Shown here: positions 1 through 64,000 of the stretch, one piece after another
How the letters are laid out: each line of letters opens with the position of its first letter
Numbering within the stretch: position 1 is the stretch's first letter
From: Coriobacteriia bacterium
Lineage (GTDB): Bacteria > Actinomycetota > Coriobacteriia > Anaerosomatales > JAAXUF01
Direction of reading: 5' to 3'
Assembly: GCA_013336165.1 (NCBI GenBank)
Contig: JAAXUF010000004.1
Coordinates: forward strand, 124,001 to 188,000
DNA: 64,000 nucleotides
Translations under genes and position numbers: made by a program
The notes under the pieces: model-generated
Told to the model about the DNA's origin: nothing
Seen by the model: only the letters and a program-made list of their open reading frames with translations
Database searches by the model: none

Positions 1-15
1 GTCCTTGAACCTCAT
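1..15 (-). CDS. start of an unidentified gene, truncated by window edge
   Basis: Only five codons (MRFKD) are visible before the left edge. They follow a good ribosome binding site (GGGAG, 6 to 7 bases before the ATG on the minus strand), 44 bases after the hisIE stop codon. It is probably the next gene of the histidine operon transcript. In some actinobacteria trpE follows hisI, but nothing visible here identifies the product. Confidence 0.45.
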
Positions 16-59
16 CGCATCTCCCTTTCACGCATTGGCGTCCGATACGATTGTGCCCA

Positions 60-737
60 CTACTTCCGCCGCGAAGCGAGTTCCTCGGCGAGGTCGGCGG
101 GCGTGAGATCGTTGCGTGCCATGACCACGAGCAAGTGGTAGATCACGTCGCCGATCTCGTACCGCAAGTGCTCCCGGTCGCCATCCTTGGCAGCCATGAT
201 CACCTCGCCGGCTTCCTCGGCGATCTTCTTGAGGAGCTTGTCCTCATGGCCGGAAAGCAACCGCGCCGTGTAACTCTCATCGGGCGACGCGCCGCGGCGC
301 GACTCGATAACGTCCCACAGCCCGTCGATAACCTCGCCGAATGCACTGCTTGCCGTTCGTATGGGCACATCGAGCGCGACGTGTCCGATGCCCGGCGCAA
401 GCCGCCGATAGAAGCACGAGAGCTCGCCCGTGTGGCACGCGCCCTCGCCGACTTGGTTGACGAGCACCAGCAAACAGTCGGCATCGCAGTCGTAGCGGAT
501 CTCGACGACGTCCTGCGTGTTGCCGCTCGATTCGCCCTTCATCCACAGCCTATTCCGGCTGCGGCTGAAGAACCACGTCTTGCCGGTCTCGATCGTCTCG
601 ACGAGCGCCTCGCGGTTCATGTAGGCGACCATCAGCACCTCGCGCGTATCGTGCTGCTGCACGACGGCCGTGATCAGGCCGGCCGAGTCGAAGGTCATCT
701 CGTCGATGCCGAGAAGGTCGTGTTCGCGATCAGCCAT
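60..737 (-). CDS. hisIE: bifunctional phosphoribosyl-AMP cyclohydrolase / phosphoribosyl-ATP pyrophosphatase
   Basis: Fused enzyme for steps 2 and 3 of histidine synthesis, opening and hydrolysing phosphoribosyl-ATP to ProFAR; cytoplasmic. The first ~115 residues are the HisI cyclohydrolase, with the metal-binding cysteines and aspartates of DCDADC and GACHTG. The last ~90 residues are the all-helical HisE pyrophosphohydrolase, with the acidic KIAEEAGEV motif. Length (225 aa) is normal for the fusion. The ATG has AAGGAG 7 bases upstream. It is the last complete gene of the his operon, 52 bases after hisF. Confident assignment. Confidence 0.96.
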   Translation of the reverse strand: MADREHDLLGIDEMTFDSAGLITAVVQQHDTREVLMVAYMNREALVETIETGKTWFFSRSRNRLWMKGESSGNTQDVVEIRYDCDADCLLVLVNQVGEGACHTGELSCFYRRLAPGIGHVALDVPIRTASSAFGEVIDGLWDVIESRRGASPDESYTARLLSGHEDKLLKKIAEEAGEVIMAAKDGDREHLRYEIGDVIYHLLVVMARNDLTPADLAEELASRRK

Positions 738-789
738 GTGGCAGCTCCTTGGTGATGTCTTCGTATAGAGCAGTCTATCAGCAGCGCTT

Positions 790-1554
790 CTACAGCCTTA
801 CAGGTATTCCGGCACGCCCCATCGCCTCTTTCACCTGGCGCACAGTGTAGGTTCCGAAGTGGAAGACGCTCGCAGCCAGCACGGCATCCGCATCGGCCTC
901 CACGCAGACCTCGGCGAAGTGGTCGAGCTCTCCGGCTCCGCCGGACGCGATCACCGGAATGTTGACGGCCCGCGTCACGGCCCGTGTCAGAGCCAGGTCG
1001 TAGCCTGTCTTCGTCCCGTCACAGTCCATGCTTGTAAGGAGGATCTCACCCGCGCCGAGACGTTCGGCCTCCTCGGCCCATCGGACCGCATCCATCTCCG
1101 TATTGATGCGTCCGCCGTTGATGAAGACCTCCCATCGGTCGCGGTCGCCCGCGATACGCCGCGCGTCGATTGCTACCACGATGCACTGCGAGCCGTAGAT
1201 GCGGCTGGTGTGCGTGATGAGCGCAGGGTCGCGAACGGCCGCCGAGTTAAGCGAGATCTTGTCGGCGCCGGCGGAGAGCATCGCGCGGATGTCGGCTGCG
1301 GTGCGCATACCGCCGCCTACTGTGTACGGGATGAAGCACTCCTCGGCGGTACGAGTGGCGACCTCGAGCATCGTCGGGCGGTCCTCGTGACTGGCGGTGA
1401 TGTCGAGGAAGACGACCTCGTCGGCGCCCTCGCGATCGTAGATCGCGGCCATCTCGACGGGGTCGCCGGCGTCGCGCAGGTTGACGAAGTTCACGCCCTT
1501 GACGACGCGTCCCTTGTGGACGTCCAAGCAGGGTATGACGCGCTTCATCAGCAT
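790..1554 (-). CDS. hisF: imidazole glycerol phosphate synthase cyclase subunit HisF
   Basis: TIM-barrel cyclase that, with HisH, converts PRFAR plus ammonia to imidazole glycerol phosphate and AICAR. The N-terminal [14 protein letters not shown] and the later AIDAR segment carry the two catalytic aspartates, and phosphate-binding glycine motifs (VGGGMR, ASGGAG) are present. At 254 aa it has the usual length. The ATG at 1554 gives the family-typical start MLxKRxIPCLD and overlaps hisA by 7 bases; an internal ATG at 1548 would make a TGATG overlap. Neither start has a strong Shine-Dalgarno, which suggests translational coupling to hisA. Confidence 0.96.
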
Positions 1555-2279
1555 GAGGCGACCGCAATCGCAAACGCATCGGACAACGTGAATGCGCCTT
1601 CGTAAATCGCGCGGCCCACGATCACGCCCTCGATCACGCCGGGTTCAAGCGCAGCGAGTGCTCGGATGTCGTCAAGGGTCGAGACGCCGCCGCTCGCCAC
1701 TACCGGGAAACCGGCGGTGCGCGCGATTCCGACATACGCCGGGGCGTTGATGCCGGATTGCATGCCGTCGCGCGAGATGTCGGTGTAGACCAGATGCGCC
1801 ACGCCAAGGTCGCGCAGTTCGCCGACAAGTTCGCTCGCCCGCGTAGCCGTGCCCTCGCGCCAGCCTTCGACCGCCACGAACCCGTCGCGCGCGTCGATGC
1901 CAGCCATGACCGCGTCGCCGAAGCGACTGACGGCCTCGCGCACGAACGCCGGGTCCGTCGCCAGCTTCGTGCCCAGCACGCAGCGCCCGGCTCCGGCGAC
2001 GACCAGTCGCGCAAGCGTGTCGAGCGACCTGATGCCGCCGCCCACCTCCACGCGAGCGCCTGTCTCGGCGACGATGCGCTCGACCACAGCGATGTTGGCG
2101 GGCACTCCGTCACGCGCACCGTCGAGGTCAACGACGTGGATCCACTCGGCGCCGTCGGCCACGAACTGGCGTGCCGCCGCGACAGGATCCTCGTTGTAGA
2201 CGGTGACGCGATCGTAGTCACCTTGCGCCAGGCGCACTGCTCGGCCGCCGAGGATGTCGATTGCGGGGAAAACGATCAC
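1548..2279 (-). CDS. hisA: ProFAR isomerase HisA
   Basis: Isomerises ProFAR to PRFAR, step 4 of histidine synthesis. It is a (beta/alpha)8 barrel with the two half-barrel catalytic aspartates in FPAIDILGG and in GIDARDG, and phosphate-binding glycines (VGGGIRS, ASGGVS). Its 243 aa length is normal. The start is GTG, overlapping the hisH stop as GTGA, with AGGAG 8 bases upstream. Actinomycete PriA, which also serves tryptophan synthesis, belongs to the same family. Sequence reading alone does not exclude dual function here, and no trp genes are visible in the window. Confidence 0.95.
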
Positions 2280-2905
2280 GATGCGAACTCCTCGGCAAGG
2301 CGGCCGAAGTTGGCGAGCAGCTTCAGGCCCATGGTGGACGATTTCTCGGGGTGAAACTGGACAGCGTGGATGTTGCCGACTTGGATGGCCGAGGCGAACC
2401 TGACACCGTACTCAGTCGAACCGGAGATAGCGGCCGAATCCTGCGGTGCCAGCCGGTAGCTGTGCACGAAGTAGAACGCCGTCGACTCGGGAATGCCGTC
2501 GAACAGCGGGCTTTCGCGCGGATACTCCACGGTATTCCAGCCGATGTGCGGGATCTTCACGCCGCCCGGAAGGCGCTCGCATGTGCCCGGTACGAGGCCA
2601 AGCCCCACCCACTCGCCGTCTTCGAGGCCGACGTCGGCGAGTAGCTGCATCCCCAGGCAGATGCCGAGAAACGGCGTCCCCTGACCGATGCGGTGGCGCA
2701 GCGTGTCTTCGATACCGCTCGCGCGCAGGTTGGCGGCCGCGTCGCGAAACGCGCCTACGCCCGGCAGCACGATACCGTCGGCGGCCGCGATCACGGCGGC
2801 ATCGTCGGTCACGACCACGTCGGTGATCCCGGCGTGCTCGAAGCCCTTCTGCACGCTGCGCAGATTGCCCATGCGGTAATCGACGATGGCGATGCGAGGG
2901 CTCAC
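2276..2905 (-). CDS. hisH: imidazole glycerol phosphate synthase glutaminase subunit HisH
   Basis: Class I glutamine amidotransferase that feeds ammonia to HisF. The nucleophile cysteine is in GICLGMQLL and the His-Glu pair in VQFHPEKS completes the triad. Length 209 aa is standard. The GTG start overlaps the hisB stop codon (GTGA) with AAGG upstream, so it is coupled to hisB. The gene order hisB-hisH-hisA-hisF is classical for this pathway. Confidence 0.95.
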   Translation of the reverse strand: MSPRIAIVDYRMGNLRSVQKGFEHAGITDVVVTDDAAVIAAADGIVLPGVGAFRDAAANLRASGIEDTLRHRIGQGTPFLGICLGMQLLADVGLEDGEWVGLGLVPGTCERLPGGVKIPHIGWNTVEYPRESPLFDGIPESTAFYFVHSYRLAPQDSAAISGSTEYGVRFASAIQVGNIHAVQFHPEKSSTMGLKLLANFGRLAEEFAS

Positions 2906-3489
2906 AGGCTGCCTTTCGTGGAGGGCACGCCGACCACGCGCGGGTCGAGCGCGACCGCGTCCTTGAGCGCGCGGGCGACCGCCTTGAACGCGGCTTCGAT
3001 GATGTGGTGCGAGTTCTCGCCCGCAAGCGAGCGCACGTGCAGCGTCAGCCCCGCGTTGGCGGCAAGCGCGACCAAGAACTCCTTCGCAAGCGTGGTGTCG
3101 AACGTGCCGATGATCTCGATCGGCAGATCGACGGCCCAGCAGAGTTGCCCGCGGCCGGAAATGTCGACTGCGGCCAGCACGAGCGCCTCGTCCATCGGCA
3201 CCGTTGCCGAGCCGAACCGCGTGATGCCGGTGCGCTCCCCCAGTGCTTGCGTGATCGCCTGCCCCATCACGATGCCGACGTCCTCAACCGTGTGGTGTGC
3301 GTCGACGTCCAAGTCCCCGGACGCGGCGACCGTGAGGTCGAAGAGCCCATGGCGCCCAAAGGCGTCGAGCATGTGATCGAAGAACGGCACGCCGGTCACC
3401 ACGATCACGCGCCCCTCCCCGTCGAGGTCAAGCGTGGCCGCAATGTCGGTCTCGCGGGTCGCGCGGGATATTGTTGAGATGCGTCCCAT
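2902..3489 (-). CDS. hisB: imidazoleglycerol-phosphate dehydratase HisB
   Basis: Dehydrates imidazole glycerol phosphate to imidazole acetol phosphate using two manganese ions. The metal-binding His/Glu clusters DAHHTVEDVG and NSHHIIEAAFKA are intact, as is the N-terminal RATRETDI. This is the monofunctional dehydratase, with no HisN phosphatase domain. I chose the ATG at 3489 because GAGAGGA lies 9 bases upstream and the resulting 195 aa is the family norm. An upstream ATG at 3516 overlaps the hisC stop and would add nine residues. Confidence 0.95.
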   Translation of the reverse strand: MGRISTISRATRETDIAATLDLDGEGRVIVVTGVPFFDHMLDAFGRHGLFDLTVAASGDLDVDAHHTVEDVGIVMGQAITQALGERTGITRFGSATVPMDEALVLAAVDISGRGQLCWAVDLPIEIIGTFDTTLAKEFLVALAANAGLTLHVRSLAGENSHHIIEAAFKAVARALKDAVALDPRVVGVPSTKGSL

Positions 3490-3512
3490 CCTGGTGCCGT
3501 CCTCTCCGCTCA

Positions 3513-4607
3513 TCATGCGCCGCCGTTTGTGCCGTTCTTCCGGTGCGCTAGGCAGTCCTCCATCGCCGCGAGGAACGCGCGGTTCTCGGCATCGCTGCCC
3601 GATGTCACGCGCAGACAGTCCTCAAGTCCCTCCGCGCGCGAGAAGTCGCGCACCAGTACCGAGTGATTGTGCAACAGATCACGCCACAAGGCGCCCGCAT
3701 GCTCGACGCGGAAGAGGACGAAGTTGGCTTGGCTGGGAAAGACCTCAACCCCGCCCATCGCCGAGAGGCCCTTGATGAGTGCCTTGCGGCCACGCACGAG
3801 GTCGTGAATGTCCTGCTCGAAGATCATCCGCTCGCGATAGACCGTGGTGGCCACCATCTGCGAGAACGAGTCGACCGAGTACGGTTGGCGCACCTTCAGG
3901 AGCTCCTGAATGACTTCGGGACTGGCCAGAAGGTACCCAAGGCGAAGTCCGGCCATCGAGAAGGCCTTCGAAAACGTGCGCAAGATGACCAGGTTGTCAT
4001 GGCGCGCCATGTGTGGTCGCATGGTGACACGGGAGAACTCGAAGTACGCCTCGTCGACCAGCACGATCGCGTCGGTCGAATTCAGAAGCTCGATTAGGAA
4101 CGACTCGTCGGTCAGGCCGCCGGTTGGGTTGTTCGGGTTGGCGAGGAAGACAAGGTCTATGTCACCCTCGGCGACCCGCTCAAGCACCGCCTGCTGGTCG
4201 ACGGAGAAGTCCGCAAGCCGGGGGATGCATTCGACCTGAGTGCCTGTCACCTGCGCATCGATGCCGTACATCGAAAACGTCGGCGGCATGTCGAGCAGCT
4301 TGCGCCCAGCCCCGCCCCATGCCAGCAGCAGGTTGAAGATCAGCTCGTCTCCCCCGTTGCCGATAAGGACGTTCTCGGAGTCCAAGCCGTTGGCCTCGGC
4401 GATGAGGGCGCGCAGTTCATGGGCGGTCGGGTCAGGGTAGCGGTTGAACGGGAATTCCGGCAGCCGCTTTGCCAGCTTCGTGAGGATCGCCTTAGGCAGG
4501 TTCGAGGGATTCTCGTTGCTCGCGAGAATGACCTCGGCCTTGAGCTCCTTAGCGTCGTAGGGTGTCAGAGCTTCAAGCTCCGGCCGAGACGGACGGATAG
4601 GCGACAT
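3513..4607 (-). CDS. hisC: histidinol-phosphate aminotransferase HisC
   Basis: PLP-dependent class I/II aminotransferase making histidinol phosphate from imidazole acetol phosphate and glutamate. The PLP lysine is in RTFSKAFSMAGLRLGY, with NPNNPTG and VDEAYFEF preceding it. Its length of 364 aa is normal. It begins directly after the hisD TAG, and the ribosome binding site lies inside the GGAAGAGGAAGG run that encodes the acidic HisD tail. Related aminotransferases can act on aromatic substrates, but the operon position fixes the role. Confidence 0.95.
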   Translation of the reverse strand: MSPIRPSRPELEALTPYDAKELKAEVILASNENPSNLPKAILTKLAKRLPEFPFNRYPDPTAHELRALIAEANGLDSENVLIGNGGDELIFNLLLAWGGAGRKLLDMPPTFSMYGIDAQVTGTQVECIPRLADFSVDQQAVLERVAEGDIDLVFLANPNNPTGGLTDESFLIELLNSTDAIVLVDEAYFEFSRVTMRPHMARHDNLVILRTFSKAFSMAGLRLGYLLASPEVIQELLKVRQPYSVDSFSQMVATTVYRERMIFEQDIHDLVRGRKALIKGLSAMGGVEVFPSQANFVLFRVEHAGALWRDLLHNHSVLVRDFSRAEGLEDCLRVTSGSDAENRAFLAAMEDCLAHRKNGTNGGA

Positions 4608-5975
4608 CTATGAGCCACCTTCCTCTTCCAGGTCGGTCAGTTCGTCGAGTTCCTCTTCGTACGCGTCGTGCTCGTCTCCGGCCATCTCGGCCACCGCCTC
4701 GAGGCGAAGCGAAACCGCACGGGCGTGCGCCCAGAGGCCTTCCTTGCCAGCGATCTCGAGCACTGTCTCGGCATCGGCCTCAAGCGCGTCAAAGCTGTAC
4801 GACAGAACGCTCGACTTCTTCACGAAGTCGTCAACCGACAGCGGGCTTGAGAAACGTGCCGTGCCGCCGGTGGGCAGAACGTGGTTGGGTCCGGCGACGT
4901 AATCGCCCACGCTTTCGGGCGTCCAGGGTCCGAGGAAGATCGCGCCCGCGTTGTGGATGCCGCCGAGCAGCTCGAACGGGTCGGCCATCTGCACCTCAAG
5001 GTGCTCAGGCGCGATGAAGTCCGATACCTCGAGCGCGGCGGCGACATCGGGGCACACGACGATAAGGCCGTTATCGGCAAGCGAGCGCGCGGTGATCTCG
5101 CCGCGCGGGGACTCGGCAAGCAGCGCCTTGAGCGCATCCTCGACGAGTTCCGGCAACTCGGGATCGGTCGTGACGAGGTAGGTCGCCGCGCGCGGGTCGT
5201 GCTCGGCCTGCGCCATGAGATCGATAGCCACGAACAGCGGCTCGGCGGTCTCATCGGCGAGGATGAGGACTTCCGAGGGGCCTGCAAGCATGTCGATACC
5301 CACGTCACCCATCACGAGCTTCTTCGCGGCGGTCACATATGCGTTGCCGGGGCCGACGATCTTGTCGACGCGCGGTATCTGCGCGGTGCCGTACGCAAGC
5401 GCGGCGACAGCCTGCGCGCCACCGACCTTGTAGATCTCGTCGACGCCGGCCCTCGCAGCGGCGGCCAGCGTGTACGGGTTCACACTTCCGTCTGCCGCAG
5501 GCGGCACGACCATCGCGATCTCACCAACACCCGCGACCATCGCCGGGATCGCGGTCATCAGCACGCTGGAGGGGTACTTCGCACGCCCACCCGGCACGTA
5601 GATGCCTACGCGCGCAAGCGGTGTCACCTTCTGGCCGAGGAACACGCCGCCTTCCTGCGCGGTGAACCAAGACTGCGGGATCTGTCGGCGGTGGAAGTCC
5701 TCGATCGAGTCGGCCGCGAGCGCAATCGCCTCAAGAAACGCCGGTTCGACGGCGGACAGCGCCGCCTCGATTTCCTCGGCGGTGACGAGGAACGTCTTGA
5801 TGTCGGCCTTGTCGAACGTGGCTGTGTACTCGGAAAGCGCGACGTCACCTCGCGCCTTCACGTCGTCAACGATGCGTGCCGCCACGCCGAGGACTTCTGC
5901 ATCGACGCCGCCACTTCGCGCGAGGTTGGCGTCTGTCAGGCTTTGACCGCGCCTGAGGATGATCTTGCGCATCAT
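4608..5975 (-). CDS. hisD: histidinol dehydrogenase HisD
   Basis: Zn-dependent, NAD-dependent four-electron oxidation of histidinol to histidine, the last step of the pathway. Signature segments are [38 protein letters not shown] and the Zn/catalytic AEHDPRA. It overlaps hisG by 4 bases (ATGA). At 455 aa it is longer than a typical ~430 aa HisD because of a strongly acidic C-terminal tail (about residues 428-455, with [12 protein letters not shown] at the very end). The tail has no known catalytic role; its coding DNA also supplies the hisC ribosome binding site. Confidence 0.96.
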
Positions 5976-6649
5976 GACTGGGCCCTTCCTTCGAGAGCGG
6001 ACGCAAGCGCATCCGCGAGAACGTACACGCGCGGATCCGTACGAACCGCCGCCGGATTGCCCACGAAGCGCGCCGTGGACTCGAGTACCTCGCCCACGAT
6101 GCGCAACCGGTTCTCGCGCAACGTGGTTCCGGTCGCGGTGATGTCGACGATCTGATCGGCAAGGCCGATGAGCGGCGCGAGCTCGATGTTGCCGTGCAGC
6201 TTCACGATCTCGACCTGCACGCCCTGGGCGTCGAAGTACGCCTGCGTGATGTTGGGATACTTGGTGGCTACGCGCACTACGCCGAGGTGGCGCACCCGCT
6301 CGGCAACGGTTGCGGCTGCGTCCTCGGGCTCGGCGACGATGAAGCGGCAGCCTCCGAAACCGAGGTCGACGAGCTCGACTGCGTCGAGGCCGGCCTCAAC
6401 GAGCACGTCCTTGCCGGCGATCGCGCAATCGGCACCGCCGTAGGCGATGTAGACGGGAATGTCCGTGGGGCGCGCGATCACGTACTCGGCGTCGGGCGTG
6501 CGCACGATGAGAGAGCGGCCCGGCTCGGCAAGCCCGGCCGTGTCCAGCCCCGCGGCAGCGAGCGCCGCCACGCTTTCGGCGAATAGCGCGCCCTTGGGGA
6601 CCGCGATGCGTAAGGGACGCATCGCACATATGTCGCATCCGTTTGCCAT
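5972..6649 (-). CDS. hisG: ATP phosphoribosyltransferase catalytic subunit, short form HisG
   Basis: First committed and feedback-controlled step: ATP + PRPP to phosphoribosyl-ATP. At 225 aa it is the short form, which lacks the C-terminal regulatory ACT-like domain and needs HisZ. Recognisable segments are IAVPKGALF near the start, ADCAIAGKDVL, and the PRPP loop VDITATGTTLREN. The start at 6649 follows the hisZ stop by one base (TAAGATG) and has AAGGGGGG about 7 bases upstream. A second ATG at 6622 (MRPLRIAV) would also give a plausible protein. Confidence 0.95.
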   Translation of the reverse strand: MANGCDICAMRPLRIAVPKGALFAESVAALAAAGLDTAGLAEPGRSLIVRTPDAEYVIARPTDIPVYIAYGGADCAIAGKDVLVEAGLDAVELVDLGFGGCRFIVAEPEDAAATVAERVRHLGVVRVATKYPNITQAYFDAQGVQVEIVKLHGNIELAPLIGLADQIVDITATGTTLRENRLRIVGEVLESTARFVGNPAAVRTDPRVYVLADALASALEGRAQS

Positions 6650-6650
6650 C

Positions 6651-7871
6651 TTAGCGCCCCCCTTCTTCCTCAAAGCGCAGAATCGGCTTGCCCGCCGCAT
6701 CCAGCGTGCAGAATCTGCCGCCCGGCTGCGCCAGCATCGCTTCGCGCGCGCCGAAGCGTATCGCCTCCGCAACCAGTTCTTCGCCGAGAGCCGCCGAAAG
6801 CGCGACCCGCTTCCCCAACCGACGCAGCTTGCGCGCCGTCGGAAGCGCCAGCGCGGGGTCGCCTCCCACGAGCGCGTCGAGCCCACGCACGTCCACGCGC
6901 TGGCCCTGCTCCACGAGCGCGATCATGATGCGCTCAAGTCCCAGCGCGAATCCGGCCGCCGGAGTGGGCGCGCCGTATGCTGCCAGCACGCCGTCGTAGC
7001 GGCCGCCCCCACCGAGCGGAAGCCCGACACCGCGCGCGTATGCCTCCACGACAAGCCCGGTGTAGTAGTCGAAAGAACGCATCACCGAGAAGTCGATGAC
7101 CACACGCCTCGTCACGCCGGCCGCATCGAGAAGGTCCCACGTCGCGGCAAGCTCGTTGAGAACGCTTTCGCAGCCCAGTCCCGTAGTCGCGTTCCTGCAC
7201 GCCTCGATCGCCTCGCGTCCACCACGCAGGCGAGGAACCGTCGACAGCGCCGAGACCACCTGCGGGGACGTCGCTTCGCGCGCAAGACGATCGAGAGCGA
7301 CGAGGTCGCGTTCGTGCGCCGCCGCAAGCACAGCGCGACTCCAGTCCGGCCCGCCATCGGCTGCGGCTAGAAGCGCGTGCAGGACCGCGACGGTGCCCAC
7401 GGCGACCGTGAATTCCGGGATGCGCGCGGCTTCAAGCGCCTCGACCAGCACCGCGACGACCTCGGCGTCGGCGGCAGCGCCGCCCTCGCCCACGAGCTCA
7501 ATGCCTGCCTGCGTGAACTGCCGAGCTTGGCCGCGGAGCGACTCTTGCTCGCGGAAGACCTCGGCGGCATAGCGGAAGCGGTGCGGACCCGGCTGGTCGG
7601 CCAGCCGCGAAGCCGACAGGCGCGCGATCGGCACCGTCATGTCGGGACGCAGCGCGAGCAGCCGCCCATCGAGGTCGATCAGCCGGAACGCCGTGCCTTG
7701 GAGCGAACCGGCAGCGGCTTCGAGCGCCGCGAGGTCCTCGACCACCGGCGTCTCCACCAGCCCGAAGCCCCATGCCGAGAACACATCGGCTATGCGGCGC
7801 GATACAACTTCGCGCTCTTCGGCTTCGGCTGGTAGCACGTCACGGAAACCTCGCGGGGTAACAGGGCGCAT
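6651..7871 (-). CDS. hisZ: ATP phosphoribosyltransferase regulatory subunit HisZ
   Basis: HisZ is a catalytically dead histidyl-tRNA synthetase paralogue that complexes with short HisG, activating it and mediating histidine inhibition. It shows the class II fold: GFRDVLPAEAEERE at the N-terminus, RPDMTVPIARL (motif 2 region) and GGGGRYDGVL. It lacks the C-terminal anticodon-binding domain and is 406 aa. Its immediate coupling to short HisG supports HisZ over HisS. It is the first gene of the his operon, 66 bases downstream of dnaE. No leader peptide or T-box is visible in that gap. Confidence 0.93.
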   Translation of the reverse strand: MRPVTPRGFRDVLPAEAEEREVVSRRIADVFSAWGFGLVETPVVEDLAALEAAAGSLQGTAFRLIDLDGRLLALRPDMTVPIARLSASRLADQPGPHRFRYAAEVFREQESLRGQARQFTQAGIELVGEGGAAADAEVVAVLVEALEAARIPEFTVAVGTVAVLHALLAAADGGPDWSRAVLAAAHERDLVALDRLAREATSPQVVSALSTVPRLRGGREAIEACRNATTGLGCESVLNELAATWDLLDAAGVTRRVVIDFSVMRSFDYYTGLVVEAYARGVGLPLGGGGRYDGVLAAYGAPTPAAGFALGLERIMIALVEQGQRVDVRGLDALVGGDPALALPTARKLRRLGKRVALSAALGEELVAEAIRFGAREAMLAQPGGRFCTLDAAGKPILRFEEEGGR

Positions 7872-7937
7872 CGTGCGCTCACTTTCTCTTTATCACAGTA
7901 GAGTGCTATAGCAGCGTAAAGGATCGCCGCCAATCGG

Positions 7938-10900
7938 TCAACGTGCCGCCCATCGCCGACGGCCTTCAGGTTCCTGCCCCACGGAAGGATCCGATACCGC
8001 GTCCGGCCCGAAAATCTCTGTCAACTCGGCCCACAATCCACTGGCGGCCCTGTCGACGGTCTGCGGCATGAGTGCTTCCATGGTCCGGTCACTCGCCTCT
8101 TCGCGCACGAGCAACGCCACGACATCGCGCCCCGGAAAGTGCGACAGGATTGTTTTGAGCTTCTCGGCACGCCCGTTAGAGAGCGCGCCTGCATCGGTTG
8201 TGATGACCAGACGGCCAGGAGGAGCCTGGAAATCCCCGTCGTCGAACTCTTGGACCTCGGAGACGATGAGCTTGCGCCCCCGGTCCGAGTCTTCCAGTTT
8301 CGCACGCATGCGCACAACGCGGTCCTCGGTCATGATGTCTCGGCAGCGCTCGTAGATCTGCGGGAACAAGACGGCCTCGATGTTGCCGTCCAGATCCTCG
8401 AGGCGCGCGATCGCCATCATCGCGCCCTTCTTGGTCGGCTTGCGATCCACGCTCGCGAGCAGACCCGCGAACCATCCCACCGTGCCGTCCTTGACCTCGT
8501 CGATAGCCCCGAGCGAGTAGTCCGCCGCGCGGCGGATCGCCTCAGCGATCCCCTTGAGTGGATGGTCCGAGACGTAGATGCCCAGCATCTCTTTCTCGAA
8601 GGCGAGCTTCATTCGCTTCTCCCATTCGTCGCCGTTGGGCGGCGGGGTAGAATCGGCAAGCCCGTGGTCCTCGGCGGCGAAGAAATCGAACATCGAGACC
8701 TGGCCCGAGTCGACGTCCTTAGCGCGCTTGATCGCCGAGTCCACGCAGCTGTCCATCATCGACAGGAGGTGCTTTCGCGTATATCCCGTCGAGTCGAACG
8801 CGCCCGCCTTGACCAGTGACTCGATCGTCTTCTTGTTCGCCTGCCGCATATCGACGCGCGCGCAAAAATCCTGCAGCGACGCGAAACGGCCGCCCTCGTC
8901 ACGCGCGGTCACGATGGTGTCGACCACGCCCTCGCCCACTCCGCGGATTCCGGCGAGCCCGAAACGAATACCCTCGCCGGACACCGCCGTGAAACTGCGC
9001 CCTGACGAGTTCACGTCCGGCGGCAGCACCGTCATGCCGGCCCGGTTACACTCGGCGACATAGCGCACGATCTGGTCGGTCTTGCCGGTGTAGCTGGAGA
9101 GCACCGCCGCCATGTACTCGAGCGGATAATGCGCCTTCAGGTACGCAGTCTGCATCGTGATGACGCCGTATGCCGCCGAGTGGCTCTTGTTGAATGCGTA
9201 CTCGGCGAACTTCTCGATGTCTGTCCACATGCGCTCGGCGAGTTTGGGGTCGTACCCGCTGTCCTTGGCGCCACCGATCCAGTCGTTCTTGAGAAGCGCG
9301 AGGACGTTCTTGTCCTTCTTGCCCATCGCCTTGCGCAGTTTGTCGGCTTTCGCCGCCGAGAAGCCCGACATCATCATCGAGATCCGCATGACCTGCTCCT
9401 GATAGACCACGGTGCCGTAGGTCTCTTCCAGGATCGACTTGAGGCGGTCGTCGTAGTAAGTGACCTGCTTGCGCCCGTGCTTGCGGTCGACGAAGTCCTT
9501 GACCATTCCGCTGCCCAACGGGCCCGGACGGTAGAGCGCCAGTACCGCGACAATGTCGCCGAACGTGGTGGGCTTGAGATCCTTCAACAGCTGCCGCATG
9601 CCCGGCGACTCGACCTGGAACACGCCTACCGTATCAGCGTTCTGGAGCAGCTTGAACGTCTCAGGATCATCGAGCGGCAGCTCGTCCGGCACCAGGACCA
9701 CGCCGTGATTCGCCAGAACATTGCGCACGGCATTCGCGATGACCGTCAGCGTCCGCAGGCCAAGGAAGTCCATCTTAAGCAGGCCCATGTCCGCAACGGT
9801 CGGGCCGTCGTACTGCGTGATGACCGCGCCACCCTTGGTGTCGTACTTGACCGGTACGTAGTAGTGCAGCGGGTCCCGGCAGATGACGACGCCGGCGGCG
9901 TGAACGCCTTCCCCGCGCACGATGCCTTCGAGAGAGCGCGCGGCATCCACAATCCGCGCGGTGTCGGGATTGGACTTGTAGTCGGCCTTGAACTCGGCGT
10001 TTTGCTCTAACGACATATCGATGGTTGCGCCGAGTTCCTCAAGGATCATCTTCGAGACCTTGTCCGGCACACCATACGGATAGCCCAGAACCCGCCCGGC
10101 GTCGCGAACCGCTGCGCGCGCCTTCATGGTGCCGAACGTGATGATCTGCGCGACCTTGTCGGCGCCGTACTTATCGCGCACGTAGTCGATGACTTCGCCG
10201 CGGCGTTCGTCGTCGAAGTCCATGTCGATATCGGGCATTTCCGTTCGCTCGGGGTTTAAGAACCGCTCGAAGAGCAAACCGTTGGCGATCGGGTCGAGGT
10301 TGGTGATCCCCAGTGCGTAGGAGATGATCGAGCCGGCCGCTGAACCTCGGCCCGGACCCACGCCGATACCCTGCTTCTTGGCCCAGGTCGTGAAGTCCTG
10401 GACGATCAGGAAGTACGCCGAGATGCCCTTGGGGACGACGATCGAAAGCTCATAATCGAGGCGCCCGATGACTTCCTCCGGCACAGGGTCGCCGTAGCGT
10501 TCCTTGAGCCCCGCGATGCACGCTTCGCGGAGATACTCGTTTTCAGTCATCCCTTCGGGGACTTTGAACACCGGAAGGATGATCTTGCCGGTCTCAATCT
10601 CCACATCGCATTTCTCGGCGATGGCGAGGGTATTGGAAAGCGCCTCTTCGTACTCGCCGACGGCGCTTCTCATCTCCGCGTGCGACTTCATGTAGAACTC
10701 GTCACAGGAGAACTTCATCCGGCCGGGCTGATCGACTGTCGAGCCGGTACCGATGCACAGCAAGAGGTCCTGCGTGCGCGCATCCTCACGCGTAAGGTAG
10801 TGAACGTCATTGGTGGCCACCGTCGGCAGACCCATCTCGCGCGCGAGAGAAGAAAGCTCACGGTTGAGTTGCTTCTGCGACACGCCCGCATCGGTGACGA

Positions 10901-11429
10901 TGCCCTGCTCCTGCAGCTCAACATAGAAGTCCCCGGGCGCAAAGGTCGCAGCGTATGTCTCGGCCCACTGCCGCGCAAGTTCGGGCTGGTTGCGTTCGAT
11001 CGATTTCGAGATGATGCCGCTCATGCACGCCGAGGTGCCGATCAGCCCACTGCTGTAGCGCTGAAGAAGCTCTAGGTCAACCTGAGGCTTATAGTAAAAC
11101 CCGTTGACTGCGGCGTCGGACACGAGCGCCATGAGATTGCGGTACCCCTCGTTGTTCTTGGCGAGCAGCAGCAGGTGGTAGAGCTCCGGCTTGCCGTCGC
11201 GCTTCGTGCGCGAATTGGGCGTGAAGTACACTTCGCAACCGATGATCGGCTTGACGCCGACCGCCCTAGCGGACTTGTAGAAGTCGACGGCACCGTACAT
11301 ATATCCATGGTCCGTGATGGCAAGCGCAGGCATCTGAAACTCGACCGCCTGCTTGACGAGCGCCTTGACGCGCGCCGCACCGTCGAGCAGTGAGTATTCG
11401 CTGTGTGTATGCAGGTGTACAAAAGACAA
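7938..11429 (-). CDS. dnaE: DNA polymerase III alpha subunit DnaE
   Basis: Replicative polymerase of the C family. In order: an N-terminal PHP domain (HLHTHSEYSLLDG, ITDHGYMYG), the polymerase palm with catalytic acidic residues in PDIDMDFDDERR and LKMDFLGLRTL, the fingers and beta-binding region, then an OB-fold near the C-terminus. At 1163 aa it fits DnaE rather than PolC, because no exonuclease is inserted. The start codon is TTG at 11429, giving MSFVHLHTH, with GAGG 8 bases upstream. It follows the TrpR-like gene by 13 bases and may share its transcript. Confidence 0.97.
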   Translation of the reverse strand: MSFVHLHTHSEYSLLDGAARVKALVKQAVEFQMPALAITDHGYMYGAVDFYKSARAVGVKPIIGCEVYFTPNSRTKRDGKPELYHLLLLAKNNEGYRNLMALVSDAAVNGFYYKPQVDLELLQRYSSGLIGTSACMSGIISKSIERNQPELARQWAETYAATFAPGDFYVELQEQGIVTDAGVSQKQLNRELSSLAREMGLPTVATNDVHYLTREDARTQDLLLCIGTGSTVDQPGRMKFSCDEFYMKSHAEMRSAVGEYEEALSNTLAIAEKCDVEIETGKIILPVFKVPEGMTENEYLREACIAGLKERYGDPVPEEVIGRLDYELSIVVPKGISAYFLIVQDFTTWAKKQGIGVGPGRGSAAGSIISYALGITNLDPIANGLLFERFLNPERTEMPDIDMDFDDERRGEVIDYVRDKYGADKVAQIITFGTMKARAAVRDAGRVLGYPYGVPDKVSKMILEELGATIDMSLEQNAEFKADYKSNPDTARIVDAARSLEGIVRGEGVHAAGVVICRDPLHYYVPVKYDTKGGAVITQYDGPTVADMGLLKMDFLGLRTLTVIANAVRNVLANHGVVLVPDELPLDDPETFKLLQNADTVGVFQVESPGMRQLLKDLKPTTFGDIVAVLALYRPGPLGSGMVKDFVDRKHGRKQVTYYDDRLKSILEETYGTVVYQEQVMRISMMMSGFSAAKADKLRKAMGKKDKNVLALLKNDWIGGAKDSGYDPKLAERMWTDIEKFAEYAFNKSHSAAYGVITMQTAYLKAHYPLEYMAAVLSSYTGKTDQIVRYVAECNRAGMTVLPPDVNSSGRSFTAVSGEGIRFGLAGIRGVGEGVVDTIVTARDEGGRFASLQDFCARVDMRQANKKTIESLVKAGAFDSTGYTRKHLLSMMDSCVDSAIKRAKDVDSGQVSMFDFFAAEDHGLADSTPPPNGDEWEKRMKLAFEKEMLGIYVSDHPLKGIAEAIRRAADYSLGAIDEVKDGTVGWFAGLLASVDRKPTKKGAMMAIARLEDLDGNIEAVLFPQIYERCRDIMTEDRVVRMRAKLEDSDRGRKLIVSEVQEFDDGDFQAPPGRLVITTDAGALSNGRAEKLKTILSHFPGRDVVALLVREEASDRTMEALMPQTVDRAASGLWAELTEIFGPDAVSDPSVGQEPEGRRRWAAR

Positions 11430-11442
11430 GAAATGAGCCTCG

Positions 11443-11757
11443 CTACTCGTTCGTGCCGGATTCTGCGGCCTCAGACAGCCTGCCGAGGATGCGTGTGTAG
11501 CCGTCGGCGCCGTAGTTCAGCGCCTTGCTCACGCGTGAAATAGTGGTCGCCGAAGCGCCGGTCTCGGTCTGAATCGCCGAGTAGTGCTCCCCTACCGAAA
11601 GCATGCGCGCAACGTGCAACCGTTGCGCCATGTCATGGATTTCGCGGATCGTGCATAGGTCGACCAGCAGAGCATATGCTTCATCGGGGTCCTCGAGAGC
11701 CAGAAGTGCCTGGAGCAGTTCATCGACCTCGGACGTGCGAACGCGATCGTCTGACAT
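11443..11757 (-). CDS. YerC/TrpR-like DNA-binding protein, probable histidine regulator
   Basis: Small helix-turn-helix protein of the TrpR/YerC family, 104 aa from the ATG at 11757. The helix-turn-helix region (residues ~55-85) contains SVGEHYSAIQTETGASATTISRVSKAL, split here as the two helices around TGASATTIS. In Bacillus the related YerC has been linked to histidine-gene control, and here the gene sits just upstream of dnaE and the his operon, which supports a HisR-like role by inference. A longer reading to 11886 is unlikely: it would overlap the next gene and lacks a ribosome binding site. An imperfect palindrome lies 39-52 bases upstream. Confidence 0.85.
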   Translation of the reverse strand: MSDDRVRTSEVDELLQALLALEDPDEAYALLVDLCTIREIHDMAQRLHVARMLSVGEHYSAIQTETGASATTISRVSKALNYGADGYTRILGRLSEAAESGTNE

Positions 11758-11882
11758 GGCTTCAAGACTCCCCGAAAGAACGCTGGCTTTAAAACCACAA
11801 GATATCGTGATCAGAATACCACGCGGGGACGACATGATGGGCTTGGGCGAGAGCCAGCGGCGAAGGCGGCTCGACGAGCGGG

Positions 11883-13319
11883 TCACACGCCCTTGTCGTC
11901 CACAGAAGCGAGACCAACCGGGCTGTCGAATTCCTCCACCAGGTCAATGAGCTTCTGCTGTGAATGCACGCCGAGTTTCTTGTACACATGGCGGATATGG
12001 GTCTGGGCAGTGAAGACTGAGATAACCAGTGCCTTCTGGACATACTCCGCATTCCTGCCTTTCGCGAGCAGGGCCAGGACCTCTTGCTCGCGTGGAGTGA
12101 GACTGTACTTCTCTCCTATCGCTTTGAAACATGTGTCGGGTCTCGCAGGCAGGGGTAGGAGAAGGCCACCCAAACTCGATATGCTGCGCTCCGTGAGGGC
12201 GAACGAGTTGACGCCCACTAGGACGATGGCCACCGCTTGTGAAACCCAGAGGAATGCCGTGCCCACAACGACGTAATGAATAGCCACGCCCATAGCCATT
12301 CCAAAAGCAGTCGCGGCGTTTCCCCAGCCAGCAACTCTCAGCGCAGATGCCTCGAGGCGGCTAGCGATCTCCACGAACATGATGCTGGACAGCAAGTAGA
12401 ACAAAATGAACCCGGCGCCTATGATAGCGCCTGCCACGTCTAGGCGGCTGGCCCCCATGACAGGCAGCAGCAAGAAGCCGACAACAAACAGAGGAAGCAC
12501 TGGACGATACAGACGGCCTGGATCGGTTTCTCGCGAGGACGGACGAAACCTTATCAGCATGAACAGTCCAACCGAGCCAAGCGCCAGCGCCTGCGAGTGG
12601 CCCGACAGCACAAGTAGCTCAAGACCGGCCGAGCCGGGGATGATCATGCTCAGCATCAGCCCGGTCGCCAGTCCGTACAGTAACCCGGCACCTTCGACTA
12701 TGGTTGGCCTGACCGACACCTGTCTTGCCGAGGCCTTGAAACGCATTGGCGAGTCGGCGTTCTTCCAACTCAATTGCAACGACATGCATGATAGCCAAGG
12801 CATGGTCGCCATCAGCACAACAGCCGCGGCCACGTTGAGACGGGCAACCAGCGCGAAAACAAGGTAGAGTGCCGCCCCAAGAACCGCCGAGCACGAAACC
12901 ACAATGCCTGTCAGCCGCACGCCCCCTGTCCCAAGGAACTCCATCCACACGAGATAGAGGGGGCCAAGCGCCAGTCCGATCGCAAGTAGGCCCACGTAGT
13001 AGATCCACTGCAAATCGGAGATTCCGAGTGCCGAGAAGCTAGCCAGCATCGTGCCGACCGAACCAAGACAGAGTGCCGCACCCAACACATGGCGCCGCCT
13101 GTAGAGCGGAGCCAAGCGCCCTCCGAGAAGCGCAACGCCAAGACTAGTCAATGCGAACCCGACCATGACGGCAATGCGCGCGGTGCCCAATTCATAAGGC
13201 ACGGGCACCAGGGGGTTTGGGTCGAAGAACCACGTCATCCATACCCACCAGAACCCTAGACCGAAGTACCACACAGGTAGCATTCGCCTCTTGGGCGCAG
13301 TAGCCGAGTCAGCTCGCAT
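11883..13319 (-). CDS. LuxR-family regulator with 12-TM transporter-like N-terminal half
   Basis: About 400 residues of hydrophobic helices organised like an MFS protein precede a C-terminal LuxR helix-turn-helix (LTPREQEVLALLAKGRN, then VISVFTAQTHIRHVYKKLG). Such membrane-anchored LuxR proteins are abundant in Eggerthella and Slackia, usually beside respiratory-type flavoproteins. The adjacent Tat flavoprotein upstream on the same strand fits that pattern. I prefer the ATG at 13319 (478 aa), with AGAGGA 6 bases upstream, over 13376, which has none. Likely role: membrane sensing of a substrate and activation of the reductase gene. The ligand is unknown. Confidence 0.85.
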   Translation of the reverse strand: MRADSATAPKRRMLPVWYFGLGFWWVWMTWFFDPNPLVPVPYELGTARIAVMVGFALTSLGVALLGGRLAPLYRRRHVLGAALCLGSVGTMLASFSALGISDLQWIYYVGLLAIGLALGPLYLVWMEFLGTGGVRLTGIVVSCSAVLGAALYLVFALVARLNVAAAVVLMATMPWLSCMSLQLSWKNADSPMRFKASARQVSVRPTIVEGAGLLYGLATGLMLSMIIPGSAGLELLVLSGHSQALALGSVGLFMLIRFRPSSRETDPGRLYRPVLPLFVVGFLLLPVMGASRLDVAGAIIGAGFILFYLLSSIMFVEIASRLEASALRVAGWGNAATAFGMAMGVAIHYVVVGTAFLWVSQAVAIVLVGVNSFALTERSISSLGGLLLPLPARPDTCFKAIGEKYSLTPREQEVLALLAKGRNAEYVQKALVISVFTAQTHIRHVYKKLGVHSQQKLIDLVEEFDSPVGLASVDDKGV

Positions 13320-13541
13320 CCCAATCCTCTCGATGGACACTGTGCTCCAGTTGAATCCCGCCTCGATACAGATCATAGTCTCGCACGGGGATCCCGGCTA
13401 GCGTCCTCCTTCATCTCTGCTGCAGCCCGAAAACCAAGCGTTGCGGCACACTTTTCAGAGTACAGCGAGCATCCCGCCGAGTCCCCCCGAGGAGCCGAAC
13501 ACTGCGGTGCCCACACGGCATCAAGGCCGCCCGCATCAACG

Positions 13542-13570
13542 AGGTGGTCGGGGCACCGCCCCGACCACCT
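13542..13570 (-). terminator. perfect 13-bp hairpin downstream of the flavoprotein gene
   Basis: AGGTGGTCGGGGC (13542-13554) is perfectly complementary to 13558-13570, with a 3-base loop. It lies 71 bases past the flavoprotein stop codon and 222 bases before the LuxR start, in an otherwise gene-free 321-base gap (13320-13640). No T-run follows on either strand, so it is an atypical terminator or transcript-stabilising stem. I see no clear promoter in the rest of the gap. Confidence 0.55.
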
Positions 13571-13640
13571 ACATGGCTTGTCTTCCTCCTGAACTAGACA
13601 GCTACGATCCTGACGCTGACGGAACCCACCTAGCGCAAGG

Positions 13641-15356
13641 CTACGCCTCTTGTTTCGCCACGCCCTCGGCTGCCATGTAACCGCCAGCCATGGCGTAGTT
13701 CACGCAGGCGAGGGGACCCCCGCCCCATCTGTTTTGGCCCGATCCACCGCCTGCGGTGTGATATGCAGCATATAGCCCCGGAATGGGGAGACCATCCTTG
13801 CGGATGACTTGCATGTCTGGCGTCACGGCAAGACCCGTGTCCGTACTGAACAGCGTGCTGCCCATCCGAATCCCATAGAACGGAGCCTTCTCGACAGGAT
13901 GCAGCCAATTCGGCTGTGCAGGCATGTAGCTCCTATCGTCGGCACCAGCCTTGCAGAGCGCATTCCAATCCCCTACCGCCTTGACGACCACATCTGTGTC
14001 AAGCTCCAGCGCAGCCGCAAGGGCCTCCAACGTGTCAGCGCTCTTGATGGTGCCGTCCTTGATTGCCGCCTTCGCGCCCACACGCCAGTCGTTGGGTAGT
14101 CCTTCGGGCCAACGGTCTTGGTTGGGCATGTCAGGCCTGATGGGCGTGCGACAAAGAATCTGGTCCGTCGCCGCAACGTACTCTTCATAGTTGTCGTCAA
14201 AGATCACATACCCTCGGCGGCCCGGCTGAATTGTGGTCTGAATACCACCCGCCACGAGATGGTAGGGATTTCCAACTGAAGTCAAGTACGGGTATCTCTC
14301 CCCGGTGTGGTTAATGGACAACCATGGCTGCCGTGCGAGTTGGGTGGACCCATCGTATAGATAGCGAAACCACTCACCGCCGTCATGGATAGCATCGATG
14401 CCGCCTTCAAAGGCCGTAACGGAACTCATGCCGACCATCTCCGCGCCCAAGCCGAGCGCCATACGTGAGCACTCCCCCGTGTCACACGGCGAAACCGTCG
14501 CGCAAGCGCAGGAGTCATACGCCTCGGGACAGTATTTCTTGAGCATGTCTCTGTTGAAAGCAAAACCACCCGCCGCGAGAATTACGGCCTTCTTGCCGTG
14601 CATGTGGACCACATTGCCGGTCCTATCCTCCGCCTTGATGCCAACAACGCGGTCTCCATCCGTTACGAGTGCCGTGACGGTCGTTGACATGAGGAACTTG
14701 ACGCCCTTCTTTATTGCTAGGTCGTACATGAAGTCGACGAGCGGCTTCACGCCACGGACCTCGTTCCCTCCGTCGAGAGCGCCTTTCCATATATGCCCAG
14801 TTGGCCCCCACCCTTTAATGTCCAGTGCCCACGGGACGCCGAAGTCGCCAAGCCAGTTGATTGTCTCGGCTCCTTTCATGCAGAGCCGCTTGAACATGAC
14901 TGGGTCAATCGTGTAATCGCATGAAGTCATGAAATACTCGACCAAGGCATCCCAGTCCTGCGGATAGGAAGGTACGCCAAACTTGATTGCATCCGTGTAG
15001 CGAGTTCCAAAGGCGTAGCATACTGAGGCCTCAATAGTCGAGCCGCCGATATACGTCCCTTTTTCAAGCACAAGGACGGAGTTCCCAAGCTCGGTGGCCT
15101 TGAGGGCTGCTGCTAGGCCTCCGCCGCCTGACCCCACTACGACAATATCGGCCTCTTGGGTCCAATTCGCTGGAGCACCTACTGGGGAAATCGGGTCAGT
15201 GGTTGTGACCTTTGTCTGGCTACTGGCCGCTGAGGCGCCGCAGCCAGCAAGAACCGTGGTTCCAACGGCCGCGACGCCGGCGATAGCCGTGCCCATTAAG
15301 AAGTCGCGCCTCGAAAGCCTGCCCGGTTGTTCCCGATCTCTCTCAGATGAATTCAT
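13641..15356 (-). CDS. Tat-exported FAD-dependent reductase, fumarate reductase/urocanate reductase type
   Basis: Flavoprotein of the fumarate reductase/succinate dehydrogenase family, 571 aa. It has a twin-arginine signal (SRRDFLMG) followed by a hydrophobic stretch ending in LAGC, so it may be a Tat-exported lipoprotein. An FAD-binding Rossmann motif follows (ADIVVVGSGGGGLAAALKA), then NHTGERYP and the C-terminal flavin segment GGGSGQNRWGGGPL. Proteins of this type reduce an external acceptor (fumarate, urocanate, cinnamate-like or steroid substrates) as a respiratory step. The substrate cannot be told from sequence. The ATG at 15356 has AGGAG 8 bases upstream; a GTG at 15392 is less likely. 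Confidence 0.88.
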   Translation of the reverse strand: MNSSERDREQPGRLSRRDFLMGTAIAGVAAVGTTVLAGCGASAASSQTKVTTTDPISPVGAPANWTQEADIVVVGSGGGGLAAALKATELGNSVLVLEKGTYIGGSTIEASVCYAFGTRYTDAIKFGVPSYPQDWDALVEYFMTSCDYTIDPVMFKRLCMKGAETINWLGDFGVPWALDIKGWGPTGHIWKGALDGGNEVRGVKPLVDFMYDLAIKKGVKFLMSTTVTALVTDGDRVVGIKAEDRTGNVVHMHGKKAVILAAGGFAFNRDMLKKYCPEAYDSCACATVSPCDTGECSRMALGLGAEMVGMSSVTAFEGGIDAIHDGGEWFRYLYDGSTQLARQPWLSINHTGERYPYLTSVGNPYHLVAGGIQTTIQPGRRGYVIFDDNYEEYVAATDQILCRTPIRPDMPNQDRWPEGLPNDWRVGAKAAIKDGTIKSADTLEALAAALELDTDVVVKAVGDWNALCKAGADDRSYMPAQPNWLHPVEKAPFYGIRMGSTLFSTDTGLAVTPDMQVIRKDGLPIPGLYAAYHTAGGGSGQNRWGGGPLACVNYAMAGGYMAAEGVAKQEA

Positions 15357-15855
15357 TTCCGTTCTCCTCTCTAGTCCTGAATGCATTGTCACAACCCATC
15401 TCTTGCCTCAGTTGGCCAGTCAAGACGGCCGATACCACCCCCTGACATGTCTCCACGTTACCGACCGAAAGTGGGAGTCAACGGGACGAACGATACTAGT
15501 CGTCGCTGAAATCTGACTATCGCTAGGGATTGAGTATTCTTCGTTTGACGCGAGCGATGACCATACTGTGGAACGCAGTATCGCCTCTGCTCAGAGGCAT
15601 ATTGGAACACCGAGACCACTCACCTATATGTCGTCTGCACAGCCGTTCACGCCAAGTGACGAGGTGCGCCGTAGTTCGGGCGACGGGTGCGCTGTCAGGA
15701 TCCAAACCATCGCCAAATGGTCGGCGGACCTTGAATTCGCACGGCAAGGGTAAGCTGAGACGCGCGAAGAATCACATCCAACGCGACCACAAGCAATGAG
15801 CTGCGCTGAGGTCATACAGCCTACCAAGCGACGAGGCAGTTCCGTGGGAGCCCGG
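15357..15855. other. 499-base intergenic region upstream of the flavoprotein
   Basis: No convincing gene is present. Short open frames on both strands (for example 15530-15799 plus and 15523-15747 minus) have no ribosome binding site or family motif. The region holds two adjacent inverted repeats (15563-15598) and must contain the flavoprotein promoter. A TTGACT at about 15476-15481 on the minus strand has no convincing -10 partner. Confidence 0.6.
15563..15598. repeat. two adjacent inverted repeats upstream of the flavoprotein gene
   Basis: ATACTG (15563-15568) pairs with CAGTAT (15576-15581). Two bases later GCCTCTG (15583-15589) pairs with CAGAGGC (15592-15598). They lie 207-242 bases upstream of the flavoprotein start. 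They could be an operator for the neighbouring LuxR regulator, or simply stem-loops at the end of the MFS transcript. The match is exact but short. Confidence 0.4.
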
Positions 15856-17115
15856 TCATACGCCCTTGTCGCCCAAGCGCGCGATCACTTCGTCTTCCGG
15901 AGCTGTGGGCAAAACGCGAACCGCACGCAGTCCTCGGCGGTCCACGGAGAATGCAATCGGCAGCGTCGCCAGCGCGATGATCGCGACCAGCACCCCGCCG
16001 GCGATCAGTGTGGCTTGGACGCCAAAGGCGAGCGCGAGTGTCGGTGCGACAGCAAGCGGCAGGAGCTCGCCAGCGTTCTTGTGGTACTGCGCCGTGCCCA
16101 CCACGCGGCCCACGTACTCGTGAGGAGAATTCAGGTGCAGTAGGGTACGCAACAGCGGTTCTGTCGCGCCGATGACAACGCCCCAGACAACCGATCCGAA
16201 TGCAACCACCCACAAGTTGGTTGAGCCCACGTATGCGATCGCACCAAGGCCGGCCAGCGCTGCCATGACGCCCAGACCCGGCGCCGAGATCATGCGCTTG
16301 GGCAAACGTGAGAGCAGTACCGCCCCGCAGACCAGCCCGAGGCCGAACATCGTATTCATCCAGCCGATCCACTGCACCCCGACGTTGAGAACGTCACGAT
16401 AGAAGAGCGGCTCAAGCGCACCGAATGCGCCGAAACCGAACCACACCAGCGACCCGGTCAGAATCGTGTAGCGAAGTGCCGGTACTGAGTAACTGACGCG
16501 CAGCCCGTTCGTGAACTCGCGAAACGGATGATGCCCCGACTCGCGTCGGCGCACAGGAACCTCGATCACGACAAACCACGCCGCAATCGCTGCAATCGCC
16601 GACGCGGCGGCCATAAGCCCGAATACCGACGGGGCGCCCCAAGCCTGCACCACCAACGCGCCAAGGGCAGGGCCGATTATGAACGCGAGCGAACCTGCAC
16701 CCTCGACCGTGGCGTTGATCTTCTGCAGCCGCTCGTTGTCGGAGCTTAAGTACGGTGCGAAAGATGCGCCTGCGGTAAACGTCGGCGCGCCGACGAACCC
16801 GAACAGCCACGCCAGCGGCACGAATACCGCGAAGCTCTGCACGAACATCAGCGTCACCGCAACCGGCAGTGTCAGCATCTCGGCGACAATGAGGACTTTG
16901 CGCGGGCCGAGCCGGTCGATGAACACCCCGGCAACCATCGAACCCGCGATTTCCGACAGGCTCATGCCTGCCATCATCCACGCGAGCGTACTCGCGGGCT
17001 GGTGGAACGTGTACGCCGCCATCCCCCAGACCCCGACGAAGAACGCGGCACTGCCACCCACGCGCGAGACGAAACGCGCGAGTACGACGAGAGCTATGTT
17101 GCGATCGCTGAGCAA
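15856..17115 (-). CDS. major facilitator superfamily transporter
   Basis: Integral membrane protein of 419 aa with about 12 predicted helices. The loop between helices 2 and 3 carries the MFS-like FIDRLGPRKVL. An amphipathic loop near residue 190 (VPVRRRESGHHPFREF) separates the two halves. It resembles MFS drug or siderophore exporters. The substrate is unknown. It stands alone, 105 bases after the FAH gene that ends the ilv-leu operon and 499 bases before the flavoprotein. It may be read through from the upstream operon, since no strong terminator separates them. Confidence 0.85.
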   Translation of the reverse strand: MLSDRNIALVVLARFVSRVGGSAAFFVGVWGMAAYTFHQPASTLAWMMAGMSLSEIAGSMVAGVFIDRLGPRKVLIVAEMLTLPVAVTLMFVQSFAVFVPLAWLFGFVGAPTFTAGASFAPYLSSDNERLQKINATVEGAGSLAFIIGPALGALVVQAWGAPSVFGLMAAASAIAAIAAWFVVIEVPVRRRESGHHPFREFTNGLRVSYSVPALRYTILTGSLVWFGFGAFGALEPLFYRDVLNVGVQWIGWMNTMFGLGLVCGAVLLSRLPKRMISAPGLGVMAALAGLGAIAYVGSTNLWVVAFGSVVWGVVIGATEPLLRTLLHLNSPHEYVGRVVGTAQYHKNAGELLPLAVAPTLALAFGVQATLIAGGVLVAIIALATLPIAFSVDRRGLRAVRVLPTAPEDEVIARLGDKGV

Positions 17116-17220
17116 AGGTGATCCCCGAGAACTGAACTGAACAGATCCGCCATACGCGGAATTATGCGATCCGGCGGTTATTCCATACGATACCAGACTC
17201 GGGAACCGGTGAGCCTAACT

Positions 17221-17991
17221 CTACCCTGCCGAGCGCACCGGGTTCACTAGCGATCCGACGCCTTCGATCCGCACCTCGACCGAGTCGCCGTCGCTGAGCG
17301 GGCCGATACCGCCCGGCGTGCCGGTCAGCACCACGTCTCCCGGCACCAGCGTCATGACCTGGCTGATGAAGCTTACCAACTCGTAAGGGGGAAACAGCAT
17401 GTCGCTCGTGCGAACCTGCTGGCGCAGCACGCCGTTCACATAGCACTCGAGCAGCAGGTCCGACGGATCGACACCCGTGGCGACCCACGGCCCCAGCGGG
17501 CAGAAGCCGTCAAACCCCTTTGCGCGGGTCCACTGGCCGTCAACCTTCTGCACATCGCGAGCGGTCACATCGTTTCCGCAGGTGAGGCCGAGGATGTTCT
17601 CGGCGGCCTGTGCGGGAGTGGCCCGGTGAGTCCGTCTGCCGATGACGATGCCCAGTTCGGCTTCGTAGTCGACGCGGCCGACGCCGGGCGGTAGCGGGAT
17701 CGGATCACCGGGGCCGATGACCGAGGTGGATGGCTTGAGGAAGATGACCGGCTCGGTGGGGGTCGCATGTCCCATCTCGGCGATATGCTTGCGGTAGTTC
17801 AGCCCGACGCAAACCACCTTGGTGGGTATGACAGGACACAGGAGATGGGCGCGTTCGAGCGGCAGCGATCCGTCGGGCTCCCATGACGCGAACGGGTCGT
17901 CATCGATCAGGGTGACGGTGTCGCCCTCAAGGAGGCCGTAGCGCGCGTCTCCTTGGTGAAGGAGGCGCACGATACGCTGGACACTCCCCAT
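17221..17991 (-). CDS. fumarylacetoacetate hydrolase family protein
   Basis: FAH-fold enzyme of 256 aa, of the type acting as acylpyruvate hydrolase, oxaloacetate decarboxylase/tautomerase or dienedioate isomerase. Conserved features are VCVGLNYRKHIAEMG, FLKPSTSVIGPGDPI, the metal-binding DYEAELGIVIG and GNDVTARD, and the C-terminal VVLTGTPGGIG. It starts at 17991, five bases beyond the cimA stop, so it is the last gene of the ilv-leu operon. Its substrate here is not obvious. Removal of an unwanted keto acid or oxaloacetate tautomer is a reasonable inference. An upstream in-frame extension to 18096 lies inside cimA and is rejected. Confidence 0.85.
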   Translation of the reverse strand: MGSVQRIVRLLHQGDARYGLLEGDTVTLIDDDPFASWEPDGSLPLERAHLLCPVIPTKVVCVGLNYRKHIAEMGHATPTEPVIFLKPSTSVIGPGDPIPLPPGVGRVDYEAELGIVIGRRTHRATPAQAAENILGLTCGNDVTARDVQKVDGQWTRAKGFDGFCPLGPWVATGVDPSDLLLECYVNGVLRQQVRTSDMLFPPYELVSFISQVMTLVPGDVVLTGTPGGIGPLSDGDSVEVRIEGVGSLVNPVRSAG

Positions 17992-17996
17992 GTTTG

Positions 17997-19559
17997 TCAG
18001 TCCCCGTTCCGCATACCAAGCCCATACTCGATCGAGTCCACGAGCGCCTCCCACGAGGCCTCGATGATGTTCTCGGAGACGCCGACAGTACCCCAACTCT
18101 GCTCGTGGTCGCTCGTCTCTACCAGAACGCGCGTTACCGCGGCGGTGCCCTTATTCTCGTTGAGCACACGAACCTTGTAGTCCTCGAGCTGGAACTCGGC
18201 AAGCCGCGGGTAGAAGCGCCCGATAGCCGTGCGCAGCGCCTTGTCGAGAGCGTTGACGGGGCCGTTGCCCTCGGCGGTGGCGATGAAGCGATGTCCGCCC
18301 ACATGGACCTTGATGGTAGCCTCGGTCGCGACACGTCCGTCTTCGCGTTTCTCGGCGATGACGCGGAACGACTCTAGGCGAAACGCGGGTTCGTACGTGC
18401 CGAGGCGCTTCTTGAGCATCACAGCAAGCGAGCCGTCGGCAGCCTCGAAGGAGTAGCCGCGGTACTCAAGTTCCTTGATCGCGTCGAGTGCAGCCGAGAC
18501 CTGCTCTTGGTCGCCGGACAGGTCGATGCCGAGTTCGGCGGCCTTGAGCGTCAGCGACGCGCGGCCCGCGAGCTCGCTCACGATGACGCGAGCTCCGTTG
18601 CCCACCTCAGCCGGGTCGATGTGCTCGTAGGCGCCGGCGAGCTTGCCTGTGGCGCTCGCGTGCAGACCGCCCTTGTGCGCAAACGCACTTGTTCCCACGT
18701 AGGGCTGATGCGGGTCAGGCGCAAGGTTCGCGGTCTCAGCCACAAAGTGGGAGACCTCCGTGAGCAGGCTCATCTGCTCGCTCGTCACCACCGCGAGTCC
18801 CATCTTCAGAGCGAGCGCCGGAATGATCGCCATGAGGTCGGCGTTGCCGGCGCGCTCGCCGTAGCCGTTGACGGTCCCCTGCACGTGTGTACAACCTGCT
18901 GCAACCGCAAGGAGAGAGTTCGCTACCGCGCAGCCGGCGTCATTGTGCGCATGCATGCCGAGCGGGGCGCCTACGCTCGGGGCCACCTCGGCGATGATGC
19001 GCGCGACATCCTGCGGCAGGACGCCGCCATTGGTGTCGCAGAGCACGATCGCATCCGCCCCGGCCTCCGCCGCTGTCGCGCATACCGCGACCGCGTATTC
19101 GGGATTGGCGAGATAGCCGTCGAAGAAGTGCTCGGCGTCGAGGAAGACGGTCCGGTTGGCGGCCTTGAGGTAGGCGACACTGTCGCGCACCATCGCAAGA
19201 TTCTCCTCGAGCGTGGCGCCGAGCGCCTCAGTCACATGGATGTCCCACGCCTTGCCGACGACGCATACCGCCTGACACCCCGTGTCGAGCAGGGCCGCGA
19301 GCCCCGGGTCCGTCTCGGCGGTGAGGTCCTTGTGCCGCGTCGAACCGAATGCAGAGACGACCGCGCCTTTGAGCGGCAAACCACGGACGCGCTCGAAGAA
19401 CTCGGCGTCCTTGGGATTCGACGACGGGAAGCCGCCCTCGACGTAGTGTACGCCGAGGTCGTCGAGGCGCGTCACGATGCGCAGCTTGTCCTCGACCGAC
19501 AGCGACATGCCCTCACGCTGCGTGCCGTCCCGCAGAGTCGTGTCATATAGGGTGACCAT
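17997..19559 (-). CDS. cimA: (R)-citramalate synthase
   Basis: Condenses acetyl-CoA and pyruvate to citramalate, giving a threonine-independent route to 2-oxobutyrate and isoleucine. It has the HMGL-like TIM barrel with YDTTLRDGTQREG, a Mg-binding MHAHNDAGCA and the GTVNGYGERAGNADL segment, plus a C-terminal LeuA-type allosteric dimer domain (VRVLNENKGTAAVTRVLVET region). Its 520 aa length and the shape of the N-terminal motif match the long CimA group rather than LeuA, which is separately encoded upstream. The ATG at 19559 has GGAGG 6 bases before it. The citramalate it makes would be handled by the operon's LeuCD and LeuB. Confidence 0.92.
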   Translation of the reverse strand: MVTLYDTTLRDGTQREGMSLSVEDKLRIVTRLDDLGVHYVEGGFPSSNPKDAEFFERVRGLPLKGAVVSAFGSTRHKDLTAETDPGLAALLDTGCQAVCVVGKAWDIHVTEALGATLEENLAMVRDSVAYLKAANRTVFLDAEHFFDGYLANPEYAVAVCATAAEAGADAIVLCDTNGGVLPQDVARIIAEVAPSVGAPLGMHAHNDAGCAVANSLLAVAAGCTHVQGTVNGYGERAGNADLMAIIPALALKMGLAVVTSEQMSLLTEVSHFVAETANLAPDPHQPYVGTSAFAHKGGLHASATGKLAGAYEHIDPAEVGNGARVIVSELAGRASLTLKAAELGIDLSGDQEQVSAALDAIKELEYRGYSFEAADGSLAVMLKKRLGTYEPAFRLESFRVIAEKREDGRVATEATIKVHVGGHRFIATAEGNGPVNALDKALRTAIGRFYPRLAEFQLEDYKVRVLNENKGTAAVTRVLVETSDHEQSWGTVGVSENIIEASWEALVDSIEYGLGMRNGD

Positions 19560-19575
19560 AGGGCCTCCAGGGGTC

Positions 19576-20493
19576 CTAGATGTGCTCGAGCCACTCGGCG
19601 TAGTCGGGCTCCTCGCCGTGGACCACGCGGAAGAACGTCGCTTGCAGGTCGAGCGTGAGAGGACCGGCAGGGCCGATGATGCGGTGATCGACCGAGCGCA
19701 CGGGCACGACCTCGGCTGCCGAGCCGGTCATGAACATCTCCTCGGCGGTATACAGGTCCGTGCGAACGAGGGACTCCTCGATCACCGGATAGCCGAGATC
19801 GTCGGCGATCGCCATGACCGAGTCGCGGGTGATGCCTTCGAGGATGCCGTCGGAGACTGGCGGCGTGGAGATGACGCCGCCTCGAACGATGAAGAGGTTC
19901 TCGCCGGTGCCTTCGGTGACCTTGCCCTCCTCATTGAGCAGGATCGCCTCGGCATAGCCGTGCTGGTTTGCCTCGACGCGAGCGAACGCACTGTTCAGGT
20001 AGTTGCCGGTCGCCTTGATCGCGGGCGGCATCGAGTTGATACCGCGCTGGCGCCACGACGACACGCCCACATCCACGCCTTCGGCCAAAGCAGCCTCGCC
20101 CATGTAGGCGCCCCACGGCCAAACGGCAATGATGACCTGCACAGGGGCGGGAATCGGATCCACACCCATGATTCCGTAGCCGCGAAACGCCAGCGGGCGG
20201 ATGTAGCACTCGGGAAGCTTGTTGACGCGGATAGTCTCCTTGACGGCCTCCACCAGCTCGTCGACCGTGTAGCCGAGGTCCATGAACAGCATCTTGGCAC
20301 TGCGCTCGAAACGCTCCATGTGCTCGGTCAGGCGGAAGACGGCCGAGCCCTCGGGGGTGGAGTAGCAGCGAATGCCTTCGAAGACACCCGAGCCGTAGTG
20401 AAGCCCGTGGGTGAGTACGTGGATCTGAGCCTTGTCCCAGTCGACCAACTCGCCGTCCATCCAAATCTTGTCGACCTTTTGCACCTCAGCCAT
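19576..20493 (-). CDS. ilvE: branched-chain amino acid aminotransferase
   Basis: Class IV PLP aminotransferase for the final transamination to Ile, Leu and Val. The PLP lysine is in AIKATGNYLNSA, and EGTGENLFIVRGG and the DGILEGITRDSV cofactor-binding segment are intact. The N-terminal KIWMDGELVDW and HVLTHGLHYGSGVFEGIR are typical. Length 305 aa is standard. The ATG at 20493 has AAGGGG 8 bases upstream. It sits 84 bases after leuB and 16 bases before cimA. Confidence 0.95.
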   Translation of the reverse strand: MAEVQKVDKIWMDGELVDWDKAQIHVLTHGLHYGSGVFEGIRCYSTPEGSAVFRLTEHMERFERSAKMLFMDLGYTVDELVEAVKETIRVNKLPECYIRPLAFRGYGIMGVDPIPAPVQVIIAVWPWGAYMGEAALAEGVDVGVSSWRQRGINSMPPAIKATGNYLNSAFARVEANQHGYAEAILLNEEGKVTEGTGENLFIVRGGVISTPPVSDGILEGITRDSVMAIADDLGYPVIEESLVRTDLYTAEEMFMTGSAAEVVPVRSVDHRIIGPAGPLTLDLQATFFRVVHGEEPDYAEWLEHI

Positions 20494-20577
20494 CGTATGT
20501 CCCCTTCTAGAGCCTTATCTGGATTCCAACAGTGTAACGCGACGCACCGACAGCGTGCCCGCGGCAGTCCCTATCTT

Positions 20578-21684
20578 CTACAGTATCGCCTCGGCCACCA
20601 GATCTCCCATCGCCTGCGTGCCGACGATGCGCTCGGCCGGCGTCTCAGCCGATGCGATGTCGCGCGTCCGCCAGCCCTCCGCGAGAATGCGATCGATCAC
20701 TGCAGCGAGTTCATCGGCAGCCGCGTCCATCGCGAAGCTGTGTCGCAGCATGAGCTCGACTGAGAGCAGCATCGCAAGCGGGTTCGCCACGCCGAGACCC
20801 GCGATGTCGGGCGCCGAGCCGTGGCTGGGCTCGTAGAGCGCCGTCCCGTCGCCGAGACTCGCGCTCGCGAGCATGCCGAGCGACCCGGTGAGCATCGACG
20901 CCTCGTCGGAAAGAATGTCGCCGAACATGTTCTCGGTCACCATCACATCGAACTGCGCAGGTGCCCGCACAAGCTGCATCGCCGAGTTGTCGACCAGCTG
21001 GTCGACAAGCTCGATGCCCGGATACTCCGCTGCCACGCGGTGCACGACTTCGCGCCACAGGCGGCTCGTCTCAAGCACGTTCGCCTTGTCGACGCTGTGC
21101 ACACGCTTGCGGCGCCCGCGCGCGGCCTCGAACGCTGTCCGCGCGATGCGCTCGATCTCGAACTCGCGGTACTCCATCGTGTCGTAGGCGCGCATGCCTG
21201 CCGCGCCGTCCACGCCCGCACCGGGCACGTCGACCTCACGCGCTCGCGCGCCGAAGTACAGCCCGCCGGTCAGCTCACGTACGATCAGCATATCCACGCC
21301 CGCGAGGTACTCGGGCTTGAGGCTCGAGGCATCGAGCAGCGCGTCGAAGATGCGCACCGGCCTCAGATTCGCATAGAGTCCCAACTCCTTCCGGATGCCG
21401 AGAAGCCCCTGCTCCGGACGCGGTTGTGCCGGGTCCGTCGTGTCCCACTTCGGCCCGCCGATCGCCGCGAGCAGCACCGCGTCGGCCGCCTTCGCAGCCG
21501 CCAGCGTCGCTTCCGGCAGCGCCGTCCCCGTCGCATCAATCGCAGCCCCGCCGAGAAGCGCACCCTCGAACCGCCACGTCACGCCATACTTCGCGCCGAT
21601 CGCGTCCAGCACCTTGACAGCCTCGGCGGTGATCTCGGGGCCGATTCCGTCGCCTGGGAGCAGGCAGATGGTATGCACCGTCAC
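20578..21684 (-). CDS. leuB: 3-isopropylmalate dehydrogenase
   Basis: NAD-dependent oxidative decarboxylation of 3-isopropylmalate to 2-oxoisocaproate; it probably also acts on the methylmalate made by the CimA route. Key features are [11 protein letters not shown], the substrate helix [27 protein letters not shown], the Lys/Tyr region [16 protein letters not shown], and [12 protein letters not shown]. Length 368 aa is normal. It starts with GTG overlapping the leuD stop codon (GTGA), with GAGG about 8 bases upstream. Confidence 0.95.
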
Positions 21685-22175
21685 AGACTCACCCTCTTCT
21701 TCACGGCCTCAATGAGCCCGCCGCCTTCGATGATGTCCTTGATGAACGGCGGGAACGGCTGGGCCGTGAACACCGCGCCGGTCGTCTCATTCGTGATGGT
21801 GCCGGAGTCGGCGTCCACGCTCACGACGTCGCCGTCGCGGATGCCGTCGACCGCGTCAGGCGCCTCCATGATCGGAAGCCCGGTGTTGATGGCGTTGCGA
21901 TAGAAGATGCGCGCGAAGCTCTTCGCGATGACCACGGAGACGCCGGCGGCCTTGATCGCGATCGGCGCGTGCTCGCGGCTCGAACCGCAGCCGAAGTTCT
22001 CATCGGCGACGAGGATGTCACCCGCCACCACCTTGCCGACAAACCCGGCGTCGAGGTCCTCCATGCAGTGCTTGGCGAGCTCGGCGGGATCCGAGGTGTT
22101 CAGATAGCGAGCCGGGATGATGACGTCGGTGTCGACGTCTCGGCCGTACTTATGTGCCGTGCCGGTGAACTTCAT
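21681..22175 (-). CDS. leuD: 3-isopropylmalate dehydratase small subunit
   Basis: Swivelling small subunit that works with LeuC to isomerise 2- to 3-isopropylmalate. It is 164 aa, the compact archaeal/clostridial type. The substrate-recognition loop reads [14 protein letters not shown], with the YLxT pattern associated with isopropylmalate. [16 protein letters not shown] and the [15 protein letters not shown] phosphate-region motif are intact. The ATG at 22175 overlaps the leuC stop (ATGA). The frame continues upstream inside leuC, but the alignment starts at [11 protein letters not shown]. Confidence 0.95.
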
Positions 22176-23470
22176 GAGGCTGCTCCGTCCGAGTCTGTTG
22201 CGGGCGAGAGGTCTTCCGGAAGTGCGATGTGGCCGAGCACCGCGGTCGCGGCGGCAACGGCGGGCGAAGCCAGGTAGACCTCGCTCGTGGGGTCGCCCAT
22301 GCGTCCGACGAAGTTGCGGTTCGTGGTCGCAAGCGCGCGCTCCCCCGCCGCCAGGATGCCCATGTGCCCGCCGAGACAAGGCCCGCATGTCGGCGTGGAG
22401 ACCGCGGCGCCGGCGTCGAGGAAGATGTCGGTCAGCCCCTCATGCATGCAGTCGCGGTAGACCTGCTGGGTCGCCGGAATGATGATCAGGCGCACGTTCT
22501 CGTGGACCTTGCGGCCCTTCAGTACGCTTGCGGCGATGCGCATGTCCTCGATGCGGCCGTTGGTGCACGAGCCGATGACGACCTGGTCGACGGTGATGTC
22601 GCGGGCCTGGGCCACCGGGCGCGTGTTGCTCGGCAGGTGCGGGAAGGCCACCGTCGGCGGAATAGTCGCGGCGTCGATCTCGATGACGCGCGCGTACTCC
22701 GCATCGGGGTCCGAGTGGTACTCGGTCCACGGGCGCTCGGCTCGGCCAGTCACGTAGGCGCGGGTCGTGTCGTCGACGGCGATGATGCCGCTCTTGCCGC
22801 CGGCTTCGATCGCCATGTTGCAGATCGTCATGCGGTCGTCCATGCCCAGCGCATCGATCGTCGAGCCGGTGAACTCCATCGACTGATAGAGCGCGCCATC
22901 CACGCCGATCATGCCGATGATATGCAGGATGATGTCCTTGCCGCAGACCCACGGGCCCAGCTCGCCATCCACGACGAACTTGATCGACGACGGGACCTTG
23001 AACCACGCCTCCCCCGTCGCCATTCCTGCGGCAGCGTCGGTTGAGCCCACGCCGGTCGCAAACGCGCCGAGCGCGCCGTACGTGCAGGTGTGCGAGTCAG
23101 CGCCGATGATGACGTCGCCGGGGCCGACCACGCCCTGCTCAGGCAAGAGCGCGTGCTCCACGCCCATGCAGCCGATCTCGTAGTAGTGCGTGATCTTCTG
23201 CTCGCGCGCGAACTCGCGAACCATTTTGGCCTGCTCGGCGGATTTGATGTCTTTATTGGGCGTGTAGTGGTCGGGCACGAGCGCGACCTTCGTCGGATCC
23301 CACACGCTCGCCAGTCCCACCTTGCGGAACTCCTTGATTGCGATGGGCGCCGTGACGTCGTTTGCCAGCACGAGGTCGAGGCGGCAGTTGATGAGCTGCC
23401 CGGGCTCAACTTCTTCAAGGCCAGCGTGAGCGGCGAGGATCTTCTCGGTCATGGTCATCGGGCGGGGCAT
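22172..23470 (-). CDS. leuC: 3-isopropylmalate dehydratase large subunit
   Basis: Aconitase-superfamily [4Fe-4S] enzyme of leucine synthesis, probably also processing citramalate. Cluster cysteines are in GSCTNGR and in [10 protein letters not shown], with an earlier [13 protein letters not shown]. Length 432 aa fits the archaeal/anaerobe LeuC group rather than the longer proteobacterial form. The start at 23470 ([10 protein letters not shown]) has AGGAGG about 9 bases upstream, 13 bases after the leuA stop. An ATG at 23452 ([11 protein letters not shown]) is the only realistic alternative. Confidence 0.95.
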
Positions 23471-23483
23471 CTGTAGGCTCCTC

Positions 23484-25031
<1,548 letters not shown>

Positions 25032-25127
25032 GATGCCCATCTCCTATCCGCGTGTTGACACACTCGAGTTGTCGATGCCGACGGCAGGAAAGAATCCGGC
25101 CGCCGGCCCGATAAGTCGATTCGCCAC

Positions 25128-25141
25128 GATCCGCGCGGATC
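25128..25141. repeat. 14-base perfect palindrome between serA and leuA
   Basis: GATCCGCGCGGATC is its own reverse complement. It lies 97-110 bases upstream of the leuA start and 22 bases after the serA stop. It could be an operator or the stem of a weak transcript-end hairpin; there is no T-run. Short GC-rich palindromes are common by chance in this composition. Confidence 0.3.
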
Positions 25142-25162
25142 GCGTATGCGGCATCAGGTTCC

Positions 25163-26743
25163 TCACAGCTCCACGTACCACGCGTCGTCCATGCCGGCCT
25201 CGGCGGTGATCGTTGCGAGTACTTCGGGCGACAGTGGAGCGTCGATGGTCAGCGCCATGAGCGCCTGCCCGCCGGCCTCCTTGCGGCCGACCTGCATGGA
25301 GCCGATGTTGATCTCGGCGCCGCCCAGGATCGTGCCGACCTTGCCGATCATGCCGGGGCGGTCGGGGTAGATGAAGAACGCCATGTTGTGGCTCGGAGCC
25401 ATGTCGAGATCGTAGCCGAACACCGACACCAGACGGGGCTCGTCGTTCTTGCCGATGAGCGCTGCAGCAAGCTCGACCGGCCCCCGCGGCGTGACGGAAC
25501 GCAGTGCCAGAAGCGAGACGTAGTCATGCACCTCGGGACGCTTGGTCTCGGTGACCTCCACTCCGCGCTGCTCGGCAAGATATTCGGCGTTGACGAAGTT
25601 CACGGTCTCGTCGCTGACATGCGTGAGCAGGCCCTTGACGGCAGCTGTGCGCAGAATGCGGGTGTCGTCCTCGGCAAGTGCGCCGACGGTGAGGACGTCG
25701 ATCTTGTCGATGCCACCGCGGGCGAGTTGGGCCAGCACCTCACCCATGCTCTGCGCGAGATCGATGTAGGGGCCGACCTTCTCAAGAACCTCAGGCGAGA
25801 TCGGCGCGACGTTGACGGCTGTCGGAACCATGCGGCCCTCGAGACCCAGCGCGACGTACTCCGCGATCTGCAGGCCGGCGCGATCCTGAGCCTCACGGGT
25901 GGAGGCGCCGAGGTGCGGCGTTAGGATGACGTTCTCGAGCTCCATCAGCGGCGAATCCGTGCACGGCTCGACCTCGAAGACGTCGATCCCCGCGCCGGCG
26001 ACGTGCCCACTGCGCACGGCGTCGGCGAGCGCCTCGGTCTGATAGATGCCTCCGCGGGCGGTGTTGATGAGGCGGACGCCCTTCTTCATCACCGCAAAAC
26101 GCTCAGGCCCGAACATGCCGATCGTTTCCTTCGTCTTGGGAAGGTGCACGGTGATGAAGTCGGCCAGCGGCAGGATCTCGTCAATTGTCTTGTAGAGCTT
26201 GACGCCCATCTTGGCGGCGCGCTCTTCTGAGGTGTAGGGATCGTAGCCGATGATGTTCATACCGAAGGCGCGGGCGCGCTCGGCGACGAGTGAGCCGATG
26301 CGGCCCAGGCCGAAGATCGCGAGAGTCTTCTCGTAGAGCTCGGCTCCGGTGAACTTTGAGCGCTCCCACTTGCCGGCGTGCATCGAGGCGTTGGCCTGCG
26401 GCGTCTTGCGGGCAACGGCCATCAGGAGCGCCATGGTCTGCTCGGCGGCGGAGATGACGTTGGAGGTCGGCGCGTTGCAGACGATGACGCCGCGCTCAGT
26501 GGCCGCATCGACGTCGACGTTGTCCACGCCCACGCCGGCGCGGCCGACGATCTTTAAGTTCTTGCCGGCCTCGATGACCTCGCGCGTGGCGCGCGTGGCC
26601 GAGCGCACGATGAGCGCGTCGTACGACGGAATGACGCGCACGAGCCCTTCAGGCGTCAAGTCGGTGATGACATCGACATCGAACTTCGAGCGCAGAAGCT
26701 CGATGCCGCCGTCGGCGATTTTCTCAGCTACCAGTACCCTCAT
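25163..26743 (-). CDS. serA: D-3-phosphoglycerate dehydrogenase
   Basis: First step of serine synthesis, oxidising 3-phosphoglycerate with NAD. It is the long form (526 aa): catalytic/NAD domains with FGLGRIGSLVAERARAFG and the His-Glu dyad (HLGASTREAQ), then an ASB domain and a C-terminal ACT domain (residues ~450-526, FFIYPDRPGMIGKVG) that binds serine in related enzymes. It sits inside the branched-chain operon right after an aminotransferase gene (11-base gap), suggesting that serine is made as part of the same regulon. The ATG at 26743 has only a weak ribosome binding site (GGCTGG). Confidence 0.95.
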   Translation of the reverse strand: MRVLVAEKIADGGIELLRSKFDVDVITDLTPEGLVRVIPSYDALIVRSATRATREVIEAGKNLKIVGRAGVGVDNVDVDAATERGVIVCNAPTSNVISAAEQTMALLMAVARKTPQANASMHAGKWERSKFTGAELYEKTLAIFGLGRIGSLVAERARAFGMNIIGYDPYTSEERAAKMGVKLYKTIDEILPLADFITVHLPKTKETIGMFGPERFAVMKKGVRLINTARGGIYQTEALADAVRSGHVAGAGIDVFEVEPCTDSPLMELENVILTPHLGASTREAQDRAGLQIAEYVALGLEGRMVPTAVNVAPISPEVLEKVGPYIDLAQSMGEVLAQLARGGIDKIDVLTVGALAEDDTRILRTAAVKGLLTHVSDETVNFVNAEYLAEQRGVEVTETKRPEVHDYVSLLALRSVTPRGPVELAAALIGKNDEPRLVSVFGYDLDMAPSHNMAFFIYPDRPGMIGKVGTILGGAEINIGSMQVGRKEAGGQALMALTIDAPLSPEVLATITAEAGMDDAWYVEL

Positions 26744-26754
26744 TGTTTTCCAGC

Positions 26755-27903
26755 CTACCCTTCCATGAAGACGGTCTCGGCGGCCTTGATACCTGCGCCA
26801 CGCTCGAACTCGTAGCCGAGCTGGGCGAGCGTCATCTCAAGCGCTGCGAGCGTCACGATGATGTCGAAATCTCCAAAGTAGCCGAGGTGGCCAATGCGGA
26901 TGATCTTGCCGACGTAGTCGTCCTGGCCGCCCGCGATGGTCACGCCATGCTTGTCTTTCATGATCTTCTCGATCGATTTGCCATTGATGCCCTCCGGCAC
27001 CCACACCGGCGTGACCGCACTGCCGCGGCCTTCCTCCGGCGCGAAAAGCTTCAAGCCGAGCGCCTCGCAGCCCTTGCGTGTGGCCTCGGCGAGACGCGAG
27101 TGGCGGGCGATCACGTTCTCGATGCCCTCTTCACGCATCATCTTCAAGGACTCGCCCAAGCCGATGATGAGCGAGACAGGCGGCGTAAACGGCGTCGTGT
27201 CCTTCTCGAGGTTCTTGGCGTATTTCTTCCAGTCGAAGTAGAACTTCGGCAGGTTGGATCTCTCGTAGGCACGCCATGCCTTGGGCGACACGGTGAGTGC
27301 CGCCAGACCCGGCGGGAGCATGAGCCCCTTCTGCGAGCCGGTCATGACGACGTCGAGACCCCACTCGTCGGTCTTGCAGTCCACCGCACCGATGCCGGTG
27401 ATCGAGTCGACGATCAGTACGCACTCCGGATAACCCTTGCAGATCTCGCCGATTGCCTTGACGTCGTTGAGCACGCCGCTCGACGTCTCCGACTGCGTGA
27501 CGATGACGCCACGCACCTCGGGGTGCTCGGCGAGCACTCCGGCGATGTCCTCGGCGCGGACGACCTGCGTCCACTCGTAGCGCAAATCGATGACGTTCAA
27601 GCCGTAGACCTGAGAAATGGTGACCATCCGGTCACCGAACTTGCCATTGCGCGCCACGATGAGCGTGTCGCCCGCCGAGAAGCAGTTCGCGATCGCGGAC
27701 TCCATCGCGCCTGTGCCTGAGCACGCGAGCAGGATGACATCGCTTTCTTCCGTCTGGAACACGTACTTCAGGTCGTTGACGACGCCCCGCAGGATCGCCG
27801 AGAAATCGGGGGTACGGTGGTGAATCATCGGCCGCGCCTGCGCGAGTAGAACCTCCGCAGGTACGGGCGTGGGACCCGGGGTCATCAGGTACTTCTTTTG
27901 CAT
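26755..27903 (-). CDS. class V aminotransferase, probable phosphoserine/serine-type
   Basis: PLP enzyme of 382 aa in the alanine-glyoxylate/serine-pyruvate aminotransferase group. MTPGPTPVP at the start, SGTGAMESAIAN, the PLP aspartate in IVDSITGIGAVD and the lysine in TGSQKGLMLPPG are all present. In organisms without classical SerC, a class V enzyme next to serA is thought to supply phosphoserine. The adjacency here supports that reading but does not prove it. Alternatives are serine-glyoxylate or alanine-glyoxylate transaminase. It lies between ilvC and serA on the same strand. Confidence 0.87.
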   Translation of the reverse strand: MQKKYLMTPGPTPVPAEVLLAQARPMIHHRTPDFSAILRGVVNDLKYVFQTEESDVILLACSGTGAMESAIANCFSAGDTLIVARNGKFGDRMVTISQVYGLNVIDLRYEWTQVVRAEDIAGVLAEHPEVRGVIVTQSETSSGVLNDVKAIGEICKGYPECVLIVDSITGIGAVDCKTDEWGLDVVMTGSQKGLMLPPGLAALTVSPKAWRAYERSNLPKFYFDWKKYAKNLEKDTTPFTPPVSLIIGLGESLKMMREEGIENVIARHSRLAEATRKGCEALGLKLFAPEEGRGSAVTPVWVPEGINGKSIEKIMKDKHGVTIAGGQDDYVGKIIRIGHLGYFGDFDIIVTLAALEMTLAQLGYEFERGAGIKAAETVFMEG

Positions 27904-27963
27904 CGCTTGGTGCTCCCCTCTTGTGAGTGCTGACAGGTCACTTTGGAAGGTGCTCTTGAGGAC

Positions 27964-29016
<1,053 letters not shown>

Positions 29017-29502
29017 TTAGCTGTCCCGCGAACCGCGCGATAGCGCTATTTTCCCCGTACGTGCGAGTTCCTTGATTCCGTAGCCACGGAAGAGATCTTC
29101 CATCGCCTGCAGCTTGTCCGAGGCGCCCGTCGCCTCGATCGTGAGCGAGTTGCGACCTACGTCGATGATCTTGGCCCGAAACACATTAGCGATTTCGATG
29201 ATCTCGTGACGTCGTTCAGGCGCCGCGTTCACCTTGAACAGCACCAACTCACGATCGATGGACTCGGCAGGATGAAGATCCTGGATCTTGATGACGTTGA
29301 TGAGCTTGTGCAGCTGCTTGGTGATCTGCTCGACCGGCGTGTCCTCGGCGCTCACCACGATCGTGATCCGCGACAGCGTCGGGTCCTCGGTGGGTCCCAC
29401 AGCAAGCGAGTCGATGTTGAATCCCCGCCGCGCGAAAAGTGAAGTCACCCGCGTGAGGACACCGGCCCTGTTTTCGACCAGAACCGACAGTGTGTGCTTC
29501 AT
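29017..29502 (-). CDS. ilvN: acetolactate synthase small (regulatory) subunit
   Basis: Regulatory partner of IlvB, 161 aa (also called IlvH). The N-terminal ACT domain opens HTLSVLVENRAGVLTRV and continues RRGFNIDSLAVGPTEDP. Valine binding at the ACT dimer interface provides feedback in characterised enzymes. The C-terminal half matches the ALS small-subunit domain. It starts exactly one base after the ilvB stop, so the two subunits are translationally coupled. Confidence 0.95.
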   Translation of the reverse strand: MKHTLSVLVENRAGVLTRVTSLFARRGFNIDSLAVGPTEDPTLSRITIVVSAEDTPVEQITKQLHKLINVIKIQDLHPAESIDRELVLFKVNAAPERRHEIIEIANVFRAKIIDVGRNSLTIEATGASDKLQAMEDLFRGYGIKELARTGKIALSRGSRDS

Positions 29503-31257
29503 CTACTCCCACACCTCCTTGATCAGGTCGTCATCGAGCATGTCGGACACCGGTCCGCCCGGCACGCCGCCGAGCATCTCGTCGATAGAGCCGCCGGGTG
29601 CGACCATCGGGTACACGCATTCCTCGCGCACAACGCGGACGTCGATGATTGCGGGACCCTCGGCGTCGAAAGCCTCGCGCAGCGTCGCCTCGAGAAGTGC
29701 CGGGTCAGAGACCCGGTAGCCCTTCCAGCCGTACGCATCGGCGAGCTTCACGAAGTCCGGGCAGTCCTGCGCCAGCGTGGACGATGAGTAGCGGTGCCCG
29801 TAAAACAGCTCCTGCCACTGCCTGACCATGCCGAGATACCCGTTGTTGAGCACGACCACTTTGACCGGGAGCCCATTGATCGCCGCAGTCGCCATTTCCT
29901 GGCTGTTCATCTGGATAGAACCATCACCCGCGATGTCGATGACGAGGTGGTCCGGCGCGCCGAGCTGTGCGCCGATCGCCGCCGGGAACCCGAACCCCAT
30001 CGTGCCGAGCCCCCCCGAGGAGCACCACGTGCGCGGCTCCGTGACGTGTATGTACTGGCACGCCCACATCTGATGCTGCCCGACTTCGGTAGTGATGACA
30101 CGCTTGCGATCGCGCGTAATGCGCTGAATCGTCTCGATGGCGAACTCAGGCATGATCTCTTCGGTATTGTGGAGGTAGTGCAGCGGAAACTGACGGCGCC
30201 AGTCGTCGATCGCATTCATCCAGCCTTCGGTCCTGGGCTCGGCGTCGGCCTTGCGCAGTTCGGCGACCAGTCCCGCCAGAACCTGTTTGGCATCCCCCAC
30301 GACCGGCATGTCGACGGTTTTGTTCTTGCCGATCTCGGCCGGATCGACGTCGATGTGGATCACCCTGGCTTTTGCGGCGAACGCCGAGAGCTTCCCGGTC
30401 ACGCGGTCGTCGAACCGCACGCCTACCGCGATGAGCAGGTCTGTGTCTGTGATGGCGAAGTTGGTGTACTTCGCGCCATGCATGCCGGGCATTCCGATTG
30501 AGAGATAGTGGTCCTCGGGGAAGGCGCCCTTGCCCATCAGCGTCGTAGCCACCGGCAGCTGCATGAGCTCGGCAAGCTCCTTGAGCTCCTTCCAGCCACC
30601 GGAGGCCAACACTCCGCCGCCTACGTAGAGCAGCGGCTTGCGGGCCTCGGCGATGAGCGCCGCAGCCTGTTTGATCTGCTTGATGTGGCCGCGGACCGTG
30701 GGCTTGTAACCGGGCAGATTCACGTGCTCCGGCCAGACGAAGTCGAATTCCGCCTTGCTCACGTCGACGGGCACGTCGATCAGCACGGGGCCGGGGCGTC
30801 CGGTCGTTGCGATCAGGAACGCCTCCCGGATCGTCTCGGCCAGATCGTCGGGGTTCCTGACGAGGTAGCTGTGTTTTGTGATGGGCAGCGTGATGCCCGT
30901 GATGTCGGACTCCTGGAACGCATCCGTGCCCAGGACCGACTGAGCGACCTGCGCGGTGAACACAACCATCGGCACCGAATCCATATAGGCGTTCGCAAGA
31001 CCCGTGATCGTGTTGGTCGCTCCCGGGCCGCTGGTCACCAGCACAACACCCGGCTTGCCGGTGACGCGCGCGTAGCCATCCGCCGCATGTACGGCCGCCT
31101 GCTCGTGACGAGGCAGCAGCACGTGCACCTGCGCCGAGTCGTATAGCGCATCAAAGATCGGCAGTGCGACGCCGCCGGGATAACCGAACAGCGTGGTCAC
31201 GCCCTCCAGCTCCAGCGATCGCACCAGCGCCTGCGCGCCTGTCATTCGCTCGCTCAT
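29503..31257 (-). CDS. ilvB: acetolactate synthase large (catalytic) subunit
   Basis: TPP- and FAD-dependent condensation of two pyruvates, or pyruvate and 2-oxobutyrate. The catalytic glutamate is in [18 protein letters not shown], with [10 protein letters not shown] following. The TPP motif runs from [13 protein letters not shown] to [11 protein letters not shown]. Length 584 aa. The ATG at 31257 overlaps the ilvD stop (ATGA) and has a G-rich ribosome binding site about 11 bases upstream. An in-frame extension to 31347 lies inside ilvD and lacks support. Confidence 0.96.
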
Positions 31258-32927
31258 GAAAGCACCGCCCCCTTGTCCGCACCGGAAACCTGTTTCGCAT
31301 ACCGCGCCAGTACGCCCGTCGTGAATCGCGGCGCCGGTTCGTGCCACGCGGCCCTGCGGACGGCCAGCTCGGCGTCGTCGACGTTGAGTGTGAGCAGCGC
31401 GGCATCAATGTCGACCGTGATCGAGTCGCCCTCGGCGATGAGTGCGATGGGCCCACCCACGGCAGCCTCCGGACTCACGTGGCCGACGGCCGGGCCCTTG
31501 GTTGCGCCGCTGAATCTACCATCGGTGATGAGCGCCACGCTGGTGGATAGCCCCATCCCCGAGATCGCCGATGTGGGCGTCAGCATCTCGCGCATGCCCG
31601 GCCCGCCCTTCGGCCCCTCGTAGCGGATGACGACGACGTCGCCCGCCACAATCGTGCCGCCGAGAACCGCCGCGGTCGCATCGTCCTCGGACTCGAAGAT
31701 GCGCGCCGGACCGGTGTGCACGCGCATCGCAGGGGCGACCGCCGACTGCTTGACCACGGCGCCATCGGGCGCGATGTTGCCGCGCATGACGCGCAGGCCA
31801 CCCTCGGCGTAGTAGGGCTCGTCGATGGCGCGCACGACGCGCCCATCAGCCGGTGCCGCAGCGTCGGCGGTCTCGCCGGCGGTCCTGCCCGACACGGTGA
31901 GGGTATCGCGCTCGATCAGCCCTCGCCGGTTAAGCTCGCGCATGATCGTCGGAATGCCGCCGACGTGATAGAGGTCTTCCATATGCAGATCGCTCGCCGG
32001 GCTGATGCGCACCAAGTTCGGAGTCTTCGCACTCACTGCCGCCCAGTCGTCAAGCGTGATGTCGGCTTGCGCCTCATGAGCTATGGCGGTGAGGTGCAGC
32101 ACCGTGTTCGAGCTGCCGCCAAACGCCATGTCGAGCGTCATCGCGTTTCGGATGGCCGCCGGCGTCATGATCTGCCGAGCGGTCACGTCCTCGCGCAGCA
32201 GTCCCATGATGCGCATGCCGGCCTTCTTGGCGAGCCGGATGCGCTCCGAGTAGACAGCGGGGACGGTGCCGTTGCCCGGCAGCGCCATGCCGATCGCCTC
32301 GGTGAGGCAGTTCATGGAATTGGCGGTGAACAGCCCTGCACACGAGCCGCATGTGGGGCACGCGTTGTCCTCGAGCTGGCACAGCTCCTCGGCGTCCATC
32401 GTGCCCGCAGCGACCTTGCCAACTGCGGTAAACACGGTATCGAGATCGACTGCCTCACCCTTGGGACCACGCCCCGCAAGCATCGGGCCACCGGAGATCA
32501 CGATCGTGGGCAGGTCGAGCCGTGCAGCGGCCATGAGCATCCCTGGGATAACCTTGTCGCAGTTGGGGATCAGCACGACGGCGTCAAACGAATGTGCCGC
32601 AACCGCGATCTCGACCGAATCGGCGATCGTCTCGCGGCTCGCGAGCGAGTACCGCATTCCGGCGTGGTTCATCGCGATGCCGTCGCATACGCCGATGGTG
32701 GAGATCTCGATGGGGGTTCCGCCGGCCATGATGACGCCGGCCTTCACGGCCGCGCCGATCTTGTCGAGCATGAGATGACCGGGAATGATCTCGTTGGCCG
32801 AGTTGATGACGGCCACAAGCGGCCGCGCAATCTCCTCGTCGGTGAAGCCGTCGGCCTTGAGCAGGCTTCGGTGCGGGGCCCTTGCCGGGCCCTCTTTCAT
32901 GCGGTCGCTCACAAGCCTCATCGTCAT
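31254..32927 (-). CDS. ilvD: dihydroxy-acid dehydratase
   Basis: Iron-sulfur dehydratase giving 2-oxo acids for Val, Leu and Ile, 557 aa. Cluster and Mg ligands lie in [25 protein letters not shown] and [11 protein letters not shown]. It is the first gene of the operon and lies 114 bases after the T-box terminator. Starts at 32927 or 32921 (ATGACGATG) share the AAGGG ribosome binding site; the second has better spacing. Open frame continues upstream to 33170, but that stretch overlaps the T-box leader and is not coding. Confidence 0.95.
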
Positions 32928-33040
32928 CGCCCTTCCCGCTTCTTCTCGCAGGTCGAAGGCTGCCGATGAACCGGCCGCACGATGTGAGTCCCGCTTGCCT
33001 CGGCATCGATGCCGGCACACATTCGGGTAAGCAGGGTCAC

Positions 33041-33108
33041 GAGACAACAATACCGCGAAAGCGCATGCAGTCGCCCCGTGCCGGGACGAAAGCGATGCTT
33101 CCGCGGTA
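33041..33108 (-). terminator. intrinsic terminator of the T-box leader
   Basis: TACCGCGGAAGC (33108-33097) pairs over 12 positions, with one G-U, with GCTTTCGCGGTA (33062-33051). It is followed directly by TTGTTGTCTC. The left arm is part of the T-box, so it is mutually exclusive with the antiterminator, the standard transcriptional T-box arrangement. A smaller GTCCCG/CGGGGC-type stem fills the loop. Confidence 0.88.
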
Positions 33109-33381
33109 CCACCCCGCTTGGCGTCTGGATCCTCTCGTCGACAACGATGTCGCGATTGGCAGACGCCCACTCGTACGGCAGGTAACGGATGCCACCGACC
33201 CGATCTACTTGGCCCGCCAGTCTAACGAAGGTCGTCCGCGTACGGCTGGAGGCTGTTCTTCCGGGTGGCTCAGGGGTGAGATTTCGAAGCGTCCCGCGCC
33301 GGGCTTCCACCAATGCCCGGCTCTCTGGAGAGGGATTAGCCCCTACTGTCCCCGTCAGCGCCATTCTTGCTGTTCGGTTAG
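33041..33381 (-). promoter_or_regulatory. T-box riboswitch leader of the ilv-leu operon, Ile specifier
   Basis: Minus-strand leader with the T-box hallmarks in order. AGTA is at 33347-33344, AGAGAG at 33326-33321, and the distal-loop GTGGAA at 33310-33305. GAA at 33285-33283 is followed by ATC at 33282-33280, then the T-box GGGTGGTACCGCG at 33114-33102. GGGGC after AGTA can pair with GCTTC before GAA, and GGGG (33353-33350) with CCCC (33276-33273). This frames a specifier loop in which ATC (isoleucine) is the codon; the overlapping CTC (Leu) is the alternative. Uncharged tRNA-Ile would relieve termination before ilvD. Confidence 0.93.
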
Positions 33382-33387
33382 GGTTGG

Positions 33388-33417
33388 ATACTAGCGCAAC
33401 GCCCCTGCTTAAGGCAA
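33388..33417 (-). promoter_or_regulatory. promoter of the ilvD operon
   Basis: TTGCCT (33417-33412) and TAGTAT (33393-33388) are separated by 18 bases on the minus strand. The predicted start, near 33381, lies about 25 bases before the first T-box helix, which is where a leader promoter is expected. Confidence 0.65.
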
Positions 33418-33543
33418 CTGCCGAGAAACGGCTGCGGAACGCTTCTTGCTAGAACACATGCAGGCACAGTGTGCGATCCTGTAAGCTGTCAGACTCACGA
33501 GGAACAAGGCGCAGCACCATTTCCAATGGGGAGATCTTCGAAG

Positions 33544-34467
33544 ATGCCTGGCAGGACAGATCGCACCGCCACACGCGCCGAGCGCGTTACCCACAACAGG
33601 CGCGTCCGTGCAGGCCGCACGGTCGCGGCTTCACTGGTGCTGTGCCTGCTCATCGCAATCGTCGCGTGGGGCGTCATTAGCTTGCAGCGTTCTCGCGCAG
33701 CGCATGCGCAGCCTTCGCAGTCGCCGCCCACAACCTCCTCTGCTCCTGCCTCCTCCGCTCCCACGCCGACACCCGCCCCCGAGCCCGCGCCTGCGCCTAT
33801 TCCCGTCGTACAGACTGCCGTCCAGCTGGCCGCAGTCCCGTACCCGGGCGCACCTGCAACGACACCCACCGTCATCTCGAGTCTCAAGCCCAAGCACAAG
33901 TACATCGCGTTCACCTTCGATGATGGCTACGGCTTCCAGCTGCCAATGCTGGATCTCCTCGAGAAGTACAACGCGAAGTGCACCGTGTTCCTTCTCGGCG
34001 CGTGGGCGACCAGCAACAAGCCGATCCTTGAGCGCCTTAACAACGACGGGTTCGAGATCGCGAACCATACGTGGAGCCACGCGGATCTGACCAAGCTCTC
34101 CGCAGCGCAGGTCGAGGCCGAGCTCACGAAGGACCAACAGCTCATCTCATCCGTCACCGGCAATCAGGCGCCCTACATGCGGCCTCCCGGAGGAGCAACG
34201 AACACCACGGTCAAGACCGTGGCGGCGAAGCTCGGGTACAAGATCATCCTGTGGAACCGGTCGTTTGGTGACTCGATGACCAATCCCACGCCTCAGAAGG
34301 TCTACGACGCTGTCGTGGCAGGAGGCATCAAGCCCGGTGACATCATCCTCGGCCACTGGGGTTCCCCGAATACCTACGAGGCGCTCAAACGCCTGCTACC
34401 CGAGCTTAAGGCTCAGGGCTTCGAGTTCGTGACGATCTCAGAGCTGATCGCGGACTCACAGCCCTAA
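33544..34467 (+). CDS. membrane-anchored polysaccharide deacetylase
   Basis: The only clear plus-strand gene. It is 307 aa: a basic N-terminus, one transmembrane helix (about residues 25-45), a Pro/Ala-rich linker (TPTPAPEPAPAP region, to about 90), then a NodB homology domain outside the membrane. Catalytic and metal motifs are FTFDDGYG, the HxxxH of NHTWSH, MRPPGG and ILGHWG. It probably removes acetyl groups from peptidoglycan or another wall glycan. The ATG at 33544 has GGGGAG 10 bases upstream; in-frame starts at 33526 and 33469 have none. It is monocistronic, divergent from ilvD and convergent with the isocitrate dehydrogenase gene. Confidence 0.9.
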   Translation: MPGRTDRTATRAERVTHNRRVRAGRTVAASLVLCLLIAIVAWGVISLQRSRAAHAQPSQSPPTTSSAPASSAPTPTPAPEPAPAPIPVVQTAVQLAAVPYPGAPATTPTVISSLKPKHKYIAFTFDDGYGFQLPMLDLLEKYNAKCTVFLLGAWATSNKPILERLNNDGFEIANHTWSHADLTKLSAAQVEAELTKDQQLISSVTGNQAPYMRPPGGATNTTVKTVAAKLGYKIILWNRSFGDSMTNPTPQKVYDAVVAGGIKPGDIILGHWGSPNTYEALKRLLPELKAQGFEFVTISELIADSQP

Positions 34468-34488
34468 GAAGCGGGAGCACTGAGAGAC

Positions 34489-34512
34489 AAAGAGGACCCC
34501 TAAGGGCCCTCT
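34489..34512. terminator. bidirectional terminator between convergent genes
   Basis: AAGAGGACCC (34489-34498) pairs with GGGCCCTCTT (34503-34512) with one mismatch and a 4-base loop. It lies 21 bases after the deacetylase stop and 26 bases after the isocitrate dehydrogenase stop on the other strand. On the minus strand it is followed by TGTCTCTC; on the plus strand the T content is low. Confidence 0.65.
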
Positions 34513-34538
34513 TACTGGATCTCTTGTAGTTGCGCCTC

Positions 34539-35630
34539 CTAAAACGTCGCGATGATCGCATCCGCGTAGGCCTGCGTGCCGACGGCTCCCTCGGTGCTTC
34601 CGGTGTTGGTGCGACGAATGTCGTAAGTGACGTGCTCTCCCTCAGCCAGCACCGCACGCACGCCGGTGAGGATCTTCTCGGCGGCAGCATGCTCACCGAG
34701 GTGCTGTAGCATGAGCGCGGCGGTGAGGATCTCGGCAGTGGGGTTGGCCATGTCCTTGCCTGCGTACTTGGGGGCCGAGCCGTGGACCGGCTCGAACACC
34801 GCGCACTCGGCACCGATGTTGGCACCTGGTGCCATGCCAAGCCCGCCGATGAGCCCTGCAGCGAGGTCTGAGATTATGTCGCCGTAGAGGTTCGGCAGCA
34901 CGAGAACGTCGAAGTCCTCGGGATGCAGCACGAGGCCCATGCACGTCGCGTCGACGATGCGGTCCTCGAACTCAACGCCGCGGCCCTCGTACTCGGCGGC
35001 CACGCGGCGCGCGACCTCGAGGTAGAGGCCGTCGGAGAACTTCAGGATGTTCGCCTTGTGCACGGCGGTGACCTTCTTGCGGCCGTTGGCCAGCGCGTAC
35101 TCGAACGCATAGCGCACGATGCGCTCCGAGCCGGTGATCGAGATCGGCTTGAGCGAGATGCCGGAGTCTCGGCGGATGGTGCCCGCGCCCTTCTCGGCGA
35201 CGAAGTCGATGAGGGCGAGAGCTTCGGGGGTGCCCTGCTCGAACTCGATGCCGGCGTAGAGGTCCTCGGTGTTTTCGCGCACGATCACGATGTCGACGTC
35301 GTCGTAGCGAGCGCCGGTACCGGGGATCGAAAACGCCGGGCGAAGGTTCACATAGAGGTCGAGTGCCTTGCGCAGCGCGACATTGACGCTGCGGAAACCG
35401 GTGCCGACCGGCGTGGTGACGGGGCCTTTGATAGCCACCTTGTTCTTGCGGACCGATTCGATCACGTAGTCGGGAAGCGGCGTGCCGTGCTGGGCCATGA
35501 CGTGCTCGCCGGCGTCGGCGATCTCCCACTCGATGTCAACGCCGGTCGCTTCGACCACGCGACGCATCGCAGTCGTGATCTCCGGGCCGATTCCATCACC
35601 GGGGATGAGTGTCACCGTGTGCTTGGCCAT
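34539..35630 (-). CDS. NAD-type isocitrate dehydrogenase (isocitrate/isopropylmalate dehydrogenase family)
   Basis: Beta-decarboxylating dehydrogenase, 362 aa. After [10 protein letters not shown] the substrate region reads S81-V-N83-V-A-L-R87 then KALDLYVNLRP. The Ser and Asn are the residues that hold the extra carboxylate of isocitrate in IDH enzymes, whereas LeuB in this window has [10 protein letters not shown] at that place. RENTEDLYAGIE, VHKANILKFSDGLY and EPVHGSAPKYAG are intact. With the upstream citrate-synthase-like and aconitase-like genes it should complete 2-oxoglutarate formation. Homoisocitrate dehydrogenase is the main alternative. The start has AGGAGG 8 bases upstream. Confidence 0.88.
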   Translation of the reverse strand: MAKHTVTLIPGDGIGPEITTAMRRVVEATGVDIEWEIADAGEHVMAQHGTPLPDYVIESVRKNKVAIKGPVTTPVGTGFRSVNVALRKALDLYVNLRPAFSIPGTGARYDDVDIVIVRENTEDLYAGIEFEQGTPEALALIDFVAEKGAGTIRRDSGISLKPISITGSERIVRYAFEYALANGRKKVTAVHKANILKFSDGLYLEVARRVAAEYEGRGVEFEDRIVDATCMGLVLHPEDFDVLVLPNLYGDIISDLAAGLIGGLGMAPGANIGAECAVFEPVHGSAPKYAGKDMANPTAEILTAALMLQHLGEHAAAEKILTGVRAVLAEGEHVTYDIRRTNTGSTEGAVGTQAYADAIIATF

Positions 35631-35687
35631 GCGAGGTACCTCCTGTATTGGTCGACGGCGGGTCACAGCGCCCGCCTCCGGCTGGTG

Positions 35688-36326
35688 CTACTTTTTGGGG
35701 CGATTCTTGGGCGCGCACTCGACGATGCTTCTGGCGCGGCGCTTCAGCAGGCCTTTGCCGTTCTCGGCGTCAAACGCCATGCGCTCGGCTGCGGCGATCT
35801 TGACCTCGTCGGATGCCCCGCCCAGTACGAGACGGTAGACGCTGGTGAGCATCGACTGGAACTCGGCGTCACCGTGGTAGCAGCGGATCGCCTCGTCGAT
35901 GAGCGGCCACACGCGCTCGGAACGCCTCTCAGTGGTGGCGCCGTAGGCGCAGAGCAGACGGAACGCAGCCAGCCGCACGACGCCCGACTCCTCGTCGTGA
36001 AGAGCCGTCTCGGCACCCGCGAGCGCCTTGTCAACGGCACGCGCGTCGACGGCCACCAGTTTCTCGAACACGCCGAGGATCTCCCAGCGAGTCTGCAATT
36101 CGGGACGATGCAAGGCGTCTGCCAGCTCAGCAGAGAACTCCTTGAGAACGGTTGGATCGTGCAGAGCGATCTCGTGGATCACGCTTGCCGAAAGCTGGCG
36201 TGCCCGCCGGTCGTCACCCGCGAGCGCGTCGACGATCTGGCGCAGCAGCGCCTCGTCGCCCGCAGCCCGAATGGCGAGTTCTTTCGTCTCGGCGCTTGAT
36301 GGCACGCCTTTGTTCGCCTCGGCCAT
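35688..36326 (-). CDS. HEAT-like helical repeat protein of unknown function
   Basis: A 212-aa soluble, apparently all-helical protein. Segments such as ARQLSASVIHEIALHD, LQTRWEILGVFEKLV and GVVRLAAFRLLCAYG recur at about 35-40 residue spacing and look like HEAT/ARM repeats. The C-terminus is basic (KRRARSIVECAPKNRPKK). The ATG has TAGGAG 9 bases upstream. It lies between the aconitase small-subunit gene and the isocitrate dehydrogenase gene, with 49- and 57-base gaps, so it is probably cotranscribed. I do not recognise a named family. A scaffold or assembly role is only a guess. Confidence 0.8.
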   Translation of the reverse strand: MAEANKGVPSSAETKELAIRAAGDEALLRQIVDALAGDDRRARQLSASVIHEIALHDPTVLKEFSAELADALHRPELQTRWEILGVFEKLVAVDARAVDKALAGAETALHDEESGVVRLAAFRLLCAYGATTERRSERVWPLIDEAIRCYHGDAEFQSMLTSVYRLVLGGASDEVKIAAAERMAFDAENGKGLLKRRARSIVECAPKNRPKK

Positions 36327-36375
36327 GTTGTGCACTCCTAAAGTCTTGGAAGCCCCGCCGTGCAACAGCAGGCGC

Positions 36376-36876
36376 TTAGAGATTGAAACCGCCGTGCTTC
36401 TTGAAATGCTCGACCAGTCCACCGTCGGCCAGCAGTTGCGCCATGACGGCAGGCAACGGCGGGAACGGAATATCGATACCCGTTGTGACGTTTTTGACAA
36501 CGCCACTTTCGAGATCGACCTCAAGCTCGTCGCCCTCGGCGATGAGATCGGTGTCGCACTCGACGACCGGAAGGCCGGTGTTGATGGCGTTGCGGTAAAA
36601 GATGCGCGCGAAGCTCTTCGCGAGCACCGCCACGGTGTTCGAGTGGATGAGCACGAGCGGAGCCTGCTCGCGGCTCGATCCCATGCCGAAGTTCGATCCC
36701 GCCACGAGGAACCCGCCTTCCGGCTTCACCTTCGCGAAATAGTTGGGGTCGAGCTCCTCCATCGCATGCACGGCCATGGCTTCCATGTCCGCGGACTTGA
36801 ACTTGTACTTGCCGGAGATGATGTAGTCGGTATTGACGTCATCCCCGAACTTGAAGGCTTTGGCCCGAAACATCAT
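36376..36876 (-). CDS. aconitase/homoaconitase-type small subunit (LeuD paralogue)
   Basis: A 166-aa swivelling subunit paired with the preceding large subunit. FGMGSSREQAPLVLI and [16 protein letters not shown] match the family. The recognition loop after NTD reads YIISGKYKFKSAD, so the YLxT isopropylmalate signature of the operon LeuD is replaced by YKFK. That suggests a different, probably more acidic substrate such as aconitate or homoaconitate. It begins exactly at the end of the large-subunit stop, with GGGAGGGGAG upstream. The first of two ATG codons (36876 or 36873) is assumed. Confidence 0.88.
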   Translation of the reverse strand: MMFRAKAFKFGDDVNTDYIISGKYKFKSADMEAMAVHAMEELDPNYFAKVKPEGGFLVAGSNFGMGSSREQAPLVLIHSNTVAVLAKSFARIFYRNAINTGLPVVECDTDLIAEGDELEVDLESGVVKNVTTGIDIPFPPLPAVMAQLLADGGLVEHFKKHGGFNL

Positions 36877-38148
36877 CTAAAGCTCCCCTCCCACAAAATA
36901 CTTCCGCGGATCTGTGATCTTGCCCTCGATCACGGAGGCGACCACCGTGGCGGGACTGCCGAGGTAGATGAACGCATTGCTGTTGCCCATGCGGCCCTTG
37001 AAGTTGCGGTTGGCCGTGGAGATGACGTTCTCGCCATCGCTCGGCACGCCGTTGTGCGTACCCACGCAAGGCCCGCATCCGGGCGTGACCACCGCGGCGC
37101 CGGCCTCGACAAGCGTCTGGATGTAACCGGCAGCCATAGCATCCAGGAAGATCCGCTTGCTCGCAGGCGCCACGATCAGGCGAACGCCGTCTTTGACCTT
37201 GCGGCCCTTGAGGATCCCCGCCGCAATGCCGAGGTCTTCGAGGCGACCGTTGGTGCACGTGCCGATGAAGCCCTGTGCGATCGGCGTGCCCTCGACCTCT
37301 TCGATCGGCGAGACGTTGTCCACCGCGTGCGGCTTGGCGACCTGCGGACCGATCTTGGCGGTGTCGAACTCGAGCGTCTCGCAGTAGACCGCATCGGCGT
37401 CAGGCGCCACAACCGCCGGTACGCGCGTGCCGCGGCCCTCAAACCAGGCAAGCGTCTTGTCGTCGGCGGACATGAGGCCCGCCTTCGCGCCCACTTCGAT
37501 CGCCATGTTGGAGATCGTCATGCGCGCATCCACCGACAGTCCGTCGATCGTGGAACCGGAGAACTCCAGCGCCTTATAGGTCGCACCGTCCGCGCCGATC
37601 TTGCCGGCGAGAGCCAGGATGAGGTCCTTACTGAAGACACCGGGATTCAGCGCACCGTCGAACGTGACCTTGATAGTCTCGGGCACCTTGAACCACAGCT
37701 TGCCCGCTGCCATCGCCGCGGCGCCGTCGGTCGAACCCACACCCGTCGAGAAGACGTTGAGCGCCCCGTACGTGCAGGTATGCGAGTCGCATCCGACCAT
37801 CAGGTCGCCCGGCACGACGTGTCCGGCCTCGGGGATGAGCTGGTGGCATACGCCGCAGCCGACATCGTAGACCTTCGCGCCGGTATTGACGCCGAAATCG
37901 CGCATCATCGTGTGCAGGGCGCTGACGCCTTCGAGCGGCGACGGCGAGCTGTGGTCGATGACGAGCGCGACTTTGGCAGGATCGAAGACGCGGTCCACGC
38001 CCATGCGCTCGAGCGCCTTGATGGCCAGCGGCGAGGTGCCGTCCTGCCCCATCACGAAGTCGACGTCCGCAACGACAATGTCACCGGCGTAGGCGTCGGT
38101 GCCTGAATGAGCCGAGAAGATCTTCTCGGCGATGGTCTTACCGGACAA
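36877..38148 (-). CDS. aconitase/homoaconitase-type large subunit (LeuC paralogue)
   Basis: A 423-aa [4Fe-4S] hydro-lyase of the LeuC/AksD family. Cluster cysteines appear in GTCTNGR and PGCGPCVGTHNG, with [14 protein letters not shown] upstream. It differs from leuC in this window along its whole length, so it is an old paralogue and not a recent copy. It follows a citrate/homocitrate-synthase-like gene, which implies hydration/dehydration of citrate or homocitrate. The start is TTG at 38148 (MSGKTIAEKI), with GGAGG 9 bases upstream. Confidence 0.9.
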   Translation of the reverse strand: MSGKTIAEKIFSAHSGTDAYAGDIVVADVDFVMGQDGTSPLAIKALERMGVDRVFDPAKVALVIDHSSPSPLEGVSALHTMMRDFGVNTGAKVYDVGCGVCHQLIPEAGHVVPGDLMVGCDSHTCTYGALNVFSTGVGSTDGAAAMAAGKLWFKVPETIKVTFDGALNPGVFSKDLILALAGKIGADGATYKALEFSGSTIDGLSVDARMTISNMAIEVGAKAGLMSADDKTLAWFEGRGTRVPAVVAPDADAVYCETLEFDTAKIGPQVAKPHAVDNVSPIEEVEGTPIAQGFIGTCTNGRLEDLGIAAGILKGRKVKDGVRLIVAPASKRIFLDAMAAGYIQTLVEAGAAVVTPGCGPCVGTHNGVPSDGENVISTANRNFKGRMGNSNAFIYLGSPATVVASVIEGKITDPRKYFVGGEL

Positions 38149-38206
38149 GAGCGATCAGCCTCCAGTGCTTTCGGGCGGGCGATACAGACGCGCAGGTGGA
38201 AAATGG

Positions 38207-39403
38207 TTACTCGACAGCACCGCCGGAAGCGAGCTGAGCGGCCCTGTAGTCGGTGTAGATCGCGACGAGTTCCTTGTCGAAAAGCGGGCGATGCAACTCG
38301 ACGTTCAAGTGGCGAATCGTCGGCAGAATAGCGTTGGCGTCCTCGCGGGAGATCTCGATGCCGTACTCGGCGAACTTCATCTCGACCGTGCGCGAACCGG
38401 AGTGCTTGCCCACCACGATCTGCCTGACCAGGCCCACCTCTTCTGGCGAGAAGATCTCGTAGGTCTTGGGGTTCTTCATGACGCCGTCGACGTGTATGCC
38501 GCTCTCATGCGCGAACATGTTGGAGCCGACAACCGCCTTCCAAGCCGGGATCGTGCGACCGGCTGCACGCATGACGTAGTCCGTGATCTCGCGGAACCGC
38601 TCGGTTTCGATGCCGATGTTGAGCGCCTCAACGTACTTGAGGGCCATGACGACTTCCTCGAGCGCGGCGTTGCCGGCACGCTCACCGAGACCACCGATCG
38701 TGACGTTGACCCACGACGCGCCACCGTGGATGCCCGCGATGGCGTTGGCGACAGCCATACCGAAGTCGTTGTGCGTGTGCATCTCGATGTCGAGACCGGT
38801 CTGCTCGACGAGCTCCTTGATCACCTTGTACGTACGAAGGGGCTCCATGCAGCCGATCGTGTCGCAGAAGCGAAGGCGATCGGCGCCCTCGGCCTTGGCG
38901 GCCTTGGCATACTCCAGCAGGAAACCGAACTCCGTGCGTGAGGCGTCCTCGGCGTTTACCGAGACGTAGACGCCATGGCTCTTGGCGAAGGCGACTGATT
39001 CGCGGATCGAGTTCAGGACCCAGGCGCGGTCCTTCTGAAGCTTGGTCTGTATGTGGATGTCGCTGGTCGCAAGCGAAATGGCGACCGCGTCGACGCCGCA
39101 GTCTATGGAGGTCTGAATGTCCGGGATCGACGCCCTGTTCCAGCCGAGGACCGAAGCCTTCAGGCCGAGATGCGCAATCTCTTCAATGACTTCGCGCTCA
39201 TCGCCGCCCATGACGGGGATGCCTGCTTCGATCTGGTGGACGCCGATCTCGTCGAGCATCTTGGCAATAGCGACCTTCTCGGCGTTGGTGAAGACCACGC
39301 CGGCTGTCTGTTCGCCGTCACGAAGGGTCGTGTCGTCCAAGTAGATGGGTCGCGTGCCAAGATAACTCTCGACGGGCAACTCCCAGATCTTCGTCGTTTC
39401 CAC
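38207..39403 (-). CDS. Re-citrate synthase / homocitrate synthase (NifV-like)
   Basis: TIM-barrel acyl-CoA condensing enzyme, about 398 aa, lacking the LeuA C-terminal allosteric domain. It has [16 protein letters not shown], a metal site MHTHNDFGMAVAN, NVTIGGLGERAGN and GSNMFAHESGIHVDGV. Sequence alone places it with NifV/AksA-type homocitrate synthases and the Re-citrate synthases of strict anaerobes. The neighbouring aconitase-like pair and isocitrate-specific dehydrogenase favour citrate synthesis. The GTG at 39403 has AGGAGG 9 bases upstream; a GTG at 39409 leaves only 3 bases. Confidence 0.88.
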   Translation of the reverse strand: METTKIWELPVESYLGTRPIYLDDTTLRDGEQTAGVVFTNAEKVAIAKMLDEIGVHQIEAGIPVMGGDEREVIEEIAHLGLKASVLGWNRASIPDIQTSIDCGVDAVAISLATSDIHIQTKLQKDRAWVLNSIRESVAFAKSHGVYVSVNAEDASRTEFGFLLEYAKAAKAEGADRLRFCDTIGCMEPLRTYKVIKELVEQTGLDIEMHTHNDFGMAVANAIAGIHGGASWVNVTIGGLGERAGNAALEEVVMALKYVEALNIGIETERFREITDYVMRAAGRTIPAWKAVVGSNMFAHESGIHVDGVMKNPKTYEIFSPEEVGLVRQIVVGKHSGSRTVEMKFAEYGIEISREDANAILPTIRHLNVELHRPLFDKELVAIYTDYRAAQLASGGAVE

Positions 39404-39509
39404 GTGCACGAACCTCCTACCCTTCAGGGGCCTTGAGGGCCGAATGGTGCGCGGCCCAAAAGAGTAAACTCATCAGTGCTGAGGGCATAAGCCACCAGCG
39501 TGAACAGAC

Positions 39510-39538
39510 ATTGTACTTCAGGAGGACGGGGCTGTCAG
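39510..39538 (-). promoter_or_regulatory. promoter of the Re-citrate synthase operon
   Basis: CTGACA (39538-39533) and TACAAT (39515-39510) are 17 bases apart on the minus strand, close to the housekeeping consensus. Transcription would begin near 39503, leaving a leader of about 100 bases that holds no recognisable riboswitch. Confidence 0.72.
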
Positions 39539-39586
39539 GAGAATCGAGGAAGAAGACGCGGGATCTCGGGCACGGCGAGCTGAACC

Positions 39587-39874
39587 CTAGAGACTCTCAG
39601 GACGTCGCGACGCCCAGTACTCGTCTGCCTCGGCTTCCATCTTGTCCAGACGCGTGTAATAGTCCGCAAACTCCTTGAGGTGCGCCCAGGCAATCTTGCC
39701 GGTGACATTCAGATCGTCATCGGTGACGTTGGTCTCCGGGTCCCGAGCTCCATGCTCGAGTTCAACTTCGATCCCGCGGCGGAACTGCCCGAAGTCGACC
39801 TGACCCCAGTCCAACTGCAGTGCGCCACCCACCTGGCGTGCTTCTTCTTCAGTAATCCGACGCTTCGCTGACAT
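39587..39874 (-). CDS. DUF5661 family protein
   Basis: Small acidic cytoplasmic protein, 95 aa. The core FRRGIEVELEHGARDPETNV, followed by TGKIAWAHLKEFADYYTRL, matches the DUF5661 family, whose function is unknown. The ATG has GGGAAGGGG upstream and overlaps the end of the AhpD-like gene by 26 bases. Family members are often found near stress genes, which fits the peroxidase-like neighbour only loosely. Confidence 0.85.
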   Translation of the reverse strand: MSAKRRITEEEARQVGGALQLDWGQVDFGQFRRGIEVELEHGARDPETNVTDDDLNVTGKIAWAHLKEFADYYTRLDKMEAEADEYWASRRPESL

Positions 39875-40511
39875 GGCTTGCCCCTTCCCGCTGACTGACT
39901 GATGCGTGCGTGCTAGCCTGGCTCCCACCTTGAGCTGCGTACTCTTCAATCCGAAGGACAGAACAGCTCGCCGAGAAACCCGCCGGCGGTATTCCCAGTC
40001 CCCGGATCATGCGGGTCCAGTAGTTCACCTGAGCGATCGTGCTGGCTATCACAACCAGTTCGCGTTCCGAGAAGACCGCGAGCACTTCCTCCAGCAACTC
40101 CGGATCGATTCTGACCGGCGTTGCCGTGAGAGCTCGGGCGTACTTCAGTGCCAGCTTCTCTTCTTGGCTGAAGCTCTGAAGCTCGTCGAGGCTCCGTCTC
40201 TCCTGCAGAGCCTCGATTTCGCTCTCGCTGATACCGGATTCTGCGAACTCAACCGAATTCATGTCGATACAGAAAGGACAGGACGCCATGAAGGAGACTT
40301 GCATCCGCAGAAGCTTGAGCAGCCGCGCGGTGGCCCTGCCCTCTTCGTGGGCGACGAGGCTCTCCATGACGCCGGCTCCGATGGCCGCCTTGGGATACCA
40401 CGCGAGAATGCGGGCGGGCAGCATCGTCTTGCCGGTCTTGCGTTCCGCTATCCACGTGCCGAGGCGCAATATCAGAGGCATTCTTCCCGGTGGATCGATG
40501 TAGGCTTTCAT
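39849..40511 (-). CDS. AhpD-like / carboxymuconolactone decarboxylase family protein
   Basis: A 220-aa protein of the AhpD/CMD superfamily. The redox CxxC is in SCPFCIDMNSVEF and the downstream helix region ASTIAQVNYWTRMIRGLG is typical. Such proteins act as peroxidase-linked thiol reductants or are uncharacterised. The ATG at 40511 begins MKAYIDPPG with a weak GAGCGGG ribosome binding site. The frame continues far upstream on the minus strand, but that is the antisense shadow of the FKBP gene. The C-terminal tail (about residues 195-220) is low-complexity Ser/Ala-rich. Confidence 0.85.
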   Translation of the reverse strand: MKAYIDPPGRMPLILRLGTWIAERKTGKTMLPARILAWYPKAAIGAGVMESLVAHEEGRATARLLKLLRMQVSFMASCPFCIDMNSVEFAESGISESEIEALQERRSLDELQSFSQEEKLALKYARALTATPVRIDPELLEEVLAVFSERELVVIASTIAQVNYWTRMIRGLGIPPAGFSASCSVLRIEEYAAQGGSQASTHASVSQREGASHVSEASDY

Positions 40512-40576
40512 GTGTGCACTGCCCGCTCTCAGTACGATTCGTCCCGCCAAGCAGCGGTACGCAATCGATCGGATCG

Positions 40577-41047
40577 CTAGTTGATCTTCAAGAGCTCCAC
40601 TTCGAATATCAGTGTTGCGTTGGAGGGAATAACCCCGCCAGCTCCCCGCGCTCCATACCCCAAGCTGGGCGGAATCGTGAGTTTGCGCTTTCCGCCGACC
40701 TTCATTCCTGAAACCCCTTGGTCCCATCCCGCAATGACCTGACCCGCCCCAAGGGTGAACGAGAACGGCTCGTTCCTGCTGTATGACGAGTCGAACTTGG
40801 TGCCGTTCGTGAGCCAGCCGGTGTAGTTGACGGTCACCTTGTCGCCGTTCTTGGCGACAGCACCGGAGCCGACAGCTTCGTCGACGACTATGAGGCTGGT
40901 AGCCTGCGGTGTGGCTTCGGAACTGGCGGAGACATCGGCTTGTGTCTGCGATTTCTGCGCCGAGGACGGAGCACCTGAGCACCCGCCCACAGCAACAATG
41001 ACCACCATGCACAACGCAACTACCGACACCAACAAGAATCGCTTCAA
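40577..41047 (-). CDS. FKBP-type peptidyl-prolyl isomerase lipoprotein
   Basis: Secreted prolyl isomerase, 156 aa. It has a signal peptide [13 protein letters not shown] and so on, with the lipobox VGGC (Cys23), a short Ser/Ala/Gln-rich spacer, then one FKBP domain. The FKBP domain includes [39 protein letters not shown] and [13 protein letters not shown]. It should assist folding of exported proteins at the membrane. The start is taken as TTG at 41047 because GGAGG lies 8 bases upstream and a canonical lipoprotein signal results. A GTG nine codons earlier lacks a ribosome binding site. Confidence 0.92.
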
Positions 41048-41090
41048 TACATCAACCTCCGAAGACTGCCGCACACGCCGCCCGCCTGCA

Positions 41091-41459
41091 CTACTCAGGC
41101 ACCTTGCGTGCGTTCTCTTTGACTCGGAATTCCACGATCTTTCGGATCAGTTCCGTTGGCAGCGGACTGCCGAGCGGGAACTGCACTGACCCTTTCCCCA
41201 TCTTGTAGGGCGCAAGGTCTTTTTTGAACGCTTCGATTCCGGTTGGAATCGGATAGAATCCAATGTGTTTTTCGTATCCAGCGAAATGCACAAGATGTCT
41301 GCCGTTCAGGTCGAATGTGGGCATCGCGTAGCTGATCTTCTCGGTGGCATCGGGCGCAGACGCCCTGATAAGCGCTCGCATTTCTTCTAGCGCCTTCTGT
41401 GTCGCGATAGGAAATTGAGCGACGTAGTCATCGATGGAGCTGGCAATTGAACGATTCAC
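41091..41459 (-). CDS. DUF1801 / YdhG-like protein
   Basis: A 122-aa cytoplasmic protein with the DUF1801 signature: [42 protein letters not shown] and [14 protein letters not shown]. Some relatives have been called iron chaperones (frataxin-like fold), but the role of most members is unknown. It stands between the FKBP and GyrI-like genes with gaps of 43 and 87 bases on the same strand. Confidence 0.88.
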
Positions 41460-41546
41460 CTTTTGCCCCTGCCTGTCGCTGATGAACGGATTGCATCATG
41501 CGGCTAGAGTGCGAACGCTCTCTAGCGACTATTCCCTTGGCGGCCA

Positions 41547-42158
41547 TCACCGCATCGGCTGACGAATGATCGTTTTCCATGCGGACGGGGCCGCTTTTCT
41601 GACGTCGCTCAGATAGATCTCGTGATGTTTGCCAAAACGCTCGTGTCCCGACAGCCTGATGAACTCATGAACTCGGTCTATCGTTGGTCCTTCGTCGGCG
41701 AAGGGGCCGACGTGCATCACCTGTGCCGACAGTCCCTCCGCCAACGTTTCGAACCGTAGTGCCCGCAACGCGGGAAGAACCTTCTTCTGATCGAGTGTCA
41801 CCAGAGTCTGCTTGAACAGATCCACACCTACAGGATCCGGCTGCATGATCATCATCGTCCACTTCCAGCCGGACTTCTCAGCCGTTGTGAAGCTGGACAT
41901 GTCGTCTGCCCACCACAGTCCTTCGAGCGGCATCACTCCATAGTCGATGGCCAAGGGACCCTTCTTCATCGCGAACTTGAGCGCATAGGACAGGGCGAAC
42001 AGCGCCTCGACCGCTTCGGCATACGCCGGGGAGGTGTTGGGGTCACCCTCGCCATCGATCATCAGGAAGTTCATCGCGGGAACCTCTACCGGTACTACCT
42101 CCCGAACAGACGGGCCGTACAAGTGCCGAAGTTCCTTTTTGAGATCGCGCTTCTCCAC
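41547..42158 (-). CDS. GyrI-like small-molecule-binding domain protein
   Basis: A 203-aa protein of the GyrI/SOUL superfamily stand-alone type. It includes VPAMNFLMIDGEGDPN, AVEALFALSYALKFAMKK, MPLEGLWW and the C-terminal HHEIYLSDVRKAAPSAWKT. Related proteins bind or hydrolyse small molecules. The start is GTG at 42158, with AGGAGGG 5 bases upstream. Frame upstream of this overlaps the rlmA-like gene and is excluded. Confidence 0.87.
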   Translation of the reverse strand: MEKRDLKKELRHLYGPSVREVVPVEVPAMNFLMIDGEGDPNTSPAYAEAVEALFALSYALKFAMKKGPLAIDYGVMPLEGLWWADDMSSFTTAEKSGWKWTMMIMQPDPVGVDLFKQTLVTLDQKKVLPALRALRFETLAEGLSAQVMHVGPFADEGPTIDRVHEFIRLSGHERFGKHHEIYLSDVRKAAPSAWKTIIRQPMR

Positions 42159-42184
42159 TTTCGCCCTCCTATAATGATCGGCCG

Positions 42185-43042
42185 TTACTTCCGGCGTAGA
42201 TGCAGGATAACGAACGACGCAACCGTCGAGGTCGTTGCTGCCACGACTTCCCCGTGAGCATGCCGGTGGCTGGGGCCCATCTCGACCAGCCAACTTGCGG
42301 CCGCGCGGGGCAGTTCCAAGGGGAACTCCAGTTCGGAGCGATCCGCGACGGTGAACTGCGTCGCAAATCGCTCGAGCAGGCGCGCCTCCTTCTCGGCCTC
42401 GATGTCGAGCAGTCCCAAGCCGGATCTCAACTCCGCCAAGTGCGACTGTGCGGGGATAACGATAACAGCCGAGCCACCCGGCGCAAGGACGCGGGCGAAC
42501 TCGTCGGGGTTTCTGGGCGCAAAGACGTCGAGCAAAAGACCGATGGATCCATCTCGCACGCAGATCCGGTCGTTGACATCGGCCACGAAGAAGAAAACGT
42601 CCGGATAGCGTCTGGCCGCCATTCTGGCCGCGATCTTGGAGAGGTCGGTTCCCAGAAAGGCGACGCCTTCAGAATGCGCCCACGCTGCCGCGGCCCCGCC
42701 GATGTAGTATCCCTCTCCGCAGCCGACTTCGAGCACGCCCACCGGTTTGGCTTCGCCGCCGTGATGCCGCCCGAGGGCCTGCTCCGACCAGCCGATGATG
42801 AACTCGCGGAGCGGCTCATAGAATCCGGAGTCCAAGAAGCTGCGCCGCGCCGAAAGCATCTCGGCAGAATCGCCGTTGATCGCCCTTCTGGTCTGGCGTG
42901 ACGAAAGCAGATTGACGTATCCCTCGCGGGCGACATCAAACGAATGCCCAGAAGCGCATGCGTACGTCGCAGCTGAGTGGACAAGCGGCGCCTCGCACAC
43001 AGGGCAGATCATGATGGTCGCAATCACCGAGTTGTCATGCAT
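42185..43042 (-). CDS. 23S rRNA (guanine-N1)-methyltransferase, RlmA family
   Basis: SAM-dependent methyltransferase of 285 aa. The N-terminal zinc ribbon (CPVCEAPL and CASGHSFDVAREGYVNLL) is diagnostic of RlmA(I)/RlmA(II). The SAM site is VLEVGCGEGYYIGG, followed by FVADVNDRICVRDGSIGLLL. It methylates a guanine in the 23S rRNA hairpin 35 region; the RlmA(II) type (tylosin resistance) cannot be separated from RlmA(I) by eye. The ATG at 43042 has GAGGAC 8 bases upstream. Confidence 0.88.
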   Translation of the reverse strand: MHDNSVIATIMICPVCEAPLVHSAATYACASGHSFDVAREGYVNLLSSRQTRRAINGDSAEMLSARRSFLDSGFYEPLREFIIGWSEQALGRHHGGEAKPVGVLEVGCGEGYYIGGAAAAWAHSEGVAFLGTDLSKIAARMAARRYPDVFFFVADVNDRICVRDGSIGLLLDVFAPRNPDEFARVLAPGGSAVIVIPAQSHLAELRSGLGLLDIEAEKEARLLERFATQFTVADRSELEFPLELPRAAASWLVEMGPSHRHAHGEVVAATTSTVASFVILHLRRK

Positions 43043-43054
43043 CAGGTTCTGTCC

Positions 43055-43348
43055 TCATTGAGGTCCGAGGGTCACTGCCAGCAGCCACGCAACCGCAGCG
43101 CAGTTGGCTGCGACCGTGATCCAGAGGATGGTTCGAAACGGCTGCTTCTTCGTCTTGTGCCGGAACACGCGGCGTGCGATCAATGCGCCCGGCCAGCCTC
43201 CCAGGAGTGCGAGCAGATGAAGGCTCGCCTCCGGTGTGCGCCAGCCACCTCGTCTGGCAGCCGCCTTGTCGGCACCGTACAGTGCGAACAACAGTACGCT
43301 CAGCACTGCGTATGTGACGAGCAACGCGAGGCCGACTTGTCTCAGCAT
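43055..43348 (-). CDS. DUF1294 family membrane protein
   Basis: A 97-aa protein with three hydrophobic helices and the DUF1294 signature LLALLGGWPGALIARRVFRHKTKKQPFR. Function is unknown; some relatives are fused to cold-shock domains. It ends 12 bases upstream of the rlmA-like start, so the two are probably cotranscribed. Confidence 0.87.
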   Translation of the reverse strand: MLRQVGLALLVTYAVLSVLLFALYGADKAAARRGGWRTPEASLHLLALLGGWPGALIARRVFRHKTKKQPFRTILWITVAANCAAVAWLLAVTLGPQ

Positions 43349-43421
43349 GGTGAATCCGGCAGCGTCGGCAAGGCAGGCTCATCGGCCCCTGTGGCTCGGA
43401 TCTTCACGCGCATCTGTGAGA

Positions 43422-43754
43422 TCAGCCTCTCAGAAGGACGAAGAGGAGTGTTCCGGCGCTGAGGACGAACGCAGCAGCCGACAGCACGAACAGCAACTTG
43501 ACTCTGCTATTCAGCTGTTCGCTGGCCACGACGAGGTTCTCCAGCTGCTCCGCCAGCCCCCGCAACAACCTATCTTGGTCCTTCTCGTGAGTCTCGACCG
43601 CCGCGATTCGCGACTCAAGCCCTGTGAGCACGTCGGAGGAACTCCGGTTGTCGGAAGTGCCGGCGCTCTTCTTCGGGAGTTGTGCCGAAACCAGCTTGGT
43701 GCCCTCCACCAAGCCGCTTACGATCGTGGCTATCATCCTAAGATCAAGAGCCAT
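43422..43754 (-). CDS. small coiled-coil membrane protein of unknown function
   Basis: 110 aa. A central heptad-rich stretch (about residues 45-85, DVLTGLESRIAAVETHEKDQ onward) is followed by a single C-terminal transmembrane helix (LLFVLSAAAFVLSAGTLLFVLL), split in the middle by small residues. It starts 15 bases after the ctpA-like gene, so it is probably part of the ftsE-ftsX-ctpA transcript. The tail-anchored coiled-coil topology would suit an envelope scaffold. I recognise no family. Confidence 0.75.
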   Translation of the reverse strand: MALDLRMIATIVSGLVEGTKLVSAQLPKKSAGTSDNRSSSDVLTGLESRIAAVETHEKDQDRLLRGLAEQLENLVVASEQLNSRVKLLFVLSAAAFVLSAGTLLFVLLRG

Positions 43755-43769
43755 GGGTCCTTCTTTCGC

Positions 43770-44966
43770 CTACTTGATCTGACTGCGAATCAGGTCCAGC
43801 GCGGTATTGAGTTGCGTATCGGCAGTCGCGCTCATCTCGTCGGCTGCGTCCATCTTGACTTCCACATCAGGAGTCAAGCCGATTCCGTCGATGGCGCGCT
43901 TGTTGGGCGTGAGGTAGTGTGCGATCGTGAACTTGATCGCACTACCGTCACCCAGCTCTGCAATCGTCTGCACGCTTCCCTTGCCGTACGACGTCTCCCC
44001 GACCAGCTTGGCGCGACCGTAATCCTGCAGCGCACCGGCCACGATCTCGCTCGCCGAAGCAGAGTCGCCGTTGATGAGCACAACCAGCGGGGCATCCGTG
44101 ATCTTGCCTCCGGTCGCGTTGGCCACTTCTTCGGGCTTGTCGCGCTGGTCGACCCGCACGATTGGGCCGCTGGCGATGAACAACGAGCTGACGTCGATCG
44201 CCTGATCCAGAAGCCCGCCCGGATTGTCGCGCAGATCGAAAACGAAGCCCTTCGCGCCCTGGGCGGTGAGATCCTGTATGGCCTTCTTCAAGTCGTTCGC
44301 GGCATTAGCGTTGAACTGTCCGAGGCGGATGTAGCCTACCGTGCCCTTAAGCTCCGTCTTGATGTTGGGAACAGTTATCTGCTCACGGGTGATGGTGAAG
44401 CTCACCTCTGTAGGAGCGCCCGTCCCATCCGGAGTAGGCCTCAGCATCGTGAGCGCGAGCGTGGTCCCGACCGCTCCGCGGACGCGGTTCACGACTTCGT
44501 CCGATGTCCAACCGGCGCGTTTGTCGCCAGCGATCACGTAGAAGATGTCATCGGCCTTCATCCCCACCTTGGCCGCGGGGGTGCCATCGTACACCTCGAC
44601 AACATAGGCTTGACCGTTCTTGTTCTCGCCGAGAACCACGCCGATACCGCCAAACGACCCCTGTGTGTCCTGGTTGAACAATGCGTAGTTCTTGGCGTCG
44701 AAGTACGTCGCGTACTTGTCACCCGTGGCGTCCAGCAGCCCTTGGATCGAACCAGCGGTCGCCGAGGTCTCGCTCGGCGGGTTGAGTGCGTCGCTCTGCA
44801 ACAGCTTGTTCACCGCATTCACCTTCGCGCCCACATCACTGGTCGATGTGAGGCCAAGCATCGCAAGTTGCGGCAGCTTGGAGACGGCAAAACCAGCGGC
44901 GAAACCGGCGGCAACCAACACCAAGGCAAGCCAGATGGTCAACAAGACCTTCGGCATCTTCTTCAT
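43770..44966 (-). CDS. S41 carboxyl-terminal processing peptidase
   Basis: CtpA-type serine protease exported to the cell surface, 398 aa from the ATG at 44966. It has an N-terminal signal/anchor helix (residues ~5-28), a PDZ domain (about 95-190, GIGVVLGENKNGQAYVVEV), and the S41 core. The core carries DLRDNPGGLLDQA, the nucleophile serine in NGDSASASEIVAGAL and the lysine in ETSYGKGSVQ. Such proteases often process wall hydrolases or their regulators, consistent with ftsEX immediately upstream. An ATG ten codons earlier has no ribosome binding site. Confidence 0.92.
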   Translation of the reverse strand: MKKMPKVLLTIWLALVLVAAGFAAGFAVSKLPQLAMLGLTSTSDVGAKVNAVNKLLQSDALNPPSETSATAGSIQGLLDATGDKYATYFDAKNYALFNQDTQGSFGGIGVVLGENKNGQAYVVEVYDGTPAAKVGMKADDIFYVIAGDKRAGWTSDEVVNRVRGAVGTTLALTMLRPTPDGTGAPTEVSFTITREQITVPNIKTELKGTVGYIRLGQFNANAANDLKKAIQDLTAQGAKGFVFDLRDNPGGLLDQAIDVSSLFIASGPIVRVDQRDKPEEVANATGGKITDAPLVVLINGDSASASEIVAGALQDYGRAKLVGETSYGKGSVQTIAELGDGSAIKFTIAHYLTPNKRAIDGIGLTPDVEVKMDAADEMSATADTQLNTALDLIRSQIK

Positions 44967-45015
44967 GAATGCGTTCCGTCCTCGACTGAATGGCACACAA
45001 AACGATGTGGAATAG

Positions 45016-45924
45016 CTAGACCTTCATATACCGACGCATGGCGAATCCTGAACCGGCAAGTCCGATGACCACTCCGCCGAGCACAAGGATCGCTGCGACC
45101 TGAGTCGTCGAGCTTGCGCTGAAGGCCACCGACATGAACGGCAGCGCCTCGCCAAGCCGAGGCAAGGCCAAGCTTTGCAGCCCAATTATCGTCGCAATCG
45201 CGAGAGCGGCGCCTACTAGGGCCTGCGCTACCCCTTCAAGCAAGAATGGCGTCCGGATGAACCAGTTGCTCGCCCCAACGAGACGCATGATGCCGATCTC
45301 CTTGCGGCGTGCGTAGATCGCAAGGCGAATGGTGTTATTGATGAATATGAGGGCCACCAGTGAAAGCATGCCCACGAACACGGCCTCAACCCAGCGAATC
45401 ACCTGCGTGACCGCAAACAACTGGCGGACTATCTGCTGGCCGTACTTGAGAGACTGTTCAGGATCATCCGGATGATCCGCCACCTTCGTGAACAGCGCGT
45501 TGCCCTTGATCGAGGCGACAACCGTTTCAACGTTGCGGGTATCCTTCAGGGTCACATCGAGCGAAGCTGGCAGAGGATTTCCGTCCAGCTGATCCGTTAT
45601 CTCCGAACCCATCTCTTCCTTGAGCTTCGCCAACGCTGCGGTCTTGCTGGTGTAATCCACACCCTGGACCATCGAATCGGCAAGCAACGCCTTCTGAAGC
45701 GCACTGACGTCATCTGAAGATGCGCCGTCTTTCAGGAATATCTGGATGGAAACCTTGTCCTCAACGGACTTGACCACGCTGTTAACGATTGATCCCGTGA
45801 CAAGGAACACGCCGACAAGCAGAAGCGACAGATAGATCGTGATCACGGCGCCTAGCGTCATGACCCAGTTGCGCTTGAAGTTCTGCATGGACTCCCGAAG
45901 GAAGTACCCGACATTAATCGACAT
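45016..45924 (-). CDS. ftsX: cell division protein FtsX
   Basis: Permease-like partner of FtsE, 302 aa. It has a cytoplasmic N-terminus with [19 protein letters not shown], helix 1, a large extracellular loop (about residues 55-165), then three helices with the FtsX domain ([21 protein letters not shown]). FtsEX transmits ATP hydrolysis across the membrane to activate peptidoglycan hydrolases. The ATG at 45924 gives proper spacing to GAGGGG and overlaps ftsE by 11 bases. A frame extension to 46029 is inside ftsE. Confidence 0.95.
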
Positions 45925-46681
45925 AGCCATACACCCCTCGGTCCTGGTCCCTGATGATCTTGCCGCTGTCCAGGGCAATGACGCGCCGGCGCATGTTATC
46001 GACCATGTCGCGATCGTGCGTTGCGACAATCACGGTCGTGCCGGTGTTGTTGATTCTCTCGAGCAGCTTCATGATCCCGAGCGACGTCTGCGGGTCAAGG
46101 TTGCCGGTCGGCTCATCGCACAGCAGGAGCGGCGGCCGGTTCACGAACGCCCGCGCGATGGAGACCCGCTGCTGCTCGCCCCCGGACATCTCGTCCGGAT
46201 AGTTGTTGATCTTGCTCTCGAGCCCGACGAGCCTCAAGACCTCAGGAACCTGCGTACGGATTACGTGACGCGACTTGCCGATGACTTCGAGCGCAAACGC
46301 GACGTTCTCGAACGCGGTCTTGTTGGGCAGCAGCTTGAAGTCCTGGAACACGCACCCAATGTTTCGCCGCAGGTACGGGACCTTCCAGCTCTTCATCTTG
46401 GCCAGATCCTGCCCTGCCACGATGATCTGCCCGCGCGACGGAAGAAGCTCCCGCAGCATGAGACGGATCAGTGTGGACTTTCCGGAACCCGAATGGCCCA
46501 CGATGAAGACGAACTCACCCGAGTTGATCTCAAGGTTGACGTCGGCAAGAGCCGGACGAGAGTCGAGATAGGACTTCGAAACACCTCGCATCTGGATGAC
46601 TGCGGTGCCGCTTCTCGGTAGACTGACCGGGATGTCTGTGCCTTCAGAAAGGTCAGCCGGCGTTCTGATCAGATCGCTCAC
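45914..46681 (-). CDS. ftsE: cell division ATP-binding protein FtsE
   Basis: ABC ATPase, 255 aa: Walker [10 protein letters not shown], signature [14 protein letters not shown], Walker [15 protein letters not shown]-loop ATHDRDMV. The Q-loop is within [16 protein letters not shown]. Unlike the usual FtsE, which opens directly with the first beta strand, it has about 28 extra residues at the N-terminus ([16 protein letters not shown]). The ribosome binding site GGAG 9 bases before 46681 supports this longer form, though an internal ATG before RGVSKSYL exists. Confidence 0.95.
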
Positions 46682-46818
46682 AGGGATGCTCCATTTCCTG
46701 GTGACGATTCCCTTCGGGAAAGTTTAGCAAAGAGCGCACCGTTGCCGAGCGCACGCCGTATGGTCATCGTGTGGATACGCGCACGCATGAGAGCGCGCTA
46801 CCCATAGCCTCGTCCGCT

Positions 46819-47751
46819 TCACCTGCCGAGAAGTTCGCGCGCCGCACGCACGATGCTATCGGCATCTAGGCCGAAATACGCCATAAGCTCCGCAGGTTCA
46901 CCTGAAGTACCGAACACGTCATTCACGCCCACACGCTTCATTGGTGTGGGAACGTTCTCGGCGAGCACCTCGGCGACCGCCGAACCCAACCCGCCTATGA
47001 TGCTGTGCTCCTCACACGTTACCACGGCGCCGGTCTTACGTGCACTGGCGATCAGCGCAGGCGCGTCGAGCGGCTTGATGGTCGCCACATCGATGACCTC
47101 TGCCGATATGCCCTCGGCAGCAAGCGTTTCCGCAGCGGCCAATGCCTCGGCCACCATCACGCCACAGGCTGCCAGCGTGACATCGGTTCCTTCGCGCAGC
47201 GTATGCGCACGGCCGATTTCGAACTCGTGCCGCGCGGGATACACCTCGGCCACACCCATCCTGCCGAGACGGATGTAGAACGGCCCGGGCGTTGCCGCCG
47301 CTACGCGGATCGCCGCCTTGGCGGCGTTGTAGTCGGCCGGAACGAGCACGCGCATGCCCGGGAGTACGCGCATGAGCGCGATATCCTCAAGCATCTGATG
47401 GCTTCCGCCGTCAGGGCCGACCGTGATGCCGGCATGCGTAGGGGTCAACTTCACGTTGAGGCAGCTATAGCAGACGGTGTTGCGAATCTGATCGTACGCC
47501 CGTCCTGTCGCAAACACCGCGAACGAGCCAGTGAAGGCGATCTTGCCTGACACCGCGAGCCCGGCAGCGATATCAATCATGTTCGCTTCGGCGATGCCGA
47601 CGTTGAAGAGCCTGTCAGGATAGACGTGGCCAAGCTTGGCGGTTGTCGTCGACTTCGAGAGGTCGGCCTCCACGGCCACGACATCGAATCCTTCATTCGC
47701 CAGCTCAAGCAGTGTCTCGCCCAGCGCCTCACGAGTTGCTTTGGGGCTCAC
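46819..47751 (-). CDS. transketolase C-terminal subunit
   Basis: Second half of a split transketolase, 310 aa: pyrimidine-binding domain (FNVGIAEANMIDIAAGLAV, with the catalytic glutamate) and the C-terminal regulatory domain. It begins with GTG overlapping the stop of the N-terminal subunit (GTGA), so the two are made together. Split transketolases occur in archaea, Firmicutes and Coriobacteriia. It serves the non-oxidative pentose phosphate pathway, supplying ribose for histidine and nucleotides. It is 137 bases from the ftsE start. Confidence 0.93.
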   Translation of the reverse strand: MSPKATREALGETLLELANEGFDVVAVEADLSKSTTTAKLGHVYPDRLFNVGIAEANMIDIAAGLAVSGKIAFTGSFAVFATGRAYDQIRNTVCYSCLNVKLTPTHAGITVGPDGGSHQMLEDIALMRVLPGMRVLVPADYNAAKAAIRVAAATPGPFYIRLGRMGVAEVYPARHEFEIGRAHTLREGTDVTLAACGVMVAEALAAAETLAAEGISAEVIDVATIKPLDAPALIASARKTGAVVTCEEHSIIGGLGSAVAEVLAENVPTPMKRVGVNDVFGTSGEPAELMAYFGLDADSIVRAARELLGR

Positions 47752-48602
47752 TCCTCGCTCCCTTCATCCATCGCGAGTTCCGCGACAGCCTGCGCGACCT
47801 GCTCGGCGGACGGTGCCTTACCGTGCCATCCTGCGTCGCCTTCCATGAACGAGACGCCCTTGCCCTTCACCGTATGCGCCACCACGACGATGGGGCCGCC
47901 TTCGTGCGCCTTGGCCTGCAGCAGTGCGTCGCGCACCGCGTCGACGTCATGGCCGTCGACCTCGACGGCCGTCCAGCCGAACGCCGAGAACTTCTGCGCG
48001 ACCGAACCCACGCACATGACCTCAGAGCAAGCGCCGTCGATCTGAAGCCCGTTGTGGTCAACGATGGCGACCAGGTTGCCCAAGGCCTCGTGGGCAGCAA
48101 ACATCGCAGCCTCCCACACTTGGCCCTCTTGGATCTCGCCGTCTCCCATCAGGCAGAAAACCGTGCGGTCGTCGAGCGAATTCTCGGGATGTTCCCCTCC
48201 GCGAAGCCCTGCCGCTAGTCCCGCCGCGATCGAGAGTCCCTGGCCAAGCGACCCGGTGGACACCTCGACGCCGGGCGTCTTCTTGCAGTCCGGATGGCCC
48301 TGCAGGATCGACCCGAGCTTGCGCAGCGTCCCCAAGTGATCTCTGCCAAAGTAGCCGGCCTCGGCAAGTGCGGCATACAGCACGGGTGCCGCATGCCCCT
48401 TCGAAAGGATGAACCGGTCCCGCGCAGGCCAGTCGGGCCGGTTCGGATCGTGTCTAAGGACGTCGCCGAAGTAGAGTGTGGCGACAATATCGGCCGCCGA
48501 GAGGGAACCGCCGGGGTGCCCGCTTCCGGCCTTGGCGATCATCTCGACGATGTCTCTGCGCATCCCGGCCGCTTTTGCCCTGATGACGTCGCTACCAGAC
48601 AT
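47748..48602 (-). CDS. transketolase N-terminal subunit
   Basis: First half of split transketolase, 284 aa. TPP/Mg site: MGDGEIQEGQVWEA with the following NLVAIVDHNGLQIDG. The N-terminal AGSGHPGGSLSAADIV and KGHAAPVLYAALAEAG are typical. The ATG at 48602 has AGGAG 8 bases upstream. Both halves are needed to form the active site. Confidence 0.93.
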   Translation of the reverse strand: MSGSDVIRAKAAGMRRDIVEMIAKAGSGHPGGSLSAADIVATLYFGDVLRHDPNRPDWPARDRFILSKGHAAPVLYAALAEAGYFGRDHLGTLRKLGSILQGHPDCKKTPGVEVSTGSLGQGLSIAAGLAAGLRGGEHPENSLDDRTVFCLMGDGEIQEGQVWEAAMFAAHEALGNLVAIVDHNGLQIDGACSEVMCVGSVAQKFSAFGWTAVEVDGHDVDAVRDALLQAKAHEGGPIVVVAHTVKGKGVSFMEGDAGWHGKAPSAEQVAQAVAELAMDEGSEE

Positions 48603-48729
48603 TCAGGTGCTCCTATTCCGCATTCTCGATCTCGTTGTGCGTTGCGCCCTGTCGCAGCCCATACGCTCCCGAGCCTTCGCAAGGATACCATTCAGGCAGC
48701 CGGAACTTCGCGCCGGCAACCACAAAAAC

Positions 48730-49659
48730 CTAACGATTCATTTCCTTGAAGCCCTCGCCGATCGCCTCATGCACGTTCGAGATGATCACCATTGCATTCG
48801 CGTCGATTGCCGCGACGATCGCTTTGAGATCGTCGATCTCGTTGCGCGAGACCACGACGAAGATGGTTCCTCGCCTTTCGCCCGTGTAGACTCCGGTCGC
48901 CTCAAGCCGAGTCGCTCCCCTGCCGAGATCGAAGTTGATTGCGCGGCCGATAGTCTCGGCCTGATCGGTGATGATCCACACCGCTCGCTCGACCGAGACA
49001 CCCTCAAGAACGAGGTCAATCGCCGCGGAGGCGACAAAGATCGCAACAGCGCCGTAGAGAGCAAGCTTGGGACCGAACTGAAACGCCGCGAGCGCCGTGA
49101 CCGTGGCATCGACGACCAGCATGAGTTGGCCGACCCCAAACGGCAGCTTGCGCGCGAGCAGCTGCGCAATGATGTCCGAACCTCCGGTATTGCTTCCCGT
49201 CTTGAAGACAAGACCGAGGCCAAGGCCCGTGATGGCGCCGCCGTACAGCGCCGCCAGGAGAAGATCATCTCCCGCCAGCGCAGGCGAGAACCGCGCAAAG
49301 ACGTCAACCAGTACCGAAAGGCCAACGGCGCCATACAGGATCCTCGCGACGTAGGGCAAACCGCGCACCCGCCATGCGATGAGCAGCAGAACTGCGTTCA
49401 TCGCCAGCATTTGGGCGCCGACCGGGAGGTTGAGGCCGAACGTCTCCTTGGCCCAGTAGTAGATGACGGTCGCCAGACCGGAGACGCCACCTGCAGCGAT
49501 CTGGTTGGGAATGAGGAACGCATCGAGTGCCCATGCGACCAGCGCAATTCCCAGGGTCATCAAAGCGAAGTCGCGAACGCGCCTGCTCTTCAGCACGTGT
49601 CCGATGACCACGCCGCCACTCCCCCTCTTTGTCTTTCCCGTTGCACCCGCGCGACTCAT
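48730..49659 (-). CDS. YitT family membrane protein (DUF161/DUF2179)
   Basis: Integral membrane protein, 309 aa, with five to six helices in the first two thirds (LIPNQIAAGGVSGLATVIYY, GLVFKTGSNTGGSDIIAQLL). A cytoplasmic DUF2179 domain occupies the last ~80 residues (YTGERRGTIFVVVSRNEI). Family function is uncertain. The start is taken at 49659, overlapping the PHP stop as ATGA with GGGAG 5 bases upstream; the TTG four codons earlier is less likely. Confidence 0.88.
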   Translation of the reverse strand: MSRAGATGKTKRGSGGVVIGHVLKSRRVRDFALMTLGIALVAWALDAFLIPNQIAAGGVSGLATVIYYWAKETFGLNLPVGAQMLAMNAVLLLIAWRVRGLPYVARILYGAVGLSVLVDVFARFSPALAGDDLLLAALYGGAITGLGLGLVFKTGSNTGGSDIIAQLLARKLPFGVGQLMLVVDATVTALAAFQFGPKLALYGAVAIFVASAAIDLVLEGVSVERAVWIITDQAETIGRAINFDLGRGATRLEATGVYTGERRGTIFVVVSRNEIDDLKAIVAAIDANAMVIISNVHEAIGEGFKEMNR

Positions 49660-50423
49660 GGCGTCTCCCAAACGCCGCCGGTGTCGAGCCGAGGCCGAGC
49701 CCGCTTCGCGGTGAGGTGCGCCAGCACGCTCTCGGCAGAGTGGTTCACGATGCGCTCTTCGGTGTAGCCCAACTCCTCGGCCACTGCGACGGCTGCCTCG
49801 AACCGACCTACGTGGAGCGCGAAGTGCGCGTCCGAGCCGATGGATATGGGCGCTCCGGCAGCAAGCGCCGCCTGCGCAAACTCGCGTTCGCGCTTGGCTG
49901 ACGACGACCTTGAGCTGGTGGCGTCGAAAGAGTGCCCGTTCAGTTCAAGGATGACGTTGTAGCGCACTGCTGCCTCGACAATTGGGTCGAGCAGTAGCGG
50001 GAACTCCTCCTCATTGCCGGGGTGCGAGATCTGGTCAACATACGGGTTGGCCATCACTTGGAGCAGAAGCTCCGTATTGCGGGCACGGTCGTTCCCGTCG
50101 CAACCGCTCAGAGGATGAAATCCCACGGCCACGAAGTCCAGGTTCTCCAAGACCATCTCGGGTAGGTCGATGAGATTTTCGGCACTCGGGGAAACATTGG
50201 CCTCGCAGCCCTTGAGTATGCGAACGCCGTTGAGAATGCTGGGCACGACCTTGAGGTTCCAGAAATACCAGAAGTGCGAACCTTGCGGCACAGCGGGGCC
50301 GTGATCGGTGATGGCGATGAGCTCGAGACCTGAGTTACGTGCAGCCGCGGCGTTCTCGGCGATCGTGGAGAACGCATGGCCGGAGGCGACGCTGTGCACA
50401 TGAAGGTCGGCGAGCAATCGCAT
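49656..50423 (-). CDS. PHP domain metal-dependent phosphatase
   Basis: YcdX-like PHP hydrolase, 255 aa. Metal-binding histidines and acids are seen in DLHVHSVASGHAFS, AITDHGPAV, ISHPGNEEEFP, LELNGHSF and IGSDAHFALHVGRFE. Three zinc or manganese ions are expected. The substrate is unknown; characterised relatives hydrolyse phosphoesters. It lies 6 bases after the prfB stop and is translationally coupled to the YitT gene. Confidence 0.88.
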   Translation of the reverse strand: MRLLADLHVHSVASGHAFSTIAENAAAARNSGLELIAITDHGPAVPQGSHFWYFWNLKVVPSILNGVRILKGCEANVSPSAENLIDLPEMVLENLDFVAVGFHPLSGCDGNDRARNTELLLQVMANPYVDQISHPGNEEEFPLLLDPIVEAAVRYNVILELNGHSFDATSSRSSSAKREREFAQAALAAGAPISIGSDAHFALHVGRFEAAVAVAEELGYTEERIVNHSAESVLAHLTAKRARPRLDTGGVWETP

Positions 50424-50429
50424 GGGCGC

Positions 50430-51578
50430 CTACCCGGCCTGAGCCGGAGCGGTCATCGCCGAGGCACTTGCCGCACCCTCGGCATGAACGCGCCAGCGGT
50501 GATACCCGACGACGAACTCGTCGATGTCGCCGTCAAGCACAGCCTCGACGTTGCCGGTCTCCACGCCCGTGCGCACGTCTTTCACGAGCTGGTAAGGGTA
50601 AAGCACGTAGTTGCGAATCTGGCTGCCGAAGGAGTTGTCGCGCTTGGGACCCCTGAGTTCCTGAATCTCGGCGTCGCGCTTGGACTTCTCGATCTCATAG
50701 AGGCGAGCGCGCAGAATCCGCATCGCGGCGTCCTTGTTCTTGTGCTGCGACTTCTCGTTCTGGCAGGTGACCACAAGTCCGCTTGGGATGTGCGTGATGC
50801 GGACGGCCGAGTCGGTCGTGTTGACCGACTGCCCACCCGGTCCGCTGGAGCGGTAGACGTCGATGCGCAGGTCTTCGTCGCGGACATCAACCGCGATGTC
50901 GTCCGGCAACACCGGGAGCACTTCGACAGCGGCAAACGTCGTCTGGCGACGCTTCTTCTCATCCGTAGGACTGATGCGCACCAGCCGGTGTACGCCCATC
51001 TCCGACTGCAGCATCCCGTAGGCATCGCGTCCATGCACGGTGAACACCGCCCGGTCGATTCCGATCTCGACGCCCGGCGTCAGGTCGTTCACCTCGACCT
51101 TCCACTTCTTGCGCTCGGCGTACTTCGTGAGCATCTTCATGAGCATCTCGGCCCAGTCCTGGGCCTCAAGCCCACCCGCCCCGGGGCTGATCGAGATGAT
51201 GGCATCGCCGTGGTCGAACTCCTCGGTGAACCACGAACCCACCTCAAGCTGAACTGCACGCTTGCCAAGCTCCTTGAGTGCCACGTCGACCTCTGCAGCA
51301 AGTTCCTCGTCGTTCTCGGCAACTGCGAGCTCGTTGGCGACCTCGGCGTCATCGAGCGCTGCCATGGTGACGTCGCACGTCGAGATCTCTTCGCGCAGCC
51401 CGGCCGCCTGAGCCATTGTGGCTTGGGCCGACGCCTGATCGTCCCAGAAGCTCGGCTCCGAGGCCTTGGCCTCAAGCGATGCCAACTCCACCCGCTTGGC
51501 GTCGATGTGCAGATAGCCGGCGATCTGGGCGACCTTGTCGCGAAGCGCCGCTATTTCCTGAGTTCTGTTCTCAATCAT
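50430..51578 (-). CDS. prfB: peptide chain release factor 2
   Basis: Class I release factor, 382 aa. The catalytic GGQ is at residues 248-250 ([15 protein letters not shown]) and the N-terminal domain has the SEPSFWDD motif typical of RF2. The stop-codon-reading tripeptide, normally SPF, reads S203-P204-T205 (DNA AGT CCT ACG, minus strand 50972-50964). The gene is one uninterrupted frame, with no programmed +1 frameshift near codon 25. It follows secA by 3 bases. A C-terminal Ala-rich tail (about 365-382) is extra. RF1 is excluded by FWDD and the overall motif pattern. Confidence 0.92.
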
Positions 51579-51581
51579 GCT

Positions 51582-54341
51582 CTAGACCATCGCTCCATGA
51601 CACTTCTTGAACTTCTTGCCGCTACCGCACGGGCAGGGGTCGTTGCGGCCCACGTTCGCCCAAGGATCGGCCTTGTCTTTGACGACCGTAGCGGCCTTCT
51701 CGCTTCCGGCCGCTGCCGATGCCGCCGCGATCTGGCCGGGTGTCGGTCCGCCCACGCCAAACGCATCGGCAGCGGCGGCAGCGCCGGCAAAGATCGAGGA
51801 TTCGGTCGGCGCCGAGTAACTCGCCGTTGCCAGCGACGCCGGCATCTCCGGAGCGGGCTCGAACACGATCTCGATGTGCATCACCGTACGCAGGAAATCC
51901 TCATTGATAGAGTGGACGAGTGCGCCGAACATCCCGAACGCCTCGCTCTTGTACTCAACAAGCGGATCCCTCTGGCCCATGGCGCGAAGGCCGATGCCCT
52001 CTTTCAGGTAGTCCATCTCCTGCAGGTTGTCCATCCAACGCGTGTCGATTACGCGCAGCATGACCTGCCGCTCAAGTTCACGCAGCCCGTCGGGGCCGAG
52101 CAGCTCTTCTTTGCGCCCATACACCTCAAGCGCACGGCCGGTGAGTGTATCGGCGACCTCGTGCGGATTGTCACCCTCGCCTTCAAGCTCCTCGACAGCC
52201 CCGGTGATTCCGGTCAACTCGCGATACCAGGTCGCCAGTCCGTCCCAATCCCACTCTTCGGAGTACGAGCGCTCCGGACAGAATTCGAGTACCCCAGCGA
52301 GAATCGTTGAGGCCATGATCTCCTCAACGCGGTCGTGCACATCTTTGCCGTCGAGAATACGGTTCCTCTCGGCGTAGATCACTTCACGTTGCTTGTTCAT
52401 GACGTCGTCGTACTCGAGGACATGTTTCCGCGCGCTGAAGTTCATCGATTCCACTTGGCGCTGCGCACCCTCGATCGCCTTGCTGACCATACCGGCTTGG
52501 ATTGGCATGTCGTCGGGGATCTGAGTGCGCTCCATCATCGAGCTGATCCGGTCCATACGGTCCCCGCCAAAGAGGCGCATTAGGTCGTCTTGAAGCGAGA
52601 GATAGAACTGCGACAGCCCCGGGTCGCCTTGACGACCGGAGCGGCCACGCAGCTGGTTGTCGATACGCCGGGACTCGTGACGCTCGGTGCCCAAGATCGC
52701 CAAACCGCCCGCCTCGACAACCCTCACGTGCTCCTCGGCACAGATGCGCTTCGCCTCGGCGAGTGCCTCCGCATGCTGTTCGCCGGTAGCCAGTTCGGGG
52801 TCGATTCCGCGCTGCAGCAGGATGTCTGGCCACAGGAACTCAGGGTTGCCGCCAAGGATGATGTCGGTTCCACGGCCGGCCATGTTGGTGGCGATGGTCA
52901 CAGCTTTGAGGCGTCCGGCCTGCGCGACAATACGTGCTTCCTGCTCGTGGAACTTCGCGTTCAGGACGTCATGCTCGATGCCGCGCTTGGTGAGCAGACG
53001 GCTGAGGCGCTCGGAGTTCTCAATCGAGATCGTGCCGACAAGAACGGGCTGACCAGCGTCGTTTCGCTCTTGGATCTCATCGGCGACCGCGCCGAACTTG
53101 GCGTCGACGTTGCGGTAGATCAGGTCGTTGCGATCGTCGCGGATCATGTCGCGGTTGGTGGGAATGACCATGACCGGCAGCTTGTAGATCTGCCGGAACT
53201 CGGCGTCTTCCGTGACGGCCGTACCGGTCATACCGGAGAGTTTCTCATAGAGGCGGAAGTAATTCTGCAGCGTGATGGTCGCGAGGGTCTGGTTCTCCTC
53301 CCGAACGCTCACCCGCTCCTTGGCTTCAATGGCCTGATGCAGCCCTTCCGAGTAGCGGCGGCCATACATCAGGCGGCCTGTGAACTCGTCGACGATCATG
53401 ACCTCGCCGTCTTTGACGACGTAGTCGACATCGCGCTTGAAAAGGAACTGCGCTTTCAGCGCCTGCTGGAGATGGTTGACCAGCTGTCCCGACGGATCGG
53501 CGTAGATGTTCTCGATGCCGAGCGCGCTTTCGATCTTGCGGAGGCCGTCTTCCGTGGCGGCGACGGACTTCTTCGCCTCATCGAGCTCGTAGTCGAGGCC
53601 GTCACGCAAGCGCGGAACGACTCGCGCGAACTTCTTGTACGCATCGGCGGATTTTGTTCCCGCGCCGGAGATGATGAGCGGCGTGCGAGCCTCATCGATG
53701 AGGATCGAGTCGACTTCGTCCACGACTGCAAACGCATGCCCGCGCTGCACCCTGTCGCCGGGGCGCACGACCATGTTGTCGCGCAGGTAGTCGAATCCGA
53801 ACTCCGAGTTTGTGCCGTACGTCACATCGGCCGCATACGCAGGAATGCGTTGTGAGGGATCCATCTGCGATTGGATGATTCCGACATTCATGCCGAGGAA
53901 CCGGTAGATCTGGCCCATCCACTCACTGTCGCGCTTGGCCAAGTAATCGTTGACGGTCACGACGTGGACACCAGTTCTTGGGAGAGCGTTCAGGTAGCCG
54001 GCGAGGGTCGAAACCAGCGTCTTGCCTTCACCAGTCTTCATCTCGGCGATCATTCCGCTGTTCAGAACCATACCACCGATAAGCTGCACATCGAAATGCC
54101 GCATGCCGAGGGTTCGAACGGACGCCTCGCGAGTGACTGCAAAAGCCTCCTCGAGAAGGTCATCAAGTGCTTCGCCGTTGTCGAGCCGCTCGCGAAACTC
54201 AATCGTCTTGGCGGCGAGTTCAACGTCGGATAGCGCCTTTACTTCCGGCTCAAGCTGGTTGATTCGAGCGACTCGGTTCTCATATTCGCGAAGCTGCCTG
54301 CCCTCACCGATCGTGAGAAGCTTCTGAAAGAAGTTGGCCAT
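51582..54341 (-). CDS. secA: protein translocase ATPase SecA
   Basis: Motor of the Sec pathway, 919 aa. Motifs in order: Walker [20 protein letters not shown], Walker [22 protein letters not shown] region, [30 protein letters not shown], and the C-terminal zinc motif [14 protein letters not shown]. The linker before the zinc motif is Ala-rich. The start MANFFQKLL at 54341 is the family norm; the ribosome binding site (GAAGG) is weak. The frame extends upstream to 54608 but that stretch has no SecA similarity. prfB follows 3 bases after the stop. Confidence 0.97.
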
Positions 54342-54744
54342 AGGTGTGTCTGCGCCTTCAAGACGAAGTGGATTCGGGGGAACGTAGAAGCAACCCGATT
54401 TTAGCACAGGGCCGAAGCGGCGCTGCCCGATGGGATGCAGCGTGCGGGAGACAATCCGGCTCAGTTCGGGCCGCCGACGTCGCATGCCGCCGTTGGCCCG
54501 AACTAGAGCGGAAGCGCAGAACCCATCGGGTCCAGCCGATGTTGCCGCGACCCGTTTCCGGTGCCCCTCAGAGACTCCCGCCTCTCGCCTCGGTGGATCG
54601 CACTCCATCGCTCGCTAGCCTCGTTGCCGAGGAACCCGACGAGCCCCGCGTGAACCGGTGCGGGGGCACCGGTTCGAGAGCAGCATAGCGGGGCGATCTT
54701 AACCGTTTCTTACCTGAATTTTGTCTGGAAAGGAAAAGACCGAT
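54342..54744. other. 403-base intergenic region between secA and the STAND/BTAD regulator
   Basis: No gene is supported. It holds a perfect 10-bp hairpin at 54652-54675 and, about 55 bases upstream of secA, a TAAAAT (minus strand) that could be a -10 element without a convincing -35 partner. A GGTTCGAG inside the hairpin resembles a tRNA T-loop but no cloverleaf can be folded. Confidence 0.6.
54652..54675 (-). terminator. perfect 10-bp hairpin after the STAND/BTAD regulator gene
   Basis: GAACCGGTGC (54652-54661) pairs exactly with GCACCGGTTC (54666-54675), leaving a GGGG loop. It lies 70 bases downstream of the regulator stop codon on the minus strand. There is no T-run, so it is a terminator only by position and stability. 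Confidence 0.5.
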
Positions 54745-57700
54745 TCAGTCGGCGAGAGGATCCACCAGGGGCGTTTGCGGCCGTGCCTCCATCGCCAAGA
54801 TCGCGCTATAAAGAGCGCATGTCTCCGCCGAGGGATCCAGACCAAGTTCATCCGAGAGCCTGTCTCGGCACTGTAGATAGGTATCGATCGCCGAACTTCT
54901 TTGTCCTGCCGCTATCTGACATCGCAGCGCGCTTTGGTAGAGATCCTCCCTGTACTGGTCGCACTGGATCGCACGGCGAACGAACACGAGGGCGTTGGCA
55001 GGGTCGTCCCGGCTGACCAGAAGCTGAGCGGCACGCTGCATCGCATCCACGAACTCGGTTCGGTAGTGCTCCCTCAGATTCGCGAACCAGTCGTCATAGC
55101 AATCGCCGGGAAGCAAGTCTCCTCGGTAGATGTCGCCGATTCTCTCGTAGGCGCGCAGAGCCGCCTTGGCATCGTTGGCGGCTTCAGCCTCACGGGCGCG
55201 CTGAAGGCTCTCCTCGAAGTCGTCGACATCAGACCTAACACGGTCGCGCACGATTCTGCAGACGCCTCCTACACTCTCAACGTAGGCGCTCGGCTTGTTC
55301 TTGTCGGCGCCGCCCCCAAGAGTAGTCTTCATCGTGCTCCAAATGACATACAGGTTGCTGACAGCCCGCTCCTCCTCCATCTCGGGCCAGAGGTGTTCGC
55401 AGATCTGATCCCGTGGGATGTCATGGCCGCGGCGAACCACAAGCATTGTGAACAGAAGTCTTGCCTTGCGCTTCTTCCAGTCCCGCTCCCGGATGGTGTT
55501 TCCGCCGATACTGACCTCAAGACCTCCAAACAGGCGGACATGGCACAGCGGCAGCCCGCCCCGGGCAAGCAGATTCCTGAACTCAGACTCGCCGAGAAGC
55601 CGAAGGCCCAGCTGCTCCCACGTGGCGTCATCCAAGAAACATCGAGATTCCAGCAGGATCCTCTCGGCGTGTTCAGGCGGGATCATGCGCAGCATATGTG
55701 ATGGCAGACACTTCGAACCAACCGCCAACGCGAACATGCCGAGCAACGCCGGGAAAGCACGGCAATACATCGCGATCTGCCAATTAGGGTTCTCGGATAG
55801 CACATAGTCGCGATGCGTCGCCAGGCGCGCTACGGCAGCGTCAAGCTCACCGTCGCGCCTTTCGATCTCGGCGAGGATCATATCTGCGCGCAGAGCGTGA
55901 TACCGGTTGCCTTGAAAGCCATTCGCTGCCACAGACTCCGTCCAGGCACGGGCAGCAGAGGGATCCCCCAGAGCGAGAAGGGATGCTGCGACCTCTAGGG
56001 CGGCGAGTCGCCTGTACGCCATGTAGTCCGACATCGACAGATGCTCAAATGCGCGCTCCGCCTCAATGAGTGACTCGTCTAGATCGCCTGCGGCACGCAA
56101 GATACTCGCAAGATACACTCGCGCTGAAGCGACGTCCGGCTCATCCCCTGACTGAATCGCTATGCGTATTGCCTCTCTGAACCAGCCGATCGCCTCAGGT
56201 ATCGCTCCTCTCGCCGCGAGAGCACAACCGAGCGCCGGATAGAACGCCATCGCAAATAGATCGAGCTTGTTGCGCTCGATATCTTGGACGACCGCTCGAA
56301 GAAGAGCCTCACATCGATCCAACCGTCCAGTTTCCGCCAACGCGACGGCCACATTGCCGCGTACCGTTACCCTAGAGCTCAATAGCCCCTGTTTCTCGCC
56401 TATCAGCGGGCCTAGAATGCGGACTGTAGAGTTGAAATCTCCGAAAGCGAGGGCGGAAACGATTGAGGATGCTTCTATCGCCTCTCGGACTACTCGTCGC
56501 GGTCCCGGAAAGTCCGCGCCTGAGACAACTTCGTTTGCCTGATCCAGGAATGCCTTTGCCTCAACCATCTCGCCGTGAATGATCCTGTTGTAGCCAAGAC
56601 AGACCAGAGTCTGGGCCAGTAGGGCCTTGTCGTCCTCGACATGATGGGAGGCGAGTATCTCCTCTGCGAACGCCTTTGCCTCGTCCTTTCGGTTGAGCTG
56701 TCGCAAGTAAACCAGAGATAGCGCCAGCGCCTCCCTGACCACATCAACATCGCCATCGTGCTCTGCAAGCAACTTCGCAGCCCGACATCGCGACAGAGCG
56801 TCCTCGACATTCCCCATCTCAGCATTGAGCTCAGCCCAGAGCACCAAGAGCTTTGGTTGCGCCATCATAGAGGCAACTGGGATCGCATCTACCAACCTGG
56901 CCAGTGAAGTGTAGTTCCCCGCGCCCAAGGCCTCTTCGCCGTGCAGATCAAGCCATTCTTGGATACGTGGAATATCTCGCATGCGGAGCAGTAGTTCTGC
57001 TGCCCGCGCATAATCGAGTCGATTCGTTAGCAAAGTAACCGCACTTGTGACGACCACAGAATCTGGGTGAAGCACGCCCTTCTCTTGTCGCTCCGCAAAG
57101 AAGTCGTCAACCAAATCGTGAACTCGGAACTCGCAGCGAGAATCGTGAGTCTTGGTCATCTTGAAGAGGGGTAATACTGAAGCCAACCGATTAGCGATCA
57201 CTGTTGTGTTCGGAACATCGAGTGCATCAAGATCTTGCCCATCACCTGACCTCAGCAATGTAGTGCGAAACAGAATGTCCCGTTCTGAAGCAGTCAGTTC
57301 GGAGTAGATCAAGCGCTCTAGCCAGGCGTTAAGCGGCACAGTACGCATCGCGCTCCAGTTTGCGCCGTGAATCAGGGCTTGGCTTGACAGGACCGTGAAG
57401 AAGGCAAGGTGGCCGCCGCACGCTTCATGCAATGCCGGTGCCTCGCTGGCAAGCATGTCCATACCGAGTGCATGCAGCATTTCTTGCGCCTCCGAGAGCG
57501 TAAGCCCAAGTTCATCTGGCCCGACTAGACCGGATTCGCAGAGGACCTTTGGAGGCCAGTTGTCAAGCTGTCTCGTTGTGACAATCAGCTGGGAGGCACA
57601 GCGCCATAGAGCCTTGCCTATTGCGCCAATCTCACAGACTAAATTGGAGTCTGGGACTCTCCCCAAGTCGTCAAGCACGACGCAGAGGTTGCCCGCCAGG

Positions 57701-58044
57701 GATTCCGATCTTAGGCAACGGACAACCGCGTCAAGCAAGTCGGGCAGTGCTAATTCCTCCGAAAACAAGGGCGCCGCCAGATTGGCCTCGGCGCATCCAC
57801 ATTCTTTCAGGATTATTCCTGCTAGCCTCTTGGCAGGAATGCATTCGCCGCCAGCGTCAATCCAGATGACTTGCGATCTTGCGCTCGAAACGTACTGAGC
57901 GGCCACCACGGATTTGCCTGAGCCCGAAGGTCCATAAATGACGCAGGGTCGCCCTCCGAGGTTCGATACCGCACGTACTAGACGTCCCCTGTCCAGCACT
58001 GCGCCAAAATCCGGCACAGCACGACCCCCTACTACGGCACACAT
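54745..58044 (-). CDS. STAND ATPase-TPR transcription regulator with OmpR-like and BTAD domains
   Basis: A 1099-aa cytoplasmic regulator. A P-loop module holds Walker A GPSGSGKS (38-45) and Walker B CVVLDD (121-126), as in MalT/AfsR-type STAND switches. A long helical TPR-like middle (about 330-800) follows. A winged-helix DNA-binding domain begins near residue 834 (CHVRLFGGLEVSIGG, WKKRKARLLFTMLV), then a BTAD domain to the C-terminus (about 940-1088, DELGLDPSAET). STAND proteins oligomerise on ligand and ATP binding; the TPR part usually senses the ligand. The ATG at 58044 has GGAGG 5 bases upstream. Confidence 0.9.
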   Translation of the reverse strand: MCAVVGGRAVPDFGAVLDRGRLVRAVSNLGGRPCVIYGPSGSGKSVVAAQYVSSARSQVIWIDAGGECIPAKRLAGIILKECGCAEANLAAPLFSEELALPDLLDAVVRCLRSESLAGNLCVVLDDLGRVPDSNLVCEIGAIGKALWRCASQLIVTTRQLDNWPPKVLCESGLVGPDELGLTLSEAQEMLHALGMDMLASEAPALHEACGGHLAFFTVLSSQALIHGANWSAMRTVPLNAWLERLIYSELTASERDILFRTTLLRSGDGQDLDALDVPNTTVIANRLASVLPLFKMTKTHDSRCEFRVHDLVDDFFAERQEKGVLHPDSVVVTSAVTLLTNRLDYARAAELLLRMRDIPRIQEWLDLHGEEALGAGNYTSLARLVDAIPVASMMAQPKLLVLWAELNAEMGNVEDALSRCRAAKLLAEHDGDVDVVREALALSLVYLRQLNRKDEAKAFAEEILASHHVEDDKALLAQTLVCLGYNRIIHGEMVEAKAFLDQANEVVSGADFPGPRRVVREAIEASSIVSALAFGDFNSTVRILGPLIGEKQGLLSSRVTVRGNVAVALAETGRLDRCEALLRAVVQDIERNKLDLFAMAFYPALGCALAARGAIPEAIGWFREAIRIAIQSGDEPDVASARVYLASILRAAGDLDESLIEAERAFEHLSMSDYMAYRRLAALEVAASLLALGDPSAARAWTESVAANGFQGNRYHALRADMILAEIERRDGELDAAVARLATHRDYVLSENPNWQIAMYCRAFPALLGMFALAVGSKCLPSHMLRMIPPEHAERILLESRCFLDDATWEQLGLRLLGESEFRNLLARGGLPLCHVRLFGGLEVSIGGNTIRERDWKKRKARLLFTMLVVRRGHDIPRDQICEHLWPEMEEERAVSNLYVIWSTMKTTLGGGADKNKPSAYVESVGGVCRIVRDRVRSDVDDFEESLQRAREAEAANDAKAALRAYERIGDIYRGDLLPGDCYDDWFANLREHYRTEFVDAMQRAAQLLVSRDDPANALVFVRRAIQCDQYREDLYQSALRCQIAAGQRSSAIDTYLQCRDRLSDELGLDPSAETCALYSAILAMEARPQTPLVDPLAD

Positions 58045-58092
58045 GTGTACCTCCAAGAATGCGGGCGAGGGGTGCCGGCGGATAGATAGTCA

Positions 58093-58122
58093 CTTGTACA
58101 ACAAACTCGAGATTCAGTTCAA
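58093..58122 (-). promoter_or_regulatory. possible promoter of the STAND/BTAD regulator gene
   Basis: TTGAAC (58122-58117) and TACAAG (58098-58093) are 18 bases apart on the minus strand. The predicted start near 58086 would be about 42 bases before the ATG. The -10 region overlaps a TTGTACAA palindrome. The regulator could also be reached by readthrough from the DUF5317 gene, which ends at 58127. Confidence 0.4.
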
Positions 58123-58126
58123 GCGA

Positions 58127-58690
58127 TTACGCGAGTTTGCGCGGATCCTGCTCGCGAGATCCCAAGGTTCCACGCAGTATCACTATCAAGACACCAACCA
58201 CCAACAGGACGTCACCAACGCTGTAGAAGAACCAATGTCCCATCACATGGAGAGGCATAGCGTCGGCGAGCCACGTCAGGATACTCATGTTGCCGGCTAG
58301 GTGGTAGAACCCCAAGCTTGAGCCGATAGCATCTCCGACGACAGAAGCGTTCAGATCTCGGACCCAACCCAATTCCACTGGCATGCCCGAGTTGAGCAGT
58401 ACCACATCAATATTCAACGCCATGCCTATTGCAGCGATTGCCAAACCAGGTTGCCGCCAATTCGCAAGAAGGACTGCGACAAGGATTGCTGATGCGGCTA
58501 TCCACACCGCCAACCCGAGAGTCTGAGATCCCACAATCCCAAACAGTCTCCCGCGTGCCGCACCCTGCACAACGAAGAGAGAAACGACTAGCCACTCCCA
58601 TCGGAGCCTCAGCTTGGACAAATTCCGCAGTGAACCCCCCGAGGCAATACCTAGCAGAAGGCCAAACGCCGTAGCATACAGGGCGAGCAT
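58127..58690 (-). CDS. DUF5317 family membrane protein
   Basis: A 187-aa integral membrane protein with five to six helices. The conserved part includes GIASGGSLRNLSKLRLRWEWL at the N-terminus (split after SGGSL), LNIDVVLLNSGMPV in the middle and MPLHVMGHWFFYSVGDVLLV near the end. DUF5317 has no assigned function; members are frequently next to HD or HD-GYP proteins in actinobacteria. The ATG overlaps the upstream stop by one base (TGATG), so it is translationally coupled to the degenerate HD protein. Confidence 0.85.
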   Translation of the reverse strand: MLALYATAFGLLLGIASGGSLRNLSKLRLRWEWLVVSLFVVQGAARGRLFGIVGSQTLGLAVWIAASAILVAVLLANWRQPGLAIAAIGMALNIDVVLLNSGMPVELGWVRDLNASVVGDAIGSSLGFYHLAGNMSILTWLADAMPLHVMGHWFFYSVGDVLLVVGVLIVILRGTLGSREQDPRKLA

Positions 58691-59844
58691 CAGCGAATCG
58701 CCGGCACTTTGAAACCCAGTGCCAATGCGGCACCGACGACCTGAGCTTTGCCTTGCGCACTAATGATTGGGGCAACGACATCGACGGCTGGCGCCGAGTG
58801 AGCAGCCCAGACTCCTTCGTCCTCTGCTGCATCTGCATCACTGGCGATTGCCACGACAAGTGCGGCCAGCTTCTGGCTTTCTGTAACATCTCGCGACGGA
58901 TTACCATCACACACTTCCAGAATGGGAAGCACGTCCGCGAAGAACTCCACCCCACGGATCACCTCAGATGACTTGCCGCGCCTCAAGTTCGGGCTCCCTT
59001 GCTCGTCGCAAGCATGATGTCCGGCATCTGCGCTGATGGCGTCGATATCGTGCAACAGAGCGGCGTAGCTCACGGCTTCTAGCTGCGAGGCCGACAGGCC
59101 CAGGCTGCCTCCAATCGCTCTGGCGACTGCGGCGGTCCGTTCAGCGTGCCCGAGCCGACGCTCATCTTGACTTTCCGCAGCCTCAACGAGCACCTCAACA
59201 GTAGTCCGATACGTCTCGCGGATGTCAAGGAGAAGCGTATACGATTGCCTCATCAGCAACAGAAGCGCAACCACAGGAATGACGCTCCAAGGCCCCATCC
59301 CCTGATATATCAACAGAAACAGAACTGCCCCAGACCATTGTGCAATGAGCAACGGAGCTTGGGTTCGCAGGTTCCCGGTCAAGAGCCGACCGAATCCTCT
59401 TCCGCTCTTCTCGGCGGAGACAATCTGCCCCGTCACCAGTTCTACAGAGAGGAACACGGCAGGCACCAGAATGGCCGACGCCAGACCGGCCCAATCAGCC
59501 TGCCACGCGCTCAACGGAGCCAACACGATGAGCGAAGCAGTGATCGCGGCGGCTCGTGCGATGAATCGGCCGACTATGCCATCATGCCGCCGCTTCTTCC
59601 AACGGATTACGACCGCAAGAACCATCGCCACGAAGCAAGCGGAGATCGCTCCGAGGGGGCCAAGAACGATCAGTCCCGCGGCGCACAGAGCTCCACCAAC
59701 ACTAATGCTATCGCCACGAGGAAGTGGAATGTCGAAAGTGTCGAGTAGAACAAGAGCCGAGAAGATCGTCACCGCGTATTGCCACCATGCAATACCCCAC
59801 AGCGGGACAATCAGCATTCCCGAAACCTCAGTTAGAAGTCCCAT
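58690..59844 (-). CDS. membrane protein with degenerate HD-GYP domain
   Basis: 384 aa. The N-terminal half (to about residue 205) has six to seven transmembrane helices. The C-terminal half aligns with HD-GYP domains: LGHAERTAAVARAIG (231-245) and AALLHDIDAI with H265-D266. The later metal ligands are missing, because where the neighbour has VGKHHERFGGGGYP this protein has PILEVCDGNPSR. It is probably catalytically impaired or inactive and may act as a regulatory partner. It starts three bases after the intact HD-GYP gene ends and overlaps the DUF5317 start. Confidence 0.85.
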   Translation of the reverse strand: MGLLTEVSGMLIVPLWGIAWWQYAVTIFSALVLLDTFDIPLPRGDSISVGGALCAAGLIVLGPLGAISACFVAMVLAVVIRWKKRRHDGIVGRFIARAAAITASLIVLAPLSAWQADWAGLASAILVPAVFLSVELVTGQIVSAEKSGRGFGRLLTGNLRTQAPLLIAQWSGAVLFLLIYQGMGPWSVIPVVALLLLMRQSYTLLLDIRETYRTTVEVLVEAAESQDERRLGHAERTAAVARAIGGSLGLSASQLEAVSYAALLHDIDAISADAGHHACDEQGSPNLRRGKSSEVIRGVEFFADVLPILEVCDGNPSRDVTESQKLAALVVAIASDADAAEDEGVWAAHSAPAVDVVAPIISAQGKAQVVGAALALGFKVPAIR

Positions 59845-59847
59845 CGT

Positions 59848-61185
59848 CTACGACTCCCCTACTTCCAGTTGCTGTGGACTCCGCGTGGCTTCGACCTGCG
59901 ATTCGGAGGTTCCCAGACTGTCTACTACGTGTCCCTCAATGAATGCCTCAACGACCACGGGGTCGAATTGTGTGCCTTTGCCCTTGACAAGTTCCGAGAC
60001 CGCAACCTCTCTACTCAGGGCCGGGCGATAGGCACGAGTGGTCGTCATCGCATCATAGCTATCCGCAACCGCCAATATCCGCGCAATCAGAGGTATTTCC
60101 GGAGCCGAAATGGCCTCGGGATAACCACCCCCGCCAAATCGTTCATGGTGTTTTCCCACGTAATCCGCAAGATCTGACAGCGGCGGTATTCTCCGAATCA
60201 TCTCAGCCCCACGCGATGGGTGCAGTTGTATGGATCGGTACTCATCATCATCAAGCGCTCCCGGTTTCGTGAGAACACATCCGGGCACCGCGAGTTTCCC
60301 GAGGTCATGCAATAGCGCCGCATACTCTAGACGCTCCTGAGTTCGAGAATCCAACTTCAGCGTATGCCCGAGTGCCACCGAATAGTCAGCCACCCGCTCC
60401 GAGTGACCCCGTGTATAGGAGTCTTTTGCTTCAAGTGCCCCGATGAGCGATCTCACTGTGTCAGCATAGGCCCCTTTCAGGGTGGTGTAGCGCTGGTACA
60501 ACTGCTGGGCGAACAGTAGTGGGAACGCGAATAACGGAAGCGCAAGAATGTTGATTGCAAGCACTTGAGCCATCAGGAATCCAACAAACGCTAGAGCGAT
60601 TTGTGTAGGCACAAAGACATACATAGACGAAAACACGTCCGAGAACTGGCCCTTGCTGAAGGTGGCAATTCCGGCGCTCACGAGTACCAGGTTGACTACG
60701 CACGCCAGAAGAGCGGCTCCTATCATCCCGTACAGCGCAGGAGGAAAGTCCGCGCGGACCAGAACGCGAAAGAGACTGGGCGACGTGGCCAGAACATGAC
60801 CACCAAGCAGCGTGTAGGCCCATCCTCCGAGGCAAGCCCATAGTACGCCTTGCGTGAAGTTGAACAGAAGAACTAGCGGCGGCCTTCGCCGTTCAATTCC
60901 CGTAATGACGACAGCAGATGCGACGGCGACCAGTGATGAAGCCGCGGGACCACCAAGGACAATCGCGCACATCACCAGAGGATAGGTGAGCGATACTGTG
61001 AATACAGGAAGCTTCGAGGCGAAGAACTCGAGAGTGGCCGCGGCAACGGCGACAAGCGCAATCTGAACCGACCACACCGGCGGGTATACAAGCCAAGATT
61101 CACTCAGCACAAGCAAACATGTCGCGGTCACAAACGCGACTAAGATGAGAAAAGGACGAGGGGTATTCGGCCATGTGTCTGCCAT
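59848..61185 (-). CDS. membrane HD-GYP phosphodiesterase
   Basis: 445 aa. About eight hydrophobic helices (residues ~12-230) form a MASE-like sensor, followed by an intact HD-GYP domain. DSYTRGHSERVADYS (255-269), the HD pair H293-D294, HHE at 346-348 and the GYP signature at 354-356 are all present. HD-GYP enzymes degrade cyclic di-GMP or related dinucleotides with a di- or tri-iron site. The ATG has GAGGGGTAAGG upstream. It follows the micropeptide gene by 51 bases. The N-terminal sensor has no family name I recognise. Confidence 0.92.
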   Translation of the reverse strand: MADTWPNTPRPFLILVAFVTATCLLVLSESWLVYPPVWSVQIALVAVAAATLEFFASKLPVFTVSLTYPLVMCAIVLGGPAASSLVAVASAVVITGIERRRPPLVLLFNFTQGVLWACLGGWAYTLLGGHVLATSPSLFRVLVRADFPPALYGMIGAALLACVVNLVLVSAGIATFSKGQFSDVFSSMYVFVPTQIALAFVGFLMAQVLAINILALPLFAFPLLFAQQLYQRYTTLKGAYADTVRSLIGALEAKDSYTRGHSERVADYSVALGHTLKLDSRTQERLEYAALLHDLGKLAVPGCVLTKPGALDDDEYRSIQLHPSRGAEMIRRIPPLSDLADYVGKHHERFGGGGYPEAISAPEIPLIARILAVADSYDAMTTTRAYRPALSREVAVSELVKGKGTQFDPVVVEAFIEGHVVDSLGTSESQVEATRSPQQLEVGES

Positions 61186-61236
61186 CGCCTTACCCCTCGC
61201 CCCCTCTCAAAAACATGGACCGGGCCGGTAGAGCAA

Positions 61237-61311
61237 CTACATACGGAAACCCGCACCGCCGGCAAGAACGACGGCAGCAAGAGACGCGAGAACCAGAATC
61301 ATGCGCTTCAT
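61237..61311 (-). CDS. 24-residue hydrophobic micropeptide
   Basis: A complete small open frame, ATG at 61311 to TAG at 61237. The peptide begins MKRMILVL, has a hydrophobic core of Ala, Val and Leu, and ends GGAGFRM. AGGGGG lies 10 bases upstream of the ATG. The pattern is that of a signal peptide or a single-pass membrane microprotein. It lies between two genes of one apparent operon, directly ahead of the HD-GYP gene. Support is the good ribosome binding site, the signal-like composition and the context. I have no homology evidence, so it remains a prediction. Confidence 0.55.
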   Translation of the reverse strand: MKRMILVLASLAAVVLAGGAGFRM

Positions 61312-61315
61312 GGTA

Positions 61316-61350
61316 AGAAGACCCCCTTCGTGGAACTGGTGTGGTCTTCT
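61316..61350 (-). promoter_or_regulatory. hairpin overlapping the micropeptide ribosome binding site
   Basis: AGAAGACC (61350-61343, minus strand) is perfectly complementary to GGTCTTCT (61323-61316). The loop is 19 bases and the stem ends 4 bases before the micropeptide ATG. The G-rich ribosome binding site (61327-61322) sits at the loop/stem junction, so folding could limit translation. Confidence 0.45.
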
Positions 61351-61448
61351 CCCATCTCGCTCGTGATGGAAGAACGCTGTCCGCTCCGCTCATTGGTGTG
61401 CTGACAGTGTTCGAAAATCGGTTCACGGCGCCGGTCCAAACTGGAAAT

Positions 61449-62132
61449 CTATTTGGTTGTCAGAAAGCCCATCCGTCGGTTGATCGCATCAAGCGTCGCC
61501 TTAACGATCGCGTCGTTTTCATTCTGACGAACGAGTGCTGACCCACAGAATGTACGTTCACCAAACCCGCTGACCAAAGCAATGCAAGAGACCGCGACTC
61601 TCTCTCGTCCCATCTGCACGATGGAGACGTCTTCCAACGCGAAGGAGACCGTGTCTTCGGTATATTGGCTTACGGCGTCCAAAGCCGCGAGCGCCACTTG
61701 GCGCAACCGACCCGTCTGACTTGCAGGACCATCTGCTGTGCCCACATACTCGGTGCCGCAGATGTCGAGCGTGACCGCCGCCGAAGCCTGAACGCCGCTG
61801 ATGCTCGCCTGGATTTCGGTGATGCGAGGACGTTCGGCGCGAAGTTGGGGCTCTGCGGCCACAGTCTCTTCCTCGATGGGCCTCAGGGCCTCCCGGCCAA
61901 GCATCGCAATCGAGATCTTCTTGTGATCGACAGGGATCCCAAATTGCGCCATGAGCGTAGACTCAATATCGCGAACGAGTTGCTTGGGCTGTTTGCTCGG
62001 CGAGGCCAGGACGTGGATCTCCTGGATGACACCATCGGGAGAGGCGACTATGCGGGCAGCCTTGATATCGCCGACCTCCGCAAGCGCAGCTTCGATTTCC
62101 TCGACCCTTACTGGAGATACGCTCTGGTCCAC
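61449..62132 (-). CDS. conserved-looking protein of unknown function, two alpha/beta modules
   Basis: About 227 aa, soluble, with no signal peptide or membrane helix in the chosen frame. The N-terminal module (VEEIEAALAEVGDIKAARIV, then IQEIHVLASPSKQPKQLVRD) and the C-terminal module (VSFALEDVSIVQMGRERVAV, then DAIVKATLDAINRRMGFL) are separated by a charged linker rich in Glu and Pro. The second resembles the fold pattern of the LeuA regulatory domain, as an impression only. The GTG at 62132 has AGGGAG 7 bases upstream; a GTG at 62177 would add 15 hydrophobic residues. It is the first gene after the promoter at 62210-62239. Confidence 0.75.
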   Translation of the reverse strand: MDQSVSPVRVEEIEAALAEVGDIKAARIVASPDGVIQEIHVLASPSKQPKQLVRDIESTLMAQFGIPVDHKKISIAMLGREALRPIEEETVAAEPQLRAERPRITEIQASISGVQASAAVTLDICGTEYVGTADGPASQTGRLRQVALAALDAVSQYTEDTVSFALEDVSIVQMGRERVAVSCIALVSGFGERTFCGSALVRQNENDAIVKATLDAINRRMGFLTTK

Positions 62133-62209
62133 TCGGGAGCTCCCTGCTACGACGTATGCTGCTGCCCCACTGACCACATCTGCGCGGAATGCGCGCGCTT
62201 CTTCCCAGT

Positions 62210-62239
62210 ACTCTAGGTGCTACGCAAGAGTAGTGTCAA
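62210..62239 (-). promoter_or_regulatory. promoter of the HD-GYP/micropeptide operon
   Basis: TTGACA (62239-62234) is a perfect -35 box, with TAGAGT (62215-62210) 18 bases downstream on the minus strand. Transcription would start near 62203, about 70 bases before the GTG at 62132. Confidence 0.72.
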
Positions 62240-62323
62240 CTTCCGTAACCTACTTTTCATATTCGGATGTGCCTTGCAGATGACCTTGCTCAATTTGACA
62301 TGGCCCTCCAAGCGCAGGCAAGT

Positions 62324-62878
62324 CTACTCTTTTGGCTGGATAAGTCCGTAATCTGCATCCTTGCGCCGGTATAGAACCGAAACCGCATTTGTCTCGGCGT
62401 CACGAAACACAAAGAAATCGTGGCCGAGAAGTTCGAGCTGAAGAATCGCGTCTTCGCGCGCCATCGGCCGTGCATCAACAAGCTTGATGCGTACCACCTC
62501 TGGCTCAGCCTTCGGTGCAAGTTCGGCATCCCCTGCAGCCGTCTTCACGACCGTCGCGGTGGCTTTTCCGTTCCGCCGATCCATGATGCGGCTCTTGTAC
62601 TTCCTCATCTGCGCCTCAGCCTTGTCCGCCGCCAGATCGATGGCCGCATGCATATCGGGAGCAGCCTCCTCGGCACGGACCACGCCTCCCTGAAGCCTGA
62701 GCGTCACTTCGGCCACGCTGGCCCGTGCTATCGACGGATTCTTCTCTTCGCGCAAGACGATCTCGGCCAACAGAGGCTCGGTATCGAAGATCTTGCTAAT
62801 GCGGCCGAACTTCTGCTCGGCGTACACCCGAAGGGAATCGTTGACCACCATGTGGCGTCCTGTGACGGTGACTTGCAT
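62324..62878 (-). CDS. hpf: ribosome hibernation promoting factor, long form
   Basis: A 184-aa protein: N-terminal S30AE/RaiA domain (residues ~1-100, MQVTVTGRHMVVNDSLRVYAEQK region) and the C-terminal dimerisation domain (about 128-184, DAILQLELLGHDFFVFRDAE). Long HPF alone dimerises 70S ribosomes into 100S particles in stationary phase or stress. The ATG has AAGGGGG about 8 bases upstream. It is likely monocistronic: a terminator separates it from the ABC transporter genes upstream and a new promoter follows. Confidence 0.95.
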   Translation of the reverse strand: MQVTVTGRHMVVNDSLRVYAEQKFGRISKIFDTEPLLAEIVLREEKNPSIARASVAEVTLRLQGGVVRAEEAAPDMHAAIDLAADKAEAQMRKYKSRIMDRRNGKATATVVKTAAGDAELAPKAEPEVVRIKLVDARPMAREDAILQLELLGHDFFVFRDAETNAVSVLYRRKDADYGLIQPKE

Positions 62879-62910
62879 CGAGGGGCCCCCTTATCATCGT
62901 CGGCTAGTAC

Positions 62911-62953
62911 AAAGAGAATACCCCTCCCCGCGCTTCGCCAGCGCAAAGAGGGG
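62911..62953 (-). terminator. intrinsic terminator after the glnQ-like gene
   Basis: On the minus strand CCCCTC (62953-62948) pairs with GAGGGG (62926-62921) and GCGC (62944-62941) with GCGC (62933-62930). The inner pair is separated from the outer by a 3-base internal loop. The stem is followed by TATTCTCTTT (62920-62911). It lies 26 bases after the ABC ATPase stop and 33 bases before hpf. Confidence 0.7.
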
Positions 62954-62979
62954 CACTTCGCAGTCGCCGATGCCTGCTC

Positions 62980-63714
62980 CTACGATATGTGGCCGAGAAA
63001 GTCCTTGGTGCGGTCGCTGCAAGGGTGATCGAACACCTCTTCAGGCGTGCCCTGCTCATGTACAACGCCTTGATCCATGAACACCACGCGGTCGGCAACA
63101 TCGCGCGCGAAACCCATCTCGTGCGTCACCACGATCATCGTCATGCCGCCCTTTGCCAGTGCCTTCATGACATCGAGAACGCCGCGAACCAGTTCAGGAT
63201 CCAGTGCCGACGTCGCCTCGTCAAACAGCATGACATGGGGATCCATCGCAAGCGCCCTAGCGATGGCGACTCGCTGCTGCTGACCGCCGGAAAGCTGTGC
63301 CGGGTAATAGTCGAGCTTGTCTCCTAAGCCGACGCGGTCGAGTTGCTCGGCGGCTATGCGCTCGGCCTCGGCCTTCGAGCGCTTGAGCACCCGCTGCTGG
63401 GCGAGCATCACATTGTCGTTGGTCGTCAGGTGGGGAAACAGGTTGAACTGCTGGAACACCATCCCGATATGTTCACGGATGGTGTTGATGTTGGTGCCCG
63501 GATTGGTGATCTCGATGTCCTCAAAGAAGATCTTACCGCTGGTCGGCTCCTCGAGCCTGTTGATGCAGCGAAGCATCGTCGACTTGCCTGAGCCCGACGG
63601 GCCGAGGATGACGACGACCTCCCCTCTTTGGACTTCCAGATCGACACCCTTCAGAACCTCGAGAGCGCCGAAGGATTTCTTCAGGTTCTGTATGCGCACG
63701 ATCGGCTGTGACAT
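62980..63714 (-). CDS. polar amino acid ABC transporter ATP-binding protein
   Basis: GlnQ/HisP-type ATPase, 244 aa. Walker [11 protein letters not shown]-loop in [12 protein letters not shown], signature [15 protein letters not shown], Walker [16 protein letters not shown] and H-loop [12 protein letters not shown]. It energises uptake of a polar amino acid (glutamine, glutamate, histidine or similar) through the permease encoded directly upstream. It starts 3 bases after the permease stop. Confidence 0.95.
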
Positions 63715-63717
63715 CGA

Positions 63718-64000
63718 TTACCTCGACTCGTGTTCGACGCTGGATGCGAGCAGTGCCGACTCCGAACCTGCGGACGCAGGCTGCCAGGGCCATCTGCGGC
63801 GTTTCTTCTGCGGCGGCGTGGCGCCGCCCTCGGCGACCGCCAAGCGCAGCTCGAGCGTCTGTACGTAGCGGATGAGAGGCGTAGTCACAATCAGATAGAA
63901 CAGCGCGGCCACAACATACGGGGTGACGTTACCCGTGATGGCCGTGAGGTTCTTTGAGTACATCATGAGCTCGAACACGCCAACGGCCGACAACAGCGAG
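63718..64000 (-). CDS. polar amino acid ABC transporter permease, C-terminal part
   Basis: Partial gene running off the right edge; its start lies beyond 64000. The visible ~94 residues (SLLSAVGVFELMMYSKNLTA, then YVVAALFYLIVTTPLIRYV) match the last helices of His/Glu/Gln-type permeases, including the coupling-helix region. It ends in an unusual ~40-residue hydrophilic, basic-then-Ser-rich tail (PPQKKRRRWPW, ESALLASSVEHESR) beyond the usual end near LELRL. It is coupled to the ATPase gene. Confidence 0.9.
   Translation of the reverse strand, partial: SLLSAVGVFELMMYSKNLTAITGNVTPYVVAALFYLIVTTPLIRYVQTLELRLAVAEGGATPPQKKRRRWPWQPASAGSESALLASSVEHESR

What the first reader, a model, noticed from the sequence alone, without database searches (positions are those of the whole stretch)
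54745..62239. Candidate signalling system: micropeptide, two HD-GYP membrane proteins, DUF5317 and a STAND/TPR/BTAD regulator
Six same-strand genes follow a strong promoter: an unknown two-module protein, a 24-aa hydrophobic peptide, an intact membrane HD-GYP enzyme, a membrane HD-GYP with lost ligands, DUF5317 and a large STAND regulator. Stops and starts touch or overlap for three of them. A secreted or membrane peptide, two paired membrane receptors (one active, one dead) and a cytoplasmic TPR regulator would be a coherent sensing pathway. The peptide as ligand and the links to the regulator are my inference.
Basis: partly seen in the sequence, partly recalled or inferred. Interest (0 to 1): 0.75.

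Follow-up and report, generated by a model that had tools for sequence, protein, structure and literature searches.

The report
RNA-switched micropeptide beside paired HD-GYP receptors
A tiny 24-amino-acid membrane or signal peptide, made from an RNA that appears able to hide or expose its own start site, has been kept for a very long time next to a pair of membrane receptors (one active, one dead) that destroy a bacterial messenger molecule; neither the RNA nor the peptide matched any described family that I could search.

Summary
All six genes are present; the promoter, the 1-nt overlap and the active/dead HD-GYP pair are confirmed and conserved across one bacterial order. The 24-aa peptide is real: it occurs in 40 of 40 checkable loci of the order, in 17 loci of other classes at the same place, and in at least four lineages where the upstream gene is divergent. 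It evolves as protein (pN/pS 0.34 in frame; 1.2 and 4.4 out of frame). It sits in a new structured RNA: an outer helix closes leader plus ORF (8 of 13 pairs with double changes), and inside, two mutually exclusive helices share a strand, one of them hiding the ribosome-binding site. No Rfam family matches. The membrane half of the active HD-GYP folds like vitamin-binding ECF S components; the upstream protein resembles the LeuA regulatory domain. Most likely an RNA switch gates a micropeptide that works with the paired receptors. Ligand, export and target are untested.

The parts
62210..62239 (-). promoter TTGACA-18-TAGAGT upstream of the two-module gene
   Evidence: conserved (>=9/12) in 34 of 40 relatives, 0.9% of random windows
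61449..62132 (-). two-module protein: N-terminal alpha-beta-beta-alpha-beta module, then a (beta-beta-beta-alpha)x2 module with the fold of the LeuA regulatory domain (also dsRBD-like)
   Evidence: AF2 pLDDT 86.5; PDB 3hps/1sr9 E about 1.6e-6
61426..61438 (-). 5' strand of outer helix P0 of the leader RNA
61377..61412 (-). helix P1 (GAAC/CUGUC ... GACAG) with the conserved AGCGGAGCGG stretch (61381-61390)
61347..61374 (-). hairpin P2 (UUCUUCCAUC / GAUGGGAGAA) with the conserved (U)AGCG(G/A) loop
61310..61355 (-). alternative helix P3 (AUGGGAGAAGACC / GGUCUUCUUACCAU): pairs with part of the Shine-Dalgarno (GGGGG 61322-61326) and the start codon; shares its 5' strand with P2
61237..61311 (-). 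24-aa micropeptide MKRMILVLASLAAVVLAGGAGFRM
61216..61228 (-). 3' strand of outer helix P0, between peptide stop and HD-GYP start
59848..61185 (-). membrane HD-GYP, intact catalytic residues; membrane domain folds like an ECF-transporter S component
58690..59844 (-). second membrane HD protein, degenerate catalytic half (conserved pseudoenzyme)
58127..58690 (-). DUF5317 membrane protein
54745..58056 (-). STAND ATPase / TPR / BTAD regulator; order-specific neighbour, not part of the core set

Best explanation
The core is an old cassette of the phylum: a bistable leader RNA, a micropeptide of 24-29 residues, and a pair of membrane receptors (active and dead HD-GYP), usually with DUF5317 and next to the LeuA-regulatory-like protein. 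Shown by comparison: in one fold of the RNA (P3) the ribosome-binding site and often the start codon of the peptide are paired; in the other (P2) they are free; P0 closes leader and ORF into one domain. Inferred: a signal (small molecule, the neighbouring two-module protein, or processing of P0) moves the RNA from P3 to P2 and turns peptide synthesis on. Inferred: the peptide goes into the membrane like a signal peptide (two basic residues, about 14 hydrophobic residues, Gly-Gly-Ala, then a basic 3-6-residue tail outside) and, whole or as its released tail, acts on the S-component-like membrane domains of the HD-GYP pair, changing breakdown of cyclic di-GMP.
For: Gene order hpf-two-peptide-HDGYP-HD2-DUF5317/STAND-secA across the order; peptide in 40 of 40 complete loci, in 17 loci of other classes without STAND, and upstream of HD-GYP in four lineages where the two-module gene is divergent. 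Coding constraint pN/pS 0.34 against 1.21 and 4.44. P0: 87.5% of cells paired against 24-42% when slid, 8 of 13 pairs with double changes, 45 cells against 14.3 shuffled. Swap tests over 21 lineages: P2, P3 and P0 each 0 of 20,000 permutations as good, control strand pair 10,813 of 20,000. P2 and P3 share at least 3 nt in 61 of 61 sequences. RNA model: 54 genomes of the order, none outside it in the class, one copy in the own genome. 60 peptides, none with an acidic residue, 59 with K/R in the tail. HD-GYP membrane domain like RibU/ThiT/FolT/BioY. 13 GGDEF domains in the genome.
Against: No ligand, no expression data, no proof of export or of peptide-receptor contact. P3 is weak in two lineages (L108, L118). 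The S-component match is by fold only (E 0.004 to 0.2). Five of ten distant divergent loci keep the AGCG(G/A)AGCG stretch but show no recognisable peptide. Permutation tests ignore phylogeny.
Confidence: 0.5

Rival explanations
1. The peptide is a cis-acting leader ORF: its translation or stalling in the leader sets expression of the downstream HD-GYP genes, and the product itself does nothing.
For: It lies in the leader just upstream of HD-GYP in every lineage that has it and P0 ends between its stop and the next gene.
Against: The amino-acid sequence is constrained at the protein level with one composition pattern across classes; no codon run typical of attenuators; HD-GYP starts 51 nt after the peptide stop with purine-rich sequence of its own upstream; no terminator found in the leader.
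Confidence: 0.2
2. A type I toxin-like mRNA: a hydrophobic membrane-damaging peptide kept silent by 5'-3' pairing and a Shine-Dalgarno hairpin.
For: Same architecture of small hydrophobic peptide, long-distance 5'-3' pairing and hidden ribosome-binding site as AapA1 and hok (PMC8167048).
Against: Mostly single copy, fixed place and intact in every checked relative of an order and in other classes, unlike patchy toxin modules; it sits inside an operon; no antisense sigma-70-like promoter was seen.
Confidence: 0.07
3. One reading: the exported peptide or its fragment is a pheromone that enters the cell and binds the TPR part of the STAND/BTAD regulator.
For: STAND gene lies in the same cluster through the order; small exported peptides sensed by TPR regulators are a known theme (general knowledge).
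Against: Peptide, RNA and HD-GYP pair persist in other classes with no STAND gene in the cluster.
Confidence: 0.08
4. The micropeptide serves the neighbouring translation/secretion genes (hpf, secA) rather than the HD-GYP pair, for instance as a secretion monitor.
For: The cluster lies between hpf and secA in the order and several other classes.
Against: In divergent lineages the peptide stays with HD-GYP while hpf and secA are not adjacent; several genes and about 7 kb lie between peptide and secA in the window.
Confidence: 0.05

Closest known systems
Type I toxin mRNAs (AapA1, hok)
   Same: small hydrophobic peptide; 5'-3' long-range helix; ribosome-binding site hidden in a hairpin
   Different: fixed chromosomal place in a signalling operon across classes; no antisense RNA known; no sign of patchy distribution
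Translational riboswitches
   Same: conserved motifs (AGCGGAGCGG, UAGCGG loop) followed by two mutually exclusive helices, one hiding the start site
   Different: no Rfam family matches; ligand unknown; controls a micropeptide rather than an enzyme or transporter; the 3' closing strand lies after the ORF
Short hydrophobic peptide and Phr-type pheromones
   Same: basic N-terminus, hydrophobic core, small residues, short C-terminal tail; tiny gene beside a signalling gene
   Different: no significant family match (NCBIfam PhrK E 0.11 only); neighbours are HD-GYP membrane receptors, not Rgg/Rap; export untested
HD-GYP cyclic di-GMP phosphodiesterases (PA4781, DvhD, PmGH)
   Same: full metal-binding set and GYP motif in the first protein
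   Different: membrane domain with ECF S-component-like fold; constant neighbour is a degenerate copy
raiA RNA (RF03072)
   Same: structured RNA beside hpf/raiA in relatives of this locus
   Different: a different RNA at a different place (near hpf); the leader described here does not match it

Membership tests
HD-GYP phosphodiesterase | metal ligands H, HD, H, HH, D and GYP motif in 59848-61185 | tested here: met
   45 of 45 orthologues keep them (third residue of GYP varies); Pfam HD_5 133 bits
HD-GYP phosphodiesterase | same ligands in the second protein 58690-59844 | tested here: not met
   D375 kept in 1 of 46, H347 in 8, GYP mostly deleted
Translational riboswitch | two conserved, mutually exclusive helices, one hiding the start site | tested here: met
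Translational riboswitch | direct binding of a ligand by the RNA | not testable with these tools
   needs in-line probing or SHAPE
Known Rfam RNA families (cyclic di-GMP riboswitches, raiA and others) | covariance-model match at the leader | tested here: not met
   no match at the leader up to E 5 in the window; none at the leader in relatives at gathering threshold
CsrA-controlled leader | CsrA encoded in the genome | tested here: not met
   no PF02599 match in the own genome
Type I toxin-antitoxin | antisense RNA antitoxin | tested here: inconclusive
   no sigma-70-like antisense promoter over the leader; RNA-seq needed
Type I toxin-antitoxin | long-range 5'-3' pairing and hidden ribosome-binding site | tested here: met
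RRNPP-type peptide quorum sensing with the STAND protein as receptor | peptide gene co-occurs with its TPR regulator | tested here: not met
   no STAND gene in the cluster in other classes
Exported pheromone | processing and secretion of the peptide | not testable with these tools
   needs mass spectrometry
DUF5317 | Pfam gathering score | tested here: met
   59.5 bits against 25

The most novel reading that the evidence does not exclude
A new class of riboswitch whose regulated product is a micropeptide, and the micropeptide (or its 3-6-residue tail) is the natural ligand or subunit of a new kind of receptor: ECF S-component-like membrane sensors built as an active/dead HD-GYP pair, so that an RNA-sensed signal is turned into a cyclic di-GMP change through a peptide.
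Probability: 0.22. Interest if true: 0.92.

Novelty: new variant of a known kind. Interest (0 to 1): 0.78.

Why it matters
It adds one new conserved structured RNA with a built-in switch, one micropeptide family conserved across bacterial classes, and one paired receptor architecture, all at the same locus, so each gives a handle on the others. HD-GYP receptors mostly lack known input signals; here a candidate input is encoded 51 bases upstream. The ligand of the RNA and the target of the peptide can be tested directly.

Tried and rejected
CsrA binding to the GGA motifs of the leader: the genome has no CsrA. Known RNA family: no Rfam hit at the leader. Transcription attenuation: no U-run terminator after P3. 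P0 as a local palindromic operator rather than a helix: in the window the half-site TTGGACCGG is not palindromic yet still matches its distant partner, and double changes follow the pairing. A joint multiple alignment of all lineages was poor, so swap tests were used for P2 and P3 instead. No paper found on DUF5317, on HD-GYP in this class, or on HD-GYP with S components (open-access library only).

Full report
What is there. Pfam confirms HD-GYP, DUF5317 and AAA/TPR/BTAD; the second HD protein only reaches sub-threshold HD scores. The window lies in a 2.0-Mb genome, G000:C4.

Conservation within the order. DUF5317 is found in 51 of 298 genomes of the class, all of them in the window's order. 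I fetched 48 loci around these genes. Most keep hpf-two-HDGYP-HD2-DUF5317/STAND-secA, with DUF5317 and STAND swapped in some. The promoter upstream of the first gene is conserved in 34 of 40. The first HD protein keeps all catalytic residues in 45 of 45; the second is a conserved degenerate copy.

The peptide. Every locus of the order with both flanking genes that I could check (40 of 40, window included) has a 24-26-residue ORF of the form MKR-(hydrophobic)-SLAALVL-GGGA-xx(K/R)x between the two-module gene and HD-GYP, with a good ribosome-binding site. In frame, pN/pS is 0.34; in the shifted frames 1.21 and 4.44. A profile of the two-module protein found relatives in other classes (76 of 396 genomes of the phylum). 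Seventeen fetched loci there, with enough sequence, carry the peptide too, for instance MKARLYLLLTTLASLLLAGGAWKLR and MKTRIIVLLSSLAALVLGGGAGWRW; several of these are near-identical sister species, so they represent fewer independent lineages. In further lineages the two-module gene is divergent from HD-GYP; at least four of them keep the peptide upstream of HD-GYP. In all, 60 complete peptides of 24-29 residues: none has an acidic residue, 59 have a basic residue in the short tail after Gly-Gly-Ala. This looks like an N-in signal peptide or a very short membrane segment; export is inference.

The RNA. The leader of the peptide is strongly conserved: AGCGGAGCGG, a hairpin with a UAGCGG loop, and a GGUCUUCUC strand that contains part of the ribosome-binding site. 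Consensus folding of 40 sequences gives an outer helix P0 that closes leader and ORF, an inner P1, and P3 over the ribosome-binding site. P0: 87.5% of cells paired against 24-42% for slid partners, 8 of 13 pairs with changes on both sides, 45 double-change cells against 14.3 in shuffles, covariation score 0.302 against 0.180 (sd 0.011). Across 21 lineages the strands pair better with their own partner than with those of other lineages for P2, P3 and P0 (0 of 20,000 permutations each), while the control strand pair shows nothing (10,813 of 20,000). These permutations do not correct for relatedness. P2 and P3 compete for the same strand in 61 of 61 sequences (at least 3 nt; 5 or more in 55), and P3 pairs ribosome-binding-site bases in 47 and start-codon bases in 39. 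In the window the minimum-energy fold is P0 + P1 + P3, the hidden state, -89.4 kcal/mol, z -2.06. The model finds one copy in the own genome, 54 genomes of the order and none elsewhere in the class. No Rfam family matches.

The proteins. The AlphaFold2 model of the two-module protein (pLDDT 86.5) matches the regulatory domain of M. tuberculosis LeuA best and double-stranded-RNA-binding domains next, so a small-molecule or RNA-binding role is possible; neither is shown. The HD-GYP model (pLDDT 88.4) has, besides the HD-GYP domain, a membrane domain matching ECF transporter S components (RibU, ThiT, FolT, BioY; probability near 1.0, target TM 0.5-0.66). Such a domain would be a receptor for a small ligand (inference). 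The genome has 13 GGDEF domains, so cyclic di-GMP signalling is present.

Reading. The core is leader RNA + micropeptide + HD-GYP pair; DUF5317 and the two-module gene are frequent partners; STAND was seen in the cluster only in this order. The RNA most likely gates peptide synthesis by switching between P3 and P2; the peptide most likely works with the receptor pair. The first step rests on strong comparative evidence, the second on genomic association only. The nearest working analogues are translational riboswitches and type I toxin mRNAs with long-distance pairing (PMC8167048); membership in either is unproven, and the known-family tests that could be run were negative or incomplete.

Limits. 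Joint alignment of all lineages was poor. Literature coverage is open-access only.

Noticed in passing
L103:12635-12812, L108:9571-9830, L116:3171-3428, L120:5465-5691: raiA RNA (RF03072, 137-172 bits) lies near hpf in relatives of other classes, close to this cassette, but not in the window.
   Followed up: partly
window 33079-33367 (-): T-box leader just above its gathering score (93.9 against 93 bits).
   Followed up: no
L039, L045, L047, L052, L053, L059, L067: DUF5317 and STAND genes are in swapped order in part of the order's largest family.
   Followed up: no
genomes G075, G085, G111, G115, G117: Two matches of the leader RNA model instead of one; paralogue, assembly duplicate or contamination not resolved.
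   Followed up: no
L060:13183-15450: A second, diverged STAND-like gene directly after the first one.
   Followed up: no
L124, L125, L126, L129, L132 upstream of HD-GYP: An AGCG(G/A)AGCG stretch persists although no peptide ORF was recognisable; perhaps the RNA outlived or preceded the peptide there.
   Followed up: partly
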